A stretch of DNA of 53,095 nucleotides from a virus. The notes under the pieces are model-generated. The model saw nothing but the letters and a program-made list of their open reading frames with translations. It did no database searches and was not told where the DNA came from. The translations under genes were made by a program, and so were the position numbers. The DNA lies in the IMG/VR virus record IMGVR_UViG_3300027608_000043, positions 1 to 53,095 of that record; one strand, given 5' to 3'. Below are positions 1 to 53,095 of the stretch, one piece after another (position 1 is the first letter of the stretch; every line of letters starts with the position of its first letter).

Positions 1-87
1 ACCAACTGTCTGTGTTGTTACACGTACAGTATCAAATAAAGGACGATCAATAAACAGTGGTTGTTTATTTGTGGAAGTAGATGACAA
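1..87 (-). CDS. Partial virion/tail protein, N-terminus only
   Basis: An open frame begins with TTG at 87 and runs off the left edge without a stop, giving 29 residues that start (M)SSTSTNKQPLFIDRPL. A purine-rich AAGGTAAGGAAC stands immediately before the TTG, which is why I chose this start. It follows the 240-residue gene by 40 nt in the same direction, so it continues the leftward structural operon. The motif KQPLFIDRPL looks like the N-terminus of phage virion proteins that attach to other structural parts, but too little is visible to name it. Confidence 0.55.
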   Translation of the reverse strand, partial: MSSTSTNKQPLFIDRPLFDTVRVTTQTVG

Positions 88-127
88 GTTCCTTACCTTA
101 ATTCTTCGTATTTAAATTCTAGCTTAT

Positions 128-850
128 TCAACTGTAATATGGTCTAGTTTGACTCAAAAGTTGAGCAAATAAATTGGTTTTATCTTCTTCTGGTTGAAAC
201 AGACTAGTTAAAAGTTCTTCTTGTATTCCTTGTTTCATAATGTTTTCTAATGTCATTTCTCCAAATAAATTACCTGTTCCGATTTGTTGTGCTATTGTGT
301 CCGTTGAATTTACAGGAGATGCACTAGCACGTTGCTGAGGGGCGGTTTCTTCCCACCACTTTTTTGTTGCTGGGCGTTTTTTCTCATTGAAAAAAGTATT
401 TTCGCCTCGAAAAGGAGTTGCTTTTGTAAGTTGTAATTCTGCAGGTGTTAAATATTTTTCAACACCACCTACCATTACAGGGATTAAATTATCTGGATAA
501 GACGTTAGTTTACCAATCTTTTGTAAATATTCTGTAGCACGGAAATCGGTTACTCCTTTTAATTGCCTGGCAGTATCAGTAAGCTCTTTTCTCCCCTTAT
601 CTGAACCGTAATAAGCTAAAGCTTTAGATGGGTCAATTTTATTAAATCCAGGAAGCTTCATTGCTGCATATTGGTCTGGATTCAACCAACTTACATTACT
701 ACCATAATCAGGATTGTGGTATCTATTTATTATGGAAGCGAGTGTGCCTCGACGCGCCCCACGAATAGGATCTCCTGCTTCTGGAATTGCTACCTGTAAT
801 ATTTTTTTAAAGATAGGAGTTGGAACACCGAAATAATTTTGTTCTGCCAT
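128..850 (-). CDS. Hypothetical virion-region protein (240 aa)
   Basis: The product is soluble and mixed in charge, without membrane segments or a recognisable domain. It contains many basic residues and a run KALAYYGSDKGRKEL near residue 75-90. The start is well supported: AAGGAG lies 6 nt before the ATG at 850. The gene lies 13 nt downstream of the 411-residue gene and is the last complete gene of the leftward structural operon. Position suggests a structural or internal virion role, but that is inference only. Confidence 0.7.
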   Translation of the reverse strand: MAEQNYFGVPTPIFKKILQVAIPEAGDPIRGARRGTLASIINRYHNPDYGSNVSWLNPDQYAAMKLPGFNKIDPSKALAYYGSDKGRKELTDTARQLKGVTDFRATEYLQKIGKLTSYPDNLIPVMVGGVEKYLTPAELQLTKATPFRGENTFFNEKKRPATKKWWEETAPQQRASASPVNSTDTIAQQIGTGNLFGEMTLENIMKQGIQEELLTSLFQPEEDKTNLFAQLLSQTRPYYS

Positions 851-863
851 AATTACTCCTTAT

Positions 864-2099
864 TTAATACTGATTATAAAACATTTGATTTACCATATCT
901 ATTTGTTCTTCCGTTAGTTCTGTTGGACCCACACTTGTTGGAAGCGTTGCTTGTGGATACACCCGTTGCATTACATCGTAACCAGCTTGACCGGGGCGGA
1001 CTTTTTTAGCTAACTCTGGATTTGCTAAAGCAAACATTTGCATCCCAAGATCTTCTGCTGCTCTTGGATCGGGTTTACGTAAAGCATTGTATTGATTCAA
1101 TAAAGGATTTTGTGCTGTTTGCTGTGCAACACTAGATAATTCAGATAGATAAGAACGTCTTTCGGCTTCTGTATTACGAGGAGAAACATTTCCAAATCCT
1201 CCCGTATCTACATTATTGCCTATTTGCATAAGTCCTGAGTCAACAGGTGGTGCATCAAATTGTTTTGTAAAAATAGTTTTTTGTTGATCACCAGGGATAT
1301 AACGTCCTGTATCTAATATTCCTTCTTTTGTTGTTTGTGTATTTACCTTATTCTGCATATCTTCTTTTGATCTATAGCCAAGTTGTCTCCAATTATCAAA
1401 TCCTTGTGGAGATGACCCTTCTAATCCAGCTACAGCTAATGCAACACCAGCGGGGGATGCTGGTATCAACAGATTACGTGCAAACCCAGGTAAAGAACCG
1501 ATTACAGGAATATTTTTAGCAATATTAGAAGATTGAAACAATGGACTAGCTGCTTTATTTAAATTTTGAATTAAGCCACCAACACTTCCAATAGGATTAA
1601 ATGCTTGTTTTGGAAGAAGAGATTCGGCAACACCTTGCATGCCTCCTCCTGCTCTTTGCATTAACTCCCTAGTTAAACCATAATCTCGAGTAAAAGGATC
1701 AAAAGTCCGTGCTGCTTCGGGTAAACGCGTCGTTACTTGTCGTGCTAAACTTTGCCCTATATTTGGTGCCCGTAATAAACCTTCAGCGTTTTGTGTAACA
1801 GTTCTAGCAAGCTGTGGTACATTCAGTGCTTGAATCGCCCTATTTGCTCCTGCAGCCTGAACAGCTCGTTGAGCACCTGAAGTTCCAGCAAGATCATTAA
1901 GTAAACCCGTTATACGAGTGGGAATATTACCAAAATTAGATCCTGCAAACTGAGGCGGAAGATTACGACCTAATAATTTTTCAGCGTCTACTGCTAATCT
2001 TCGATATGTTAATGGGTCAGTAATAGTGTCTACTAAAACTCGAGGAGCTGCTTTAGCACCATATCCTTTTATTGCGTTTAAAAATTGAAGTGGATTCAT
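864..2099 (-). CDS. Hypothetical structural protein, glycine/alanine-rich (411 aa)
   Basis: I do not recognise a family. The N-terminal half (about residues 40-170) is rich in Ala, Leu and Arg and predicted helical (repeated A-R-x-V-x-x-A patterns). A hydrophobic stretch near residues 205-225 (LLIPASPAGVALAVAGLEG) could insert in or touch a membrane. The C-terminus has a helical segment ending in EEQIDMVNQMFYNQY. An AGGT lies 9 nt before the ATG. It is followed at 13 nt spacing by the 240-aa gene. Similar Gly/Ala hydrophobic segments recur in many genes of this operon, which would fit an internal or ejected virion protein. Confidence 0.7.
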   Translation of the reverse strand: MNPLQFLNAIKGYGAKAAPRVLVDTITDPLTYRRLAVDAEKLLGRNLPPQFAGSNFGNIPTRITGLLNDLAGTSGAQRAVQAAGANRAIQALNVPQLARTVTQNAEGLLRAPNIGQSLARQVTTRLPEAARTFDPFTRDYGLTRELMQRAGGGMQGVAESLLPKQAFNPIGSVGGLIQNLNKAASPLFQSSNIAKNIPVIGSLPGFARNLLIPASPAGVALAVAGLEGSSPQGFDNWRQLGYRSKEDMQNKVNTQTTKEGILDTGRYIPGDQQKTIFTKQFDAPPVDSGLMQIGNNVDTGGFGNVSPRNTEAERRSYLSELSSVAQQTAQNPLLNQYNALRKPDPRAAEDLGMQMFALANPELAKKVRPGQAGYDVMQRVYPQATLPTSVGPTELTEEQIDMVNQMFYNQY

Positions 2100-2103
2100 G
2101 ATA

Positions 2104-2565
2104 CTACCTGTGGTTTACGTGAAGATAAAGATTACTACCTACGGCAGTATCAGCGGGCCCAGGTAATGCTTGAATGTATTCAGCACCTGAACGTTCATAA
2201 CGATAACGTGCTTGGAATGGATCTTTATAATTTGGTACATAAAGAATCATTGCTAGCCGATTTGTTTCATACAAGTATATTTCATCCCATACTTTAAGGG
2301 CTTCTTTTGCATTAGAAGATCGGATAGTGCGGTCTACGTCTCCAAGAATACTTTCAATCCTTGTGGAAGGAGAACTTGCAACTTCAGTTTTCTTTTCTGC
2401 TGTATCACAACGACCAACCTGAATAGTAATCTTATTGTAAAAATAAGAATCAGGTATAGTATTCATTGCTTCTTCCAGACGAGCGTAGTCTCCTGCTGGA
2501 ATAGAAACAGTAAAATATCCTAGATGGTACCTTACTCTACTTTTGTCAAAATCAGATAGCTGCAC
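2104..2565 (-). CDS. Hypothetical protein, possible neck/connector (153 aa)
   Basis: This is a compact 153-residue soluble protein with mixed alpha/beta character (SRVRYHLGYFTVSIPAGDY at the N-terminus, LYVPNYKDPFQARYRYERSGAEYIQ toward the C-terminus). It has no motif I can name. It lies 4 nt before the 411-aa gene and downstream of the M23 peptidase gene in the late operon. Its size and position between capsid genes and other virion genes would suit a head-tail connector or completion protein, but nothing in the sequence proves it. Confidence 0.7.
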   Translation of the reverse strand: MQLSDFDKSRVRYHLGYFTVSIPAGDYARLEEAMNTIPDSYFYNKITIQVGRCDTAEKKTEVASSPSTRIESILGDVDRTIRSSNAKEALKVWDEIYLYETNRLAMILYVPNYKDPFQARYRYERSGAEYIQALPGPADTAVGSNLYLHVNHR

Positions 2566-2610
2566 TTCTTGTTACCATCATTCTTTTATTATAGGTGTAA
2601 TAAATCAATC

Positions 2611-3342
2611 TTATGCTTCATACGGATTTTGCATCATATAACTCATTAGAAAATCAGTAGTCGGATCACTTTTTGGTTTTAATAAAGAACCCATTAAATC
2701 TCCATATAAACCCATTGAGCTGCTTCTATCTCTTCTGGCTTGACCAAATAATTTACTCATAAAACCTAACGTTGCTAAAGCACCTAACCCTTGTCCTGCT
2801 TGTTGTCCCTGGTTATAAATAGCAAAATCAGATGCTGGTAATGCAGGTGCAGTTGGCTTTGAATTTAAATTAGATGGGTATACCTGTGCTTCTGGCCCCA
2901 GCTTACTCATATGTCCAAAACCTAATTCATATTTATTATCTGCTGTTTTAAACGTCATAAGATTACCGTAACCACCTGCTGATGGTACAGGTAAAGCTTT
3001 ACCATAACCTTGTAAATAAACTGGTGTTCCAGCTGTGCCACCAAAATCGATGCCTTTATGATCAGTCGATGCTCCTGCCGTTGGTGCTGTCCTTCGGCCA
3101 AACGGTGAGGTAACTACTAATCCTGTATCAGGATTCCACTCAAAACCACCTGTAGAGGTACGTCTAACCAAAGGAGTTCTTTTCTCTCCTATCTGAATCC
3201 CGGTTAAAGCGCTTTTAATTGTCGATGGATCAATATAAGAACCTGTCCTTAAATCCTTGACATATTTATGAATATGAGGACCAGTAGCTGTACCAGTACT
3301 GCCAATATTTCCTACAAAGAACCTACCACCTGAGTTTGCCAT
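2611..3342 (-). CDS. M23 (LytM-type) peptidase with permuted active site
   Basis: This is a predicted zinc endopeptidase that cuts peptidoglycan cross-links, probably a virion-associated lysin for entry. All five LytM hallmark residues are visible, but in permuted order. The C-terminal HxH motif of normal M23 domains (GSTGTATGPHIH) is at residues 13-25, with H23 and H25. The first-half motifs follow: SPFGRR at 79-84, HKGID at 95-99 (H95, D99), GTPVY at 105-109, and GHMS with H144. Normally HxxxD and the middle His precede HxH. The frame has a stop 12 nt upstream of the ATG, so no missing N-terminal first half exists. Residues 160-243 form an unknown tail with a hydrophobic LGALATLGFMSKLF segment. 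No Shine-Dalgarno is seen. The gene is preceded by a hairpin terminator after the HhH gene. Confidence 0.85.
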   Translation of the reverse strand: MANSGGRFFVGNIGSTGTATGPHIHKYVKDLRTGSYIDPSTIKSALTGIQIGEKRTPLVRRTSTGGFEWNPDTGLVVTSPFGRRTAPTAGASTDHKGIDFGGTAGTPVYLQGYGKALPVPSAGGYGNLMTFKTADNKYELGFGHMSKLGPEAQVYPSNLNSKPTAPALPASDFAIYNQGQQAGQGLGALATLGFMSKLFGQARRDRSSSMGLYGDLMGSLLKPKSDPTTDFLMSYMMQNPYEA

Positions 3343-3373
3343 TTTACTACTTTATTTCAATTCTAAAATGAAG

Positions 3374-3395
3374 AAGCCCCACCGAAGCAGGGCTT
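3374..3395 (-). terminator. Rho-independent terminator candidate (leftward)
   Basis: In the leftward direction AAGCCC, a 10-nt loop, and GGGCTT form a 6-bp stem, followed by CTTCATTTT, a modest T-rich tract. It lies 3 nt beyond the stop of the HhH gene and before the M23 gene, so it could reduce readthrough between the two. Confidence 0.55.
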
Positions 3396-3398
3396 ATA

Positions 3399-3809
3399 TC
3401 ACACGCGTACCAGGTTAGCAGCAAATACAGAGTCCCAATCAACACGTTTGATCTGTTTTAACTGATCTAGATTGCTGAACTTTTCACCAGAAAGACTCAT
3501 CTGTATGTCTTTAATCTCACGTGCTGTCTTGAGACCAATCCCTTTAATATGGTCAGCAATCATTTGAGCGGTTGCTGAATTAATATTCAAGCGATGATCT
3601 GGGGGAAAAGCACGGGGCGCTTCCTTTGCTGCTTTATCTTTTACCTGTAGAGTCTTAACCGTTTTAGTGGCTGACTCATCCGGTTTGATCTCAGTCTTGT
3701 ATACGGTATAAAGGCGACCGTCCTGATCTTCGACCATGAACCATTCGCCGTTATCCCATTCACTAATAACTTTGACCCGAGCGCCGGTTTTGGTGTGTTG
3801 ATAAAGCAT
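3399..3809 (-). CDS. SH3-like plus helix-hairpin-helix (ComEA-like) protein
   Basis: This 136-residue protein has two parts. Residues 1-45 (HTKTGARVKVISEWDNGEWFMVEDQDGRLYTVY) look like a small SH3-like beta barrel. Residues 70-136 match the ComEA-type helix-hairpin-helix pattern: LNINSATAQMIADHIKGIGLKTAREI, in which IKGIGLKTA is the hairpin that contacts the DNA backbone without sequence specificity. The middle is charged and flexible. It lies between the 277-aa protein downstream of the capsid gene and the M23 gene. A DNA-binding protein in a virion operon may sit near the portal or package with DNA; that role is inferred. Confidence 0.8.
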   Translation of the reverse strand: MLYQHTKTGARVKVISEWDNGEWFMVEDQDGRLYTVYKTEIKPDESATKTVKTLQVKDKAAKEAPRAFPPDHRLNINSATAQMIADHIKGIGLKTAREIKDIQMSLSGEKFSNLDQLKQIKRVDWDSVFAANLVRV

Positions 3810-3843
3810 GGGTACCAGGTGTTCTGGTATTAGTTTACCCTAA

Positions 3844-4677
3844 TTAAGTCGAACTGACGGTCCGATTATTAAGATAAGCTTCCAAATCACTGTAATCAGG
3901 GGCGTTATCAGGAACCAGGTAGCAAACTTCTACAAACAGGTAACCGGTTAAACCAGCATTTTTGTCTGCTTGTGAGATGTAGACACCGCCTGAAACAGCA
4001 GTGGCATCACCAGAAGCTTTGGCGTATACCTTAAAGGTTGTAGCAGAAGTGATCTGTTTGTATACAGCACCACTGTTTACAAAACCTGAACCAGTTGTAA
4101 CTTGTAGGCCAGAGGCAGGTCCAATAAATACAGGAACTGAACCAAAGGCTTGATTACCACCTGCAAAATAAACAGTACCTGCACCTTCACCTGAAACAGT
4201 AGAAGATAATACAGCAGCAGCAACTGATTCACCAGAAGCAGCAACTGGACCAGAACTGTCACGACCAAAGGCAATTACGTTACCTGTTGCGGCGTAAACA
4301 CCAGAAGCAACACGATTGTCTCCCCAGCCAGAACCAACGGAGATTGCAGCGCGGTAAACATAGCCTGCTTGGGTGGAGTTACCACTGATTACCATTCCGG
4401 TAATATCAGTACGAGTATCATCTTGCCTGTAAGGAGATGGGATGATAACACTCATGGTTTGACCATAAGTAGCAGAATCACCAGACACCCAGGTTACAGG
4501 AACATAACCACGTTGCTGAAAGTAACGATAGCCAGGAATAGCTAGAACAGATGTAGGACCAGCCTTAGACACATCTGCACTTCCACCAGCGCCAGTGGAA
4601 TCAAAGTTTTTGTACCAGCCATTAAGAGCTTCTACCCAGTTACCAGGGTAGATCTTTTTGGAAGTCAAATAAGTCAT
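3844..4677 (-). CDS. Probable capsid-associated or decoration protein (277 aa)
   Basis: The product is rich in Gly, Ser, Ala, Val and Thr with short beta-strand-like stretches (TMSVIIPSPYRQDD, GYVYRAAISVGSGWGD, TTFKVYAKASGDATAVSGG) and almost no charged clusters, the composition of phage beta-sheet virion proteins. AAGGAG stands 7 nt before the ATG. It follows the major capsid gene by 30 nt, the usual place of a head decoration or minor capsid protein. I cannot identify a named family. Confidence 0.75.
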   Translation of the reverse strand: MTYLTSKKIYPGNWVEALNGWYKNFDSTGAGGSADVSKAGPTSVLAIPGYRYFQQRGYVPVTWVSGDSATYGQTMSVIIPSPYRQDDTRTDITGMVISGNSTQAGYVYRAAISVGSGWGDNRVASGVYAATGNVIAFGRDSSGPVAASGESVAAAVLSSTVSGEGAGTVYFAGGNQAFGSVPVFIGPASGLQVTTGSGFVNSGAVYKQITSATTFKVYAKASGDATAVSGGVYISQADKNAGLTGYLFVEVCYLVPDNAPDYSDLEAYLNNRTVSST

Positions 4678-4707
4678 TTATTTCTCCTTGTTGTTTTATT
4701 TATTGTA

Positions 4708-5874
4708 TCAAAGAACGCCGTCATCGCTGACGAAGCTGTAAGCAGTGGTAACAAAGTCCTTGTTCAGGATTTCAAAACCAGCATACAGTTGCCAGATGAG
4801 AATGATAAAGCGGCTGAAGTCATCATTGTTGTTAATGAGAACTTGAGCATTAGGACCGCCTACACCAACGCCTACTGCTTGAGGACCAAAGAAGAAACCT
4901 TGGGCTACTTCCTGGGAAGTATAAGCAGGAGCGTCAGTAAAGCTAGCTGTAATATTCTTGGTTGGGAAGTTGGTAGATTCATAGAATTTAACACCTTCAA
5001 ACTGAACGCCAGTAGGCATTACAGGTTCACCGGCCAGGAAGTAACCTTGACCCGCTTGAGGACCTTGGTAGAAGCTAGCGTTATTAGGCATCATGGGATT
5101 GCCAGACATATACATGCCTTGGCCAGGATTACCTGAATAACGTGCGATTTCACGGAAGTCAGCATCACGACGCAAGTGCATCATGAAAGTAGGATCGCAA
5201 ATACAACGATACAAACCATCAGAGAAGGTAGGTACGTTGCGCTTACGGAGATCCTTAACTACATTCAAAAGGTCGGTAGATACGTGGAACTGTTGTGAGT
5301 TAGCTGTGTACTGAGCAGTGGTGTAAGAAATACGGCCACTGGAATCCTTAGCAGCGCCAGTTGGGAAATAGTAACCACCTTGTGATGTTGATGCTTCACC
5401 ATTAGCTTCTGCTTTGGCTAGTTCATCAATAAACACACGATCACGCCAACGGCGATAATCATCAAGAAGTGTAAGGGAGCCAATAGACTGGTGGAACATA
5501 TTCAGATTACCTGTGTCCAGCAACATGCGCTGAGCAGTAATCAGAGTTTCACGAGCAATCTTAAAGGTACTGGGCTGAGTAGGATCAGAAGGATCCGCAG
5601 GGCCAGTGTATTCCTTAAGCACCACAAGGACTTTCTCCTTAGTGATGTTACGGCTGTTAGCAGTACCAATGGTTTGATCGGAGATACGTTCGCGGCTATC
5701 CTTAGTACCAGGAGTGCCCCAGAATTTGTAGCGGTCAAGTTGAACGGTTTGGCCAGGCTGACGAGTAAAGTCATGAACCACTACTGGTTCTACGGCCATC
5801 TCGCAGATGTAAGCAGGGTGAGGACGGTAAAGTTCTGCACCTAAGATTTTTGGAAAATCGGTATCAATAAACAC
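4708..5874 (-). CDS. Major capsid protein
   Basis: This 388-residue protein is most likely the main shell subunit. Support: its size, its position after portal and probable scaffold, and capsid-like content. The N-terminus MFIDTDFPKILGAELYRPHP precedes a long mixed beta/alpha core with the hydrophobic GFFFGPQAVGVGVGG and a C-terminal FIILIWQLYAGFEILN strand/helix. The start is GTG with a strong AGGAGG 10 nt upstream. It has its own 95-nt leader, suggesting high separate expression. I assign it by context and general resemblance to HK97-fold capsids rather than by a diagnostic motif. Confidence 0.8.
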   Translation of the reverse strand: MFIDTDFPKILGAELYRPHPAYICEMAVEPVVVHDFTRQPGQTVQLDRYKFWGTPGTKDSRERISDQTIGTANSRNITKEKVLVVLKEYTGPADPSDPTQPSTFKIARETLITAQRMLLDTGNLNMFHQSIGSLTLLDDYRRWRDRVFIDELAKAEANGEASTSQGGYYFPTGAAKDSSGRISYTTAQYTANSQQFHVSTDLLNVVKDLRKRNVPTFSDGLYRCICDPTFMMHLRRDADFREIARYSGNPGQGMYMSGNPMMPNNASFYQGPQAGQGYFLAGEPVMPTGVQFEGVKFYESTNFPTKNITASFTDAPAYTSQEVAQGFFFGPQAVGVGVGGPNAQVLINNNDDFSRFIILIWQLYAGFEILNKDFVTTAYSFVSDDGVL

Positions 5875-5966
5875 TTTAGTTTATCCTCCTATATTGCAGG
5901 ATGTATGGTGAAAAGATTCAGACGTACAACTGTCTTTATCTATGAAAATTTTAGCAGGTATTAATT

Positions 5967-5985
5967 TAACTATCGTTGATAGTTA
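5967..5985. repeat. 8-bp palindrome at the end of the 199-aa gene
   Basis: TAACTATC-GTT-GATAGTTA forms a perfect 8-bp stem with a 3-nt loop. It spans the last codons and the TAG stop of the leftward 199-aa gene. No T-tract follows on the minus strand (AATTAATACC), so it is not a classical terminator. It may stabilise the mRNA end or separate expression from the capsid gene. Confidence 0.4.
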
Positions 5986-6569
5986 CTAATACCCGCAGTG
6001 CCTGTTGTTTGTTTGTACCGGGCACCTGGTGAATTACTAGATCCGTAAGATTCAGGATCAATACGTTGATCTGTAAATCCTGGTACACCCATAGAACCAG
6101 GGATGGCTCCAAGGGCAACACCTCCGAGGCCAGCTACTCCTGCAGAAACGGGCGCCGAAATAGCTCCCAAGCCACGCTTTATATTGAATAGGGTAGCCTC
6201 GGGCGAATATACGCTGTCCCCTAATGCATTAGTCAGCGCGTTGATTCCGCGAGTAGCTCCACGCATCGCCCCCATTCGCTGACTGGACGGATCTGCTTTT
6301 ACCTTTTCGGGAATCTTGGCACCAAGGGATTGTAAAGCACTGCCACCAGTTTGGCTAATTTGATTTGCCAAACCTTGAACAGAATCTGCATAGCGTCCAG
6401 CAAGTCGAGGTGCAACTGAACGTGCGCCAAGTAGTCCAGCGGCTCCGCCAAGAGTACCTGTGATTCCAGCTAAAGCAGCAGATCCTGGATCTTCACCTTG
6501 TGCATAGGCATAACCGCCGGCAGCTAAACCAGCGGCTGCAGGAATTCCATACTTAAGAAGTGGACGCAT
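5970..6569 (-). CDS. Glycine/alanine-rich membrane-active virion protein (199 aa)
   Basis: The sequence is dominated by Gly, Ala and Leu. There are candidate hydrophobic segments at residues 8-25 (YGIPAAAGLAAGGYAYA), 32-52 (ALAGITGTLGGAAGLLGARSV) and about 138-162 (SAGVAGLGGVALGAIPGSM), which resemble glycine-zipper segments. GGAG/GAGG precedes the ATG by a few nt. It lies between the probable scaffold and the capsid gene with a 4-nt gap. An internal head protein that contacts membrane during ejection is possible. No family is recognised. Confidence 0.7.
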   Translation of the reverse strand: MRPLLKYGIPAAAGLAAGGYAYAQGEDPGSAALAGITGTLGGAAGLLGARSVAPRLAGRYADSVQGLANQISQTGGSALQSLGAKIPEKVKADPSSQRMGAMRGATRGINALTNALGDSVYSPEATLFNIKRGLGAISAPVSAGVAGLGGVALGAIPGSMGVPGFTDQRIDPESYGSSNSPGARYKQTTGTAGISNYQR

Positions 6570-6573
6570 GGCC

Positions 6574-7542
6574 TCACTCCATTACAAATAGCTTGTTAGC
6601 TACAGTATTGGGTTGAGCTTGGTTGAGAACACGCCAGGCATTCTGGGGATCTCGTGCCATCATTTCATTGAAGCCACCCCAGAAGTTTTGGGGTTGTTGT
6701 GGGCCAGCAGCCTCAGGAGGCGCAGGGAAATTCCCATACCCAGGTACTACTTGCTCTGTGCGATAGCCACGGGTATTCAAATCTTGCTCACTTTCGTAAA
6801 CAGGATAAGGACCTTCAGGACCGAAGAACTTAAGTGTGTAATCACTCAGTACATCAGGGTTAGTAAGAATTTCGTTATAAGCGAGATTCTCTTGATACTC
6901 ATTTACAGCAAAGTTGGCGTAACCACCTAACAGACCTTTTGCTTTAGAGCCCCATGCAACTGCACTATCCAACATGCTTTCCAGTTGGAGAGCATAGTTA
7001 TTTAGGACGGCTGGTGCTTCTACCCCGAACGCGTCGATCACCTGGCGGCTTTCGTTGCTCAGGCCCAGGTAATCCGCTACGTCCGCCAATGAGGGACTGG
7101 AGGAGGTTTGGGAATAGTTGGTTGAGTATTCCTGGTTGGGATACGAGGTCTGCGTCCCCAAGCTGGGCATAGGTTGGCCGTTGTACGTCTGACCGTAATT
7201 GGCCGGGGCGTATGTTGGCGTCGGAGCCGAGGGTTGACCCTGGAACGGGGATTGGACTGGTGCGCTCAGCAGACCCACCACCTTGTTGAACGCCGATTCC
7301 CATGGGCTGTTCTGGGGTGCCGCCGGTTGGGATTGGGGGGCGTACTGAGTAGGGCTTGATTGGTAGCTGATAGGTGCTTGTGGCACCGCTTGGGGGTAAC
7401 TGGTACCCACCTGGTAATTGATCGGTCCCTGGTAGCTCTGTCCCGGAGCTTGAGGCGCTGGTACTGCCACGTAGCTGCTTGGTGCTACTGCTGTTGGTAC
7501 TTGGCTCATCTGTGGGATCGATTGGACGGTAGCGTCCTGCAT
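6574..7542 (-). CDS. Probable scaffolding or head-assembly protein, overlaps portal
   Basis: Residues 1-150 are low complexity and rich in Pro, Gln, Ser, Tyr and Ala (for example PQAPGQSYQGPINYQ). Residues 150-322 are more normal, with helical stretches such as LADVADYLGLSNESRQVIDAFG and ALQLESMLDSAVAWGSKA. The ATG at 7542 has a clear AAGGAG 7 nt upstream, so the start is well supported although it lies 545 nt inside the portal gene, in the +1 frame. Position between portal and major capsid fits a scaffold, but its role is inferred. Confidence 0.75.
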   Translation of the reverse strand: MQDATVQSIPQMSQVPTAVAPSSYVAVPAPQAPGQSYQGPINYQVGTSYPQAVPQAPISYQSSPTQYAPQSQPAAPQNSPWESAFNKVVGLLSAPVQSPFQGQPSAPTPTYAPANYGQTYNGQPMPSLGTQTSYPNQEYSTNYSQTSSSPSLADVADYLGLSNESRQVIDAFGVEAPAVLNNYALQLESMLDSAVAWGSKAKGLLGGYANFAVNEYQENLAYNEILTNPDVLSDYTLKFFGPEGPYPVYESEQDLNTRGYRTEQVVPGYGNFPAPPEAAGPQQPQNFWGGFNEMMARDPQNAWRVLNQAQPNTVANKLFVME

Positions 7543-9286
7543 AACTCATCTCCTTTTGTAATGCTTCTAAGGTGCGATACAGATAAGGTGTAAGGTCAAG
7601 ACGTGGGTCCGCAGCCATCGGTAAATCTGGTGACTGCGGGTGAGGGGTCTGCATCATGCCCCCCACTAATTTTGCAAAAGCTGAGTAAGCACCTTGCAAT
7701 TCGTTGACCATCCTGAACGGGAACCCCGATAACATCGCGGCCCGCTCCTCATCCGTTTTTGACGGGAAGAGGTACTTCAGTGCTTCAATACTATCAACAC
7801 CTAATTCTTGGAGGTTACGTACCACGATAGAATTATTTAAAATATCTTGTGTAGAGTCTTCGTAAACAGGACCTAACCAACGCCAAAGCATGGTCAGATC
7901 CCCGTCTGGTATTAGGCCAATTACTCCTGTAGGTATATGTTGAGTCTCCACACATGCCTTCATTATTTGTTTAATCTTTTCTTCAAATCCTTTTAAACCT
8001 TCTTCGTATAAATCAATTTCTTCCTTAGATGCGTTCTCTGTTGGCTCAACTGGTTTTTCAATTCCTGTGGCAGCAGCTAAGGTATCACGGAATAAACGCT
8101 CTTCTTGATAAATGATTAACTCTAAACACCTACAAATGCCATATGTATAAATAGCATTTGCTTTTTTCTTAGATGTTGCTGATACACGACCGAATAATGA
8201 CTTATATTCTGTTGCTGTGATACCAGCGGAGATAGAAAGGTCGTCTACACCCCCTAGAGCTGTTCGTATTTCTTCTCGATACTGACGTGCAAAGTTATTT
8301 TGGTCCCCAGTGATAGCATCTGGGACAATATAGCCAACACGGTCGTTAGGTTCCAGGTTGGCAATCACCCTAGGTACCCTAATTTGCCCATCCATACCCC
8401 TAGAGAGTGGATCAGACTTAAATCTTGATTGACTCAAGGCTCCTAATCCAGTAAAACCGGAGTTTGCTGCAATAGAAGGACGTTGAACTGTAGAATCTGA
8501 CCCAGCTTCCATCAAATCTGTCTTAGGTCTTGATGAGAGAAGGGTTGGATTACCAAAGAACTGTACATTCTTACGCATGGTGCGTACCATTTCGTCATGC
8601 GTGACAATATGATTAGCTAATGCATCAAATTCACCTACTCCTTCGTTAGAAAAACCCTTGGGACTATTGAAAATTTCTACGCAGGGAATGAATCCAAGTG
8701 TATTTTTGAATGTTTGAGTACGCCCTGGGACATTATAACTAGGTAAGTCAAAGGACATCTCTCCTTCACTATGTGTTTCTTCAATTACCTTGTCTTTGAT
8801 TGATAATTTGATGTATCGCTTGGCTCCTTGTGGCCCAGTAATCGCATTACCTGAGATATTAGTGACGTTGATACCATCGCTAAAGCCTGTTCCCTGCCTT
8901 ACTTTATAGCTATAGATAATAATTACTTCTTCTAGCTCACCATTAATGCCGTAGTAAGAACGATATTCATGTTGACGGAAAAAGTAAAGTCGGTAATTAG
9001 ACTCAGTAGGTCTGATATAAAACAAACCTTGTCCATCACACAGGAAATACTCCCAGATTGAATCTAGGCGTGTATCCATCCTGTTGTATTTGAGTACCCT
9101 ATCGACAAAATCTTTGCGTTGATTACCAAAATTATCTTGAGAAGGAAAAAATTCTACCCCTTGGCGGATACCAAAGAGTTTCATTTGGGCTACGTGGGAC
9201 GCAACAATGCCTGTGTCAATATTTGCTCCGCCGTCTTTCTCAAGATAGGAATCAACAATTTCTTTTAGGCGAGAGTTAGCGTCCAC
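6998..9286 (-). CDS. Portal protein
   Basis: This 762-residue protein is the likely dodecameric portal through which DNA is packaged and ejected. Residues 1-560 form the core, with portal-like elements: NRMDTRLDSIWEYFLCDGQGLFYI near 70-95, a central region that handles DNA contacts, and a long helical part (TEYKSLFGRVSATSKKKANA). Residues about 582-762 are a Pro/Gly/Ser/Gln-rich tail that shares its DNA with the N-terminus of the next gene in another frame. GTG is used as start and no clear Shine-Dalgarno is visible. The gene lies downstream of TerL and upstream of the capsid gene. Assignment rests on size, order and general sequence character. Confidence 0.8.
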   Translation of the reverse strand: MDANSRLKEIVDSYLEKDGGANIDTGIVASHVAQMKLFGIRQGVEFFPSQDNFGNQRKDFVDRVLKYNRMDTRLDSIWEYFLCDGQGLFYIRPTESNYRLYFFRQHEYRSYYGINGELEEVIIIYSYKVRQGTGFSDGINVTNISGNAITGPQGAKRYIKLSIKDKVIEETHSEGEMSFDLPSYNVPGRTQTFKNTLGFIPCVEIFNSPKGFSNEGVGEFDALANHIVTHDEMVRTMRKNVQFFGNPTLLSSRPKTDLMEAGSDSTVQRPSIAANSGFTGLGALSQSRFKSDPLSRGMDGQIRVPRVIANLEPNDRVGYIVPDAITGDQNNFARQYREEIRTALGGVDDLSISAGITATEYKSLFGRVSATSKKKANAIYTYGICRCLELIIYQEERLFRDTLAAATGIEKPVEPTENASKEEIDLYEEGLKGFEEKIKQIMKACVETQHIPTGVIGLIPDGDLTMLWRWLGPVYEDSTQDILNNSIVVRNLQELGVDSIEALKYLFPSKTDEERAAMLSGFPFRMVNELQGAYSAFAKLVGGMMQTPHPQSPDLPMAADPRLDLTPYLYRTLEALQKEMSYAGRYRPIDPTDEPSTNSSSTKQLRGSTSASSSGTELPGTDQLPGGYQLPPSGATSTYQLPIKPYSVRPPIPTGGTPEQPMGIGVQQGGGSAERTSPIPVPGSTLGSDANIRPGQLRSDVQRPTYAQLGDADLVSQPGILNQLFPNLLQSLIGGRSGLPGPEQRKPPGDRRVRGRSTSRPK

Positions 9287-9389
9287 AGATTAGTTATTAG
9301 AGTTTGGTTTTGTAAATCTTAGCATCTTTATTAAAGATTTGCTTGCCTAGCGTCGAAGGTATTTAATAATTCTTGAAACGGATTCATTA

Positions 9390-9875
9390 CTAATAATTTC
9401 CTAGATTTCTTCCATAATTTTCAAGCCCTCTTCTATCTTTTTCTCTCTGGCTGTTTTGCATATTTTGTTCTTGCAGTGATTCAAGTAAACTAGCAAATCC
9501 TGTCATATTACCTGGGACTTCTCCTAGCATCCCACCAACGTTACCTATATCCTGTCCTCCTGGAGAAGCCTGAGCTAGCAAAATGTTAGGATTAGGTCCA
9601 AAGGGAGTTCCAGCTTGTGGCATTAACCTTTCATCGTAATACACAGGAGGTTTGCCTGATCCAGAAGGAGGTGATAACAACGGATGTCGTCTAAGATGAT
9701 TACCTTCAAAATCAGGATAAAGTGGATAATTTGAATCAGGCCGCTCATCATATGGTTGCATTCCTTTTTTATTAAAAAATTTTAAAAGCGGATTAACTCC
9801 ACCTAAATTACGAACCCCCGCAATATTACCTATTTCTGAACCGTAAAACCCACTATCTTGTTGTTTGGGGTACAT
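9390..9875 (-). CDS. Hypothetical virion-region protein (161 aa)
   Basis: This soluble protein is rich in Gly, Pro and Asn (IGNIAGVRNLGGVNPLLKFF; HPLLSPPSGSGKPPVYYDERLMPQAGTPFG). Its C-terminus is a charged helix (LLESLQEQNMQNSQREKDRRGLENYG, given here in part). It has no recognised domain. It lies between the AbrB-like gene and the portal in the same direction, so a minor head or assembly role is plausible but unproven. Confidence 0.65.
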   Translation of the reverse strand: MYPKQQDSGFYGSEIGNIAGVRNLGGVNPLLKFFNKKGMQPYDERPDSNYPLYPDFEGNHLRRHPLLSPPSGSGKPPVYYDERLMPQAGTPFGPNPNILLAQASPGGQDIGNVGGMLGEVPGNMTGFASLLESLQEQNMQNSQREKDRRGLENYGRNLGNY

Positions 9876-9908
9876 TTATCTATTTATTATTGTTTATATT
9901 CTATCAAC

Positions 9909-10091
9909 CTATTCTTCTATTGCTTCATATCCTGTTGGATCATTAAGTTTTGATAAAATTACACCCTGACCCTTTAGTTTCCATTCTAAAATATCTCCTT
10001 CTGTCCAGCCAAGAGCTTCTACTATTTCAGTGGGAAATTCAATAAAATAATCTCCGTTACTGTCTTCTTGAATTTCAAGGGTGTAATTCAT
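9909..10091 (-). CDS. SpoVT/AbrB (MazE-like) small DNA-binding protein
   Basis: The 60-residue product (from MNYTLEIQED) fits the swapped-hairpin AbrB fold. A first strand (YTLEIQEDSNGDYFIEFP) is followed by the signature PTEIVEALGWTEGDILEW and a last strand (GVILSKL). Such proteins dimerise and bind DNA as transition-state regulators or antitoxins. I chose the ATG at 10091, 4 nt after the preceding gene, over an upstream TTG at 10109 that would overlap that gene. No toxin partner is adjacent. It may regulate phage or host promoters; the target is unknown. Confidence 0.7.
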   Translation of the reverse strand: MNYTLEIQEDSNGDYFIEFPTEIVEALGWTEGDILEWKLKGQGVILSKLNDPTGYEAIEE

Positions 10092-10095
10092 CTGG

Positions 10096-10371
10096 TTATA
10101 GCTTTTCAATTAGTTTATCAAGCTTAATATTAATCTGTTTGAAATTATCTTGCATCTGTTGCATCTCTCTCAAGAAATCTACCTTAAGTACATATTCGAT
10201 TGGCAGACGGTGGTGCATGGAGTTCAGGTTGGCATCAGTGTTGTCCATTCGTTTTTCCACACGAAGGATACGTTCGTGAAAGCGGCCTAACAATTTATTC
10301 GTCACCCACCCAACACCAGTGACAGCTGGTACCGAAAAGCCAATAATAACCAGCAAGAGATCGGGTCCCAA
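10096..10371 (-). CDS. Holin-like membrane/coiled-coil protein (91 aa)
   Basis: An N-terminal hydrophobic segment (residues 4-25, LLLVIIGFSVPAVTGVGWVT) is followed by a basic turn and a long heptad-patterned coiled coil (ILRVEKRMDNTDANLN; LREMQQMQDNFKQINIKLDKL). This one-span plus coiled-coil layout is common in phage holin-like or accessory lysis proteins and in some virion tethering proteins. The start is TTG. It lies right after TerL in the leftward operon. No endolysin is adjacent, so the lysis assignment is tentative. Confidence 0.6.
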   Translation of the reverse strand: MGPDLLLVIIGFSVPAVTGVGWVTNKLLGRFHERILRVEKRMDNTDANLNSMHHRLPIEYVLKVDFLREMQQMQDNFKQINIKLDKLIEKL

Positions 10372-10407
10372 TGCGTCAGCCTGTTCTTTCTGCTACTATT
10401 CTAAGGT

Positions 10408-13071
10408 CTAGTAATCAAATTGGAGCTTTCCTTTTTTGGCCAATCCATTTACTAGCCATACCAACGCATCCACACAATCATCATGACTACTCACGCCGAA
10501 GTTTGTGAGTTCCTCGAAGAGATTAGTGAAGTTCCGAAAACGATTAAAGATTATTTTTCGTTCTTCAAACATGCCTATAATCCCCCTAAACCGCGCCAGC
10601 TTATCTGCACGGAATCCCTTGACGGGGTGCCAGATCAAGTTGTTCAAACCTTCGTCATTAAGGCAAATCCTCTTAAAATCGGCTTCGAGAGAAGCTTGAT
10701 ATTGGACGGCTTCTGACCAGATATCACAAGTAGAGAAGGTTGGGAAGTAGTTCCCATTGTCATCTTTTCCTATGATCGACCAATCATTAAGCAATTCTTT
10801 CATTTCATCTAGCTTTTCTAGGTTGCCCATGGCCCGTATCCTGCGGTAATCAATGATATGAATACGATCATCAATACGTCCACCCAGGACCATTACGGTG
10901 TAGTCATTCTTTTCTTTAATTCCAGCAGATAAATCTACCCCTATACCAAGTGTATCAAATTCTGTTGCTATCTCCGCCTTTACTATCAGCTCTGGTGCCA
11001 GGGATAGCTCACCTTGTCTGACAATCTGATTCATGTATTGAAAAGAGAATGCAACAGGTGCTTGTCTTTTCTTTTCTTTTAAGTAATCCAGTGACCACAT
11101 TTCAGGCCAATAAGAAATCTCATCTCCTGTTTTAGGATCTGTTTGGATAGCAGACAACACAATTTGTTGCCAGTTATTTTGTTCATTAAAAGTAGTGGCG
11201 TGTATATCATCATGTCTGAATCTGGTACCCAAACATATTGCTCTCCCTCCTTCAAACATAGTTGGTGAGATAACCGCATTCCAGTTATCTTGCATTGCTT
11301 TACGTATATCAGGATTAGCTATATCTGTCGCTGATTTTATACAGTCATCAATTAAACATAAATGACTACGTTTAGATGTAACAGAGCCTTTTAATCCAGC
11401 TGCACAAAGAGTAAACATCTCATCACCGATATTATCAATACCGGCAAATTTATGATCAATGGACCAATATTCATTACTTGTTACGTTCTTTAATAGACGG
11501 ACTGCCGGGAATACTTCTTGATATTTACGGCTTTCTATAATACGTTTAATTGCTGCTGATTTAGGACGTGCAATTTCAACTGTATAAGAAAGATAAAGAA
11601 TTTGTAAAGGTAGCTTAGCTGTGGTATGTACACCAATAGCCCATGCAGTAAACAAACCTAAGGTCGTTGACTTTGCTGAATTGTGACTAACAATATAATC
11701 TTTAGTTAAGAAAGTATGACAGTTGTCGGCTACTTCAATACAACGTACTTTTTCTGTTGTTGATGGGCAAATATTTTTAATGCTGCGGCAAGGAAGATAC
11801 TTGGTGCAAGGAGAATATCTTTGGGCTTTACGGTGTAAGTGAAAAGGTTTAATGCTATCTGGTAATTTGATACCTAAGGTAACTGATGGTGTTGTCGTAC
11901 GTACGCGCTCTTGATGTTTGTTTAGGTATGTATTCAGTTGTGACGCACGTTGTGTTGCTATCCCTCCAAGGGATTGAACTAGCTCTGTTACATCTCTAAC
12001 AAGAGCTGTAGATGTTGTACAAAAAGACACCCCTCCTGTAGATGCAACAGTACCATCTGTGTCTAGCAACCCTTGTAGCAAGGCTTCTCGATCAGGTATC
12101 GATGCTATCAAATAAGACTTAGGAATAAACTTATCAATTGATGTTTTACCATAGACCCCAAGTGTTTTTAGGATCTCTCGCACAATACTTGGTTTTCCTC
12201 CAGCAAGAACCCCTTTAACATGTGAGATATTATATCCATATTTTGCTACTTTTTTAAAACGATAATCTTCTGGTAATCCTAGGGCACAACGTTCAACAAT
12301 CTCTGGATCTGCACTACATAAAGAAAGGTTATTAGAACTAAGAGAACCATCACCAAGTAATGCTCCTAATAAATATGGATCAAGAGGAAGTTCTGTTGCT
12401 GGATATTCAACTGGTTGTGTGACAGGAATCTGATAACGAGGATAACCTCTACTGTCTAACCAAGGTGTTTCTCCTGGTTCACAAGTAGCAGTAACTCTTT
12501 GGGTCAATGCTCCAGGGCGACCATTCCCTTTAATCCCTACTGTTTTTTGTGTACGTATTTCATTAAGTGTCATGCTGCGCCAATCTCCTTTTCCGTCTGT
12601 TCCCATTCGTCGCACCTTCCATAGGTGTTGATCGTCACAACGAACAGAAGAACCATCAGTAAAGACGACTTCCCATGTAAGTGATTCTTCGTAATCTGAA
12701 ATACCTACTACTTCAGTTAATTGCCCGTGTTCAGAAAAGACAATATCACCAACTTGTAGTTCCCCTATAGGTACCCATCCATTAGGAGTAGCTACCGGTG
12801 TAGATACAGCTAATGGCCCACGGGGACCAAGTAGATCAATATTCGGACCGGCTATATTTTTTAAACAGACACTATCCTCACCTGTTACAAAGTGTCCGTG
12901 CCAATCCTTGTGGTGGGAGGCTGGAGGTTTATTAGCAACATATTCACAAAAGAAACTAAAATCTTCTCTAGCTTTTTTTACTGCTTCTTGGTTATCAGAT
13001 GGTTTAACTGTGTAGTTTTTTGCAGCCGCCCTTGCGTTGCGTCGATACGCAAGATGTAAATATGAGGGCAT
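10408..13071 (-). CDS. terL: Terminase large subunit (TerL) with intein
   Basis: This is the ATP-driven DNA packaging motor and headful nuclease. The 887-residue precursor splices to about 508 residues. N-extein 1-85 ends in GPRG; C-extein 465-887 begins SAKSTT, so ligation rebuilds the P-loop GPRGSAKST. Walker B is LCLIDDC in the C-extein. The RuvC-like nuclease half shows GIGVDLSAG with its catalytic Asp and the late HDDCVDALVW motif. No Shine-Dalgarno is evident. Upstream lie three small basic proteins and a possible small terminase; the portal follows further downstream, the usual order. The intein sits within the most conserved catalytic loop, so the gene is inactive until splicing. Confidence 0.95.
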   Translation of the reverse strand: MPSYLHLAYRRNARAAAKNYTVKPSDNQEAVKKAREDFSFFCEYVANKPPASHHKDWHGHFVTGEDSVCLKNIAGPNIDLLGPRGPLAVSTPVATPNGWVPIGELQVGDIVFSEHGQLTEVVGISDYEESLTWEVVFTDGSSVRCDDQHLWKVRRMGTDGKGDWRSMTLNEIRTQKTVGIKGNGRPGALTQRVTATCEPGETPWLDSRGYPRYQIPVTQPVEYPATELPLDPYLLGALLGDGSLSSNNLSLCSADPEIVERCALGLPEDYRFKKVAKYGYNISHVKGVLAGGKPSIVREILKTLGVYGKTSIDKFIPKSYLIASIPDREALLQGLLDTDGTVASTGGVSFCTTSTALVRDVTELVQSLGGIATQRASQLNTYLNKHQERVRTTTPSVTLGIKLPDSIKPFHLHRKAQRYSPCTKYLPCRSIKNICPSTTEKVRCIEVADNCHTFLTKDYIVSHNSAKSTTLGLFTAWAIGVHTTAKLPLQILYLSYTVEIARPKSAAIKRIIESRKYQEVFPAVRLLKNVTSNEYWSIDHKFAGIDNIGDEMFTLCAAGLKGSVTSKRSHLCLIDDCIKSATDIANPDIRKAMQDNWNAVISPTMFEGGRAICLGTRFRHDDIHATTFNEQNNWQQIVLSAIQTDPKTGDEISYWPEMWSLDYLKEKKRQAPVAFSFQYMNQIVRQGELSLAPELIVKAEIATEFDTLGIGVDLSAGIKEKNDYTVMVLGGRIDDRIHIIDYRRIRAMGNLEKLDEMKELLNDWSIIGKDDNGNYFPTFSTCDIWSEAVQYQASLEADFKRICLNDEGLNNLIWHPVKGFRADKLARFRGIIGMFEERKIIFNRFRNFTNLFEELTNFGVSSHDDCVDALVWLVNGLAKKGKLQFDY
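11680..12816 (-). other. TerL intein, class 3-like, with LAGLIDADG endonuclease
   Basis: The insert of 379 residues starts with Pro (PLAVSTPVATPNGW), not Cys or Ser, and ends DYIVSHN before Ser+1. Block B reads DDQHLW, with Trp two residues after the His (W66). Block F reads VRCIEV (C359). The residue before HN is Ser (S377). This matches the W-C-T set of class 3 inteins, where the block F Cys makes the first nucleophilic attack, with Ser in place of Thr. Two DOD motifs, LLGALLGDG (149-157) and LLQGLLDTDG (246-255), indicate a LAGLIDADG homing endonuclease. Confidence 0.9.
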
Positions 13072-13100
13072 GCCAAGAAACTAACTAGATCAAATATAGC

Positions 13101-13253
13101 CTAAGATTTAGATTTTTGTTCTTTATATTTACGAGCTTTATCTAAAGCAGCCTTACGTTTTTCTTTGTCTGTCATATTAGAGCCGTCTTCTTTTTTCGCC
13201 TCTTTATTCTTGAATATCTCAAGAACTTCAGGAGGCATTGATTTTTTAGCCAT
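13101..13253 (-). CDS. Small highly charged protein (50 aa)
   Basis: From the ATG at 13253 the product is MAKKSMPPEVLEIFKNKE followed by a Lys/Glu-rich helix ending KYKEQKSKS. The frame is open further upstream, but that part overlaps the previous gene, and this ATG lies 4 nt after its stop with AGG just before it. It has no recognised domain. It is one of a run of tiny basic proteins immediately upstream of TerL and may bind DNA or the terminase; this is inference. Confidence 0.6.
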   Translation of the reverse strand: MAKKSMPPEVLEIFKNKEAKKEDGSNMTDKEKRKAALDKARKYKEQKSKS

Positions 13254-13257
13254 CCTA

Positions 13258-13629
13258 TTAACGCATCTGTCTTTGTGAACGAGCTGCCATTTGAGCACGT
13301 TGCATTATTTCCTGAGCTTCTTCATCTGTATAGCGAGTAGATCTACCTGGTCCCATGGAGATACCGCCTTTAGCAGGCATATTCAATGGAGCAATAGGAT
13401 TAGCTGCTTCTACATTAGATCTGTTCTCAAGACCGCTATAACGATTGTTGGCTTGCATGTCACTATAATCTGGTTCTAAGCCAGGGCGAAAATCAGCATT
13501 TACTGGGGATCTTTGAGCATTTGTTATTTGCTCTTCTCTTTGTTTACGCATCATGGCTTCCATCATGGTTCGCTTTCCTGCATCAGCAGTTCTGCCTTCC
13601 ATGCCTGGTAACCCGCTATTGGCTCCCAT
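13258..13629 (-). CDS. Hypothetical small protein (123 aa)
   Basis: This hydrophilic protein has many Met, Asn, Arg and Gln residues. It starts MGANSGLPGMEGRTADAG, carries a helix MMEAMMRKQREEQIT, and ends in another charged helix DEEAQEIMQRAQMAARSQ. It has no recognised domain and is probably partly disordered. It sits between two other small basic proteins in the operon leading to TerL, with 7-nt and 4-nt gaps. Confidence 0.6.
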   Translation of the reverse strand: MGANSGLPGMEGRTADAGKRTMMEAMMRKQREEQITNAQRSPVNADFRPGLEPDYSDMQANNRYSGLENRSNVEAANPIAPLNMPAKGGISMGPGRSTRYTDEEAQEIMQRAQMAARSQRQMR

Positions 13630-13636
13630 GAGTACC

Positions 13637-13822
13637 TTATTTACCCTTTAGGGCACGTAAGCGATCCATCTTAGTCTTCATATCCTCTTTCTTGTCCACA
13701 GGCTTTGCAGCGCCTTTAGCACCAGGCTTACCGCCCTTGGGTGGATTAGGCGGGATAGCCTTCTTGCCACCTTTCATTTCTTCTTTCCCTTTAGGGGGTA
13801 CTTTGCCAGTCATGTCATTCAC
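13637..13822 (-). CDS. Lys/Pro/Gly-rich small protein (61 aa)
   Basis: This is an extremely basic, low-complexity sequence: KGKEEMKGGKKAIPPNPPKG and GAKGAAKPVDKKEDMKTK. It is likely disordered and able to bind nucleic acid. There is no domain. It is translated between the possible small terminase and the 123-aa gene. Comparable tails occur in virion or DNA-condensing proteins, but its function is unknown. Confidence 0.55.
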   Translation of the reverse strand: MNDMTGKVPPKGKEEMKGGKKAIPPNPPKGGKPGAKGAAKPVDKKEDMKTKMDRLRALKGK

Positions 13823-13848
13823 TTAAGTAATAAATTTATTTTAGTACA

Positions 13849-14370
13849 TTATTCTTCTAATTGCATTCTTGCCCATACACTCATTGCTGCTTCTTTTAAA
13901 GGACCTTCTATTGGGTCATCTTTAAATATAAAAGCTAATTCACGTATGGCACGGTCTGCCCCTGCCATCAACAAGCCTTTCCTATCTTTATTAGTAGTAA
14001 ACTGCTCTACTTGATTGATGGTACCACGGAGCTCTTTTTCCATTGCTGCAATACGTGCTACCCCTGCTTCTCTCTTTACACCCATATTTTCAATATCATC
14101 GCGTAACAAACGGATGTCATCTTTCATGTAGCCAATTTCATCCAATAGTATCTGCCTGTGGTCAGGTTTCTGATACTTTTCTTTTATCCACTCTTCACAT
14201 GCAGTGATACTACCTAGGTAACCAAGGAAACGAGCATACAGAAAACACTCAATTGTTGAATAGTTTTCAGCACAAAAAGAACAGAATGACTCGTGGGTGC
14301 CAGGATCTAAACCTTCTGCCCACGCATCAAAGACTTCAGTATTTGTAAGCTCCACGGGCCTGGGCAGCAT
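13849..14370 (-). CDS. Possible terminase small subunit (about 173 aa)
   Basis: The product is mainly helical. It has an N-terminal part with a Cys cluster (ESFCSFCAENYSTIEC), a helix-turn-helix-sized region, a long coiled coil (YMKDDIRLLRDDIENMG; VARIAAMEKELRGTINQVEQ) and an acidic C-terminus. That layout and the location upstream of TerL resemble small terminases that bind packaging sites. The frame is open up to 14532, but that part overlaps the convincing 84-aa gene. I therefore place the start at the ATG at 14370 (MLPRPVELTNTEVFDAW), a GTG at 14358 being the alternative. The assignment is tentative. Confidence 0.5.
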   Translation of the reverse strand: MLPRPVELTNTEVFDAWAEGLDPGTHESFCSFCAENYSTIECFLYARFLGYLGSITACEEWIKEKYQKPDHRQILLDEIGYMKDDIRLLRDDIENMGVKREAGVARIAAMEKELRGTINQVEQFTTNKDRKGLLMAGADRAIRELAFIFKDDPIEGPLKEAAMSVWARMQLEE

Positions 14371-14590
14371 CCCTGGCTTCGTCGCTTTCACTGAACTCTT
14401 GTTTCTGTTTAGTTCCTGCACGTTCTTCTGCAGCTTGCTTTCCAATAGTTTCTCTTGCTTGTTCACCAGTATCTTTGTATTTCTGTTTGGCAAATTCATA
14501 CGCAACGCCCGCAGCTTTACGATATTGCTCAAGATCTTTATCTGAGAATAAATCGTCGCTATACGTAGTTGCGGAAACAGGGTCTGCCAC
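14336..14590 (-). CDS. Hypothetical small acidic/basic helical protein (84 aa)
   Basis: It starts at GTG 14590 (MADPVSATTYSDDLFSDKDL) and continues as a highly charged amphipathic sequence (YEFAKQKYKDTGEQARETIG; AAEERAGTKQKQEF). It ends RGAYKY. It follows the 97-aa gene by 7 nt and overlaps the start of the next gene by about 35 nt. The competing frame over 14371-14532 looks like non-coding shadow, while this one has normal protein composition. Function unknown. Confidence 0.55.
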   Translation of the reverse strand: MADPVSATTYSDDLFSDKDLEQYRKAAGVAYEFAKQKYKDTGEQARETIGKQAAEERAGTKQKQEFSESDEARDAAQARGAYKY

Positions 14591-14597
14591 GGTTCAA

Positions 14598-14891
14598 TTA
14601 AAAATTAGACATCATTTGAGCAAGACCTTGACTATAGATGTCGCCCCTTCTAGCACGGTTGGCTTGTTCTGCCTGCCTCATTTTAGAACCTTCTAACTTA
14701 CCAAGAAGGGTTTCAAATTGAGACAAGTCTTGTTCAGGCGCAAATGTTGCATCAGCAAGTGTTTTTTTTGCTAGTTGTCCTTGTTCTGCAGTATATTCCC
14801 CTCGTGTTACAGCGTCTGTAATAGCGTTTACTTGCCTTGAATATTCGTTATAATCCTCTGCTTTACCTGTGCGGGCCCAGTTTTTTGCCAT
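14598..14891 (-). CDS. Hypothetical helical protein (97 aa)
   Basis: This fully helical, hydrophilic protein (RTGKAEDYNEYSRQVNAITD; TLADATFAPEQDLSQFETLL) ends RGDIYSQGLAQMMSNF. It has no membrane segment and no named domain. It lies in the leftward operon between the 45-aa and 84-aa genes. It may be an assembly factor, but I see nothing that specifies a role. Confidence 0.6.
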   Translation of the reverse strand: MAKNWARTGKAEDYNEYSRQVNAITDAVTRGEYTAEQGQLAKKTLADATFAPEQDLSQFETLLGKLEGSKMRQAEQANRARRGDIYSQGLAQMMSNF

Positions 14892-14956
14892 TTGTTTGTT
14901 TTGTTAACTAAATTAATTATAGCAAGTTAATCTTAAAAATAGCCAGTGTGCTTTAT

Positions 14957-15094
14957 TTAAAAGGGTTGCCTAGAATCCTGTCTTTCTTTTAAAGTTTTTA
15001 GCAGGTCTTTAAATCTATTCACATCAAATTCTGTTTTGTTTTGTTCTTGTTCAAAGTCTTGTTCTTTATCTGTTTCCTGGTTAAAATCTTCCAT
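14957..15094 (-). CDS. Small acidic helical protein (45 aa)
   Basis: This small gene has its ATG overlapping the stop of the preceding 301-aa gene as TAATG at 15094, indicating translational coupling. The product starts MEDFNQETDKEQDFEQEQNK, then a basic helix RFKDLLKTLKERQDSRQPF. It fills most of the gap between two genes and has good codon structure. Function unknown. Confidence 0.6.
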   Translation of the reverse strand: MEDFNQETDKEQDFEQEQNKTEFDVNRFKDLLKTLKERQDSRQPF

Positions 15095-15999
15095 TATGAA
15101 AAGTTAAACGCCCCTACTAATCCTTGCATTAAATTCTGGCTTCCTTGTTCTCTGGTAAGTCTAGACTTACTTTCATTCTGTTGTTTGTCCAATTCCATTG
15201 AAATAGATCCCTCCAAGGATTTTAAACCTGAATTATATATAAAACTTTCATAGCTACTAAGCTGTGATTTTGTTAGTTCAAGATCTTCTGGAGAACCCTC
15301 TGTTATAAAATCAGGAGCTGTGATCCCTGTTTTTGTACTTATATCTTTTGATAACGTTGGTCCTTTACCGATATTTAATTTATATTTACCTGTTCTCCAA
15401 CCAGCTCCTCTTGGATCGTCTATTGTTGTTAATATAGGTCCGCCGTAACGCGCCTCCATTTCAGCTTGGAAGGCATTTGCAGGAATACTTTTCTTGTATT
15501 CATCTTTAGATTCTAGCGCTGCTTTAATATCATAATTTGGATCAATACTTAATTTTCCTGTTAGAGGATCTATATAATCCTTTAACTCTTCTTCTGTAGG
15601 AGCACGATTGTAAACATTTTGAAAAAGAGATCTGACTTTTTGTTCTTTTCGTTTAGGTTCATATACAATTGCCTCAGCATCTAATGCTTTATAATCGTCT
15701 TGTAATGTAGCTCTAGATAATCCATGTGCATGATAATAATCGTCAAGTGCTTGTTTTCCTAACTTAAGACTAGTATATCCAGTTTTATATTCGCTTAGTA
15801 GATTTGCTAATTTAGCAGGACGCCCTGCTTCGCCTGATTCTTTCAGTTCTTTCTTCTCTAGTGCATCAGCTTCTTTTTTTGCCTTGATCTCACTATCTGC
15901 GCGATCAAGAATACTTTGTTGAAAATTCCATGCGTCTCTTCTGTCATTAGCCGCGTTTTGTGCGGATAGGTTCATTAAATATACAGATAGAAAATCCAT
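15094..15999 (-). CDS. Hypothetical virion-region protein (301 aa)
   Basis: A strong AGGAGG precedes the ATG by 7 nt. The N-terminal part is helical (VYLMNLSAQNAANDRRDAWN; long charged coiled-coil stretch near residues 30-55). The middle region has PLTGKLSIDPNYD and ARYGGPILTTIDDPRGAGW, and the C-terminus is Gln/Ser-rich. It is preceded by the 168-aa gene in the same operon. It has no family I recognise. Position and coiled-coil content are compatible with an internal virion or tail-associated protein. Confidence 0.7.
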   Translation of the reverse strand: MDFLSVYLMNLSAQNAANDRRDAWNFQQSILDRADSEIKAKKEADALEKKELKESGEAGRPAKLANLLSEYKTGYTSLKLGKQALDDYYHAHGLSRATLQDDYKALDAEAIVYEPKRKEQKVRSLFQNVYNRAPTEEELKDYIDPLTGKLSIDPNYDIKAALESKDEYKKSIPANAFQAEMEARYGGPILTTIDDPRGAGWRTGKYKLNIGKGPTLSKDISTKTGITAPDFITEGSPEDLELTKSQLSSYESFIYNSGLKSLEGSISMELDKQQNESKSRLTREQGSQNLMQGLVGAFNFS

Positions 16000-16009
16000 A
16001 AGTTACCTC

Positions 16010-16516
16010 CTATAAGCTTGGTAATACAAAATTACCAAAGCGGGCTCTATCTTCTAATGTTGCTGTAAATCTTTCTGCAAGTCTATTACGTTCAGCAGCA
16101 TCTTTTAAACCTTGTTTAAATAAAAGTGTTTGATTTTGTTCCTCTTCTAACTCTCTCTCTTTTCTTGCTAAAGCAAATTCTTGAGGTTTAAATTTGTACA
16201 GATCTTTTTCTTTTGCTGCTTCTTGTAAAGCAGCATCCATAGGTGCATTATATAAAGAAGTACCTAGTTGTCCAAATATATTCATTGCTTGTGCTTGTGC
16301 TCTTCCAGCAGAAGCCTCCGCAGATGCAAGATAATCACCAAACATTTTATAACGAGCTTGTTCTTTTGCTTGTTTTCTTGCTTGGATAGCTGCTGTTTTA
16401 TAACCTTCTCCTTGTATTGCAGAACCTGCTAATCCTATTAAACCACCTACTATCGGTCCACCTGCACTACCCCAGAAACCTGACGACGCAGTAGCTCCAA
16501 ATGGTGTCATTGCCAT
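16010..16516 (-). CDS. Internal virion-like protein with glycine zipper (168 aa)
   Basis: The N-terminus has a glycine-rich hydrophobic segment (GPIVGGLIGLAGSAIQGEG, residues about 19-37), followed by a long Ala/Lys/Gln helical region (AAIQARKQAKEQARYKMFG; ASAEASAGRAQAQAMNIFG). This resembles the layout of small internal virion proteins of podoviruses, which cross membranes during DNA ejection; that likeness is only architectural. AGGAGG stands 7 nt before the ATG. It is followed by the 301-aa gene after 10 nt. Confidence 0.65.
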   Translation of the reverse strand: MAMTPFGATASSGFWGSAGGPIVGGLIGLAGSAIQGEGYKTAAIQARKQAKEQARYKMFGDYLASAEASAGRAQAQAMNIFGQLGTSLYNAPMDAALQEAAKEKDLYKFKPQEFALARKERELEEEQNQTLLFKQGLKDAAERNRLAERFTATLEDRARFGNFVLPSL

Positions 16517-16604
16517 GGTTTATCCTCCTGCGCTTGCATACAGTCTACTTCAATCTTACGTAATAAAGTTAAATTATTTTGTTTTTTATAAAAGCTATTC
16601 ATAA

Positions 16605-17144
16605 CTAAGCATAGTATTGTCTATTTGGTAATGGCTGTGGAGCAAATACAGGTATTTCTTGGCGTGGTTGACCTCTTCGTGCACTTAGATATGCATCTGC
16701 ATTTCTTATTGGCGCATCAGCTAGATATGCAAGCATTTCTGGACTACCTCCAGCAATACTTGCTTGTATTCCTTTTTGTAAAGAGCCAAATCCTGCGGCT
16801 AACATTTCTTGCCCGAATTTACGTTGTGCATTTTTATCAGCTAAATTAGCATCAAATTCTCTCATCTTCATCATAAAAGGCATATAAGCGTCAAGTTGTT
16901 CTGCTGTATTTGGAGCTCCAAACTGCTGCATAAACATGGCTCCTGAAAGAGAATTTGGATCTATTCCTGATTGTTTTAATTGAATTAGACCATCAAGTGA
17001 TCGGTTACTTTTTGTTAAAGGTTTGTTTAATAAATCAAGACCAAAGCTATTTGTTGCATCAAAAGTAAGTCCCCCTGGGCCAAAAGCTTTTTGTAATTGA
17101 TCAGGAGTGTAATTTAAAGCAGCACCTGCAAACATTCTTGCCAT
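16605..17144 (-). CDS. Hypothetical virion-region protein (179 aa)
   Basis: The product is soluble, helical and moderately charged (YTPDQLQKAFGPGGLTFDAT; AEQLDAYMPFMMKMREFDAN). It starts MARMFAGAALN and ends in a Pro/Gln-rich tail. It has no named domain. It starts 2 nt after the stop of the 310-aa gene, suggesting coupled translation, and leaves an 88-nt AT-rich gap before the 168-aa gene. Function unknown; probably structural by position. Confidence 0.65.
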   Translation of the reverse strand: MARMFAGAALNYTPDQLQKAFGPGGLTFDATNSFGLDLLNKPLTKSNRSLDGLIQLKQSGIDPNSLSGAMFMQQFGAPNTAEQLDAYMPFMMKMREFDANLADKNAQRKFGQEMLAAGFGSLQKGIQASIAGGSPEMLAYLADAPIRNADAYLSARRGQPRQEIPVFAPQPLPNRQYYA

Positions 17145-17146
17145 GA

Positions 17147-18079
17147 TTAACCAAATTGAATGTTAGGAGATTGACGAACAGCAGCTTGTATATATGGATT
17201 AGTGCCTGCCATAGTGCGGGCTAATGCTCCAGCTTCTGCTTGTGCTCCTTTAGCTAATGCGCCTTGTGTAGCTAATATACCAAGACGTGCATCTATATTA
17301 CCTTGTGTATTCAGTAAAGCTTGTGAGCGCACCAAGTGTTTATCTAGCCCTGATTGAACAAGTGGATCTAAAGATTTACTATATTGCAGTTGTTGTTGAA
17401 ATTGATGTTGAATAAGATCTTTTTGAGCAGCTACCTCTGATCCAAGCATTTGTTTACTGTATCCAAACTCTCGATCCATCAATTGTGTCTCATATGCATA
17501 ACGACGTGCAGCTTCATTTAATGGGATATTATTAGGACCAAACAAGGGGGTTTCTGTCCCTTTTGTCTCTGGTTTATTTCCAGTTTGTTGCCCAGTGACT
17601 GCATTTTTAATGGTTTCTGCTCCTCTAGCAAAAACTTCTCCTCCTCCGTATGCTCCTAGTACAGGTGCTACTACTCTTGCTATTTTACCAAGAGGGCCAG
17701 GCATTCCTTTTGTAAGGGCATTTACACCAGCTCCGACAAGGCTGCCACCGAGCATGCTACCTGGAATAGCTGCTGCAGCACCAACAAGCTGGTCTTGCTG
17801 AAGTTGATTTATAGTTGAAAAAACACCTGCTCCTACTGCTCCAAGGCCGCCTACATTGCGAGATGTAAGTCCAGCATTCCTAGCATTTTGAACAGCTGTT
17901 TCATAAGCTTCAGGAGCTTTTGCAACCATGTCATTATATCTCCTTAATCCCCTCTCTTTCATTCGTGTTACATAGTCTCCTAATTGATATTGAGCTGCCT
18001 GAGGTGGTGTAGTAGATGCTGCAGGATAGCCATACTTATTTGCTATTTGAGCTATTTGCTCTGGAGTGTAATTTGCCAT
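17147..18079 (-). CDS. Glycine-zipper virion-like protein (310 aa)
   Basis: Residues 1-70 are polar and helical (YTPEQIAQIANKYGYPAAST). Residues 75-170 form one long Gly/Ala/Val region with repeated small-residue spacing (GGLGAVGAGVFSTINQL; GSMLGGSLVGAGVNALTKG; VVAPVLGAYGGGEVFARGA). Residues 190-310 are a helical Gln-rich part. The same plan occurs in several neighbours, suggesting a set of virion proteins that interact with membranes. No family is recognised and no Shine-Dalgarno is visible. Confidence 0.65.
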   Translation of the reverse strand: MANYTPEQIAQIANKYGYPAASTTPPQAAQYQLGDYVTRMKERGLRRYNDMVAKAPEAYETAVQNARNAGLTSRNVGGLGAVGAGVFSTINQLQQDQLVGAAAAIPGSMLGGSLVGAGVNALTKGMPGPLGKIARVVAPVLGAYGGGEVFARGAETIKNAVTGQQTGNKPETKGTETPLFGPNNIPLNEAARRYAYETQLMDREFGYSKQMLGSEVAAQKDLIQHQFQQQLQYSKSLDPLVQSGLDKHLVRSQALLNTQGNIDARLGILATQGALAKGAQAEAGALARTMAGTNPYIQAAVRQSPNIQFG

Positions 18080-18128
18080 TTATTGTTCAGTCATTTATTT
18101 ATATAGTTAAATTCTATCAGATATTATC

Positions 18129-19127
18129 CTATTGTTGATAATCTGAAAGCCTAGGTAATTGTGGTCTATTAGCAGAAGCTATTATTTCATTAGCTATTAA
18201 ACCAACAGCAGATCCTGCTAATGAGCCAATAGCGGATCCTGCAATGCCTCTGCCCATTCGTGTTCCTTTTGGTGCCGTTGCTTTTAGTGTATCAGGTGTT
18301 TTACTAAGTAAATTAAGCTGTTGTGGACCTTTCATTCTATCAACCGAAGTAACACCCATTCTTGCTCCTGCTATTCCACCGGCAAGCGCTGTTACACCTG
18401 GTATCGATACAGGATTACCTAAGATGCGCATCTCTGGTTTACCTTCTAGATTCTCACCTGTTACTTTTACAATGCCCATTGTGCCAGGGATACCTGGATC
18501 ATTGTGTAAATAATTCATATAATTAGCGTATCTTGCATGCGTTAAATCAAGAATCTCTTCTTTTGCTGCGTCATATTTCAAAGGACGTCCACGTCTCCCC
18601 TGGAAAAAACGTTGAAATAATTCTGCTGCCGGATCGGTTGTTTCCCTAGGGTCTTCTTCACTAGGTAAGTTTTGCTTATAGCCTGCTGGTCTACCCAATT
18701 GTGCAATGTTAAGTGGGTCATAGGCACCAGAAAGGGCAGCCGCTGATTGTATAGCAGTAACTCCTACAGCAGCTCTTCCATAACCACCTAGACGATCCTG
18801 TGGGTCTACTAGCTTCTGTACTAACTCATCTGCTATTGCACCAGGGTGATTGTATTTCCAATAGAAACGTCTAGTTTCATCATTTAAAACATCTCCTAGA
18901 AGGTTGGCACTATAAGCACCAAAAAAAGCAAGCGGAGTTTCAACAGGTGATACACCTTGCGCTTTTAAACGTTTATAGAATTGTGGATCACGTACACCTT
19001 TTCCGTAACCTCTTTCTTCTGCAATCTGTTCTTTTATGTATGCACCAACAGCAGCGCCTTGTTGCATGCCTGCTGGTGTACCATACTTGCCCATATGGCG
19101 TGAATAGTCCCAGGGGGTTTTTGCCAT
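18129..19127 (-). CDS. Hypothetical virion-region protein (332 aa)
   Basis: The N-terminal 200 residues are soluble and mixed (MGKYGTPAGMQQGAAVGAYI; FQRFFQGRRGRPLKYDAAKE). Two Gly/Ala hydrophobic segments follow: IPGVTALAGGIAGARMG near 245-260 and GRGIAGSAIGSLAGSAVGLI near 292-311. It starts 4 nt after the 190-aa gene in the same operon. No catalytic motif or named domain is visible. It belongs to the glycine-rich group of the late operon. Confidence 0.65.
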   Translation of the reverse strand: MAKTPWDYSRHMGKYGTPAGMQQGAAVGAYIKEQIAEERGYGKGVRDPQFYKRLKAQGVSPVETPLAFFGAYSANLLGDVLNDETRRFYWKYNHPGAIADELVQKLVDPQDRLGGYGRAAVGVTAIQSAAALSGAYDPLNIAQLGRPAGYKQNLPSEEDPRETTDPAAELFQRFFQGRRGRPLKYDAAKEEILDLTHARYANYMNYLHNDPGIPGTMGIVKVTGENLEGKPEMRILGNPVSIPGVTALAGGIAGARMGVTSVDRMKGPQQLNLLSKTPDTLKATAPKGTRMGRGIAGSAIGSLAGSAVGLIANEIIASANRPQLPRLSDYQQ

Positions 19128-19131
19128 TTTA

Positions 19132-19704
19132 TTACCCTAAAAGACTTGCTTGTTGTGCTAGATAAGCTTGATGTTCAGGCAGTAATTCAATACCGTGCAT
19201 ATTTAATAGTGATCGATCAGGTAAGCCTTGCATTTGAAATCTTGTACCTTGAGCAAGAGCTTGAGTTGCGCCATTGTTTAAATTCTGGAATTGCATCCCT
19301 TGATGATATAACTGTTGTTCTTGTGATACTACAGTAGGTGTTACTTGTGGAAGTAAACGTCCTCCTGTTACCATATCAACTGCAATTGGCGATAATAGAG
19401 AGGCTCCTAGGTTAACTCCTGTTTCTAAACCAGATGGGATGTGATGATCAGTAGAAATAATTTTACCACTTGCATCTTTTAATATTGCTGTTTTACCTTT
19501 GGAAAAATGTCTTGCAAGTCCTACTAAAGGCATGTTAGTAGCAAAGTCCCCTAAGCCATATGCAAGTCCAGCTACCGGTCCCCCTGTAGCAAGACCAAGT
19601 AAACCTGATATTCCAGATTGGATACCTACATCTTTTGCTACTTGTCTTCCTGCTCCGCCTTTAGCAAAATATTTACCTGCTAATTTTGCTATCCCACCCA
19701 ACAT
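19132..19704 (-). CDS. Hypothetical glycine-rich virion-region protein (190 aa)
   Basis: The N-terminal half contains a strong Gly/Leu/Ala stretch (GISGLLGLATGGPVAGLAYG, residues about 32-51) followed by MPLVGLARHFSKGKTAILKD. The C-terminal half is Gln/Leu-rich (GMQFQNLNNGATQALAQGTR; HQAYLAQQASLLG). AGGA lies a few nt upstream of the ATG. It sits between the 213-aa and 332-aa genes. Family unknown; membrane-contacting internal protein is a guess from composition. Confidence 0.6.
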   Translation of the reverse strand: MLGGIAKLAGKYFAKGGAGRQVAKDVGIQSGISGLLGLATGGPVAGLAYGLGDFATNMPLVGLARHFSKGKTAILKDASGKIISTDHHIPSGLETGVNLGASLLSPIAVDMVTGGRLLPQVTPTVVSQEQQLYHQGMQFQNLNNGATQALAQGTRFQMQGLPDRSLLNMHGIELLPEHQAYLAQQASLLG

Positions 19705-19739
19705 TTTATTTATCCTATATTATCTTTATTTTATACGAA

Positions 19740-20381
19740 CTATTTTTGGTTTGGCTCCAAGGGGAGTTTGTTTTCTTCTTGTATTGTTTTAGTACCTTCT
19801 TGCTGTTCTTTACGTATTTCACTACTAGTTTGTTTAGAAGGAAGTAAATCAGCTACACTCATCTTTCCTTCTGCTTCATCTTTTGCACGTTCATCTGCTG
19901 TTTCCATTAAGAAACCTCTTGGGTCTGGATTATTCATTGTAGGCATTGGATTCTTAGCTCGTTTAGCAGGATTTACAGTTGGACTGAGTTCATATGCATC
20001 CATCCAAAGAGGTTGATAATCAGGTTGTTCTTGTGGACGTTGTTTAGTGAGCGCCCGTCCCTCCACAAAATCATAATCTTCTCTACGTTTAAACCTACCT
20101 AATCCTTTGAATAGTTCATAATTACTATTAACTTCTTTATTCTCATCAAAAAACGGAGAATTAGAAATAAAATTAAGATCGGGGTTTAAATTAAGTTGTT
20201 TGGTTTTAACACGATTTAATAAATCTTCTTCTGTAAAACGAGACGGTGTCCATGGTGCCCTGTTACTACTTGCTTTTGTACGAAACAAATCATCAAAAGA
20301 AAGTTTTTTATGGTCATAATTACCCCTATTAAAAGGGTTGGTGATATAACGACCTAGATCAAGACGGGCATCCTTTGACAT
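19740..20381 (-). CDS. Hypothetical charged protein (213 aa)
   Basis: This hydrophilic, probably partly disordered protein has many Asn, Lys, Arg, Asp and Pro residues (LDLGRYITNPFNRGNYDHKK; RAKNPMPTMNNPDPRGFL). It ends in a Lys/Glu/Gln-rich tail. It has no domain. Its start overlaps the stop of the 74-aa gene by one nt, a sign of translational coupling. A structural or scaffolding role is possible; no direct evidence. Confidence 0.6.
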   Translation of the reverse strand: MSKDARLDLGRYITNPFNRGNYDHKKLSFDDLFRTKASSNRAPWTPSRFTEEDLLNRVKTKQLNLNPDLNFISNSPFFDENKEVNSNYELFKGLGRFKRREDYDFVEGRALTKQRPQEQPDYQPLWMDAYELSPTVNPAKRAKNPMPTMNNPDPRGFLMETADERAKDEAEGKMSVADLLPSKQTSSEIRKEQQEGTKTIQEENKLPLEPNQK

Positions 20382-20605
20382 TAGCTAGCCTTTTCTTTTT
20401 TACGATTATTTAACTTTACCAAAGTTTTACGCAGGTTAGCTTGCTTGACCGTTTTTTCATCATACTTGTCCGGTTCAGAGAGAACATTCTCCTGTAACTG
20501 AGAAGAAGTGATACCTTTTCGTTTAGCTTTTGCAGTAAAGGTCCCTTCTTTTATCTCAGCTTTTTGAATCCATTTTTTTTCTTTTTTCTTTTTTTCTTTT
20601 GTCAT
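20381..20605 (-). CDS. Small very basic protein (74 aa)
   Basis: It is Lys-rich throughout: MTKEKKKKEKKWIQKAEIKE at the N-terminus, RKGITSSQLQENVLSEPDKY in the middle, and LRKTLVKLNNRKKEKAS at the end. It is likely to bind nucleic acid or acidic partners. It follows the 1096-aa gene by 2 nt and is coupled to the 213-aa gene. Function unknown. Confidence 0.6.
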   Translation of the reverse strand: MTKEKKKKEKKWIQKAEIKEGTFTAKAKRKGITSSQLQENVLSEPDKYDEKTVKQANLRKTLVKLNNRKKEKAS

Positions 20606-20607
20606 AA

Positions 20608-23600
20608 TTAAAATACCAAATCACCATTTGTGTTTTTTCTTAATTTGTTTCTGACTGATGTAGGACCTGGCGGTTTACCTCTTCTTCCTTGTGGAGTTAC
20701 AATCATTTTATCTAAAGCAGCTTGTCTCATTAACGCATTTCCAAATTGAGCTAAATTACTTCCTGTTATTCCATATCTTTGAATCGTCTCTCCTTCGCTT
20801 AAGGGTCCTACACCAGATAAAATAGGTGCATCACCCCTGCCTAATCTTAACGCTCCTTGACGTACATATCCACCAGGAGTAAGATTAGCCGTTAAAGCAA
20901 ATTGATTAAGTTCATCAATCTGTTCGGGAGTAAGCCTTCTAATACCTGTACCTGCTAAAGGAAGTTGGCTTGTAGGAGCAAGGTTAGGATTTAATTGACT
21001 ACTAGTGTATTGATAATTTCCTTCTAATACGCGAGATGCTGGGCCTGCAGCAGCAGCAGCAACTCCAGTGTATGGATTTTGTGTACGTGCAAAAGAACCT
21101 ATATTCATAGTAGGTACGTTTACTTTACCAACAACATTACCTGTTTGTGGATTACGCACATTAACACGACGCATACCTTCTCCAGTGGAAGGTGTTTCCA
21201 TAGCACCACGTAACCTTGTCATATCAACCCCTGTCTGTGTACTAGGACCTAATCCAACAGCAGCCCCTGCTTCTATGTTACTTTTTTGTAGTATGCCTAA
21301 AAGTTTACGTTGAGATATTGTGTCAATACGGGGTGATTGATATGCCACATTACTTGTGTCCCCTTCGTCACCTAAAGTCATTGGATCCACACCACCGGAA
21401 CCTCTTACTTGATAACGTCCAGGGATAGGCCCTTCTGGAACATCTTCTACTGCCCAATCCACATATTTAGTTGTATACTCTTTACCTGTTTTAGGATCAA
21501 TAGCTTTTTTAAAACCTTTGGCTAAAGGAACGCCCCTTTCATTTGTTTTAACAGGAATACCATAAATACCTGTGTCTTTTTCTGTTTTTAATAAATTAGT
21601 TATAAAACCATGAGCTTCTGTTGGAAAATAAGTAGTTCCTGTTTTTAAACTTATTTCTTGTTTTAAAATAGGTAGATCTATACCTTTGTTATTCATTAAA
21701 TAATCATCAACCGCATTAATAATAAAACCTTGATAATCGTAAGATTCTCCTATTTCACTTAAAGGAAGTCCTTCTGCGCGTCCCTTAGCTAACACCTCTG
21801 GATTGTTTTTTGTTAAGTAAGCAGCTTTTTGAACAGGGTCATTAAAATAAGCATCTTTAGCTGCTTCTGCTACTTCTTCTAATTCAGCACGATTTAATGC
21901 TAACTGTTCTAATTTAGTTGCAGGATGATTGCCCCATGTTGTTTTTATTTGTCCTGTTATAGGATCTACTTGCTTCAAAGGAATAAGTTTTTTACCTAGT
22001 AAAGGAGTCTCTTCATCTAAAAGCAAACGTTTTGTTGTTGGTAAATAATATTTTCCATCATCCCCACGGATAAGACCTGTCTGAGATGAAATGTAAGGAC
22101 TCTTGATTTGATTTGTCCAATCACTTGCTGGTTGTGTTGTTATGAGTCTTGAAACGTTTGCTACTGCAGGTTCAAATCCTCCTGCTAATTTAGTTCCTTG
22201 GGTAAGCGTGTCTTCTGAACTAATAATTCCTCCACGTTTATATCCAATATCACGCAAACCAAGTTGACGTTCAAAAGAAGATTCAGGATCAGCTTGGACA
22301 CGTAGTCCAGTTGTTTGCTCACTATCCACATCTTTTCTAAAAGGTATTACAGCATCAATAACTCGTTCTTGTCTTTCTGTTCCTGCCCTACCTACTAACC
22401 CACGTACACTCTCTACAGCACCAGGTATTAATGTTGTGCTTTTATTTGTTCTTTCTTTAAAAGTCTCAGTAGGAAGTAAAAGATTACCTACTCCTTCTGT
22501 ATCACCATAATCAGTAGCGTTTTCATTAAAAAATCCACCTTCTAGAAAATCAGGTTCAAATTCCATATCATCAATTGTTTGTACATAATTCCCTGTATTA
22601 GGATCAAAAACAAATCCAGCTCGTTCTAATTTTTCTTTCTGCCCTAATCCTGGAAGATTAGCTGTATCTGCATAAGTAAGTCCTACGCCACCAACTCCGG
22701 CTGTTTGTAATTCATCGACAAAAGCTTCAGGCATAGAAGCACGTGCTCCACCTGCTATCTCCATTGTTGGATTAATACTTACAGCTCCGCCACGTACTTT
22801 AGGTGTTGATCCAAGAAACTCCCTGATCTCTTCTCTTGATACATTAGGATTTAAAATTTGATCTCTAATCTCTCTTGGATAAGAAGCTGCTGCCATTGTA
22901 CGTTCTAAAATTTCATTTGGAGTGAATCTGTTGACACCAACGCCTTCACGTGCTGGTGTATCAGAAAACTGACTTAATTGTAAAACGCTTCCAGGGCGAA
23001 CAACAGTTCCTTCTTTACGTAGTTGACGTCCAATTTTAGGATCTACTTTTATCTCTCCTGTTAAATCTGAAACACTACGTCCACCCCGTTCATATGCTCT
23101 TTCTAATTCTTGTGTGCCACGTTCTCCTAGTACTTCAAAATCTTCTTCTGTTATCCCATATGGATTAAATGTTTTTATTACATTTTCATTAACAGTATTA
23201 ATTTTAGCTAATTCTTGAGAAAAATCTTGTATCTCATCAGAAACACGCTTTATGCGATCAGCATTTTTACTGAATGCAGTAAAACCTGTTACTTCTCGTT
23301 GAGCAGGTATTACTACTCCTCTGGTAACAACTTGATCGAGACCAGGATCAGATGCCTCTACTGATTGTTTAGTAATTAATGGATCTAGTTGATCTTGTAT
23401 TGAAGTGAGGTCTGATGATACAGAACCACGTTCTTCTAAAAAAGAACGAGGAGTAAATTTAGTTGGTCCACGTTTTAAACCTTCTTCTCTTGAAATTAAA
23501 CGTCCCTGTCTACGAATTAAAGATTGACGTGTTGGTTCGGAAGTGGGTTTGGGAGTAACAAGTGCAAATTGCTCCACTGTTTTAGAAGGAGGCACACCGG

Positions 23601-23898
23601 CTGTAGAAATTTTTTCTACAACTGGTGCAGCCTCTGCTGGTGGTGCATATACTTTTTTAATTGGAGTTTTTCTTCCGAGTAGTCGTGTTAAACCAAATCC
23701 ACCTGCACCAATGCCTGCTAAAGCTGCTACGGTACCTAGAGCATTTGTTACGTTAAAGTCTTCATCTTTACTTTTGAGTTGATTACGCCTAAACTCAAGT
23801 ACCTCAGGTGCCATCTGTGCCCTTTCTTCTGCGTCTTCTGGGAATGGTGTTCCAGTAGCACGACTATATGCGTAGAAATCAGTCGGAGAAAGGGCCAT
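20608..23898 (-). CDS. Very large virion protein (1096 aa), unknown family
   Basis: This is the largest gene of the window and the first of the leftward operon. Near residues 52-72 is one hydrophobic Gly/Ala segment (ALGTVAALAGIGAGGFGLTR); the rest is polar, with long mixed regions rich in Glu, Arg, Thr and Gly. No enzymatic motif is evident. The N-terminus LSPTDFYAYSRATGTPFPED is unremarkable. The size, single membrane-like segment and place in the late operon fit an internal virion or ejection protein. No Shine-Dalgarno is seen before the ATG. The promoter must lie in the 90-nt divergent gap. Confidence 0.75.
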   Translation of the reverse strand: MALSPTDFYAYSRATGTPFPEDAEERAQMAPEVLEFRRNQLKSKDEDFNVTNALGTVAALAGIGAGGFGLTRLLGRKTPIKKVYAPPAEAAPVVEKISTAGVPPSKTVEQFALVTPKPTSEPTRQSLIRRQGRLISREEGLKRGPTKFTPRSFLEERGSVSSDLTSIQDQLDPLITKQSVEASDPGLDQVVTRGVVIPAQREVTGFTAFSKNADRIKRVSDEIQDFSQELAKINTVNENVIKTFNPYGITEEDFEVLGERGTQELERAYERGGRSVSDLTGEIKVDPKIGRQLRKEGTVVRPGSVLQLSQFSDTPAREGVGVNRFTPNEILERTMAAASYPREIRDQILNPNVSREEIREFLGSTPKVRGGAVSINPTMEIAGGARASMPEAFVDELQTAGVGGVGLTYADTANLPGLGQKEKLERAGFVFDPNTGNYVQTIDDMEFEPDFLEGGFFNENATDYGDTEGVGNLLLPTETFKERTNKSTTLIPGAVESVRGLVGRAGTERQERVIDAVIPFRKDVDSEQTTGLRVQADPESSFERQLGLRDIGYKRGGIISSEDTLTQGTKLAGGFEPAVANVSRLITTQPASDWTNQIKSPYISSQTGLIRGDDGKYYLPTTKRLLLDEETPLLGKKLIPLKQVDPITGQIKTTWGNHPATKLEQLALNRAELEEVAEAAKDAYFNDPVQKAAYLTKNNPEVLAKGRAEGLPLSEIGESYDYQGFIINAVDDYLMNNKGIDLPILKQEISLKTGTTYFPTEAHGFITNLLKTEKDTGIYGIPVKTNERGVPLAKGFKKAIDPKTGKEYTTKYVDWAVEDVPEGPIPGRYQVRGSGGVDPMTLGDEGDTSNVAYQSPRIDTISQRKLLGILQKSNIEAGAAVGLGPSTQTGVDMTRLRGAMETPSTGEGMRRVNVRNPQTGNVVGKVNVPTMNIGSFARTQNPYTGVAAAAAGPASRVLEGNYQYTSSQLNPNLAPTSQLPLAGTGIRRLTPEQIDELNQFALTANLTPGGYVRQGALRLGRGDAPILSGVGPLSEGETIQRYGITGSNLAQFGNALMRQAALDKMIVTPQGRRGKPPGPTSVRNKLRKNTNGDLVF

Positions 23899-23988
23899 TT
23901 AGGTTTATCAGCTTTATTTTTGTTCTGTAAATATTCTAATGTTGATAATCTAGGTTATAGTAAAATAATAAAACAAGTTTAAACATAC
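23899..23988. promoter_or_regulatory. Divergent promoter region between late (left) and right operons
   Basis: This 90-nt AT-rich gap separates the leftward 1096-aa gene from the rightward 75-aa gene. Rightward, TTGTTC at about 23919, then an 18-nt spacer and GATAAT, fit a sigma-70-like promoter. GATAATCTAGGTTATAGTAAA (23944 onward) also resembles the GATAGACTATAT element found before the 45079 and 50815 genes. I cannot pick a clear leftward promoter. Boxes are weak and unproven. Confidence 0.4.
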
Positions 23989-24216
23989 ATGGATCCTCAG
24001 GCAAGGCAAGCAAGAATCGAAGGGCTGCAAAGTATTAAGAAAAAAGCTTTAAACCTTGCTGGTGCTGGTGCAGATGCGTTTGAAATACGTGATTTTGTAA
24101 CAGAAGCTAAAAAGGGACTTGCTTATACAGTACCAGAGGAAGATCAATTTAGAAAATCTAAGACACTTGCATTAGAATACAAGAGACAACAGGCAACAGA
24201 TCCTATTGTTGACTAG
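23989..24216 (+). CDS. Hypothetical small helical protein (75 aa)
   Basis: This is the first rightward gene after the divergence and is followed by a terminator, so it is probably a single-gene transcript. The product is helical and charged (MDPQARQARIEGLQSIKKKA; ADAFEIRDFVTEAKKGLAYT; KSKTLALEYKRQQATDPIVD). No domain is known. Its composition resembles the small virion-region proteins on the other side of the gap more than the early proteins to the right. Confidence 0.6.
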   Translation: MDPQARQARIEGLQSIKKKALNLAGAGADAFEIRDFVTEAKKGLAYTVPEEDQFRKSKTLALEYKRQQATDPIVD

Positions 24217-24237
24217 ATTTAAGTAAAAGTTAAATCA

Positions 24238-24262
24238 CCGGGCTTAAAAACCCGGATTTTTT
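24238..24262 (+). terminator. Rho-independent terminator
   Basis: CCGGG, an 8-nt loop CTTAAAAA, and CCCGG form a 5-bp GC stem followed by ATTTTTT. It ends the 75-aa gene's transcript and separates it from the early region. Confidence 0.8.
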
Positions 24263-24266
24263 GTGT

Positions 24267-24462
24267 GTATTTTTGGGCTAAGTAGGGATTTTACATACTA
24301 AAAACACTATAAAAGGGTCTAATTAGGGTAAAAATTTCGTTACTGTTCTCCACATACCCACAGCAAACATAATGTGGGGAGAAAAAAAAGAACTACGGGG
24401 TAGTTCGTATAGATAGGGGGCTGCGCATCCTTATAACGCAGGTATTCCATCGCAATAGTACC
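24267..24462 (+). promoter_or_regulatory. Early-region leader with hairpins and possible -10 box
   Basis: This is a gene-free stretch. A TATAAA at 24308 could be a -10 element, though I see no good -35. Three perfect stem-loops follow: CCCACA/TGTGGG (24357-24362 with 24373-24378), GAACTAC-GGG-GTAGTTC (24390-24406, 7 bp) and CTGCG/CGCAG (24421-24425 with 24437-24441). The last ends 21 nt before the ATG of the 91-aa gene. The series suggests a structured 5' leader of the first early transcript. Confidence 0.4.
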
Positions 24463-24738
24463 ATGCAACTGAGCAAGCTAGAGGAGAAGGTTGTCGATTT
24501 TGGCGACAGGTGCCAGCAAGTGGCTAGATACCTGTGGAACGGGCGAAACGTTAGTATCACGGAGCGCCAGCTCCAGTGGTATGAGATGAGCCCACATCAG
24601 GTAATAGAAGAGTTACTTGAATCAGTACAAAGTTTAGAGTGCGAAGAAGCCTGTGAAGCAGGCTTTGAGCGTCAGTTTACAGTTTACTGTACCAAGCGAG
24701 GAGGAGTTTACTCCTTTAAAGCGAAGGTAATGAACTAA
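24463..24738 (+). CDS. Hypothetical early protein (91 aa)
   Basis: It starts MQLSKLEEKVVDFGDRCQQV and contains a Trp/Tyr-rich middle (ARYLWNGRNVSITERQLQWY). The C-terminal part has beta character and three cysteines (ECEEACEAGFERQFTVYCTK). No named domain. There is no Shine-Dalgarno, in common with most rightward genes. It is the first gene after the structured leader and so likely expressed early; such genes often encode host-takeover proteins, but that is only context. Confidence 0.6.
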   Translation: MQLSKLEEKVVDFGDRCQQVARYLWNGRNVSITERQLQWYEMSPHQVIEELLESVQSLECEEACEAGFERQFTVYCTKRGGVYSFKAKVMN

Positions 24739-24758
24739 GCTCCCGGATACCTAGTATA

Positions 24759-24868
24759 ACCTAATCTTCTTAATGTTTTCTTAACGTTTGTAGATTAGGT
24801 CGTGCTAGAATCGCCTGTTTTCGTTCTCAAACGAATGTTGGGCCGTCAAGCTGGACGTTAAACGCAGC
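24759..24868 (+). ncRNA. Structured leader with three hairpins
   Basis: ACCTAATC (24759-24766) pairs perfectly with GATTAGGT (24793-24800). TTCGTT-CTCA-AACGAA (24820-24835) is a perfect 6-bp stem-loop. GCTG-GACGTTAAACG-CAGC (24850-24868) is a hairpin whose loop contains GACGTTAAAC, the loop of the nine-copy stem-loop family found further right, so it may be a divergent member. It leads into the 99-aa gene. Confidence 0.5.
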
Positions 24869-24879
24869 AGACAACTCAG

Positions 24880-25179
24880 GTGGTAGATCACCAGGTGTCC
24901 TTGGCATCCACACTTCAGTGGTATAAGTCCAAGCTACTGGAGAACACCGTGATCAACACCACCGCTAGCGCCAACGTTACTGAGTTGGAGCTGACTGACA
25001 TTACTGAAATGTCATCGGCTGCAATGCAGGAAATGTTTGACGCGTCTCGACGGAAGTGTGGCGATAACGTAATGAGTAAGGTCCTTGACCTACTCGAGTA
25101 CGGACGTAGCCAAACACTTACTGCCGAACATCTCCAGGTCATCAAGTCCTACGTGGATGAGATGCTGGAGAACAACTGA
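24880..25179 (+). CDS. Hypothetical early helical protein (99 aa)
   Basis: The frame has no ATG near its start; GTG at 24880 gives MVDHQVSLASTLQWYKSKLL. The protein is amphipathic and acidic (ANVTELELTDITEMSSAAMQ; VIKSYVDEMLENN). The last codons and TGA also form the 5' strand of the first helix of the downstream RNA element. Short inverted repeats overlap the N-terminal codons, so the exact start is uncertain; a GTG at 24895 is an alternative. Function unknown. Confidence 0.5.
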   Translation: MVDHQVSLASTLQWYKSKLLENTVINTTASANVTELELTDITEMSSAAMQEMFDASRRKCGDNVMSKVLDLLEYGRSQTLTAEHLQVIKSYVDEMLENN

Positions 25180-25253
25180 ACTGTAGTACTCCACTTGTTG
25201 GAGGGCCAGGTGCAACTCCTGGCTTCAGTTATTACCCACAGCGGAGATGGGTA
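25174..25253 (+). ncRNA. Three-way-junction RNA element, copy A
   Basis: Helix P1 is AACTGA (25174-25179, including the stop codon) with TCAGTT (25225-25230). P2 is CTCCA (25189-25193) with TGGAG (25199-25203). P3 is GCCAGG (25205-25210), loop TGCAACT, CCTGGC (25218-25223). P4 is TACCCA (25233-25238) with TGGGTA (25248-25253), whose loop contains GGAG. Copy B differs in P2 and P4 on both strands, so pairing is kept. It lies just upstream of the 103-aa gene. Confidence 0.75.
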
Positions 25254-25273
25254 CCGCACACATGGAGTTATCC

Positions 25274-25585
25274 ATGGCTAACACTACCATCAACCTTGAA
25301 GATGGTTGGACACAACGCCCAGTTTTTACTGGTGTTTGGCATTTGGAGTATGTTGATCCAGTTGCTGGATTCGACATCTCCATCGTGACAGGACCACTAG
25401 GTTCTGGAGTGATGGGAGTTATTGCTCCAGGTAAGCCAACAACCTATGAAGCCTGGTTGCCAGGATTATCTAACCCCACAGGTTATTTAACCTTGGATGA
25501 AATACGTGGCGTTATTAAATATCTTCGAGAGAAGCATCATGATGATACGTATCGGTTGCTTTGTGAAGATGACATGACAAACTGA
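25274..25585 (+). CDS. Hypothetical early protein (103 aa)
   Basis: I start at ATG 25274 (MANTTINLEDGWTQRPVFTG) because GGAG lies 8 nt upstream and because the longer frame from 25247 begins inside helix P4 of the RNA element. The protein is soluble and has beta strands (FTGVWHLEYVDPVAGFDISI; GVMGVIAPGKPTTYEAWLPG) plus a C-terminal helix with YLREKHHDDTYRLL. No family recognised. Its terminal TGA is part of P1 of RNA copy B. Confidence 0.6.
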   Translation: MANTTINLEDGWTQRPVFTGVWHLEYVDPVAGFDISIVTGPLGSGVMGVIAPGKPTTYEAWLPGLSNPTGYLTLDEIRGVIKYLREKHHDDTYRLLCEDDMTN

Positions 25586-25661
25586 GCTGTAGTACTGCAG
25601 CAATGCAGGGCCAGGTGCAACTCCTGGCTTCAGTCATTGCCCAGTCCGCAGGAGATGGGCA
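25581..25661 (+). ncRNA. Three-way-junction RNA element, copy B
   Basis: P1 is ACTGA (25581-25585, including the stop codon) with TCAGT (25630-25634). P2 is CTGCA-GCAA-TGCAG (25595-25608), a GNRA tetraloop. P3 is GCCAGG-TGCAACT-CCTGGC (25610-25628), identical to copy A. P4 is TGCCCA (25638-25643) with TGGGCA (25656-25661). GTAGTACT before P2 is identical in both copies. It lies upstream of the 62-aa membrane protein gene. Confidence 0.75.
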
Positions 25662-25683
25662 CCTGCACAACATCAACTCGATT

Positions 25684-25872
25684 ATGTTTTCAGTTAATAA
25701 CGTAGCTGCATTCATATGTGGTTATGTGATTGTAATAGGTATTGGTTCGCTAATAGCAGTGCGTATGCTTGATAAAGCAACTGCACAACAATGCATTAAC
25801 CACGACTGGCCTACTGCTGCGCATAAAGTCCACATGGACTGGTGTACAGCTAACGGCTACGTAACTAAGTAA
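25684..25872 (+). CDS. Small membrane protein with Cys pair (62 aa)
   Basis: From ATG 25684 the product has one membrane span (FSVNNVAAFICGYVIVIGIG, then SLIAVRM) followed by a polar domain with two cysteines (AQQCINHDWPTAAHKVHMDW, then C-TANGYVTK). The longer frame from 25603 would translate RNA element copy B, so I reject it. The next gene has the same plan (span, then Cys-x(20)-Cys), suggesting related or functionally similar proteins at the host membrane. Function unknown. Confidence 0.6.
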   Translation: MFSVNNVAAFICGYVIVIGIGSLIAVRMLDKATAQQCINHDWPTAAHKVHMDWCTANGYVTK

Positions 25873-25896
25873 CTTCCTTCATCCAACCTTAAACTC

Positions 25897-26100
25897 ATGA
25901 AATCTGACTCATTGCTAACTCCCGTACTTGCCGTTGTCATGGGCACCGGCCTTGGCATGCTGCTTTCAGTAGCTGGCCAGAAGGTGCTCAATGCACACAC
26001 CCTAGAGAACTGTTGGCGTACACCTAATCGCCAACTTGTCCACCTTCGCTTGTTCCAAGGTGATGCATGGTACTGCGTAGACAAACGCTACCTTAACTAA
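25897..26100 (+). CDS. Small membrane protein with Cys pair (67 aa)
   Basis: An N-terminal membrane segment (LLTPVLAVVMGTGLGMLLSV, residues 6-25) is followed by LNAHTLENCWRTPNRQLVHL and GDAWYCVDKRYLN, giving two cysteines about 20 residues apart. The layout parallels the preceding 62-aa protein. The cysteine pair would suit a periplasmic disulfide if the C-terminus faces outward. The stop codon lies 2 nt before the hammerhead ribozyme. Function unknown. Confidence 0.65.
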   Translation: MKSDSLLTPVLAVVMGTGLGMLLSVAGQKVLNAHTLENCWRTPNRQLVHLRLFQGDAWYCVDKRYLN

Positions 26101-26102
26101 CA

Positions 26103-26175
26103 GGACGAAACTAGGTTATAACATCATAACGATGCTGTAACCTGGTCGGCAGTTAATTACTGCCCTGATGAGTCC
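26103..26175 (+). ncRNA. Type II hammerhead self-cleaving ribozyme
   Basis: All core elements are present in circularly permuted (open helix II) order. These are GGAC (26103-26106), GAAA (26107-26110), helix III, the GTC cleavage triplet (26145-26147), helix I, CTGATGA (26165-26171) and GTCC (26172-26175). Helix III pairs 26111-26125 with 26131-26145 (two G-T pairs, one A-C mismatch, loop ATAAC). Helix I is GGCAGT (26148-26153) with ACTGCC (26159-26164). Helix II is GGAC with GTCC, 4 bp. A15.1-U16.1 is A26110-T26146. Predicted cleavage falls between C26147 and G26148, between two small membrane-protein genes. It would leave the downstream mRNA with a 5' hairpin. Confidence 0.88.
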
Positions 26176-26203
26176 ACATCAGAAACCCCATCGCATTATT
26201 ACC

Positions 26204-26416
26204 ATGAAGAACAATCACAAGATCTGCGGCAGGTACGTGGAACTAGACACGTATCGTCGCAGTAAAGATACTAGACAGTTAAAGCTAACCATATTAAATA
26301 TCATTACATTTATCGGAGCCGCTGCTGTGATGGCTATTGTCATAACAGCAGGGTTAGGCTCTGATATAACCACACCCTTGACTCCAACACAACATGAACA
26401 ACTCAAGAGAAGATGA
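26204..26416 (+). CDS. Small membrane protein (70 aa)
   Basis: I start at ATG 26204 (MKNNHKICGRYVELDTYRRS) because the earlier ATG at 26168 lies inside the CTGATGA core of the ribozyme. A basic N-terminus is followed by one span (LNIITFIGAAAVMAIVITAG) and a short polar tail (TPLTPTQHEQLKRR). It would be translated from the 3' product of ribozyme cleavage. The next frame starts 23 nt before its stop. Function unknown. Confidence 0.6.
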   Translation: MKNNHKICGRYVELDTYRRSKDTRQLKLTILNIITFIGAAAVMAIVITAGLGSDITTPLTPTQHEQLKRR

Positions 26417-26801
26417 CGTAATAGTCATCAGCATTACCATCATCTCAATCCTATTCACACTATTATTTCAACTCATTCTAGAAACATGGCATTACTTCCA
26501 GAGCAACAGCAAATCGCAACAGCAATCGGTTACGTCGCCCTTGATGGTGACGAAGGTACCTCACAGTACCCAGCCGATATTGACTTTCCGACCCCTCCTC
26601 CTAAAGGAGCAATCCCCTGCACAGGGAACGTCCGTAAAGATAAACACGGTACCCTCCGCTGCTATTGGATTCCAGCAGGAGGTAACTACACCTCCGAAGA
26701 GAAAGACGAGCTCCAAGGGTGGTACGACGTGCCAACCCTTGAAGACATCGAAGAGTACACGTTCGACGACACCTGCTATACCCCAGCAGGTGACGAAGTA
26801 G
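26394..26801 (+). CDS. Possible membrane protein overlapping the next gene (135 aa)
   Basis: The N-terminus is convincing: MNNSREDDVIVISITIISIL continues into FTLLFQLILETWHYFQ, one membrane span, and it alone fills 26417-26485. The remaining 95 residues overlap the 120-aa gene in another frame and are low-complexity Ser/Thr/Pro/Lys, so the real end may be functional or merely open. No Shine-Dalgarno is seen. If genuine, 316 nt are dual-coding. Confidence 0.4.
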   Translation: MNNSREDDVIVISITIISILFTLLFQLILETWHYFQSNSKSQQQSVTSPLMVTKVPHSTQPILTFRPLLLKEQSPAQGTSVKINTVPSAAIGFQQEVTTPPKRKTSSKGGTTCQPLKTSKSTRSTTPAIPQQVTK

Positions 26802-26848
26802 AACCTGATCATCCTGATAGCTGGCTAAGGATACTTAGCCTGGTATAA
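26486..26848 (+). CDS. Hypothetical acidic early protein (120 aa)
   Basis: This is an acidic protein with good amino-acid composition: IATAIGYVALDGDEGTSQYP, GAIPCTGNVRKDKHGTLRCY and EEYTFDDTCYTPAGDEVEPD. Four cysteines and several Pro-Pro motifs are present but no known domain. The last codons form a perfect 7-bp hairpin GGCTAAG-GATA-CTTAGCC (26823-26840). It is followed by the first CCTGGG-type RNA hairpin. Confidence 0.6.
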   Translation: MALLPEQQQIATAIGYVALDGDEGTSQYPADIDFPTPPPKGAIPCTGNVRKDKHGTLRCYWIPAGGNYTSEEKDELQGWYDVPTLEDIEEYTFDDTCYTPAGDEVEPDHPDSWLRILSLV

Positions 26849-26853
26849 CTAAA

Positions 26854-26887
26854 CCTGGGCACCCATCACCATGGGGTAAGTCCCAGG
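26854..26887 (+). ncRNA. CCTGGG/GTAAGY hairpin, copy 1
   Basis: The outer helix CCTGGG (26854-26859) pairs with CCCAGG (26882-26887). The inner helix CCCAT (26862-26866) pairs with ATGGG (26871-26875). CA on the 5' side and GTAAGT on the 3' side form an asymmetric internal loop kept in all three copies. It lies 32 nt before the 126-aa gene. Confidence 0.65.
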
Positions 26888-26919
26888 TATCCAACCAACC
26901 TTACTTTATTTTCAACATC

Positions 26920-27300
26920 ATGGCTTTTAAACCAACCTTCACTTTCCCACATTCAGAAGAAGACTTTGTAACAGTAATCTGTTTAAGAGTCGAGCCACGC
27001 TACGAAGAAGTTGTAATGTCACGCGCTGAATTTGAAAGGTTTAACAAAGTATTTAAACCTTGTGAAGAAGAAGGTTATTTTGCTGCTGATTTATTAGAAG
27101 AGTTTAAATTTAAAGATTGGAATACTATGAATCTAGATAGTCCATTAGATTCGTTTAAATATTATTTCAGAGCATACTCTGGTGATGTAACTTCAGGTTC
27201 TGATGACGTAATCTTTATGGATTCTAATCTGAGCTGGCAAAAACCATTCAAACGAAAATATCTTACATTACGTGGAGATGAAAGAATCATTAACACTTAG
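26920..27300 (+). CDS. Hypothetical early protein (126 aa)
   Basis: This is a soluble, acidic and Phe-rich protein (FKPTFTFPHSEEDFVTVICL; YFAADLLEEFKFKDWNTMN; DSFKYYFRAYSGDVTSGSDD). No domain recognised. It follows RNA hairpin copy 1 and has no Shine-Dalgarno. The next small gene begins 11 nt after its stop. Function unknown. Confidence 0.6.
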   Translation: MAFKPTFTFPHSEEDFVTVICLRVEPRYEEVVMSRAEFERFNKVFKPCEEEGYFAADLLEEFKFKDWNTMNLDSPLDSFKYYFRAYSGDVTSGSDDVIFMDSNLSWQKPFKRKYLTLRGDERIINT

Positions 27301-27311
27301 ATTTAACCATC

Positions 27312-27470
27312 ATGACTTATCTAACTCATCAAAGCTACACTATTGATCAACTAGATGTATTAACAGATATTGCAGATGTACAAGAAGAAGCAATGCGTAA
27401 TTTCAGATGGTGTGATAGTCCAGAACTATTACCTGATGAAGTAACTTTTGTTTCAACAATTACTGAATAA
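27312..27470 (+). CDS. Small acidic protein (52 aa)
   Basis: This is a short gene of good coding quality. It starts MTYLTHQSYTIDQLDVLTDI, then DVQEEAMRNFRWCDSPELLP, and ends in a beta-like TFVSTITE. It lies between the 126-aa gene and RNA hairpin copy 2. Function unknown. Confidence 0.55.
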   Translation: MTYLTHQSYTIDQLDVLTDIADVQEEAMRNFRWCDSPELLPDEVTFVSTITE

Positions 27471-27482
27471 CAACTTAACAAC

Positions 27483-27514
27483 CTGGGCACCCATCACCAT
27501 GGGGTAAGCCCCAG
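27483..27514 (+). ncRNA. CCTGGG/GTAAGY hairpin, copy 2
   Basis: CTGGG (27483-27487) pairs with CCCAG (27510-27514). The inner CCCAT (27490-27494) pairs with ATGGG (27499-27503). The internal loop CA and GGTAAGC is conserved. It lies 31 nt before the 99-aa gene. Confidence 0.65.
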
Positions 27515-27545
27515 TTATTTAATCAAACCTTAACCTCCACCTAAC

Positions 27546-27845
27546 ATGACTACCACTGCGCCACGCATCAATGAATACACTGCTCTCGCGGGTATTCTCA
27601 AAGACCTCAAGGCTATCGTAGCCAGGGAAAGCAAGCGTCCACAAGGGTGTGAAGACCTCACACTCTCAATGCTTGCCCTTTTAGAAGAGGAGATCATTCC
27701 TCAACTAGAGAATGAGATCGAACATGATCTTAACTACGATCCAACACCTCAGCATTTATGGGATGCCACAGGGGGTGAAGCCCCAGTGACCATGGCAGAA
27801 ATGCATGCCTCTGCTTGGCAACAACACCAAGAAATGCATAGCTGA
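27546..27845 (+). CDS. Hypothetical early helical protein (99 aa)
   Basis: This acidic all-helical protein starts MTTTAPRINEYTALAGILKD, has a central LSMLALLEEEIIPQLENEIE segment and a His-rich end (MHASAWQQHQEMHS). No named domain. It is flanked by two different RNA elements, hairpin copy 2 upstream and the first TGACGTTAAAC stem-loop downstream. Function unknown. Confidence 0.6.
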   Translation: MTTTAPRINEYTALAGILKDLKAIVARESKRPQGCEDLTLSMLALLEEEIIPQLENEIEHDLNYDPTPQHLWDATGGEAPVTMAEMHASAWQQHQEMHS

Positions 27846-27856
27846 ATCACACGTCC

Positions 27857-27879
27857 TGAGTATGACGTTAAACTGCTCA
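27857..27879 (+). ncRNA. TGACGTTAAAC stem-loop, copy 1
   Basis: TGAGTA (27857-27862) pairs with TGCTCA (27874-27879), one T-G pair, around the 11-nt loop TGACGTTAAAC. It lies 11 nt after a stop codon and 21 nt before the ATG of the 136-aa gene; CCATTGCAA follows in the spacer. Confidence 0.7.
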
Positions 27880-27900
27880 CACTCCATTGCAATTTAAGAC

Positions 27901-28311
27901 ATGTTCTTTTCCAATCCTTCCAAGTCTCATTGCTTTAACGGTCCGTTAGAGGTTACAGCAACAACAAGTCTCAAGAAGATTACTAAGACAATAGAAGATC
28001 GTATCGACGGTCTTATCTCCAAGCTAATCCGTAGCTTTGAGAAACAATATCCTGGTCGCTACGGCGACATGACCTTTGAGATTAACAAAGGTAACAAGTA
28101 TTACAAGATCATGGAAGTAACAAGTTCCATGGGTTGTATTACTAGTAGATCAGTCCATGCTTTTATTAGTAGACAGACAGGTGCTGTATACAAACCAGCA
28201 GGCTGGAAGTCTCCGGCTAAACATGTAAGATACAATCTACTAGACGATGCATCCTATGCAAAATGTCTAGAGCGAGCTGACTGGGCAGGCGGCTACCTAT
28301 ACATAAGGTAA
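27901..28311 (+). CDS. Conserved phage protein of unknown function (136 aa)
   Basis: The C-terminal two thirds follow a pattern I have seen in many phage proteins: GDMTFEINKGNKYYKIMEVT, then SVHAFISRQTGAVYKPAGWK with PAKHVRYNLLD and a final ADWAGGYLYIR. These are short beta strands around a conserved Gly-Val-Tyr-Lys-Pro turn. The role is not known. The leader carries a TGACGTTAAAC stem-loop and no Shine-Dalgarno. Confidence 0.7.
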   Translation: MFFSNPSKSHCFNGPLEVTATTSLKKITKTIEDRIDGLISKLIRSFEKQYPGRYGDMTFEINKGNKYYKIMEVTSSMGCITSRSVHAFISRQTGAVYKPAGWKSPAKHVRYNLLDDASYAKCLERADWAGGYLYIR

Positions 28312-28376
28312 TCCGTCATTTCCTGCATAGATCACTCGCCATCCACTACATTACTACTATCCCCTCCCTTCCCACC

Positions 28377-28688
28377 ATGACTACTACAGACGTAGGCGGT
28401 ACCCTCTTCGGTGCCGTCATCGAGTACAGGATCAAGGTCAATGACATCTGGCAAGATCGATCAGTCTTTCTGATCAACAAACAACACGCACTCACGTGGT
28501 TGTCAGAAGACTGGGTCAAGATGACTAAGAAGCATGATGCCATGCTTATGGATATTCGTATCGATTATCCTGTCTACTATCCAGACATCGATCCAATAGA
28601 TGTTTCTGGCTATGAAGATCCAACGAATGCAGACATGATCTACAGTGTAGATTTCAAGTCTGAAAAGATAAGCTACTCAGAAGTATAG
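28377..28688 (+). CDS. Hypothetical early protein (103 aa)
   Basis: This is an Asp-rich soluble protein with alternating strands (GTLFGAVIEYRIKVNDIWQD; DIRIDYPVYYPDIDPIDVSG) and an acidic C-terminus. No named domain. A 65-nt pyrimidine-rich leader without Shine-Dalgarno or a stem-loop precedes it. Function unknown. Confidence 0.6.
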   Translation: MTTTDVGGTLFGAVIEYRIKVNDIWQDRSVFLINKQHALTWLSEDWVKMTKKHDAMLMDIRIDYPVYYPDIDPIDVSGYEDPTNADMIYSVDFKSEKISYSEV

Positions 28689-28700
28689 ATGTAAGTGTCC

Positions 28701-28722
28701 TGGGCACGACATTAAACTGCCC
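28701..28722 (+). ncRNA. TGACGTTAAAC stem-loop, copy 2
   Basis: GGGCA (28702-28706) pairs with TGCCC (28718-28722) around the loop CGACATTAAAC. The stem sequence differs from other copies on both sides but pairs perfectly. An outer helix AAGTGT/ACACTT further encloses it here. It lies 33 nt before the ATG of the 69-aa gene. Confidence 0.7.
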
Positions 28723-28755
28723 TATACACTTAATCAATTCTTAACCTCCTCATCC

Positions 28756-28965
28756 ATGACTGACTCCAACATTCAAGTGCCTGATGCTTTAAGCATTCAA
28801 CGATTACAAGCTATGGAATTTGTTGCCAAGATGAGAGCAGCAGCTGACCGTGTCGGAGCTGGTTTCATTGGTGGCTTCATTGATCCAAACACTGGTGAAC
28901 AATTCACCATGACTAATATGAATCCTTCTATTACTCCTGACATTACCAAATTATTAGAAGACTAA
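28756..28965 (+). CDS. Hypothetical early protein (69 aa)
   Basis: It starts MTDSNIQVPDALSIQRLQAM, a helical N-terminus, then AKMRAAADRVGAGFIGGFID and PNTGEQFTMTNMNPSITPDI. The FIDPNTGEQF part looks like a beta hairpin. No known domain. The gene is followed by a long gene-free structured stretch. Function unknown. Confidence 0.6.
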   Translation: MTDSNIQVPDALSIQRLQAMEFVAKMRAAADRVGAGFIGGFIDPNTGEQFTMTNMNPSITPDITKLLED

Positions 28966-28971
28966 TTAACA

Positions 28972-29186
28972 AGGGGCTGGATCGCATTAGATCCTAAGTC
29001 TGGTGCGGCCAGCTACCCCTCATTAACTGGGTCAGTCCCAGTGATGGCCTTCAACATCACAAGGTCCCATTCTGATTAAGCAGATGTTAATCAGAGGAAT
29101 ATACCAGATCAAACTCTGGATTTTAAATCACCGGCCAGTGAGGTCTCGAGAACCACACCAATTGTACACAACAATTGTCCAGGCCG
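28972..29186 (+). ncRNA. Candidate structured non-coding RNA (~215 nt)
   Basis: This is a gene-free stretch with at least seven helices. P1: 28972-28980 with 29009-29020 (2-nt bulge). P2: ACTGGG (29026-29031) with CCCAGT (29037-29042). P4: TCTGATTAA (29071-29079) with TTAATCAGA (29087-29095). P5: CCAGA (29104-29108) with TCTGG (29115-29119). P6: CGGCC (29132-29136) with GGCCG (29182-29186) encloses P7 (29138-29144 with 29152-29158) and P8, CAATTGT (29159-29165) with ACAATTG (29171-29177), as a three-way junction. It ends 27 nt before the 66-aa gene, so it is either a long leader or an independent RNA. I recognise no known class. Confidence 0.65.
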
Positions 29187-29213
29187 TGTCTATTATCTCT
29201 ATCCCTAATTCAA

Positions 29214-29414
29214 ATGACTAAACCTAAGTCTGCTTTCAATTTTGACAAGACTATTGCTGGATTCAATATCACGGAGAATGGCATCAAGTCATTCACCAAA
29301 ACAATCCAGCTTGGCCCACTGCAACTCACGCTTAATACCCGTGAGTCAGGCGTTCATGCATCCATTGCTTTACCAGGTACTGGCTTAAGCAAACGCAACA
29401 TAAAGATATTGTAA
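29214..29414 (+). CDS. DUF4236-like small protein (66 aa)
   Basis: From ATG 29214 (MTKPKSAFNFDKTIAGFNIT) the C-terminal part follows the DUF4236 pattern: repeated beta strands (KTIQLGPLQLTLNTRESGVH) and the PGTGLSKR signature near the end. Proteins with this pattern have unknown function. The frame is open back to 29175, but that part lies in the structured RNA. No Shine-Dalgarno is seen. Confidence 0.6.
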   Translation: MTKPKSAFNFDKTIAGFNITENGIKSFTKTIQLGPLQLTLNTRESGVHASIALPGTGLSKRNIKIL

Positions 29415-29430
29415 TTAACTAGCTCCGTCC

Positions 29431-29453
29431 TGGACATGACGTTAAACTGTCTA
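29431..29453 (+). ncRNA. TGACGTTAAAC stem-loop, copy 3
   Basis: TGGACA (29431-29436) pairs with TGTCTA (29448-29453), one G-T pair, around TGACGTTAAAC. It lies 21 nt before the ATG at 29475 of the 67-aa gene, with CCATTGCAA in between. An ATG inside the hairpin (29436) is in frame with that gene but is not a plausible start. Confidence 0.7.
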
Positions 29454-29474
29454 CGTCCCATTGCAACTCAGCCC

Positions 29475-29678
29475 ATGACTCCTTCTGAAACCTATCAATT
29501 GACTGTCCGTATGGAAACCTACGGCGGTAAGTTCATCTCATCGCTTGCCGTAGCAATTCGCTACGCTGACCCCGTCAGTAAACACAAACTACTAGCTGCA
29601 TTCCCTGAAGTTGTAGCTAAGTACGGACCTAAGTCTGTATTCGATCCAGCTGATCGTCAACCTATGGAGGTACTTTAA
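29475..29678 (+). CDS. Conserved small phage protein (67 aa)
   Basis: I use ATG 29475 (MTPSETYQLTVRMETYGGKF) rather than the in-frame ATG within the stem-loop. The sequence METYGGKFISSLAVAIRYAD and AFPEVVAKYGPKSVFD resembles a small protein family common in phages and of unknown role. Its TAA overlaps the next ATG as TAATG, so the two are translationally coupled. Confidence 0.65.
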   Translation: MTPSETYQLTVRMETYGGKFISSLAVAIRYADPVSKHKLLAAFPEVVAKYGPKSVFDPADRQPMEVL

Positions 29679-29950
29679 TGCCATCTATCTGGGCCATAAG
29701 GCATATTGATGTCTATCCCACAGGCGTCAACGAATACCAAGTCTATGCGGAAGCATGGATAGAAGATCGTATTCAGGTTAGTCCTGCCACATGGGAAGAA
29801 CCAGCAGAGCATAGGCCTGGCTTATGTTCTGCCTCCACCTATGTAGAAGACAAACCACCTAGTGATCCATCAGATCTAGATGAATATATCCACGAATTAA
29901 ATCGTGGCAATTCTCTTGATTGGATCGACGTTGATTCCACTGACATCTAA
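29678..29950 (+). CDS. Hypothetical early protein (90 aa)
   Basis: It starts MPSIWAIRHIDVYPTGVNEY and has beta strands (YQVYAEAWIEDRIQVSP) and an acidic tail rich in Asp and Ser (KPPSDPSDLDEYIHELNR). The ATG overlaps the stop of the 67-aa gene. No named domain. Function unknown. Confidence 0.6.
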   Translation: MPSIWAIRHIDVYPTGVNEYQVYAEAWIEDRIQVSPATWEEPAEHRPGLCSASTYVEDKPPSDPSDLDEYIHELNRGNSLDWIDVDSTDI

Positions 29951-30021
29951 CTATCTATCTCCCTGGTACAATCAAACACCAAAGGAAAATCTACTAACCT
30001 CTTTTCTTATCTTTTTTAATC

Positions 30022-30360
30022 ATGACTAACCAACAAGACTACACGCAGCACCCAATCACCCCACCGCCTGAGCTGGTGCGCGAGTGGATGCACAAGGCAA
30101 ATAACAATGAGGCAATACTCCCTCAAGTTGCCAAATTTGCCTCTCAATGGGGCAGTGACCAGGAGCTGGAGGCGTGTTGCAGTTACTTTGAGGACCATCT
30201 TCGTGAAGGTCTTTCGATAGAACTTCGCATCGCTCGCCGCCCCAAACCACCGAGCTTAAAAGAGCAAGCACTGGCGGTACTTGACGACTGCTCTGACCGT
30301 CTCGACGATGCCCACAAAAACATCGTCCGCTCTGCTCTTGAGGAACTACCCAATGATTAA
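30022..30360 (+). CDS. Picocyanobacterial/cyanophage-type conserved protein (112 aa)
   Basis: The ends of the protein carry a pattern I associate with small conserved proteins of Synechococcus/Cyanobium and their phages: HPITPPPELVREWMHKAN at the start, WGSDQELEACCSYFEDHL in the middle, and ELRIARRPKPPSLKEQALAV toward the end. The family's function is unknown. It is one of the best host clues here. Its stop overlaps the next gene's start. Confidence 0.75.
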   Translation: MTNQQDYTQHPITPPPELVREWMHKANNNEAILPQVAKFASQWGSDQELEACCSYFEDHLREGLSIELRIARRPKPPSLKEQALAVLDDCSDRLDDAHKNIVRSALEELPND

Positions 30361-30580
30361 AGGTTTTAGTATCGAATTCAAACCTTGGTATATCACAATA
30401 CGTGGCCTTAGGGGTAGAGTCTATCTAGCTACAGGCTTTAGTAAACATGTACCAGTCTTTACACCAAGGCATACGTACTTGGATTCCGAGTATTCTACGT
30501 TTATCGAGAATACAACTAACTATATGTCAGAGCACTACGATGAGCTAGAGGAAGAGAGACAATACGGTATCTACAATTAA
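30353..30580 (+). CDS. Hypothetical early protein (75 aa)
   Basis: I use ATG 30353 (MIKGFSIEFKPWYITIRGLR), which overlaps the stop of the 112-aa gene, rather than the longer frame from 30281 inside that gene. The product is beta-rich (GRVYLATGFSKHVPVFTPRH), with a Glu/Tyr-rich helical end. Function unknown. Confidence 0.6.
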   Translation: MIKGFSIEFKPWYITIRGLRGRVYLATGFSKHVPVFTPRHTYLDSEYSTFIENTTNYMSEHYDELEEERQYGIYN

Positions 30581-30591
30581 ACTTATCGTCC

Positions 30592-30614
30592 TGAGTATGA
30601 CGTTAAACTGCTCA
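30592..30614 (+). ncRNA. TGACGTTAAAC stem-loop, copy 4
   Basis: TGAGTA (30592-30597) pairs with TGCTCA (30609-30614), loop TGACGTTAAAC. It lies 22 nt before the ATG of the PcfJ-like gene, with CAACTGCAACT between. Confidence 0.7.
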
Positions 30615-30636
30615 CATCCCAACTGCAACTCAACTC

Positions 30637-32280
30637 ATGGAATTCCAACTCCCATCAAACCTTCAGCAACACCTCGTCAAGTACGACCCGCAACTCAAGA
30701 AGCTTATCCCACCTAGTAAACCCAAGGTATCACGAAACACACTTGGGTTGCCTGATGATATCATCCCTGCTCACATCATCAAGAAAGAAGTTCTATCAAA
30801 GGTAGTTACTCACATCAACGCTGAACCAGTAGAAGAAAGATACCATATATTCAAGAAGGATAATACTGAGACCAGGGCTTTGATCTACCACGTAGAGAAC
30901 CTATGGGTAGCTGCCTGGTTGCCTAACCCTGGAGAAGATTACGTTTACGGAATATCGTTTGCTTGTAAAGCTAGTGCTTTTAACAAGATCAATATACCAT
31001 TCGGATATAAAGGTGAACGTCTATTCAATATAGACAATGTAATACCTAAGAAGTATGGACGTACTGACTTCTATACCTGGACGGACTACATAACAATAGA
31101 TCACATTAAGAACGGGTTAACTAATCCGTACTGGCTACATAATACAACTGCATACAAACAGAAGTTACAAGAGATTAAACGACACTTAGCTTCGTTTACT
31201 GCGCAGATCAAACAGTCTATCCCTCACTGGAAAGAAGATGGTACACATAACATATTCAAGAGACTTCATCCAGTGACTAATACTTATACTCATATCTTGC
31301 GTATACCAGAAGAGTATCCCTCAGTACCAGGGGTAGACCTATACAAGATGTATCTAGATGAAAATAATAGACATGTACTTGATACACCATGGTTCAAACG
31401 TTACATCAATACAGAAGCACAGAAGATAATCACTGCGTTCCATGATCCAACTACTATATCTCCTGAAGTACTAGCAAATATACATGATGAAGTAAAGCAT
31501 ACGCTTGCATGGATCAACAAGATACTTAAGATATGGCCTGACTGTCCTATCGATTACTTGCAAACTGCTATCAGCAATAATACATTTGCATTACTTACTA
31601 ACCATAGTCTTTACTGGTCCCTTAGCTCATCTGATGGTGCAGTACATACTTGGCTTAATACTTATTTACCTGTAGATTCATTCTTTAAAATCCTTACTAA
31701 ATATACAGATGAAGTAAAGACTAGATTTAATCCATCAAACAATTTACCAAGTAGAAATAGATCTACATTCCAATTATTATTTGACACAATATCTATGCTT
31801 GATCAGATACTTACAGCAGGTGAGACTATCGATCCACCTAAGCGTTGGCGCATAGAAGAATTCCATGATCACATCCAAGTGAAAGCTTGGACAATAAAGA
31901 ATCCTAATCAATGTCTGCCACAGGATTTATTTCCTGCTCCTGTCAAGGTGTTGGATGATAACGAATTAACGTGGACCTTTATACAACCAATAGATACACA
32001 CCAACTATCCAAATGGGGACAAGCAGTACGTAACTGTGTTGGTGCAGCAGCATCATATGCTAATGCCGTTAAGGCTAAGAAGGCATTCATTGTCCTGTGT
32101 CTGTGTAATAACAGACCGCAGTTCACTGTCATGCTTAAGGTATCCAACGGTGTCATGCACGTAGACCAGATCGTTGGTCTATCCAATGCCAGGCTCAACG
32201 ACATTGAAAGAAACATCTATGAAAATATGTTTAGCAAGGCGTTGCAATTACGAGAAGAAGAACTAAGATTAGCCAACTGA
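30637..32280 (+). CDS. PcfJ-like domain protein (547 aa)
   Basis: The C-terminal part (about residues 440-530) fits the PcfJ-like domain: IDTHQLSKWGQAVRNCVGAA with the conserved N-C-V, then AFIVLCLCNNRPQFTVMLKV and MHVDQIVGLSNARLND. PcfJ-like proteins occur on conjugative plasmids and in phages; their role is not well defined. The first 430 residues are helical and Tyr/Trp-rich without a named domain. The leader has a TGACGTTAAAC stem-loop and no Shine-Dalgarno. Confidence 0.7.
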   Translation: MEFQLPSNLQQHLVKYDPQLKKLIPPSKPKVSRNTLGLPDDIIPAHIIKKEVLSKVVTHINAEPVEERYHIFKKDNTETRALIYHVENLWVAAWLPNPGEDYVYGISFACKASAFNKINIPFGYKGERLFNIDNVIPKKYGRTDFYTWTDYITIDHIKNGLTNPYWLHNTTAYKQKLQEIKRHLASFTAQIKQSIPHWKEDGTHNIFKRLHPVTNTYTHILRIPEEYPSVPGVDLYKMYLDENNRHVLDTPWFKRYINTEAQKIITAFHDPTTISPEVLANIHDEVKHTLAWINKILKIWPDCPIDYLQTAISNNTFALLTNHSLYWSLSSSDGAVHTWLNTYLPVDSFFKILTKYTDEVKTRFNPSNNLPSRNRSTFQLLFDTISMLDQILTAGETIDPPKRWRIEEFHDHIQVKAWTIKNPNQCLPQDLFPAPVKVLDDNELTWTFIQPIDTHQLSKWGQAVRNCVGAAASYANAVKAKKAFIVLCLCNNRPQFTVMLKVSNGVMHVDQIVGLSNARLNDIERNIYENMFSKALQLREEELRLAN

Positions 32281-32286
32281 TATAAC

Positions 32287-32323
32287 CCTGGGCAGTCAGC
32301 GCCAACCTGACGTAAGCCCCAGG
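32287..32323 (+). ncRNA. CCTGGG/GTAAGY hairpin, copy 3
   Basis: CCTGGG (32287-32292) pairs with CCCAGG (32318-32323). The inner helix GTCAG (32295-32299) pairs with CTGAC (32307-32311), replacing CCCAT/ATGGG of the other copies with full compensation. CA and GTAAGC are kept. It lies 31 nt before the 121-aa gene. Confidence 0.7.
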
Positions 32324-32354
32324 CTTTAACCTACTACACCACTGCACTTAACTC

Positions 32355-32720
32355 ATGTCTATCCTTGCTTGCTTTAGTCAACTGCTTCCACAATTCCATG
32401 CTTACATGGATCAAGATCAACGTTACAACCTAGGTGCTACCTGGAAAGATAGTGAGGGTCTTACTGATTGTCACAATCTTGAGCTAAGGTATGTACGTAA
32501 CTCAGAGCGGCTTGCGCTCCAGGGTAAACCCCAGCCTGATGGTAGCTGGGCCTATGTCGAAGCTAATGGTACGGTCCACACCATAACTGCGGATCGTGCA
32601 CAAGCTTTTATGGAGAAGACCCATGAACATGCCACCATTATGTGTGGAATGATCGACCGCCTCAAAGAGGCTGGCCTAATGGGTGAGACTCATGAGACTA
32701 GTGCTCAACCTGCTGCCTAA
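32355..32720 (+). CDS. Hypothetical early protein (121 aa)
   Basis: It starts MSILACFSQLLPQFHAYMDQ and has a central beta part (NLELRYVRNSERLALQGKPQ; AYVEANGTVHTITADRAQAF) and a helical C-terminus (IMCGMIDRLKEAGLMGETHE). No named domain. It is followed by a weak GGGG...CCCC hairpin with a T-rich end at about 32752-32765. Function unknown. Confidence 0.6.
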   Translation: MSILACFSQLLPQFHAYMDQDQRYNLGATWKDSEGLTDCHNLELRYVRNSERLALQGKPQPDGSWAYVEANGTVHTITADRAQAFMEKTHEHATIMCGMIDRLKEAGLMGETHETSAQPAA

Positions 32721-32793
32721 AGATTAAATAAATGGGGGCTAGCTTTACGTTGGTCCCCTTTACCTTTACAATAACAATGTCTTAATTATTACC

Positions 32794-33123
32794 ATGACTA
32801 ACGCCGCTGATCGCATTAATGCAATTGACCCTGGTCTAATTGAAAAGATTGAAGATGGTATCCCTGATCACACTTGGGATTATGTTATCAACTCTCTATC
32901 GCATAGAATGTTAGATTGCTTGCCTATGCAAACGATCATATCAATAGCATCCTTATATCTATCTGAGTATTACACTGAAAATACAGATGAGCTTATCCCT
33001 GATGCTCTTGAGATTATTGGAATTCAAGACACTGTTAATCTATTAGAAACATTAGAGCTAAAGATTATTCCTACTACGGATGAACTAACAATAGATAAGA
33101 ATACAACTAACGATATCTATTAG
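32794..33123 (+). CDS. Hypothetical acidic early protein (109 aa)
   Basis: This is an acidic helical protein (MTNAADRINAIDPGLIEKIE; INSLSHRMLDCLPMQTIISI; SLYLSEYYTENTDELIPDAL). No membrane segment or known domain. The next TGACGTTAAAC stem-loop begins 12 nt after its stop. Function unknown. Confidence 0.6.
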   Translation: MTNAADRINAIDPGLIEKIEDGIPDHTWDYVINSLSHRMLDCLPMQTIISIASLYLSEYYTENTDELIPDALEIIGIQDTVNLLETLELKIIPTTDELTIDKNTTNDIY

Positions 33124-33135
33124 GTATCACGTCCT

Positions 33136-33156
33136 GAGTATGACGTTAAACTGCTT
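33136..33156 (+). ncRNA. TGACGTTAAAC stem-loop, copy 5
   Basis: GAGTA (33136-33140) pairs with TGCTT (33152-33156), with two G-T pairs, around TGACGTTAAAC. It lies 23 nt before the ATG of the 114-aa gene. Confidence 0.65.
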
Positions 33157-33179
33157 GTCTGTTCCATTGCTTTATTCTT

Positions 33180-33524
33180 ATGGCTTCTATGATTGCTTTT
33201 GATGTTACTGAAGATGATTGGATTGCGTTCCAGCAATTCACAGATACCGGTGGTATATCTGTTGCTACAACAGATGTAACTATTACTGCTATTACAGAAC
33301 AGTACGTTTCTTTTTTGCGAGCTCTAAGCTTTATGGATTGCCAAATAGAAGATGCATTCAATGATGCAATAGAAGAGATACGCAAACGTCGCAAAGTAGA
33401 TTCTAATGATTATCTCATGACATCCACATCCAATGAAGCCTCTCTATCAAACATTGACAACAGCACAGAAGACCAAACTAAAGAAACGACTGGAACAAAT
33501 CCAGTTAATGACTGGCTTGAATGA
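33180..33524 (+). CDS. Hypothetical acidic early protein (114 aa)
   Basis: It starts MASMIAFDVTEDDWIAFQQF and is mainly acidic and helical (EQYVSFLRALSFMDCQIEDA; DAFNDAIEEIRKRRKVDSND), with a disordered Ser/Thr/Asn tail. The tail overlaps the start of the 63-aa gene by 92 nt in another frame. No known domain. Leader carries stem-loop copy 5. Confidence 0.6.
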   Translation: MASMIAFDVTEDDWIAFQQFTDTGGISVATTDVTITAITEQYVSFLRALSFMDCQIEDAFNDAIEEIRKRRKVDSNDYLMTSTSNEASLSNIDNSTEDQTKETTGTNPVNDWLE

Positions 33525-33624
33525 ACGTATCTATGAACAAGATCATCGTTTAACACCAAAGCAAGAACAGTTATCTGCTCTATGTACTGATCGTATGAAG
33601 TTCTTAATGGGACTTCTATCTTAG
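33433..33624 (+). CDS. Hypothetical small basic helical protein (63 aa)
   Basis: It starts MKPLYQTLTTAQKTKLKKRL and continues QIQLMTGLNERIYEQDHRLT and LSALCTDRMKFLMGLLS, an amphipathic helix pair. It overlaps the disordered tail of the 114-aa gene. The unique part 33525-33624 is clearly coding in this frame. Function unknown. Confidence 0.55.
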   Translation: MKPLYQTLTTAQKTKLKKRLEQIQLMTGLNERIYEQDHRLTPKQEQLSALCTDRMKFLMGLLS

Positions 33625-33636
33625 CTTAGATCGTCC

Positions 33637-33659
33637 TGAGTATGACGTTAAACTACTCA
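33637..33659 (+). ncRNA. TGACGTTAAAC stem-loop, copy 6
   Basis: TGAGTA (33637-33642) pairs with TACTCA (33654-33659) without any wobble; loop TGACGTTAAAC. It lies 22 nt before the ATG of the GP88-family gene, with CCACTGCAA between. Confidence 0.7.
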
Positions 33660-33681
33660 CTAAACCCACTGCAATCACACC

Positions 33682-34461
33682 ATGTCACTGCTTAAGTTTT
33701 CCCACGGTAATGCTAAACTTGCTAACCGTTTGATCTTTAATCTACCAGCGGGTTATGCTTGTCCTTCCGCTGGTGTATGTAGAACATTTGCTGATCGCCA
33801 CACAGGTAAGATCAATGACAGTCTTGCAATACCTAATGCAGGAGTAGCTGACTATCGCTGCTTTGCTTCTATGGCAGAGACACGTCCTAATGTTAGAGAT
33901 GCTAGATGGTATAACTGGGATCTACTAAAGGATGCCATGTATACAGATGATGAAGGTGCAGAAGGAATGGCTGATCTAATCATCAGTTCCTTAGCACCAC
34001 ATGAAGAAGATCTTGTAAGGATCCATGAGTCAGGTGACTTCTGGACAGAGCTATACCTAATGGCCTGGATTACGGTAGCTAGAAAGGAACCTAACCGTAC
34101 CTTCTATGCTTTTACTAAGTCACTTAATATGTGGCTTAACCTAGCCAGTGAGATACCTAACAATCTATTCTTGACTGCTTCCATAGGAGGCCAGTTAGAT
34201 TCATTGATACCAGGTAGAGAATCTACTTTCATCCGCCGTGCATACGTTGTATATACAGAGGAGGAAGCGTCTACACGTGGCCTAGAGATAGACCATGATG
34301 ATAGTCATTGCTTTGGCGATAAACCATTCGCATTATTAGTACATGGTTCCCAAAGGGCAGGGTCAGCTGCCAGTAAAGCAATCAGCCTACGTAAGAAAAC
34401 TGGAGGCTTCACTGGGTATAACATAAACAGACGCAAAGCTAAAGAGATTGTTAAGGTATAG
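33682..34461 (+). CDS. GP88-family phage protein (259 aa)
   Basis: The N-terminus fits the phage gene product 88 family: FSHGNAKLANRLIFNLPAGY, then ACPSAGVCRTFADRHTG with the family's spaced cysteines. Later parts include LVRIHESGDFWTELYLMAWI, TFYAFTKSLNMWLNLASEIP and SIGGQLDSL. The family is known from mycobacteriophages and others; its biochemical role is unknown, and conserved cysteines and aromatic residues suggest metal or cluster binding. It is followed by the structured leader of the polymerase gene. Confidence 0.7.
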   Translation: MSLLKFSHGNAKLANRLIFNLPAGYACPSAGVCRTFADRHTGKINDSLAIPNAGVADYRCFASMAETRPNVRDARWYNWDLLKDAMYTDDEGAEGMADLIISSLAPHEEDLVRIHESGDFWTELYLMAWITVARKEPNRTFYAFTKSLNMWLNLASEIPNNLFLTASIGGQLDSLIPGRESTFIRRAYVVYTEEEASTRGLEIDHDDSHCFGDKPFALLVHGSQRAGSAASKAISLRKKTGGFTGYNINRRKAKEIVKV

Positions 34462-34462
34462 T

Positions 34463-34608
34463 TACCAAGGATAGTAGATCTATTGGTATCACTAGCTGTT
34501 ATCCTTAACTTAATAAAAATTAAGTTAGGTCTTACGTTGCAATTATAGATAAGGCCGATAACATCTGATTGTTTACTTCCTGTATATCTCCCCTCACCCC
34601 GAGGGGAG
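34463..34608 (+). promoter_or_regulatory. Structured leader upstream of the polymerase operon
   Basis: In this 178-nt gap, TACCAA (34463-34468) can pair with TTGGTA (34483-34488), while AAGGATA (34467-34473) can pair with TATCCTT (34500-34506). The two share nt 34467-34468, so they are exclusive or form a tight pseudoknot. TTAACTTAAT-AAAA-ATTAAGTTAG (34505-34528) is a 10-bp AT hairpin, and CTCCCCTC-ACCCC-GAGGGGAG (34588-34608) is a perfect 8-bp GC hairpin. No T-tract follows, so a switch or mRNA-protecting role is more likely than termination. Confidence 0.5.
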
Positions 34609-34639
34609 TACCAGGATAATCCTCTATTAGTCTTAGACC

Positions 34640-34873
34640 ATGGCCTATGTAATCAGTTGTTATCTCAAGGGTATTCCCCATGCTATCCAGGCTAATGAAA
34701 AAGAACATAAGTTCTATCTCATCCCTCTTACCAGTGAGTCACACCTTGGTAAAGTATTGTCTCACCCTCATAAGACAGGGATCATCACCATATTAAATTG
34801 GATAAAAGCAAATGACCCAGCCTTATCAAAGCACGACTTACTTATCGAAGACGAACAACTGTTTAGGAAATAA
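34640..34873 (+). CDS. Hypothetical small protein overlapping the polymerase start (77 aa)
   Basis: It starts MAYVISCYLKGIPHAIQANE, a beta-rich segment, with KFYLIPLTSESHLGKVLSHP and a helical end (ILNWIKANDPALSKHDLLIE). It overlaps the polymerase N-terminus by 62 nt, suggesting linked translation. No named domain. Confidence 0.6.
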   Translation: MAYVISCYLKGIPHAIQANEKEHKFYLIPLTSESHLGKVLSHPHKTGIITILNWIKANDPALSKHDLLIEDEQLFRK

Positions 34874-37460
34874 GAAAGCTTATGTATTTGATTTAGAAAC
34901 CAACGGGCTTTACAATGATGTCAATGAGATCTACTGTCTTGTCATCCATGATATCAAGGGAGAACTTACTACTACTTATGGGCCTGATTCTATTGCTGCT
35001 GGTCTTGAGCATCTGGCTAAAGCTGACATTCTCATAGGGCATAACATCATCTTCTATGACATCCCAGTCATAAGAAAACTTTATCCTTTCTATACCTTTA
35101 GAGCAGCTCAGCTTATCGACACGCTCGTTTGTACCAGGCTTATATGGCCCAAGGAATTATTACTTGATGAAGACAATGAAGCTGACTATGATATACCTCC
35201 TAGGCTACGGGGCTCTGCCTCACTTAAAGCCTGGGGGTATCGTCTATTAGATAACAAAATTGAGTTCAAAGATTTCTCTGCTTACTCAGAAGAGATGGCG
35301 GCATACTGTAGACAAGACGTACAAGTAACTCACAAGCTATTCAATCATGTACAAAAACAGAACTACTCTCAGACAGCGCTTGATCTCGAGCATGCATTTG
35401 CTAGGGCAATTAACGATCAGATTATTGTGGGCTTTCCGTTTGATGTGGATAGGTCTCTTGATCTGGTTGATAACCTTAGACAAAAGAAAGAAGAGTTGGA
35501 CCAGATACTGCAACAAATGTTCCCACCCATACCAGTGGAATCCACCTTCATCCCCAAAATAAACAATGAGAAACGAGGCTTTGTTAAAGGCGTCCCCTTT
35601 ATTAGACGAACAGAACAGAAGTTTAACCCAGGATCTCGTCAGCAAATTGTGGAGCGCTTACATAATAAGTACGCTTGGGTTCCAGAGAAAACAACAGCAA
35701 AAGGAAATCCAATCGTTAATGATGATGTGCTGGAAAGCTTATCTTTTCCTGAAGCCAAAACCTTAGTTGAATACCAGCTCATTAAGAAAAGATTAGGACA
35801 GATTGCAGATGGACAGAATGCTTGGCTGAAGTTATTCAATCACGAAGACGGCAAGATGCACGGTGATGTTGTCACGAATGGTTGCATCACTGGTCGATGT
35901 GCACACAAGAATCCAAACATGGCTCAGGTCCCAGGGGTCTATAGCCCTTATGGTAAGGAATGCCGTGCTTTGTTCTATGCACCTAAAGATTATTTACTTA
36001 TGGGTGTAGATGCAAAAGCATTAGAGCTTAGATGTTTAGCAGGGTACTTAGCTCGTTGGGATAAAGGAGAATACGCTGCTCTAGTAGTAGATCCTGAGGT
36101 TGATATTCATACATACAATCAGGAAAGATTTGGTGTGAGTACCAGGGATATAAGCAAGCGTCTTCTCTATGCTTGTGTTCCTACTGATATAACAACAGTG
36201 CTTACAAAAGAAGGATGGAAAACATATGATGAATTAAAGGTTGGTCAATTAGTTTTAACTTACAACGAAGAAAAAGAAATAAAAGAATGGAAGCCTATTT
36301 TTGAAATCATACCTGAACATGAAGATGATGTTTGGCAAATGCAACATAATCATTCATTCAAAGTACAAGCTACCGCTGACCATCGGTGGTATGTAAAGAA
36401 ACGTAAACGTAATGGAAATGTATCTTGCGGTTGGAGAACAGGTAAAAATTATATGGTGTCTAAAGTTGAAACAACAACAGAAATAAATACTGAATCTAAT
36501 ATTATTGTTAATGCCCTATTAGTTGAACCTGAGTCTTTGCCAATTGACATTGATTGGAAGTGGCGAAAATATGGTACAGATTGGACTAAAGTTATTTTAC
36601 AAATGAACCAAGCCCAACGTAAAGCTTGGCTATCTGGATTCATGATTGCTGATGGATTTCAATCATGTAAACCAAATCAAAAAGAGAAATGGCATTGGAC
36701 ACAAATACGTAATGAACATTATGAAGCAGCTTTAGTTGCTTCTTATCTAGAATTTCCAGGAGTAATCCATGTTGCTAAGCCATCACTCAATGCTAGTGGT
36801 ACTACACAAATGCATGTGAGCATTGCAAATAAAGGTCATGTTACTGGACAAAAATTACAAAAGACTTATATAGGAAAGAAGAATGTATTTTGTATACGTA
36901 CAGAAAATAAATCTTTTGTTATGCGCCAAGGGGATTGTATTACCATTACAGGAAATTGTTTGTATGGTGCAGGCTCTTTAAAGATGGGAGGGATTATTGA
37001 TCCGAATGAAAAAGATGAAGCAGTTCTACGTAAACTAGGAAGTACTGCAATTAATTTATTCCTTGAAGGTGTGCCTGCACTTAAATCATTAAAGGAAGAA
37101 ATCAATTGTTACTTATCAGAACGTGATTATCTTATTGGTTTAGATCGCAGACAATTATATTGTCGTTCAGCATTCAAAGGATTGAATGTATTGTTGCAAT
37201 CTGCTGGTGCCATCCTTATGAAACAAGTTGTTATTAATCTGAATACTGCATTAGATAAACTTGGTTTGGTATATGGAGAGGACTGGATGCAGCTCGCTAT
37301 GATCCATGATGAAATCCAACTAGCTTGCTTACCAGAACATAAAGATCTGGTTATGACGCAAGCACTAGATGCTTTCCCTGCTGCTCAAAAGTTCTTTAAG
37401 TTTGCTTGCAAGATTGAAGGCGACGCTAAGATCGGTTATACTTGGGCCGACACCCACTAG
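34812..37460 (+). CDS. Family A (T7-like) DNA polymerase with intein
   Basis: This is the replicative polymerase with 3'-5' proofreading. The 882-residue precursor splices to 621 residues. Exonuclease motifs: DLE at D27/E29, HNIIFYD at N78/D83 and YCRQD at Y165/D169. Polymerase motif A is VDAKALELR with D400. Motif B is RDISKRLLYA (R445, K449, Y453) interrupted by the intein and continued as CLYGAG. Motif C is IHDE at 832-834. The ATG at 34812 overlaps the preceding gene; no other in-frame ATG precedes Exo I. The cofactor it would use is unknown. The single-stranded-DNA-binding protein gene follows. Confidence 0.95.
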   Translation: MTQPYQSTTYLSKTNNCLGNKKAYVFDLETNGLYNDVNEIYCLVIHDIKGELTTTYGPDSIAAGLEHLAKADILIGHNIIFYDIPVIRKLYPFYTFRAAQLIDTLVCTRLIWPKELLLDEDNEADYDIPPRLRGSASLKAWGYRLLDNKIEFKDFSAYSEEMAAYCRQDVQVTHKLFNHVQKQNYSQTALDLEHAFARAINDQIIVGFPFDVDRSLDLVDNLRQKKEELDQILQQMFPPIPVESTFIPKINNEKRGFVKGVPFIRRTEQKFNPGSRQQIVERLHNKYAWVPEKTTAKGNPIVNDDVLESLSFPEAKTLVEYQLIKKRLGQIADGQNAWLKLFNHEDGKMHGDVVTNGCITGRCAHKNPNMAQVPGVYSPYGKECRALFYAPKDYLLMGVDAKALELRCLAGYLARWDKGEYAALVVDPEVDIHTYNQERFGVSTRDISKRLLYACVPTDITTVLTKEGWKTYDELKVGQLVLTYNEEKEIKEWKPIFEIIPEHEDDVWQMQHNHSFKVQATADHRWYVKKRKRNGNVSCGWRTGKNYMVSKVETTTEINTESNIIVNALLVEPESLPIDIDWKWRKYGTDWTKVILQMNQAQRKAWLSGFMIADGFQSCKPNQKEKWHWTQIRNEHYEAALVASYLEFPGVIHVAKPSLNASGTTQMHVSIANKGHVTGQKLQKTYIGKKNVFCIRTENKSFVMRQGDCITITGNCLYGAGSLKMGGIIDPNEKDEAVLRKLGSTAINLFLEGVPALKSLKEEINCYLSERDYLIGLDRRQLYCRSAFKGLNVLLQSAGAILMKQVVINLNTALDKLGLVYGEDWMQLAMIHDEIQLACLPEHKDLVMTQALDAFPAAQKFFKFACKIEGDAKIGYTWADTH
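36174..36956 (+). other. DNA polymerase intein (261 aa) with one DOD motif
   Basis: The intein starts with Cys1 (CVPTDITTVLTKEGW) and ends ITITGN before Cys+1. Block B is QATADHRWYV (T67, H70). Block F is VFCIRTENKSF. The penultimate residue is Gly, not the usual His, as seen in other phage inteins. One LAGLIDADG-like motif, LSGFMIADG (153-161), is visible and no second one, so the endonuclease is half-size or decayed. It lies in the O-helix (motif B) of the polymerase. Confidence 0.9.
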
Positions 37461-37471
37461 ACTTCCGTCCT

Positions 37472-37492
37472 AGGCATGACGTTAAACTGTCT
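37472..37492 (+). ncRNA. TGACGTTAAAC stem-loop, copy 7
   Basis: AGGCA (37472-37476) pairs with TGTCT (37488-37492), one G-T pair, around TGACGTTAAAC. It lies 20 nt before the ATG of the ssDNA-binding protein gene. Confidence 0.65.
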
Positions 37493-37512
37493 TTCACTTC
37501 ACTTCTGATCCA

Positions 37513-38301
37513 ATGAACTTCACTAGCCTTTGCGCCCAAACAACTCAAGAACCTACTGAGGTGTATACATCGGCCACTAGTACTGCTGTACGGTGTCCAT
37601 TGCTCTTGCCTCCAGTGGGTAATAAAGCTCCTACTGCAATCGAACTTACTCTCTATGGTAAGAATTCTGAACGCTTTCTTAAGACTCCTAAGAATTCACA
37701 ACTCTATGTACATGGAGCCAAGCTTAAGTACGATACAACGACACGTACTTTTTCTTTACAGGGAGGAAACATTGCTATAGTCAATACTTCTTTCCCTATC
37801 TTTAATACAGTAATCCTTAGTGGACGCTGCATCAAAGATATTGATAAAGAAGATGAGCGTAGCTTTAAAACAACTGCTGATGGTTTAATGATTGCTAATC
37901 AAACATTATTAGTTAGCTCTGGTAGAAACCAAGCAGACTTATTTAACTTTTATGCAATCAACTCAGCTGATGATAAGTTTAATCAAGCTGAACTCATGGT
38001 CAACTTTACCAGGAAAGGAACAGGTCTTACCATACAAGGTCGACTTGTTACTGATACCTGGTCAGATAAAGAAACTAAAGAACGCAAATCAAATACTAAG
38101 ATTCAACTAATCTCAATGACCTTAGGTCCTAAGCCCCAGGCTTCTGATACTCCTAGAGAATCAACAGGTACTAAAGCGCCAAGCTTATGGGGTGGTGCCA
38201 CAGTAGAAGAGATTGCTGAACCATGGGGACAGAACGTAGGTGACAATCTACCTACTCTGCCTGCTCCCTTTAGTAAGACTGAAGAGTTCCCTCCTTTTTA
38301 A
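37513..38301 (+). CDS. ssb: Single-stranded-DNA-binding protein, two OB folds
   Basis: This protein would coat ssDNA at the replication fork. Residues about 95-215 fit the bacterial SSB OB fold: FNTVILSGRCIKD, TLLVSSGRNQADLFNFYAIN and MVNFTRKGTGLTIQGRLVTD, ending IQLISMTLG. Residues 20-90 appear to be a second, more divergent OB domain, as in Deinococcus-type SSB. After a flexible Pro-rich linker the tail ends KTEEFPPF, the acidic SSB C-terminal tip that recruits partners. It follows the polymerase gene. The leader has stem-loop copy 7. Confidence 0.8.
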   Translation: MNFTSLCAQTTQEPTEVYTSATSTAVRCPLLLPPVGNKAPTAIELTLYGKNSERFLKTPKNSQLYVHGAKLKYDTTTRTFSLQGGNIAIVNTSFPIFNTVILSGRCIKDIDKEDERSFKTTADGLMIANQTLLVSSGRNQADLFNFYAINSADDKFNQAELMVNFTRKGTGLTIQGRLVTDTWSDKETKERKSNTKIQLISMTLGPKPQASDTPRESTGTKAPSLWGGATVEEIAEPWGQNVGDNLPTLPAPFSKTEEFPPF

Positions 38302-38322
38302 TCTTCTATTAAACCTACGTCC

Positions 38323-38345
38323 TAAGCATGACGCTAAACTGCTTA
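38323..38345 (+). ncRNA. TGACGTTAAAC stem-loop, copy 8
   Basis: TAAGCA (38323-38328) pairs with TGCTTA (38340-38345), all Watson-Crick, loop TGACGCTAAAC. It lies 22 nt before the ATG at 38368. An in-frame ATG at 38328 falls inside the hairpin. Confidence 0.7.
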
Positions 38346-38367
38346 CGTCCAACCTCAGCACATCTCA

Positions 38368-39434
38368 TGTCTGAAACTTTGTTCGACATCCCAACCCAAG
38401 CACCTCCTACGAAATCACTTCCGATCATGACTATGAAGAAAACTTCTGGCTCCGCTCTGGCAACACGTGGCCTTGACTCATTTAAAATATTCCAATCCAA
38501 GGAATATATTACTGGGTACCAAAACTTTGTTACTATTCAACCCTTAAACAAATCTAAAACAAGAGGTTGGTTTATACGTAACACAGACCTTGATACATGT
38601 AAATGGCATGCTACAGAAGATCAGTTTGCTAAAGGATCAGTCATCTGGAACTACAAGCAAACATTCGGAATGGCACCTAACACTTCTGTAGAGGAAGGTC
38701 TTAATTTTACTGAACCACGTATTCAGATTTTATTACGTTCACCTCTTATGGTTGAGGAAACCACAGGGATGAAACAAACGATTGGCACATTCGATAACCC
38801 TGAGGTTAAAACCAAGTGGGATAACGATAAGCTAGCTGCTGATCTAGCTAATAGTAAAGGTGAGATGTACAAACGTAAGTACAGTGTACGTACAAAGTAT
38901 CTTGTTTTTATTCTTAAAGAAGATAACCGTCGTGCCCATGATTTACCAATGGTCCTTACTCTGAAAGGATTGAACGGTACTGATGCAGCAGAGAAGATCA
39001 AGATGTATGAGAAAGAAATGTCCAAGTGTTTAAGTAAGGCACTTGATACTGAAGTACCACTAGTATTTAACGAGAAGTTTTATGCTACTACTGTATTCAC
39101 ACCTAGCTTGGTTAATGATATGCGTGGTGCTAATAACGTTGAGATATGTGCTATTGAAGGGTTTAATATCCCTGACTATGCCACACAAGAAGCAGCAGTT
39201 GAATCACTGAGTGACATGAGTATTCCTGATGAAGATCGAGAATCAACTTGGAAGTATCAAGAACTATTCCAAGATTATATTATGCAACACTCAAAACAAG
39301 ACGCAGCTAAATTAGGTGGTGCCTATGGTATCAAAGATGGTATTGAGATACTACCTGAATGTCGTATAACAGATGTAGCTGCACTACCCAGTGCAAAAGA
39401 CCCTGTTACAGGTGAGGATGATTCTCTGCTTTAA
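38368..39434 (+). CDS. Hypothetical replication-region protein (355 aa)
   Basis: I start at ATG 38368 (MSETLFDIPTQAPPTKSLPI), outside the stem-loop. Elements include YQNFVTIQPLNKSKTRGWFI, IQILLRSPLMVEETTG, a basic MYKRKYSVRTKYLVFILKED stretch and an acidic end. I do not recognise the family with certainty. Its place after the ssDNA-binding protein gene suggests a DNA-metabolism or single-strand-binding accessory role; this is context only. It ends tail-to-tail with a minus-strand gene, overlapping 4 nt. Confidence 0.65.
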
Positions 39435-39691
39435 CCTTCTAGGTTAACCTCAGGATTAGCAAGCTCACTATCATCAATCTTTAAATTCTTGATAGTGAGC
39501 AATTCTTTTGCTAGTCCCTTGATAACACCTTGTCTTTGTGTACACAATCCCAACAGTAATGTTGAGTATTGTTTAAGGGTATCAACAGAAGTTGTTTCAT
39601 TTATTGCACGTTGGATTCTTTCTTTCCAAAACAGATCATCTAACCCTGGATCTAATTCTAATTTACCCAAGGGAATCAATTTGTATTCCAT
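39431..39691 (-). CDS. Isolated minus-strand helical protein (86 aa)
   Basis: The minus-strand product MEYKLIPLGKLELDPGLDDL with FWKERIQRAINETTSVDTLK and LLGLCTQRQGVIKGLAKELL forms a helical hairpin and has better composition than the plus-strand frame here. The stop overlaps that of the convergent 355-aa gene. It is the only minus-strand gene between 24 and 44 kb. NblA-like two-helix cyanophage proteins have a similar layout, but I see no decisive residues. Confidence 0.55.
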   Translation of the reverse strand: MEYKLIPLGKLELDPGLDDLFWKERIQRAINETTSVDTLKQYSTLLLGLCTQRQGVIKGLAKELLTIKNLKIDDSELANPEVNLEG

Positions 39692-39722
39692 AGTTTAAAC
39701 TATTTTAATTAATGTTACTACC

Positions 39723-39920
39723 ATGAATTCCAGATTGAAAGCAGCTACTAAACATGTAGCACCCTATGCAGCTATCGGTACCTTAGCTGCTCTTGCCCTA
39801 GCTAACCCTATTAGCTGGGGCATGCTTGCCTATGGTTTGTTACGTATTGGTAAGACTGCTTACGATACTGCTCCAAGGAATGCTATTATTCCTAACGAAC
39901 AGGATGACCTGTTCATCTAA
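39723..39920 (+). CDS. Small membrane protein (65 aa)
   Basis: One or two membrane segments (HVAPYAAIGTLAALALANPI; SWGMLAYGLLRIGKTAYD) follow a basic N-terminus (MNSRLKAATK) and precede an acidic tail (NEQDDLFI). It starts 31 nt to the right of the isolated minus-strand gene's start and is followed by the SWIM gene after 19 nt. Function unknown. Confidence 0.6.
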   Translation: MNSRLKAATKHVAPYAAIGTLAALALANPISWGMLAYGLLRIGKTAYDTAPRNAIIPNEQDDLFI

Positions 39921-39939
39921 TCCCATCTCAACTCACCCA

Positions 39940-40908
39940 ATGAAAACTCTTATTCAAGATCAACTTAATTCCGCTCAAAAACAAATCTATTCTATTAGTA
40001 ATCTAGGAAGAGCATTCCCTGATTTCAAGGACACTGCTATTGCTGGCATCTACTTACGTGATGATTCCGTTGTTGTTGTATACCAAGATGGAGCAGAGCA
40101 GCTCTATCCTAAACAGAATGTTATTGCTGCGTACCAAGAGTTTACCTTTCGTTTAAAAGACTTCTTCTCTTACCTTGGCCCTAACTATAGGGGTCCAAGT
40201 ATGTGGCATAACAACTCTTATATTATGTTTAAGGGTTGGCATTACCATCATCAGCTAGGAGCTAAGAGTGATCAGGCTTTATTTCAAAGGGAATGGATAG
40301 ATAAATTTATTTATCTCAAAGATAAAGAAAAATTAAAAGCTTTATTGCAAGGTGAGCATACAGATCTGGGTCATCTAGTAGCACCTGATGGTTTCTTTGA
40401 ACCTGATGAAGAAGTTAACTTAAACTCTTCCTTAGAAGATACTGTTGCTAAACAAGAACAAAAGATTAAGGAACCTTATTGTTCATGTGGTTCATTCCAG
40501 CGGCAGCTACTAAACCTATCTGATTTCCAGCAGGAGATTGAAGGGTACAAGCCTCAGTGTATACATCTAACTTGGTTCAAGAAGTATCGTGATCTATTGG
40601 TAAAGCGGACTATAGTGCGTGATCAGTACAGAGGTTCTTCCCCTGATAACGCTTGTGCCTGGTGGTATGCCCCACCAGCAGACCACACATCGAAAGGTCG
40701 ATTCCTTGTGTTGTATACCAAATCTGGTTCAATGGCTCCTTTGTCCCACTGGAGGACCTATAAACCTGATGAACATTACACAGCAGATGATGTCTGGACT
40801 CTATTTGACGCTATGCTAGACGCAAGCTTTGTGCCATTCCCTGGTACAAGCCTATCCCAACTCTCTCGTAGAACCAATGGAAACACAAACGGTTGTCCAA
40901 TTGCATGA
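39940..40908 (+). CDS. SWIM zinc-finger protein (322 aa)
   Basis: From ATG 39940 (MKTLIQDQLNSAQKQIYSIS). Residues 181-209 hold C-x-C...C-x-H (C181, C183, C207, H209) in CSCGSFQRQ...PQCIHLTWFK, the SWIM zinc-finger pattern that binds DNA or protein. The region before it is mixed alpha/beta with HYHH. The C-terminus contains WWYAPPADHTSKGRFLVLYT. The longer frame from 39826 lies inside the previous gene and is rejected. Role in phage unknown; possibly DNA metabolism. Confidence 0.7.
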   Translation: MKTLIQDQLNSAQKQIYSISNLGRAFPDFKDTAIAGIYLRDDSVVVVYQDGAEQLYPKQNVIAAYQEFTFRLKDFFSYLGPNYRGPSMWHNNSYIMFKGWHYHHQLGAKSDQALFQREWIDKFIYLKDKEKLKALLQGEHTDLGHLVAPDGFFEPDEEVNLNSSLEDTVAKQEQKIKEPYCSCGSFQRQLLNLSDFQQEIEGYKPQCIHLTWFKKYRDLLVKRTIVRDQYRGSSPDNACAWWYAPPADHTSKGRFLVLYTKSGSMAPLSHWRTYKPDEHYTADDVWTLFDAMLDASFVPFPGTSLSQLSRRTNGNTNGCPIA

Positions 40909-41143
40909 CCTTGTTGAGCAAGGTAAATTCAAAATTGAATGTTTAAATTTTAAAGAAGAAGATACAGGAACACCATCTATAAGAGTTAGCTGGGATGAAA
41001 CAGAACCAGCTCTTGATTGGTGGACAAGTAAAACAAAAGAAGAACAAGAAGCTTTTATATATAAAGTAGTAGCACACACTGCATACTCATTAGATCCAGA
41101 TAAAGATGATGAAGAAGATAGAGTGTTTGAAAGTAATCTTTAA
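40877..41143 (+). CDS. Hypothetical acidic protein (88 aa)
   Basis: I start at ATG 40877 (METQTVVQLHDLVEQGKFKI), which overlaps the SWIM gene by 32 nt; an ATG at 40829 would overlap more. The product has beta strands (GTPSIRVSWDETEPALDWWT), a helix and a very acidic end (DPDKDDEEDRVFESNL). Function unknown. Confidence 0.6.
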   Translation: METQTVVQLHDLVEQGKFKIECLNFKEEDTGTPSIRVSWDETEPALDWWTSKTKEEQEAFIYKVVAHTAYSLDPDKDDEEDRVFESNL

Positions 41144-41153
41144 TTTACCGTCC

Positions 41154-41176
41154 TGAGTATGACGTAAAACTACTCA
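41154..41176 (+). ncRNA. TGACGTTAAAC stem-loop, copy 9
   Basis: TGAGTA (41154-41159) pairs perfectly with TACTCA (41171-41176), loop TGACGTAAAAC. It lies 22 nt before the ATG of a 42-aa gene at 41199, which supports that small gene. Confidence 0.7.
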
Positions 41177-41198
41177 TCAATTCCATCTCTTTATTATC

Positions 41199-41327
41199 AT
41201 GTTTGAATTCTTTTCTTCTGTTGTTTTGCCTTGCGTTTCTAGTATTGCAAAAGATTTGTTGTTTGCACTTAGTGCAATAGCAATCACTTGGATATTGAAT
41301 AAGATCAAGATGCAATTTGCATCATGA
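41199..41327 (+). CDS. Tiny membrane protein (42 aa)
   Basis: The product is MFEFFSSVVLPCVSSIAKDL followed by LFALSAIAITWILNKIKMQF-AS, one membrane span. It lies after stem-loop copy 9 at the same distance as the other genes of that family. Its stop overlaps the next ATG as ATGA. Such single-span miniproteins often modify host membranes or lysis; no direct evidence. Confidence 0.6.
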   Translation: MFEFFSSVVLPCVSSIAKDLLFALSAIAITWILNKIKMQFAS

Positions 41328-41404
41328 ATTACATAGTTGCTTTCTGTTTAATCCTTATTGTTTGTTTTACTATTGATCACTTTATTACCAAACTATTCAA
41401 ATGA
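41324..41404 (+). CDS. Tiny membrane peptide (26 aa)
   Basis: The peptide MNYIVAFCLILIVCFTIDHF-ITKLFK is nearly all membrane span. Its start overlaps the stop of the 42-aa gene and its stop overlaps the ATG of the Gp157-like gene, both as ATGA, giving an unbroken coupled chain. This arrangement is the main support for the gene. Confidence 0.5.
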   Translation: MNYIVAFCLILIVCFTIDHFITKLFK

Positions 41405-42111
41405 CTACAACAACTCAAATCACTGCAACTAATCTTGCAGATCTAAACGTTCTTAAATTGTATGAACACTATCAGATCCTTGAACGCAGCATGCCTTTGC
41501 TTACACCAGAATCTCAGGCTATCTGTAAAGCAGAACTAGAACAGACTGTTGCTTTACGTTCAGACAAAATTGATCGCATCTACTATGCACTTGCTGCCCA
41601 TGAAGATGCTATCGAACGTGTCAAGAAAGAGCAGGACCTACTTGCTGCAGCTAAGAAACACCATGAGACCAACCTTGCTGGCCTCAAAGGATTACTTAAT
41701 TGGATTCGTAGGTCAGGTGTCATCAAAGAAAACAAAATCACAGGGCGTAACTATGAGTTTGTTCTTGTGCGTAAACCTGTTCTTACAGTTACTATTTCTA
41801 GTGATATAGCTGATTGGACAGAAGAGGAACGTCAAAAGTTTTGTGTATTACAAGAAGTCACTACAACAAAACAAACCGTGTTACGATCCATGAGTGGGGA
41901 GGTCCTCGAAGAGAAGACCGACCCTAAAACTAAAACTGAAACCCTACCTAACCTTGATGAACTCCGCAATGCTTACCAAACCGGACAAGCTATCCCCAGT
42001 GGAATCAAAATTGTCCAGGACTATTCCATCCGTCCCAAAAGATTGCTTACCACTAAACGGTTGGACACTGAAACATCCGAATATAACGGAGAGTTTCTAT
42101 TACAAGATTGA
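41401..42111 (+). CDS. Siphovirus Gp157-like protein (236 aa)
   Basis: Residues 15-140 fit the Gp157 pattern: an N-terminal helix (LKLYEHYQILERSMPLLTPE), a long coiled coil (ALRSDKIDRIYYALAAHEDA; IERVKKEQDLLAAAKKHHET), then GLLNWIRRSGVIKENKITGR and a strand with VLVRKPVLTV. Gp157 proteins are found in many phages; one was linked to phage resistance in Streptococcus, but the mechanism is unclear. The rest, residues 150-236, is charged and flexible. Confidence 0.65.
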   Translation: MTTTTQITATNLADLNVLKLYEHYQILERSMPLLTPESQAICKAELEQTVALRSDKIDRIYYALAAHEDAIERVKKEQDLLAAAKKHHETNLAGLKGLLNWIRRSGVIKENKITGRNYEFVLVRKPVLTVTISSDIADWTEEERQKFCVLQEVTTTKQTVLRSMSGEVLEEKTDPKTKTETLPNLDELRNAYQTGQAIPSGIKIVQDYSIRPKRLLTTKRLDTETSEYNGEFLLQD

Positions 42112-42145
42112 TCCTCCTACCGATATAGAAGATGCGCATGTACGT

Positions 42146-42361
42146 ATGTCATGCCATAACCATGCAGCAGAAGACTTCAGTATTCAAATTGAGATGAATG
42201 ATATCAGTCGTTCGCTCATGCCAGAAGATGATGTCTTGCCGTACCAGGAAGAAGAGTTTGAAGAGATGGAGAATAAAAGACTTAAGCTATTGGCAGGTAA
42301 ACGGTTTCATCTAACAGCAGCCAGAGCCTATTGGTACTACGGTATTAAGTCAGATAAGTAA
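42146..42361 (+). CDS. Hypothetical acidic protein (71 aa)
   Basis: I use ATG 42146 (MSCHNHAAEDFSIQIEMNDI). The frame is open well upstream inside the Gp157-like gene, but that part has shadow composition. The protein is acidic (PEDDVLPYQEEEFEEMENKR) with a basic aromatic end (AARAYWYYGIKSDK). The real start could lie a little earlier at a non-ATG codon. Function unknown. Confidence 0.5.
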   Translation: MSCHNHAAEDFSIQIEMNDISRSLMPEDDVLPYQEEEFEEMENKRLKLLAGKRFHLTAARAYWYYGIKSDK

Positions 42362-42391
42362 TGCTACAGTGAAGATAACGGCTAAGATATT

Positions 42392-42652
42392 GTGGATTCT
42401 CAACAACTATATCAATTGTTAGAGTCATTCACAAATGGTGGTACACCTTTACCTGCTTTGATTGGTACCAAGCAAGAGATGAGGGTAACCATACTAGTGG
42501 CTGCCCTCATTTCAAATGATTCAGTATGTTCTAATTCAGAACCTGCCGAGTTAGTAGATGCAGCAATTGCTTATAACAATCTAATAGAAGAACGATTGGG
42601 TGTGTACCAGCAGCAACAAGTCCATACATTAGAACGTTTACTGGAGGGGTAA
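42392..42652 (+). CDS. Hypothetical protein (86 aa)
   Basis: It starts with GTG (MDSQQLYQLLESFTNGGTPL) and is helical (TILVAALISNDSVCSNSEPA; AAIAYNNLIEERLGVYQQQQ). Its TAA overlaps the next ATG as TAATG. No domain known. Function unknown. Confidence 0.55.
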   Translation: MDSQQLYQLLESFTNGGTPLPALIGTKQEMRVTILVAALISNDSVCSNSEPAELVDAAIAYNNLIEERLGVYQQQQVHTLERLLEG

Positions 42653-42876
42653 TGGGACGTTGGCTTTCTACTTCTGTTCTTATTGTTGTTGTTACAATTT
42701 CAACAGTATCAGTAGCTGATTGGGCAGCTTGTATGTTCTATCTTTTACCACAGGCAGGAGCAAATGAAAATACAACAAGTGTATGTAAAGCGCCGGGAGA
42801 GAGGGCTGCTGGTACTTTGTCAGCCTTGCTTGCTACTTTACTAGGGCTTGGTGTCACACCACCAAAAGAACGTTAG
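42652..42876 (+). CDS. Small membrane protein (74 aa)
   Basis: This has two hydrophobic segments: residues 5-22 (LSTSVLIVVVTISTVSVA) and about 52-68 (AAGTLSALLATLLGLG). A short Cys-containing loop (ADWAACMFYLLPQAGA; TTSVCKAPGER) lies between. The ATG overlaps the stop of the 86-aa gene. A holin-like role is possible by topology, but there is no other support. Confidence 0.6.
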   Translation: MGRWLSTSVLIVVVTISTVSVADWAACMFYLLPQAGANENTTSVCKAPGERAAGTLSALLATLLGLGVTPPKER

Positions 42877-42902
42877 ACTGTGCAGGTACCCTCATCGATA
42901 AG

Positions 42903-43106
42903 ATGAAAACTGAATTGAAGCCTATTGTCCGCATTTCATATGCGGTAGATCTTGAAGTATGTTATGATCCGTTTAAGGGAAATACCCCTGAAAAGATAGC
43001 AGACTTAATAGAAGATCAGATGCATGTCTTATTGATGGAAGCTTCTCCTGATGTACTAGGTATCCACACCAGCATTATCGATGTGAATACCAATGATCTA
43101 TTCTGA
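42903..43106 (+). CDS. Hypothetical acidic protein (67 aa)
   Basis: It starts MKTELKPIVRISYAVDLEVC, a beta segment, then a helix (TPEKIADLIEDQMHVLLMEA) and a final beta part (DVLGIHTSIIDVNTNDLF). It overlaps the start of the 84-aa gene by 14 nt. No named domain. Confidence 0.6.
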   Translation: MKTELKPIVRISYAVDLEVCYDPFKGNTPEKIADLIEDQMHVLLMEASPDVLGIHTSIIDVNTNDLF

Positions 43107-43347
43107 TCCCATAAAAGAACAGCAGAAGGCTGATTTCATGGAGCATCTCTACGAGGTATACCAGCCTGCTAATCATTTGTATACTGGTTTATGGGAACGC
43201 TTCAAGGGAGAAGCTGCTGAACATTGTCGTAATGAATACTTTGCAAAGTTACAATTCATTAAGGATTTTCAATTGGATGTAGCCCTTAGACAGGTAGCAG
43301 AACAACTTGTAGAAGAAGAAGATGCTATAACTGAATCCAATCAGTAA
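43093..43347 (+). CDS. Hypothetical helical protein (84 aa)
   Basis: This acidic helical protein (MIYSDPIKEQQKADFMEHLY; LYTGLWERFKGEAAEHCRNE; FQLDVALRQVAEQLVEEEDA) has overlap with the previous gene suggesting coupled translation. No membrane segment or known domain. Function unknown. Confidence 0.6.
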   Translation: MIYSDPIKEQQKADFMEHLYEVYQPANHLYTGLWERFKGEAAEHCRNEYFAKLQFIKDFQLDVALRQVAEQLVEEEDAITESNQ

Positions 43348-43354
43348 CTATGTC

Positions 43355-43534
43355 GTGGAATCCACACAAAACCTAAAGTCTATTAACCTGTTAGATCGTG
43401 AGTATTTGCGCTATGTTAAAGAAGTACAAGACCCTTCTTGGTTAGAAGGTTACCATCAAGCTATCCATGACTTACTCCGGTTTCACCAATCCTGTTTACG
43501 AAGAGTGGAAGAAAAGTCAACAGAATCTTTTTAG
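43355..43534 (+). CDS. Small helical protein, GTG start (59 aa)
   Basis: The frame from GTG 43355 reads (M)ESTQNLKSINLLDREYLRY then VKEVQDPSWLEGYHQAIHDL and LRFHQSCLRRVEEKSTESF. The composition is that of a real amphipathic protein, and it fills the gap between two genes. It overlaps the next gene by 68 nt. The start codon is the weakest point. Confidence 0.5.
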   Translation: MESTQNLKSINLLDREYLRYVKEVQDPSWLEGYHQAIHDLLRFHQSCLRRVEEKSTESF

Positions 43535-43847
43535 TTCTTTCCACAACACTCCTTCTCCTTCTAAGGAAAGCCGTGAGACATTTTACTATGTGACAAGTGA
43601 GCTTCCTCCTTTAAAAGAAAGGACAGAAGAAGAAATAGCTAAGAGTAAAGAAGAGCAGAAGACTAGGTTGTACAACTTTTTGTACGACAGCTACACTGAA
43701 TTTGTTTCAGAAGGCGACCTTTCTTCTGAGGATTTCTTTGAAGCAATCCTAAAAGTGGCTACAGATGAACTCGAACGTAGTGGAAAAGAACATGCGCAAG
43801 CTGTTGTCCTTATGTCAAACCTTAAGAAAGAACAAACAGTTTTCTGA
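43467..43847 (+). CDS. Hypothetical acidic protein (126 aa)
   Basis: It starts MTYSGFTNPVYEEWKKSQQN and has a charged middle (PPLKERTEEEIAKSKEEQKT), then a helical C-terminal half (RLYNFLYDSYTEFVSEGDLS; DFFEAILKVATDELERSGKE). Its TGA overlaps the next ATG as TGATG. No known domain. Function unknown. Confidence 0.6.
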   Translation: MTYSGFTNPVYEEWKKSQQNLFSSFHNTPSPSKESRETFYYVTSELPPLKERTEEEIAKSKEEQKTRLYNFLYDSYTEFVSEGDLSSEDFFEAILKVATDELERSGKEHAQAVVLMSNLKKEQTVF

Positions 43848-43993
43848 TGGATGAAGATCAGATCAAGAAATGGGAAAAAGTTAAGGCTGCCTTAGAAGAA
43901 GCAGGCAAGACAGACTGTTATTTTTATAAGAAAGCTTGTGCTGCTTTAAAGGGTATTGACTTGGACGTTTTTACAAATGAGCTTATAGAATAA
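43847..43993 (+). CDS. Small helical protein (48 aa)
   Basis: It starts MDEDQIKKWEKVKAALEEAG, then TDCYFYKKACAALKGIDLDV and FTNELIE. The ATG overlaps the stop of the 126-aa gene, indicating coupled translation. The sequence is short, charged and clearly protein-like. Function unknown. Confidence 0.6.
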   Translation: MDEDQIKKWEKVKAALEEAGKTDCYFYKKACAALKGIDLDVFTNELIE

Positions 43994-44016
43994 TAAGATC
44001 TAGCTAAAAGATACAG

Positions 44017-44685
44017 ATGGCTTGTTTAATTGCCAATCTTCCATCACAAGATGTATGGGTACGTAAAGAATATTTGATGGATCACCAGAGTGGATGGGGT
44101 GAGTTTGTTAAAGGTGTGTGGGTATCTGTTAAGTCAATGCCTGGACGCACCTTTTATTTTGAAACTTACCTACCAGAGTATGCAGCTATGTATGACAAGT
44201 TGCCTATCAGTGCATTTACTTCATCACCTACCACGCCTTCTCCTGATATGAATCTTCCAAACTTACAGTTTTGGAATTGTATGGACTATGGAGTAACTGT
44301 TGTACAGAAACAATTTATTGGTTCAATGGATTATGAAATTCGTACTCGTGATCATGGAAACCAAAAAGGAATTTATATTTGTACTATAGATAATTACCAT
44401 CAAGATCCTGATGCAATTGATTATGCTACCAGTGAAAATCCTGCTGAGCACAAGTCTTTTAATGTGATTGAGTTACAGAATGGTCAGTATGCTCTCTATC
44501 CAAATAACAGGATGAGAGTCTATGACAATAGTTTGACACCAGCAGAACCAAAGACGCCTGACTTTAAAGTATCTACCCAGTATTACCAGGTAGAAAATAC
44601 ATATGATCGTCTTGCTTTAGGTGATGATACTGATTATTTCTGGGATACACTAAAGGAACAGAAAGTTAATTTGCCCCTAGGCTAA
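44017..44685 (+). CDS. Hypothetical cyanophage-type protein (222 aa)
   Basis: It starts MACLIANLPSQDVWVRKEYL. It is beta-rich and soluble (GVWVSVKSMPGRTFYFETYL; FNVIELQNGQYALYPNNRMR; FIGSMDYEIRTRDHGNQKGI). The N-terminus is of a type I associate with cyanophage proteins, but the function is not known to me. The last 20 nt overlap the convergent minus-strand gene. Confidence 0.65.
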   Translation: MACLIANLPSQDVWVRKEYLMDHQSGWGEFVKGVWVSVKSMPGRTFYFETYLPEYAAMYDKLPISAFTSSPTTPSPDMNLPNLQFWNCMDYGVTVVQKQFIGSMDYEIRTRDHGNQKGIYICTIDNYHQDPDAIDYATSENPAEHKSFNVIELQNGQYALYPNNRMRVYDNSLTPAEPKTPDFKVSTQYYQVENTYDRLALGDDTDYFWDTLKEQKVNLPLG

Positions 44686-45001
44686 ACAATACAGTAGCTG
44701 CTGTACCACCTGATTCAGATACAAAGATAGGTTGTACGTACCTAACAGGATGGTTAGCAATGTTGTAATGAGTCGTACCGTTAGCAGTAATAGTTTGGTT
44801 TGCAATTATCTTTGACCAGTTTGTACCATCAATTGAACCGTTTAATGCCACAACAACGTTAGTGTTAATGCTTGCAACAGTGGTAAACAAGGTGTAGTTC
44901 CTTGTATTAATAGTGCTGCCTAGCTGAACTGGTGTAGATATTCCAGAAGCAGGTGCTGCTAATGTGTCGTATGTAGCAAAGAAACTTTCTGCGTTAGCCA
45001 T
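44666..45001 (-). CDS. Probable virion decoration/adhesin-like protein (111 aa)
   Basis: This beta-rich, Thr/Ser/Asn-rich protein (LGSTINTRNYTLFTTVASIN; VVALNGSIDGTNWSKIIANQ; PVRYVQPIFVSESGGTAATV) has nearly no Lys or Arg. Its D-G-T-N-W turn is common in virion proteins that contact ligands. It is on the minus strand between two plus-strand genes and ends tail-to-tail with the 222-aa gene. Its own promoter must lie in 45002-45078. Confidence 0.65.
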   Translation of the reverse strand: MANAESFFATYDTLAAPASGISTPVQLGSTINTRNYTLFTTVASINTNVVVALNGSIDGTNWSKIIANQTITANGTTHYNIANHPVRYVQPIFVSESGGTAATVLFSLGAN

Positions 45002-45049
45002 AACAAACTCTTTTTCTTATTCTAATTTAAGATTTTTAAAATAAACTTT

Positions 45050-45072
45050 GATAGACTATATGTAATAGTAAA
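45050..45072 (+). promoter_or_regulatory. Shared promoter-like element before the Dps gene
   Basis: GATAGACTATAT (45050-45061) is identical to the 12-mer at 50780-50791, and both lie 29-35 nt before a start codon at the head of a rightward gene group. TAATAGTAAAG follows and could act as a -10 region. A similar GATAATCTAGGTTATAGTAAA precedes the 23989 gene. Confidence 0.5.
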
Positions 45073-45078
45073 GACTGT

Positions 45079-45633
45079 ATGTATACCTCTGGACCCGAGC
45101 CTGCTGCTCAATACGTACCAATGCCTAACGCAGTCGCTAAAGGTACAGAAGAGAAGCCAAAGAAAGTTAAGACGGTACCAGCTAAGCTTGGTGTTCCTGA
45201 TTTTATAAAGCAACTAACAAGTCATGCATCTTATGCTCACCAGCTTTATGTGCAAGCCCATCTAAATCATTTAAATTATGAGGGTAGTAACTTCCTTGCT
45301 ATCCATGCCTTCTTGAAAGATCAATATGAATTACATACTGAACAGTTCGATAGGTTAGCTGAGTTTGTACGCAGCATGGACTACCTTATGCCAATGTGTG
45401 GCTGTGGTTTAAAAGATGCTTACCCTAATTTCAAAAGTGTTACTAGCTATGACGGTAAGGCGATGCTGCTTACATACTTAAAGAACCTTGAAGATTTTGG
45501 TATGCAGTCAAAAGACTTGGGTGTTGCTGCAAAAGAAGTACAGGCACCTGATGTAGAAAACTATAGTGCTGAATTAGTAGGCGATTCATTTAAGTCAGCT
45601 TGGTTCCTGAAAGCTACTTTGAGAAATAGTTAA
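45079..45633 (+). CDS. dps: Dps-like ferritin (184 aa)
   Basis: Dps proteins oxidise and store iron and protect DNA from peroxide. Residues 60-100 align well with bacterial Dps: LNHLNYEGSNFLAIH carries H64 and H76, and FDRLAEFVRSMD carries D91 and E95, matching E. coli ferroxidase ligands H51, H63, D78 and E82. The position equal to Asp67 is Lys, with Asp next to it. The N-terminus is Lys-rich (KGTEEKPKKVKTVPAKLG), as in DNA-binding Dps. It heads a rightward group after the shared promoter element. It may protect phage or host DNA in light-stressed cells; it could also be packaged. Confidence 0.75.
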   Translation: MYTSGPEPAAQYVPMPNAVAKGTEEKPKKVKTVPAKLGVPDFIKQLTSHASYAHQLYVQAHLNHLNYEGSNFLAIHAFLKDQYELHTEQFDRLAEFVRSMDYLMPMCGCGLKDAYPNFKSVTSYDGKAMLLTYLKNLEDFGMQSKDLGVAAKEVQAPDVENYSAELVGDSFKSAWFLKATLRNS

Positions 45634-45634
45634 G

Positions 45635-46525
45635 ATGATTCCTTTAGCCGGACAAAACAGAATTCTTAATTTTCTTTCAACTCCTTTAGGAGAAGAACTT
45701 GGTGAAGGGATCATGACCGGTGGGGTGGCCGGTTTATCCCAAGTTGGTTCTGATACAATACCTCAAGAAATAGCTTTAAAAACAGTAGGTGCAATTGCTG
45801 GTGGTGTAGGTTTAGGTATAGCAGGTCGACGTATTGGTGCTGCTATAGGTAAAAGAATTAACCCTAACGCATTAAAAGATCAAGAAGGAGCTCTTGCTAC
45901 TTTTGGTAGGGTAGCTGGTTCTGAAACTACTATGGAAGGTGCTAAGCGTCAAGCGCAAGTACTAAAAAATGTTGTTCAAGAGTCTCTTGTTAACGAGACC
46001 TCGGCTGCTATGCTAGAACAAGCTCTTGAAAATCCTAATTTATTTGCTGAAAAATATGGTGTAACTGCTGATGAATTTAAAGATCTAATACCATACGTAA
46101 AGAAAGGACGCATGGCAGCATCTGCAGCAAAAACATTTGAAATGTATTCAGAAAAAGAAAAACATGACTTAGTACATAATCTTAAAAATACATATAAACA
46201 AGTTGAGCAGGCTGTTGTTACAAATGCTGCTAATAACATTGATTCAACTATTAAAAAAGCAGTTGATAACCCTAACCTAAAAGATATGATATTACCAGGA
46301 ACAAATAAATCAGCTTCACAAATGTTTGAAAGTTTACTTAATGCTGCTCCTCCAGTTACAGGTGAGAATGTAGGCAGGGCTATAGGTAGGTTTGCTGGTG
46401 ATGAGATAGGTGTGTTAGCCGGACTAAGTGCAGCAAGTGCCTTAGCGGGACCGTTAGGTATACAAAGCCCTAAAGATATAAAAATTAAAAAACTAGAACA
46501 AGACCTACAACAAAAAAATAATTAA
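45635..46525 (+). CDS. Glycine-rich virion-like protein (296 aa)
   Basis: This has three Gly/Ala hydrophobic parts, at about residues 20-35, 50-75 (GAIAGGVGLGIAGRRIGAAI) and 255-275 (GVLAGLSAASALAGPLG). Between them are soluble helices (RQAQVLKNVVQESLVNETSA; AKTFEMYSEKEKHDLVHNLK). The plan matches the glycine-rich proteins of the left late operon, although this gene is on the plus strand. It starts 1 nt after the dps stop and its TAA overlaps the next ATG. Confidence 0.65.
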   Translation: MIPLAGQNRILNFLSTPLGEELGEGIMTGGVAGLSQVGSDTIPQEIALKTVGAIAGGVGLGIAGRRIGAAIGKRINPNALKDQEGALATFGRVAGSETTMEGAKRQAQVLKNVVQESLVNETSAAMLEQALENPNLFAEKYGVTADEFKDLIPYVKKGRMAASAAKTFEMYSEKEKHDLVHNLKNTYKQVEQAVVTNAANNIDSTIKKAVDNPNLKDMILPGTNKSASQMFESLLNAAPPVTGENVGRAIGRFAGDEIGVLAGLSAASALAGPLGIQSPKDIKIKKLEQDLQQKNN

Positions 46526-46809
46526 TGTCACAAGATACTAACAAATATACTAAGCCTGAATTACGTGAGCGTATTAAAGATCGTATAATGGCAGGTAGCA
46601 AAGGAGGGAAGCCTGGTCAATGGAGCGCTAGGAAAGCTCAACTTCTTGCACAAGAATATGAAAAAGCTGGTGGTGGGTACCAAGGTGGAAAAGACTCTAA
46701 ACAAAAATCGTTGGAAAAATGGGGTAAAGAAAAATGGCAAACGAAAGATGAATATGAAAAACGCAGTAAAGCTAAGGCTGCTGCTAAAAAATATAAGGAG
46801 AGTAAGTAA
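46525..46809 (+). CDS. DUF5872-like basic protein (94 aa)
   Basis: The sequence YTKPELRERIKDRIMAGSKG, then GKPGQWSARKAQLLAQEYEK and AGGGYQGGKDSKQKSLEKWG, fits a conserved basic family I know as DUF5872 from phages and other genomes. Its role is unknown. The C-terminus is Lys-rich. It is translationally coupled on both sides (TAATG at each end). Confidence 0.7.
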   Translation: MSQDTNKYTKPELRERIKDRIMAGSKGGKPGQWSARKAQLLAQEYEKAGGGYQGGKDSKQKSLEKWGKEKWQTKDEYEKRSKAKAAAKKYKESK

Positions 46810-47006
46810 TGGCTGATAAAGCAATCCAACCTGATCACACTAAGCGTTACCTGCCAGAGAAAGCATGGGCTTCTTTATCTAAAGAAGAGAGAGCTAAGAC
46901 TGACGCAAAGAAAAAAGCTGGCAGTAAACAAGGTAAACAATTTGTACCTAATACAGAAGCAGCTAAGAAAGCTAGTAAGAAAGCAAGAACACCTAAGAAA
47001 AAATAA
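46809..47006 (+). CDS. Small basic conserved protein (65 aa)
   Basis: It starts MADKAIQPDHTKRYLPEKAW, then ASLSKEERAKTDAKKKAGSK and GKQFVPNTEAAKKASKKART. The GSK-GKQFVPNT stretch recurs with the neighbouring DUF5872-like protein in phages as I recall. It is highly basic and probably binds nucleic acid. Last gene of the dps group; a hairpin follows directly. Confidence 0.65.
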   Translation: MADKAIQPDHTKRYLPEKAWASLSKEERAKTDAKKKAGSKQGKQFVPNTEAAKKASKKARTPKKK

Positions 47007-47008
47007 AG

Positions 47009-47033
47009 TTGAATAAGACATTTGCTTATTCAA
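47009..47033 (-). terminator. Terminator for the leftward glycan cassette
   Basis: TTGAATAAG-ACATTTG-CTTATTCAA is a perfect 9-bp stem. On the minus strand it is followed by CTTTATTTTTTC, so it fits a terminator for the minus-strand genes. It lies 2 nt after the plus-strand 65-aa gene and may act in both directions. Confidence 0.65.
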
Positions 47034-47049
47034 ACTTAACCCTTAATCT

Positions 47050-47250
47050 TTAATAAGGTCCGCACTTAGATGGGTCACTTGCTCTATTAATAAAGTGTTC
47101 AATACTTTTAATAGCATCTAACTTAAGAAGAACTTCAGATAAAGCTTGGATAATAATAGGGTGTTCTCCACGGGCGGAGAAGGCTAGCCCATTACGTAAG
47201 GCTGCAATAGCTTCGTTAACAGAATCATCTACTTGTTTGGTAAGTGCCAT
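47050..47250 (-). CDS. Hypothetical small helical protein (66 aa)
   Basis: This is helical (MALTKQVDDSVNEAIAALRN; PIIIQALSEVLLKLDAIKSI) with a short polar end (NRASDPSKCGPY). It is the last gene of the leftward 50666-47050 cassette, 42 nt after the fused glycosyltransferase-methyltransferase. No domain known. Confidence 0.6.
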   Translation of the reverse strand: MALTKQVDDSVNEAIAALRNGLAFSARGEHPIIIQALSEVLLKLDAIKSIEHFINRASDPSKCGPY

Positions 47251-47292
47251 GGAATTGTTTTGGTTAGGTGGGATAGGTTATCTTGTGATATA

Positions 47293-48633
47293 TTAGCAGG
47301 TCTTGGTTACTGTCCAGATTAAATCATCATACCTACCTTTGGTTCGACGTACGTCAAATGTACGTACAGAACTACGGTGTTCAGCAGAAAGTCTCTTGGT
47401 TAAAACGTCAAGATGATTACTGTCTTGAATATCCTCAATTATTAAAATACCATTAAGATTTAATAAGGGAAAGTAATTGTCTACAACAAAGTTTTGACTA
47501 TGTAAAGAATGGGGACCGTCATCAATAATAATATCAAAACCGTTAGGTACTTCTTCTTTAAACCTTTGAACTAAACTATTATCATATGCATTAGTACAAT
47601 AGAACTTATAGCGATCTTTATCCATGCTGTTCCAGATTTTACTAGGGACAACATCTGCAATATCAACTAGATGTAAAGAAAATTCAGGAAGATAGTCATG
47701 CCACAATAAAGAAGATCCACCATGCTGTACACCTATCTCTAGTAGGGTACCAGGGGAGTTACGATAGTTTTTAAGAACATGATCATAGATTCCAGTGTAG
47801 TTATGCAGACTGTTTTTATCTGTTCCACCTGGATATTCAAAGCCATTTACGTTGTGTTTATCTAAGATTTCTACAATGTCATCTGCTGGGTTGCACCAGG
47901 AAAGAGCAGATAGTTTTGGTTTGGTTTGAGTTGTTGTCATCTTGGGAAACTCTGTGTCTGTAAGATAGTTCTTACTATAGCTGGTTTTAGGGTACGGCTG
48001 TACATAATGCTGCGCATTATTTAATTTATTTAATCCTGTTTCCCACAAATTCTTAACTGTTGGATTATTGCTACCGATCCAGAACTCTCGGAAGTATCGC
48101 ACTGGTTTATGTAGTAGGTACTCATCGGTTAATGCCGCAATATAGTTGGTGTTTGCCCACCAGAATCCTCCAGAAAAATGGGGGTAGTCACCTAGCATCG
48201 TCTGTGTTTGCCAGTTGATTCCTGTTGTTGCATATCCCTCATCTAGATATGATACACACTTAGTCCAGTTATGGATAGTGAAGTATTCCATACAATGACG
48301 CCAGTCTTCTACATACTTAAAATCTGGTTGATCTATTCGTGAGATCCCTTTGGTATGCATATACAATACATACGAATCTGGATTAGCTTTTGCCCAGGTA
48401 TGTAACGCTTCTAACGTATTTGTTTCTTCTGTCTTATTAGTGTTTTCTATTACGACAGCCTTGGCTGGAGCTTTGATTAAAGAGGGATCTCCATTTACTC
48501 CTATATGAAAATAATCTAGGGAGTCATAAAGACCACTCAACCAAACTGCTCCCATCTGTTCTTGGTACATGGTTTCCCATGCATGAGGTTCACAAGGAAA
48601 CACATGATAGAAGACAGCAAGTTTAGTCATCAT
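47293..48633 (-). CDS. Glycosyltransferase-like and SAM methyltransferase fusion (446 aa)
   Basis: Residues 1-235 look like a glycosyltransferase domain: VFYHVFPCEPHAWETMYQEQ, YVLYMHTKGISRIDQPDF, and HFSGGFWWANTNYIAALTDE, a pattern known from glycan-modifying proteins. Residues 250-446 are a class I SAM-dependent methyltransferase: LLEIGVQHGGSSLLWHDYL (motif I), LVDIADV (motif II), IIIDDGPHS and ILIIEDIQDSNH. The fusion would add and methylate a sugar on a surface polymer or nucleotide sugar. It overlaps the C-methyltransferase gene by 4 nt, so both are co-translated. Confidence 0.75.
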   Translation of the reverse strand: MMTKLAVFYHVFPCEPHAWETMYQEQMGAVWLSGLYDSLDYFHIGVNGDPSLIKAPAKAVVIENTNKTEETNTLEALHTWAKANPDSYVLYMHTKGISRIDQPDFKYVEDWRHCMEYFTIHNWTKCVSYLDEGYATTGINWQTQTMLGDYPHFSGGFWWANTNYIAALTDEYLLHKPVRYFREFWIGSNNPTVKNLWETGLNKLNNAQHYVQPYPKTSYSKNYLTDTEFPKMTTTQTKPKLSALSWCNPADDIVEILDKHNVNGFEYPGGTDKNSLHNYTGIYDHVLKNYRNSPGTLLEIGVQHGGSSLLWHDYLPEFSLHLVDIADVVPSKIWNSMDKDRYKFYCTNAYDNSLVQRFKEEVPNGFDIIIDDGPHSLHSQNFVVDNYFPLLNLNGILIIEDIQDSNHLDVLTKRLSAEHRSSVRTFDVRRTKGRYDDLIWTVTKTC

Positions 48634-49871
48634 TCCAGATCATTTATATAGTCACTATACATACTGATCTCGGTGGCAGGAAGCATTGTAATAATACGTC
48701 CTTTGTAGTGAGGCCTTAAACTTTTGATAATGTAATCTTTAAAGTTGTGGGCTAACACAATTAAGTTGTCAGGTTGATTCTTGTATAGGTAATCACGATC
48801 CATAATTTGCATTCCAGTACCAGGGACGTATAGCCCTTGTTTGGATGTAGTATCATCAACAACATAAGCTCTGGGTTTAGTGGCGGTTGTCACACCTAAC
48901 GCATTCAGGTATACACATCCTTTGGCCGCTGCCCCAAAGTAGGCAGTCTCCCCTTCCAGATTATTAAGAAAACATATATCTTTTATAATTTTTACATCAA
49001 GATCAGAACGGCAACGTTTAAAATCAAACTCCTGTTCTTGTTTTATAAAATCAAGGTGAGCATTCGTGTTGGCATAAACTTCTTTATTTGTTATCCATAG
49101 ACGCATCGTTCCCCCATGTATAGAAAGTTCTTCTGCATTGAAGATATGTAAGCCATACTCTTCAAACAATTTTTGTAGAGGTGACACAAGCCAATAGTAG
49201 TAGTGTTCGTGATAGAACTGATCAAACTGTAAAGTCTTAAGGGTATTTAACGTGTAAGGAAATTCAAGAATCCATACACCATCTAGATGTTCCTTGATGC
49301 CTTCAACAAATTTACGGGCATCTGAAGTATGTTGAAATACATTAGTAGAAATTATTAGATCAGCTTTAGGTAAGGCTAAGTCTTTATTGAAGTATGCATT
49401 AACGTATTCAATATTTGCAATACGATTTTCTTCTAAGAAAGAAGTACTGGCATCTACATTAATCAAACGTAGTTTATCTGTTGTCTGTGACTGAAAAGCT
49501 TTAAGGAGTGTGCCATCGTTTCCTCCAATATCAATAATGGTATTGTGTGTGAGATGTTTTAGTTTGTGCCAGAGGAGGTAACAGTGGTTAATGTAAGGTT
49601 TGTTGACTCCTGAATGATAGAGATAGTTCTTGTACAGCTTGTCTGGTGGTACAGCAGTACTAAGTTTAATGACTAGCTTGTCATCTATGGTCGCTTTCAA
49701 TGGATAGCGTTTAGCTGATAGAGCTTCCTTCCTTGTCTTACACAAGTTGTTGACTAAAGGTTGGGTGCCTAGATCAACTAAGGTTTGTTCAAATCCACCT
49801 AAGTCGTTGCGTTCGGGTTGGATCATATTTCCAGTAATCGACTGGATAGTTTTTGTTAAAAGGCGTAACAT
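48630..49871 (-). CDS. Sugar C-methyltransferase-like protein (413 aa)
   Basis: This fits the NDP-hexose C-methyltransferase layout. The N-terminal part TLVDLGTQPLVNNL is followed by a Rossmann methyltransferase (IIDIGGNDGTLLKAF; LINVDAS), the family's FYHEHYYYWLVSPLQKLFEE and SIHGGTMRLWI, and the C-terminal part YFGAAAKGCVYLNALGV with KQGLYVPGTGMQI. The usual N-terminal Cys pair for zinc is missing. Its start overlaps the upstream GT gene by 83 nt; an ATG at 49826 is an alternative start. It probably makes or modifies a branched sugar. Confidence 0.8.
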   Translation of the reverse strand: MLRLLTKTIQSITGNMIQPERNDLGGFEQTLVDLGTQPLVNNLCKTRKEALSAKRYPLKATIDDKLVIKLSTAVPPDKLYKNYLYHSGVNKPYINHCYLLWHKLKHLTHNTIIDIGGNDGTLLKAFQSQTTDKLRLINVDASTSFLEENRIANIEYVNAYFNKDLALPKADLIISTNVFQHTSDARKFVEGIKEHLDGVWILEFPYTLNTLKTLQFDQFYHEHYYYWLVSPLQKLFEEYGLHIFNAEELSIHGGTMRLWITNKEVYANTNAHLDFIKQEQEFDFKRCRSDLDVKIIKDICFLNNLEGETAYFGAAAKGCVYLNALGVTTATKPRAYVVDDTTSKQGLYVPGTGMQIMDRDYLYKNQPDNLIVLAHNFKDYIIKSLRPHYKGRIITMLPATEISMYSDYINDLE

Positions 49872-50523
49872 ACGTTTCCTTGTTGGGAGGTCCTCCCCAT
49901 TTCTTTATATAATAGTTGTAATTTTCTTGAAATGTAAAGTTGTTTTTTTGTTGGAAGATAGTAGAACTTTTTAAGGTGCTGCTCGTCTGGTGTTCATTAG
50001 TAAGAGGGATGGATGTAATCTTGGTATTGGTTAGCTTAAGACGGTAGCGATAGTCGTTGTCTTCAAAGTAACCGGGGAAAAAGTTTTCATCAAAGTAACC
50101 CACCCGATCTAAAAGCGTAGGAGTCAATACAAGACCACACATCTCATCGTTTCCAGTGCCAAGGGTTGCACCAAAGGGGAGCAGATCGCTTTTACTAAGG
50201 ACTTTCTGCCATTCGCCAGGGGCTACCCACCAATCAAATCCTGTAATAATCCAGTGGTTGCAGTCAGTGTTCTGACGGACTATTAGGTTTACTGCCCCAG
50301 GGAATCCTACGTTCTGTGATAAGGAGCAAACAACAACCTTATCAATGTGCTTTGGCTTCCAGTTGATGATATGTTTTATGGCCTCACCCACGGAAGGGTC
50401 TTTGCCCATGGAGTTATCTAGGATGAAATACCGCTTAAGGGGTACATCAATTGTTTCAAAATGACGTATGAGTTTGTCACCGTCTACCAGAATGGGAACA
50501 GCGATCAGGTCAAGTTTTTTCAT
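49789..50523 (-). CDS. Family 2 glycosyltransferase (244 aa)
   Basis: This is a GT-A glycosyltransferase that would transfer a sugar from an NDP donor. Seen: N-terminal LDLIAVPILVDGDKL, FILDNSMG, NVGFPGAVNLIVRQN (a family 2 motif), FDWWVAPGEW and GYFDENFFPGYFEDNDYRYR, the acceptor-side acidic motif. It starts overlapping the stop of the 48-aa gene as ATGA. With the two methyltransferase genes it forms a glycan-modifying cassette. Confidence 0.8.
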   Translation of the reverse strand: MKKLDLIAVPILVDGDKLIRHFETIDVPLKRYFILDNSMGKDPSVGEAIKHIINWKPKHIDKVVVCSLSQNVGFPGAVNLIVRQNTDCNHWIITGFDWWVAPGEWQKVLSKSDLLPFGATLGTGNDEMCGLVLTPTLLDRVGYFDENFFPGYFEDNDYRYRLKLTNTKITSIPLTNEHQTSSTLKSSTIFQQKNNFTFQENYNYYIKKWGGPPNKETYVTPFNKNYPVDYWKYDPTRTQRLRWI

Positions 50524-50666
50524 AGGTCTATACGTAGGTAGTCCGCGTCCTTAGCAATAAGGGTTACTTCGTATTCATCAGCTTCATCAGTCAGAATATC
50601 TGTGACGTATCCATCCGACTCTTCCTTGTCCGTACAGATGTAGAAGCGAGAAATATTACAGCTCAT
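50520..50666 (-). CDS. Small acidic protein, first gene of the glycan cassette (48 aa)
   Basis: It starts MSCNISRFYICTDKEESDGY, then VTDILTDEADEYEVTLIAKD and ADYLRIDL. The TGA overlaps the next ATG (ATGA), so the reading frame is strongly supported. Function unknown. Confidence 0.6.
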   Translation of the reverse strand: MSCNISRFYICTDKEESDGYVTDILTDEADEYEVTLIAKDADYLRIDL

Positions 50667-50814
50667 AATGAGGGACACATAAGAGTAGGGGGTTTAGATC
50701 AAGTATAACGGAAGAAAGGAAGGGGTAACAACAATAAAGAAAGTATTAAGAGAATAGGTAGGGGCGTATTAAATTCTGAGATAGACTATATTTAAGATAA
50801 GTTAAAACCTTGTA
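50667..50814. promoter_or_regulatory. Divergent promoter region with GATAGACTATAT element
   Basis: This 148-nt AT-rich gap lies between the leftward cassette and the rightward nuclease gene. GATAGACTATAT at 50780-50791 repeats exactly the element at 45050, followed by TTAAGATAAG, which could be a -10 region for rightward transcription. I cannot identify a leftward promoter with confidence; TTATACTTGATC on the minus strand near 50700-50710 is a weak candidate. No gene or strong hairpin is visible. Confidence 0.45.
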
Positions 50815-51615
50815 ATGTCTGTTGATTACGCAGAATTAAATCAGCTACCTTCCAGGGTCACAATTAATGGTAAACGCCATTACAACACACCCTTCTATAC
50901 GGGGCCTGCACCTTCAGTAACCACAATTCTTTCGGAGACTGCATCAGAAGCCAACAAGAAAAAACTAGAGATGTGGTCTAAGAATAATCCTGGTGTAAAG
51001 GAAGCTGCTGCAGAGAGAGGTACCTTTATCCATAGTTGTATGGAGAATTATTGCAAGAAGGTTCCAGTTGAGGTACCCGAGGATTATCAGCCTTACTGGG
51101 AAGGCATGCCAAAGATATTGGATCAGTTTGATGAGATACTTTGGGCTGAGACACCCCTACTAGATAAACATCAATTTGCTTTATCAGAAGACGGGGTAGG
51201 CAGAGTATGGGGTAAGGATCATGAAGATAGAGCTTGGGCTGGATCACCTGACCTTATCGGAGTGGTTAACAACAAGTTAACATTAGCTGACCTTAAGACT
51301 AGCGTTAAACCTTACTCAAGAAACTGGCCTAAAGATCTAGAAAAAGGTTCGGCTGAATGGCGTGATCTACTGGGAGGTCACATGAAATTTAAAAAGACTT
51401 TGAAGCAACTAGCTGCATACGACTTAGGTATTGAACAAACTCTTGGGATGAAGGTCCAGCAGGCAGCCATCCTTGTTTCAACTCCTATCAGGACACAAGT
51501 TTTTAAAATATCCAGGAGGTTTTTGGATAGCTTAAGGGAAGATTGGTTCAAGATTGTAGAGGAATACTATCAACAGATGGAGAATCAGGTAATGCATGAT
51601 CCTGATCTAATTTAA
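50815..51615 (+). CDS. PD-(D/E)XK (RecB/Cas4-like) exonuclease (266 aa)
   Basis: Active-site elements: RGTFIHSCMENYC with H73 (GxxxH motif), AGSPDLIGVV with D146, and LTLADLKTS with D159 and K161. A helix QLAAYDLGIEQT corresponds to the family's Q-x-x-x-Y motif. Such nucleases process DNA ends for recombination or degrade host DNA. It heads the rightward group before the primase and follows the shared promoter element. The name exonuclease rather than endonuclease is an inference from phage relatives. Confidence 0.85.
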   Translation: MSVDYAELNQLPSRVTINGKRHYNTPFYTGPAPSVTTILSETASEANKKKLEMWSKNNPGVKEAAAERGTFIHSCMENYCKKVPVEVPEDYQPYWEGMPKILDQFDEILWAETPLLDKHQFALSEDGVGRVWGKDHEDRAWAGSPDLIGVVNNKLTLADLKTSVKPYSRNWPKDLEKGSAEWRDLLGGHMKFKKTLKQLAAYDLGIEQTLGMKVQQAAILVSTPIRTQVFKISRRFLDSLREDWFKIVEEYYQQMENQVMHDPDLI

Positions 51616-51676
51616 AGATTCCTTAGAGATTAGGTCACATCAGTAGCGGTAGGATGGTAGATGTTGCCACAAGGGG

Positions 51677-51868
51677 ATGGACATTTACGTCAGCACAGGG
51701 CAGTGGATGAAGACCTTGATGGAACAGATGTCAGGAAACACTGACATACCAACTTGTTTTCGTCTCCCGTCGTCCCAACACGTTCATGCTTTTCTCCTTG
51801 TAAAAGAATCTAGTTTTTCTCAGCAACCTTTTACATATACACTAGAAGAAGAAGCAACAGCAAAATGA
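51677..51868 (+). CDS. Hypothetical small protein (63 aa)
   Basis: It starts MDIYVSTGQWMKTLMEQMSG, then IPTCFRLPSSQHVHAFLLVK and QPFTYTLEEEATAK. AAGGGG stands just before the ATG. Its TGA overlaps the primase start as ATGA, so it is co-translated with the primase. Function unknown; perhaps an accessory protein. Confidence 0.6.
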   Translation: MDIYVSTGQWMKTLMEQMSGNTDIPTCFRLPSSQHVHAFLLVKESSFSQQPFTYTLEEEATAK

Positions 51869-53095
51869 AAGGACAAAAAACTTCCCTTGCACCTGGTGAA
51901 ATAAGGCTTGATCTTATTCCACTTGATTGGCCCTTAACTCCTTTAGGGGAGAAAAAAAATCCTTACAAGGCAGGCTGGCAAAATAAACCATTCGGTGTCA
52001 GTGAAATCGAAACAGAATTGGTAGAAGGACACTGTAAAGCAATCGGTCTGATGTCAGGCCCTGCTTTTAATAATCCCTACGGTTTGGTATGGGTTGATGC
52101 TGATGGTCCCAGTGTTGCCAAACTTATTGTTGATACTGCTGGTTGCTCATTAGAAGAAGCTTTACCTAAAACGCTTACTATTAAGAGTGGGAAAGAAGGA
52201 AGGTTTCGCAAGCTATATAAGTTAGAGCGTAAAGATTGGCAGCATTTCACAAGAAATAAATATGTTTGGCATGCAGAAGCTAACCGTGAACAATTAGAAG
52301 TCCTTTGGGAAAAGCACCAGGGGGCATTGATGGGTTTACATCCAGAGACCGATGGCTACTTTACGGCAGAAGGGGAAGGATTTGAATGGGCACATAAATT
52401 ACCGTTGCTTCCTGCTTGGTTATTGAATGGGATCATAAATAAAAACGTTAGACAGGGCAAGCCTGCAGCAGAACACAGTCGTTTTGTTGGTCCAGGGTTT
52501 GCTATTAATACAACAATTTCTCTTGAGAGGGATATTAAGTTAGCACTCGAAGGTATGTATGCCTGTCCACCAGAGGCTGCTGATGATCACGATATCTGGA
52601 TAACCATAGGGCAAAGTTTGCATTCATTAGATGAATCATTACTGGAGCATTGGGATAACTGGTCAAGGTTGAGTGATAAATATAAAGAGGGTGAATGCCA
52701 TAAAAGATGGAAGTCTTTCAGTAAAGAAGGTGGGCGAGGTGTTGGAAGCATCATCTATGTAGCAAAAGATTATGGTTGGCATCCACCGCAAGATCATAAG
52801 ATACTACCTGCAGATGATGCATTGGTAGAACAAACAGCTCTCCTATTAAACAACTTGGCTTTAGAACAAGAAATTACTTTTAATTATCTCCCTGATTCTA
52901 GCCCTCAGATGAATGGTACTACTGCTTTGATTGCCCCAGTGGAACTGGTTGATACACGTAACACATTACCTTTGATAGAAGAAGAGGAAATACAAGAGAA
53001 AGGGAAGAAAGATAAGATACGTAATGCTCCGGCTAGTGTTATTGCTGATGTGTTGATGCAAGATTATAAGGGCAGATTGTTATTCAATAGAGTCC
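51865..53095 (+). CDS. Prim-pol / PriCT-type DNA primase, partial at window end
   Basis: It starts ATG 51865 (MKGQKTSLAPGEIRLDLIPL) and runs to the window edge without a stop (410 residues). Residues 1-180 look like a prim-pol (archaeo-eukaryotic primase-like) domain: GLMSGPAFNNPYGLVWVDAD with D78 and D80, and TLTIKSGKEGRFRKLY. Residues about 220-310 fit a PriCT-type C-terminal domain: IWITIGQSLHSLDESLLEHW, DNWSRLSDKYKEGECHKRWK and SIIYVAKDYGWHP. A helicase part probably lies beyond the edge. It would lay primers for the family A polymerase. Confidence 0.85.
   Translation, partial: MKGQKTSLAPGEIRLDLIPLDWPLTPLGEKKNPYKAGWQNKPFGVSEIETELVEGHCKAIGLMSGPAFNNPYGLVWVDADGPSVAKLIVDTAGCSLEEALPKTLTIKSGKEGRFRKLYKLERKDWQHFTRNKYVWHAEANREQLEVLWEKHQGALMGLHPETDGYFTAEGEGFEWAHKLPLLPAWLLNGIINKNVRQGKPAAEHSRFVGPGFAINTTISLERDIKLALEGMYACPPEAADDHDIWITIGQSLHSLDESLLEHWDNWSRLSDKYKEGECHKRWKSFSKEGGRGVGSIIYVAKDYGWHPPQDHKILPADDALVEQTALLLNNLALEQEITFNYLPDSSPQMNGTTALIAPVELVDTRNTLPLIEEEEIQEKGKKDKIRNAPASVIADVLMQDYKGRLLFNRV

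Follow-up and report, generated by a model that had tools for sequence, protein, structure and literature searches.

The DNA analyzed here, called the window in the following, is the whole stretch of 53,095 nucleotides of a 53-kb IMG/VR virus record. Its source is a cyanophage related to Synechococcus phage S-EIV1 (KJ410740), which was the closest named relative found and has neighboring genes in common with the window at about 71% identity. The locus studied belongs to a plus-strand cluster of small genes and separates two genes encoding proteins of 67 and 70 amino acids (Table 1). A PHROG search with these two flanking genes gave no matches. The stop codon of the upstream gene ends 2 nt 5′ of a putative ribozyme and the downstream gene starts 28 nt 3′ of its stem II, in agreement with an earlier sequence-only reading that had placed the element exactly between two small membrane-protein genes. 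The same reading had proposed that an ATG within the ribozyme core is not used and that translation starts at 26204. This assignment held: the MKN start at 26204 is kept in the relatives, and since in the related contig L005 translation from the in-core ATG (26168) would soon meet a stop codon, 26204 is regarded as the true start.

Architecture and conservation of the hammerhead motif

On the plus strand, positions 26103–26175 read GGAC-GAAA-C, followed by stem III, GGTC (26144–26147), the predicted cut, GGCAGT-TAATT-ACTGCC, CTGATGA (26165–26171) and GTCC (ending at 26175). All core bases fit a hammerhead (C3U4G5A6U7G8A9, G12A13A14, A15.1–U16.1 and H17 = C), with A26110–T26146 representing the A15.1–U16.1 pair and C26147 representing H17. 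Three helices surround the core: stem II of 4 bp (4/4 pairs), stem III of 15 bp with standard pairs at 15 of 16 positions (two G–U pairs and one A·C mismatch), and stem I of 6 bp (6/6 pairs). Stems I and III are closed by loops and stem II is open, as is characteristic of the type II permutation. The complete core, the three helices in the open-helix-II permutation, the near-perfect 15-bp helix III and the perfect 6-bp helix I had all been described in the sequence-only reading and were confirmed by sequence and pairing. As core, helices, covariation and gene context agree, the assignment of 26103–26175 as a complete type II hammerhead motif in the gap between the two co-directional genes is supported, as far as sequence data can carry it.

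Table 1. Features of the hammerhead locus in the window.
Feature	Position	Strand	Basis or remark
Upstream gene, 67 aa, one hydrophobic segment	25897–26100	+	Relatives L002–L005
Stem II, 5′ strand GGAC	26103–26106	+	Sequence, pairing
Core G12 A13 A14 and A15.1 (GAAA)	26107–26110	+	Sequence, pairing
Stem III, 5′ strand, from A15.1	26110–26125	+	Pairing; covariation in relatives
Stem III, 3′ strand, ends in U16.1	26131–26146	+	Pairing; covariation in relatives
Predicted cleavage site C26147 (H17)/G26148	26147–26148	+	Deduced from hammerhead core, no biochemical data
Stem I hairpin, 6 bp, loop UAAUU	26148–26164	+	Pairing, predicted fold
Core CUGAUGA (C3–A9)	26165–26171	+	Sequence
Stem II, 3′ strand GUCC	26172–26175	+	Sequence, pairing
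Anti-core element CAUCAG, complement of CUGAUG 26165–26170	26177–26182	+	Sequence, class survey, folds
Downstream gene, 70 aa, one hydrophobic segment	26204–26416	+	Start 28 nt 3′ of stem II; leader unstructured

The permutation, the core and the short stem II are the same as in the type II hammerheads (RF02276) presented by Perreault et al. (2011; PMC3088659). The window differs from the usual type II by its long 15-bp stem III, the lack of a loop I–3′ tail pseudoknot, and a tail complementary to the core. According to the same study, the pseudoknot is present in the majority of type II hammerheads and is common, not obligatory. In the window, the tail sequence contains no complement of loop I (UAAUU). 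Because the pseudoknot is absent and stem II has only 4 bp, the speed of cleavage at physiological Mg2+ is uncertain; the concern of the earlier reading that such a short helix II may need tertiary contacts therefore stands.

A mechanical type II descriptor gave a score of 22 for the motif, compared to a best score of 11 when the complete window was shuffled 100 times. When our own descriptors for types I, II and III were applied to the window, 26103–26175 was the sole match, and the ribozyme did not match as type I or type III. The z-score for RNA folding of the ribozyme was −5.6. An Rfam search of the window gave no match at the gathering threshold on the ribozyme. The best score within the hammerhead clan, 19.9 bits, belonged to an alignment with the type III model whose register was wrong, and RF02276 (gathering threshold 37 bits) did not match at this place, so that the confirmation by the Rfam type II model suggested in the sequence-only reading was not obtained. 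Since hundreds of phage sequences share the architecture (see below), the missed detection looks like a limit of the models and not of the motif.

Two further candidate readings were rejected. RF02276 scored 15.4 bits at 33970–34042 on the minus strand, but the core arrangement is absent there and our descriptors ignored the locus. A type III reading of the ribozyme using the downstream GAAACC would leave stem II without pairs.

Within this phage group, the ribozyme is known from only three contigs, i.e., the window and the related IMG/VR contigs L002 (3300028581_000193) and L005 (3300032298_000540), in which it is located directly 5′ of the same small gene. A hammerhead was absent from the homologous place in L003, L004 and S-EIV1. 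Differences between the three copies are confined to stem III and its loop, and the flanks drift. Stem III shows compensatory changes, with G–C replaced by A–T on both sides and T·G by C–G and T–A, and one A·C mismatch is replaced by A–T. Stem II, stem I, the core and the tail up to CAGAAA are identical. In L002, an extra gene separates the ribozyme from the upstream gene, indicating that the ribozyme goes with the downstream gene.

Type II hammerheads in phage gene clusters

Pattern scans of viral contigs, followed by a pairing filter and removal of near copies, yielded at least 330 type II hammerheads. The scans were biased toward a GAC/GTC stem II, and clustering was based on the ribozyme sequence and not on phage phylogeny. 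Among the 330 matches listed, the median position was 2 nt after the stop of the upstream ORF and 21 nt before the next start, and 234 were followed by a Shine-Dalgarno sequence and ATG, compared to about 26 in shuffled leaders. Judged by these distances, the window copy (2 nt after the stop, 28 nt before the start) is typical of the class. Since phage hammerheads directly follow one stop codon and precede the next ribosome site, each copy would provide the next gene with its own 5′ end.

Twelve type II hammerheads were found in L152, one before nearly every gene, eight within 3.3 kb in L241, and at least five in an array of the culturable Streptomyces phage Salutena (MT708548). Type II hammerheads have been reported in bacteria and in phage or prophage DNA, often with several copies flanking single genes, and closely spaced copies on both sides of single prophage genes are described in the same report (PMC3088659). 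A lasting link of hammerheads with phage genomes has also been noted (PMC6155905). In view of the reported prophage arrays and phage association, the phage type II hammerhead is a known kind of element. Both the ardA prophage array of A. tumefaciens (PMC3088659) and the Salutena array resemble the window in that the ribozymes are located in gene gaps shortly before a start; the window differs from them in having a single copy, a cyanophage genome and an anti-core tail.

As a separate observation, 5 to 12 copies per few kilobases, located before nearly every gene of the cluster, were present in L152, L241, L254, L231, L081 and L379 (Salutena). Another recurrent tail following stem II, approximately AGnnnGACTTG, was observed in L079, L082, L083, L099, L116, L123 and others and has no obvious partner in loop I or the core.

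A tail complementary to the ribozyme core

Directly 3′ of stem II, the window has the sequence AC-ATCAG; in the RNA, CAUCAG of this stretch pairs with CUGAUG of the core. The alternative hairpin formed in this way (26165–26182) excludes both the active core and stem II, and pairing of the tail would dismantle the active fold. Whereas the sequence-only reading was right in describing a complete ribozyme, it had missed this element.

A tail complementary to C3–N7 was present in 35 of the 330 listed hammerheads at offsets of 0–3 from stem II, whereas 36 offsets beyond this range gave three anti-core tails in all. Core position 7 tracks the tail, with U7 occurring together with AUCAG and C7 together with GUCAG. 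In a scan open to all four base combinations, for which the listing was complete, the N7–tail pairs counted after 85% clustering were 19 UA, 1 UG, 0 CA and 7 CG (P = 9e-6); other offsets added 4 UA, 1 CA and 6 CG. The known hammerhead fold places no constraint on position 7, and the link between N7 and the tail is therefore not explained by the ribozyme itself. Both pair types were found among copies within single phages (L231 and L241), in L241 with near-identical leaders. The 85% clustering and the switch of pair type between copies of one phage reduce the possibility that this apparent covariation is an artefact of phage relatedness, but since the counts lack a phage tree, such an artefact is not fully excluded.

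The anti-core tail is not essential to the function of the class, as about 89% of the listed phage type II hammerheads do without it. A loop I–tail pseudoknot of at least four pairs was found in none of the 35 anti-core members, compared to 48 of the 295 other hammerheads listed. None of three named isolates checked contained an anti-core copy, and the Salutena copies among those listed have no anti-core tail. An anti-core hairpin is not mentioned in the accessible passages of PMC3088659, and the literature searched did not include most subscription journals and bioRxiv preprints; within these limits, an anti-core tail covarying with the core was not found described. From the time of their discovery onward, the role of bacterial and phage hammerheads has been an open question (PMC3088659; PMC6155905). 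With a core-covarying tail in about a tenth of the listed phage hammerheads, a definite refolding is predicted and the question of function becomes testable.

Predicted refolding and its possible role

For the uncut window RNA, energies of −31.7 kcal/mol for the active fold and −34.3 kcal/mol for the anti-core fold were calculated from secondary structure, ignoring tertiary contacts. This slight preference for the anti-core fold before cleavage would slow cutting. In the 3′ product, the anti-core hairpin adds −7.0 kcal/mol, compared to −3.8 kcal/mol for stem II as a free 4-bp duplex of two molecules. The 3′ product of the window is predicted to fold into two abutting hairpins starting from its first nucleotide (26148–26164 and 26165–26182; frequency 0.86), followed by an unpaired stretch up to the AUG at 26204. 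In the predicted 3′ products of the 35 anti-core members, the hairpin had a median pair probability of 0.99, and the core was mostly paired in 35 of 35, compared to 7 of 35 with shuffled tails.

The motif, its conservation and gene context, the covariation of core and tail and the predicted folds are observed, and on this basis we favor, with moderate confidence, a model in which the hammerhead cuts the polycistronic mRNA in cis and the tail then latches the downstream product. The cleavage itself is inferred, as is its timing: the mRNA would be cut at C26147/G26148 during synthesis. The upstream message would then end shortly past its stop codon in the 15-bp hairpin with a 2′,3′-cyclic phosphate, and the downstream message would begin with a 5′-OH on G26148. 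In an order of refolding that is likewise inferred, the tail CAUCAG would pair with CUGAUG of the core, which is no longer needed at this stage. The downstream message would then begin with the two abutting hairpins, followed by a leader without pairing and the start codon at 26204. This pairing would take the stem II strand out of reach of the 5′ product, preventing re-ligation and making cleavage irreversible. It would also separate the two halves, both messages gaining structured ends and the 5′-OH end being shielded; effects on mRNA stability and translation are inferences as well. In bacterial RNA turnover, a 5′-OH end within a terminal stem resists 5′-dependent decay. A one-way latch is favored by the product energies and the paired core in 35 of 35 products.

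The glmS ribozyme-riboswitch is a known case of an mRNA that cleaves itself within its 5′ leader and thereby acquires a 5′-OH end. Cleavage in the 5′ leader is the feature that the window is predicted to share with glmS, which differs in its unrelated fold and its need for a cofactor. We know of no anti-core hairpin in glmS.

The evidence for a latch acting after cleavage does not exclude the main rival, i.e., that the anti-core hairpin is an off-switch acting before cleavage in response to a signal such as upstream translation, a protein, temperature or Mg2+, like a natural aptazyme or expression platform. This might be the case, although we consider it unlikely. The hairpin takes up six nucleotides of the core and cannot coexist with the active fold, the two uncut folds are less than 3 kcal/mol apart in secondary-structure energy, and as the upstream stop codon ends only 2 nt 5′ of stem II, this stem would be covered by a terminating ribosome. 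However, no aptamer-like conserved domain adjoins the motif, no covarying sensor was found, and copies with and without anti-core tail alternate in one array. The wider proposal that bistable anti-core hairpins truly regulate the natural self-cleavage of phage type II hammerheads, in response to translation or to a signal of the infection stage, and that hammerheads regulated in this way punctuate phage operons, is equally tentative.

It is rather improbable that the ribozyme cuts and the tail hairpin is merely a 5′ mRNA structure, serving as stabilizer or protein site, which reuses the core letters by chance. Two adjoining hairpins would shield a 5′ end regardless of the ribozyme, and other structured elements are present in other gaps of related phages, but an independent hairpin need neither pair with the core in unrelated phages nor track position 7.

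We consider it very unlikely that the motif is a relic or a chance hammerhead without present function. Its score below the Rfam threshold, its restriction to three contigs and its absence at this place in S-EIV1, L003 and L004 would fit such a view, whereas the perfect core, the repaired and compensated pairs of stem III and a context as in hundreds of other copies do not. A relevance of the antisense strand as a relative of the cyanobacterial RNA Yfr20 can practically be dismissed: the RF02367 score on the minus strand (22.7 bits, E = 0.034, window 26086–26165) is only half the gathering score (44 bits), both genes are on the plus strand, no Yfr20 was found at E ≤ 0.001 in the window's own record, and the Prochlorococcus Yfr20 loci, whose other strand lacks CTGANGA and the GTC/A15.1–U16.1 features, speak against it, leaving what we judge to be a chance resemblance of two hairpins.

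Apart from the hammerhead, two other RNA elements recur in S-EIV1-like phages, in different gaps of the gene cluster that contains the ribozyme, and Rfam gave no match at their places (for the hairpin, none at E ≤ 1). As a lead and not a result, this phage group may have several leader elements that can replace each other, with the hammerhead among them. The first is a hairpin with covarying stems and the invariant pattern GGCA...CA...TG...TAAGTCC, located on the plus strand of the window at 26857–26888, 24902–24935 and 27485–27516, in L001 at 5472–5508, and in many S-EIV1-like loci. With its covariance model, 50 copies were found at E ≤ 0.05. They come from 45 S-EIV1-like sources and are always on the gene strand; 14 loci of other phages gave no copy. 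The second is an H-type pseudoknot, RCCY-N-GCGG-AGAT-RGGY-A-CCGC-AC, located shortly before genes on the plus strand of the window (about 25227–25263 and 25636–25670), in L001 near 3211, in L005 near 2971, and in many S-EIV1-like loci. The stem 1 partner was present upstream in 32 of 44 sequences with stem 2, compared to 11 (maximum 19) after swapping halves between sequences, and 43 of the 44 were on the gene strand.
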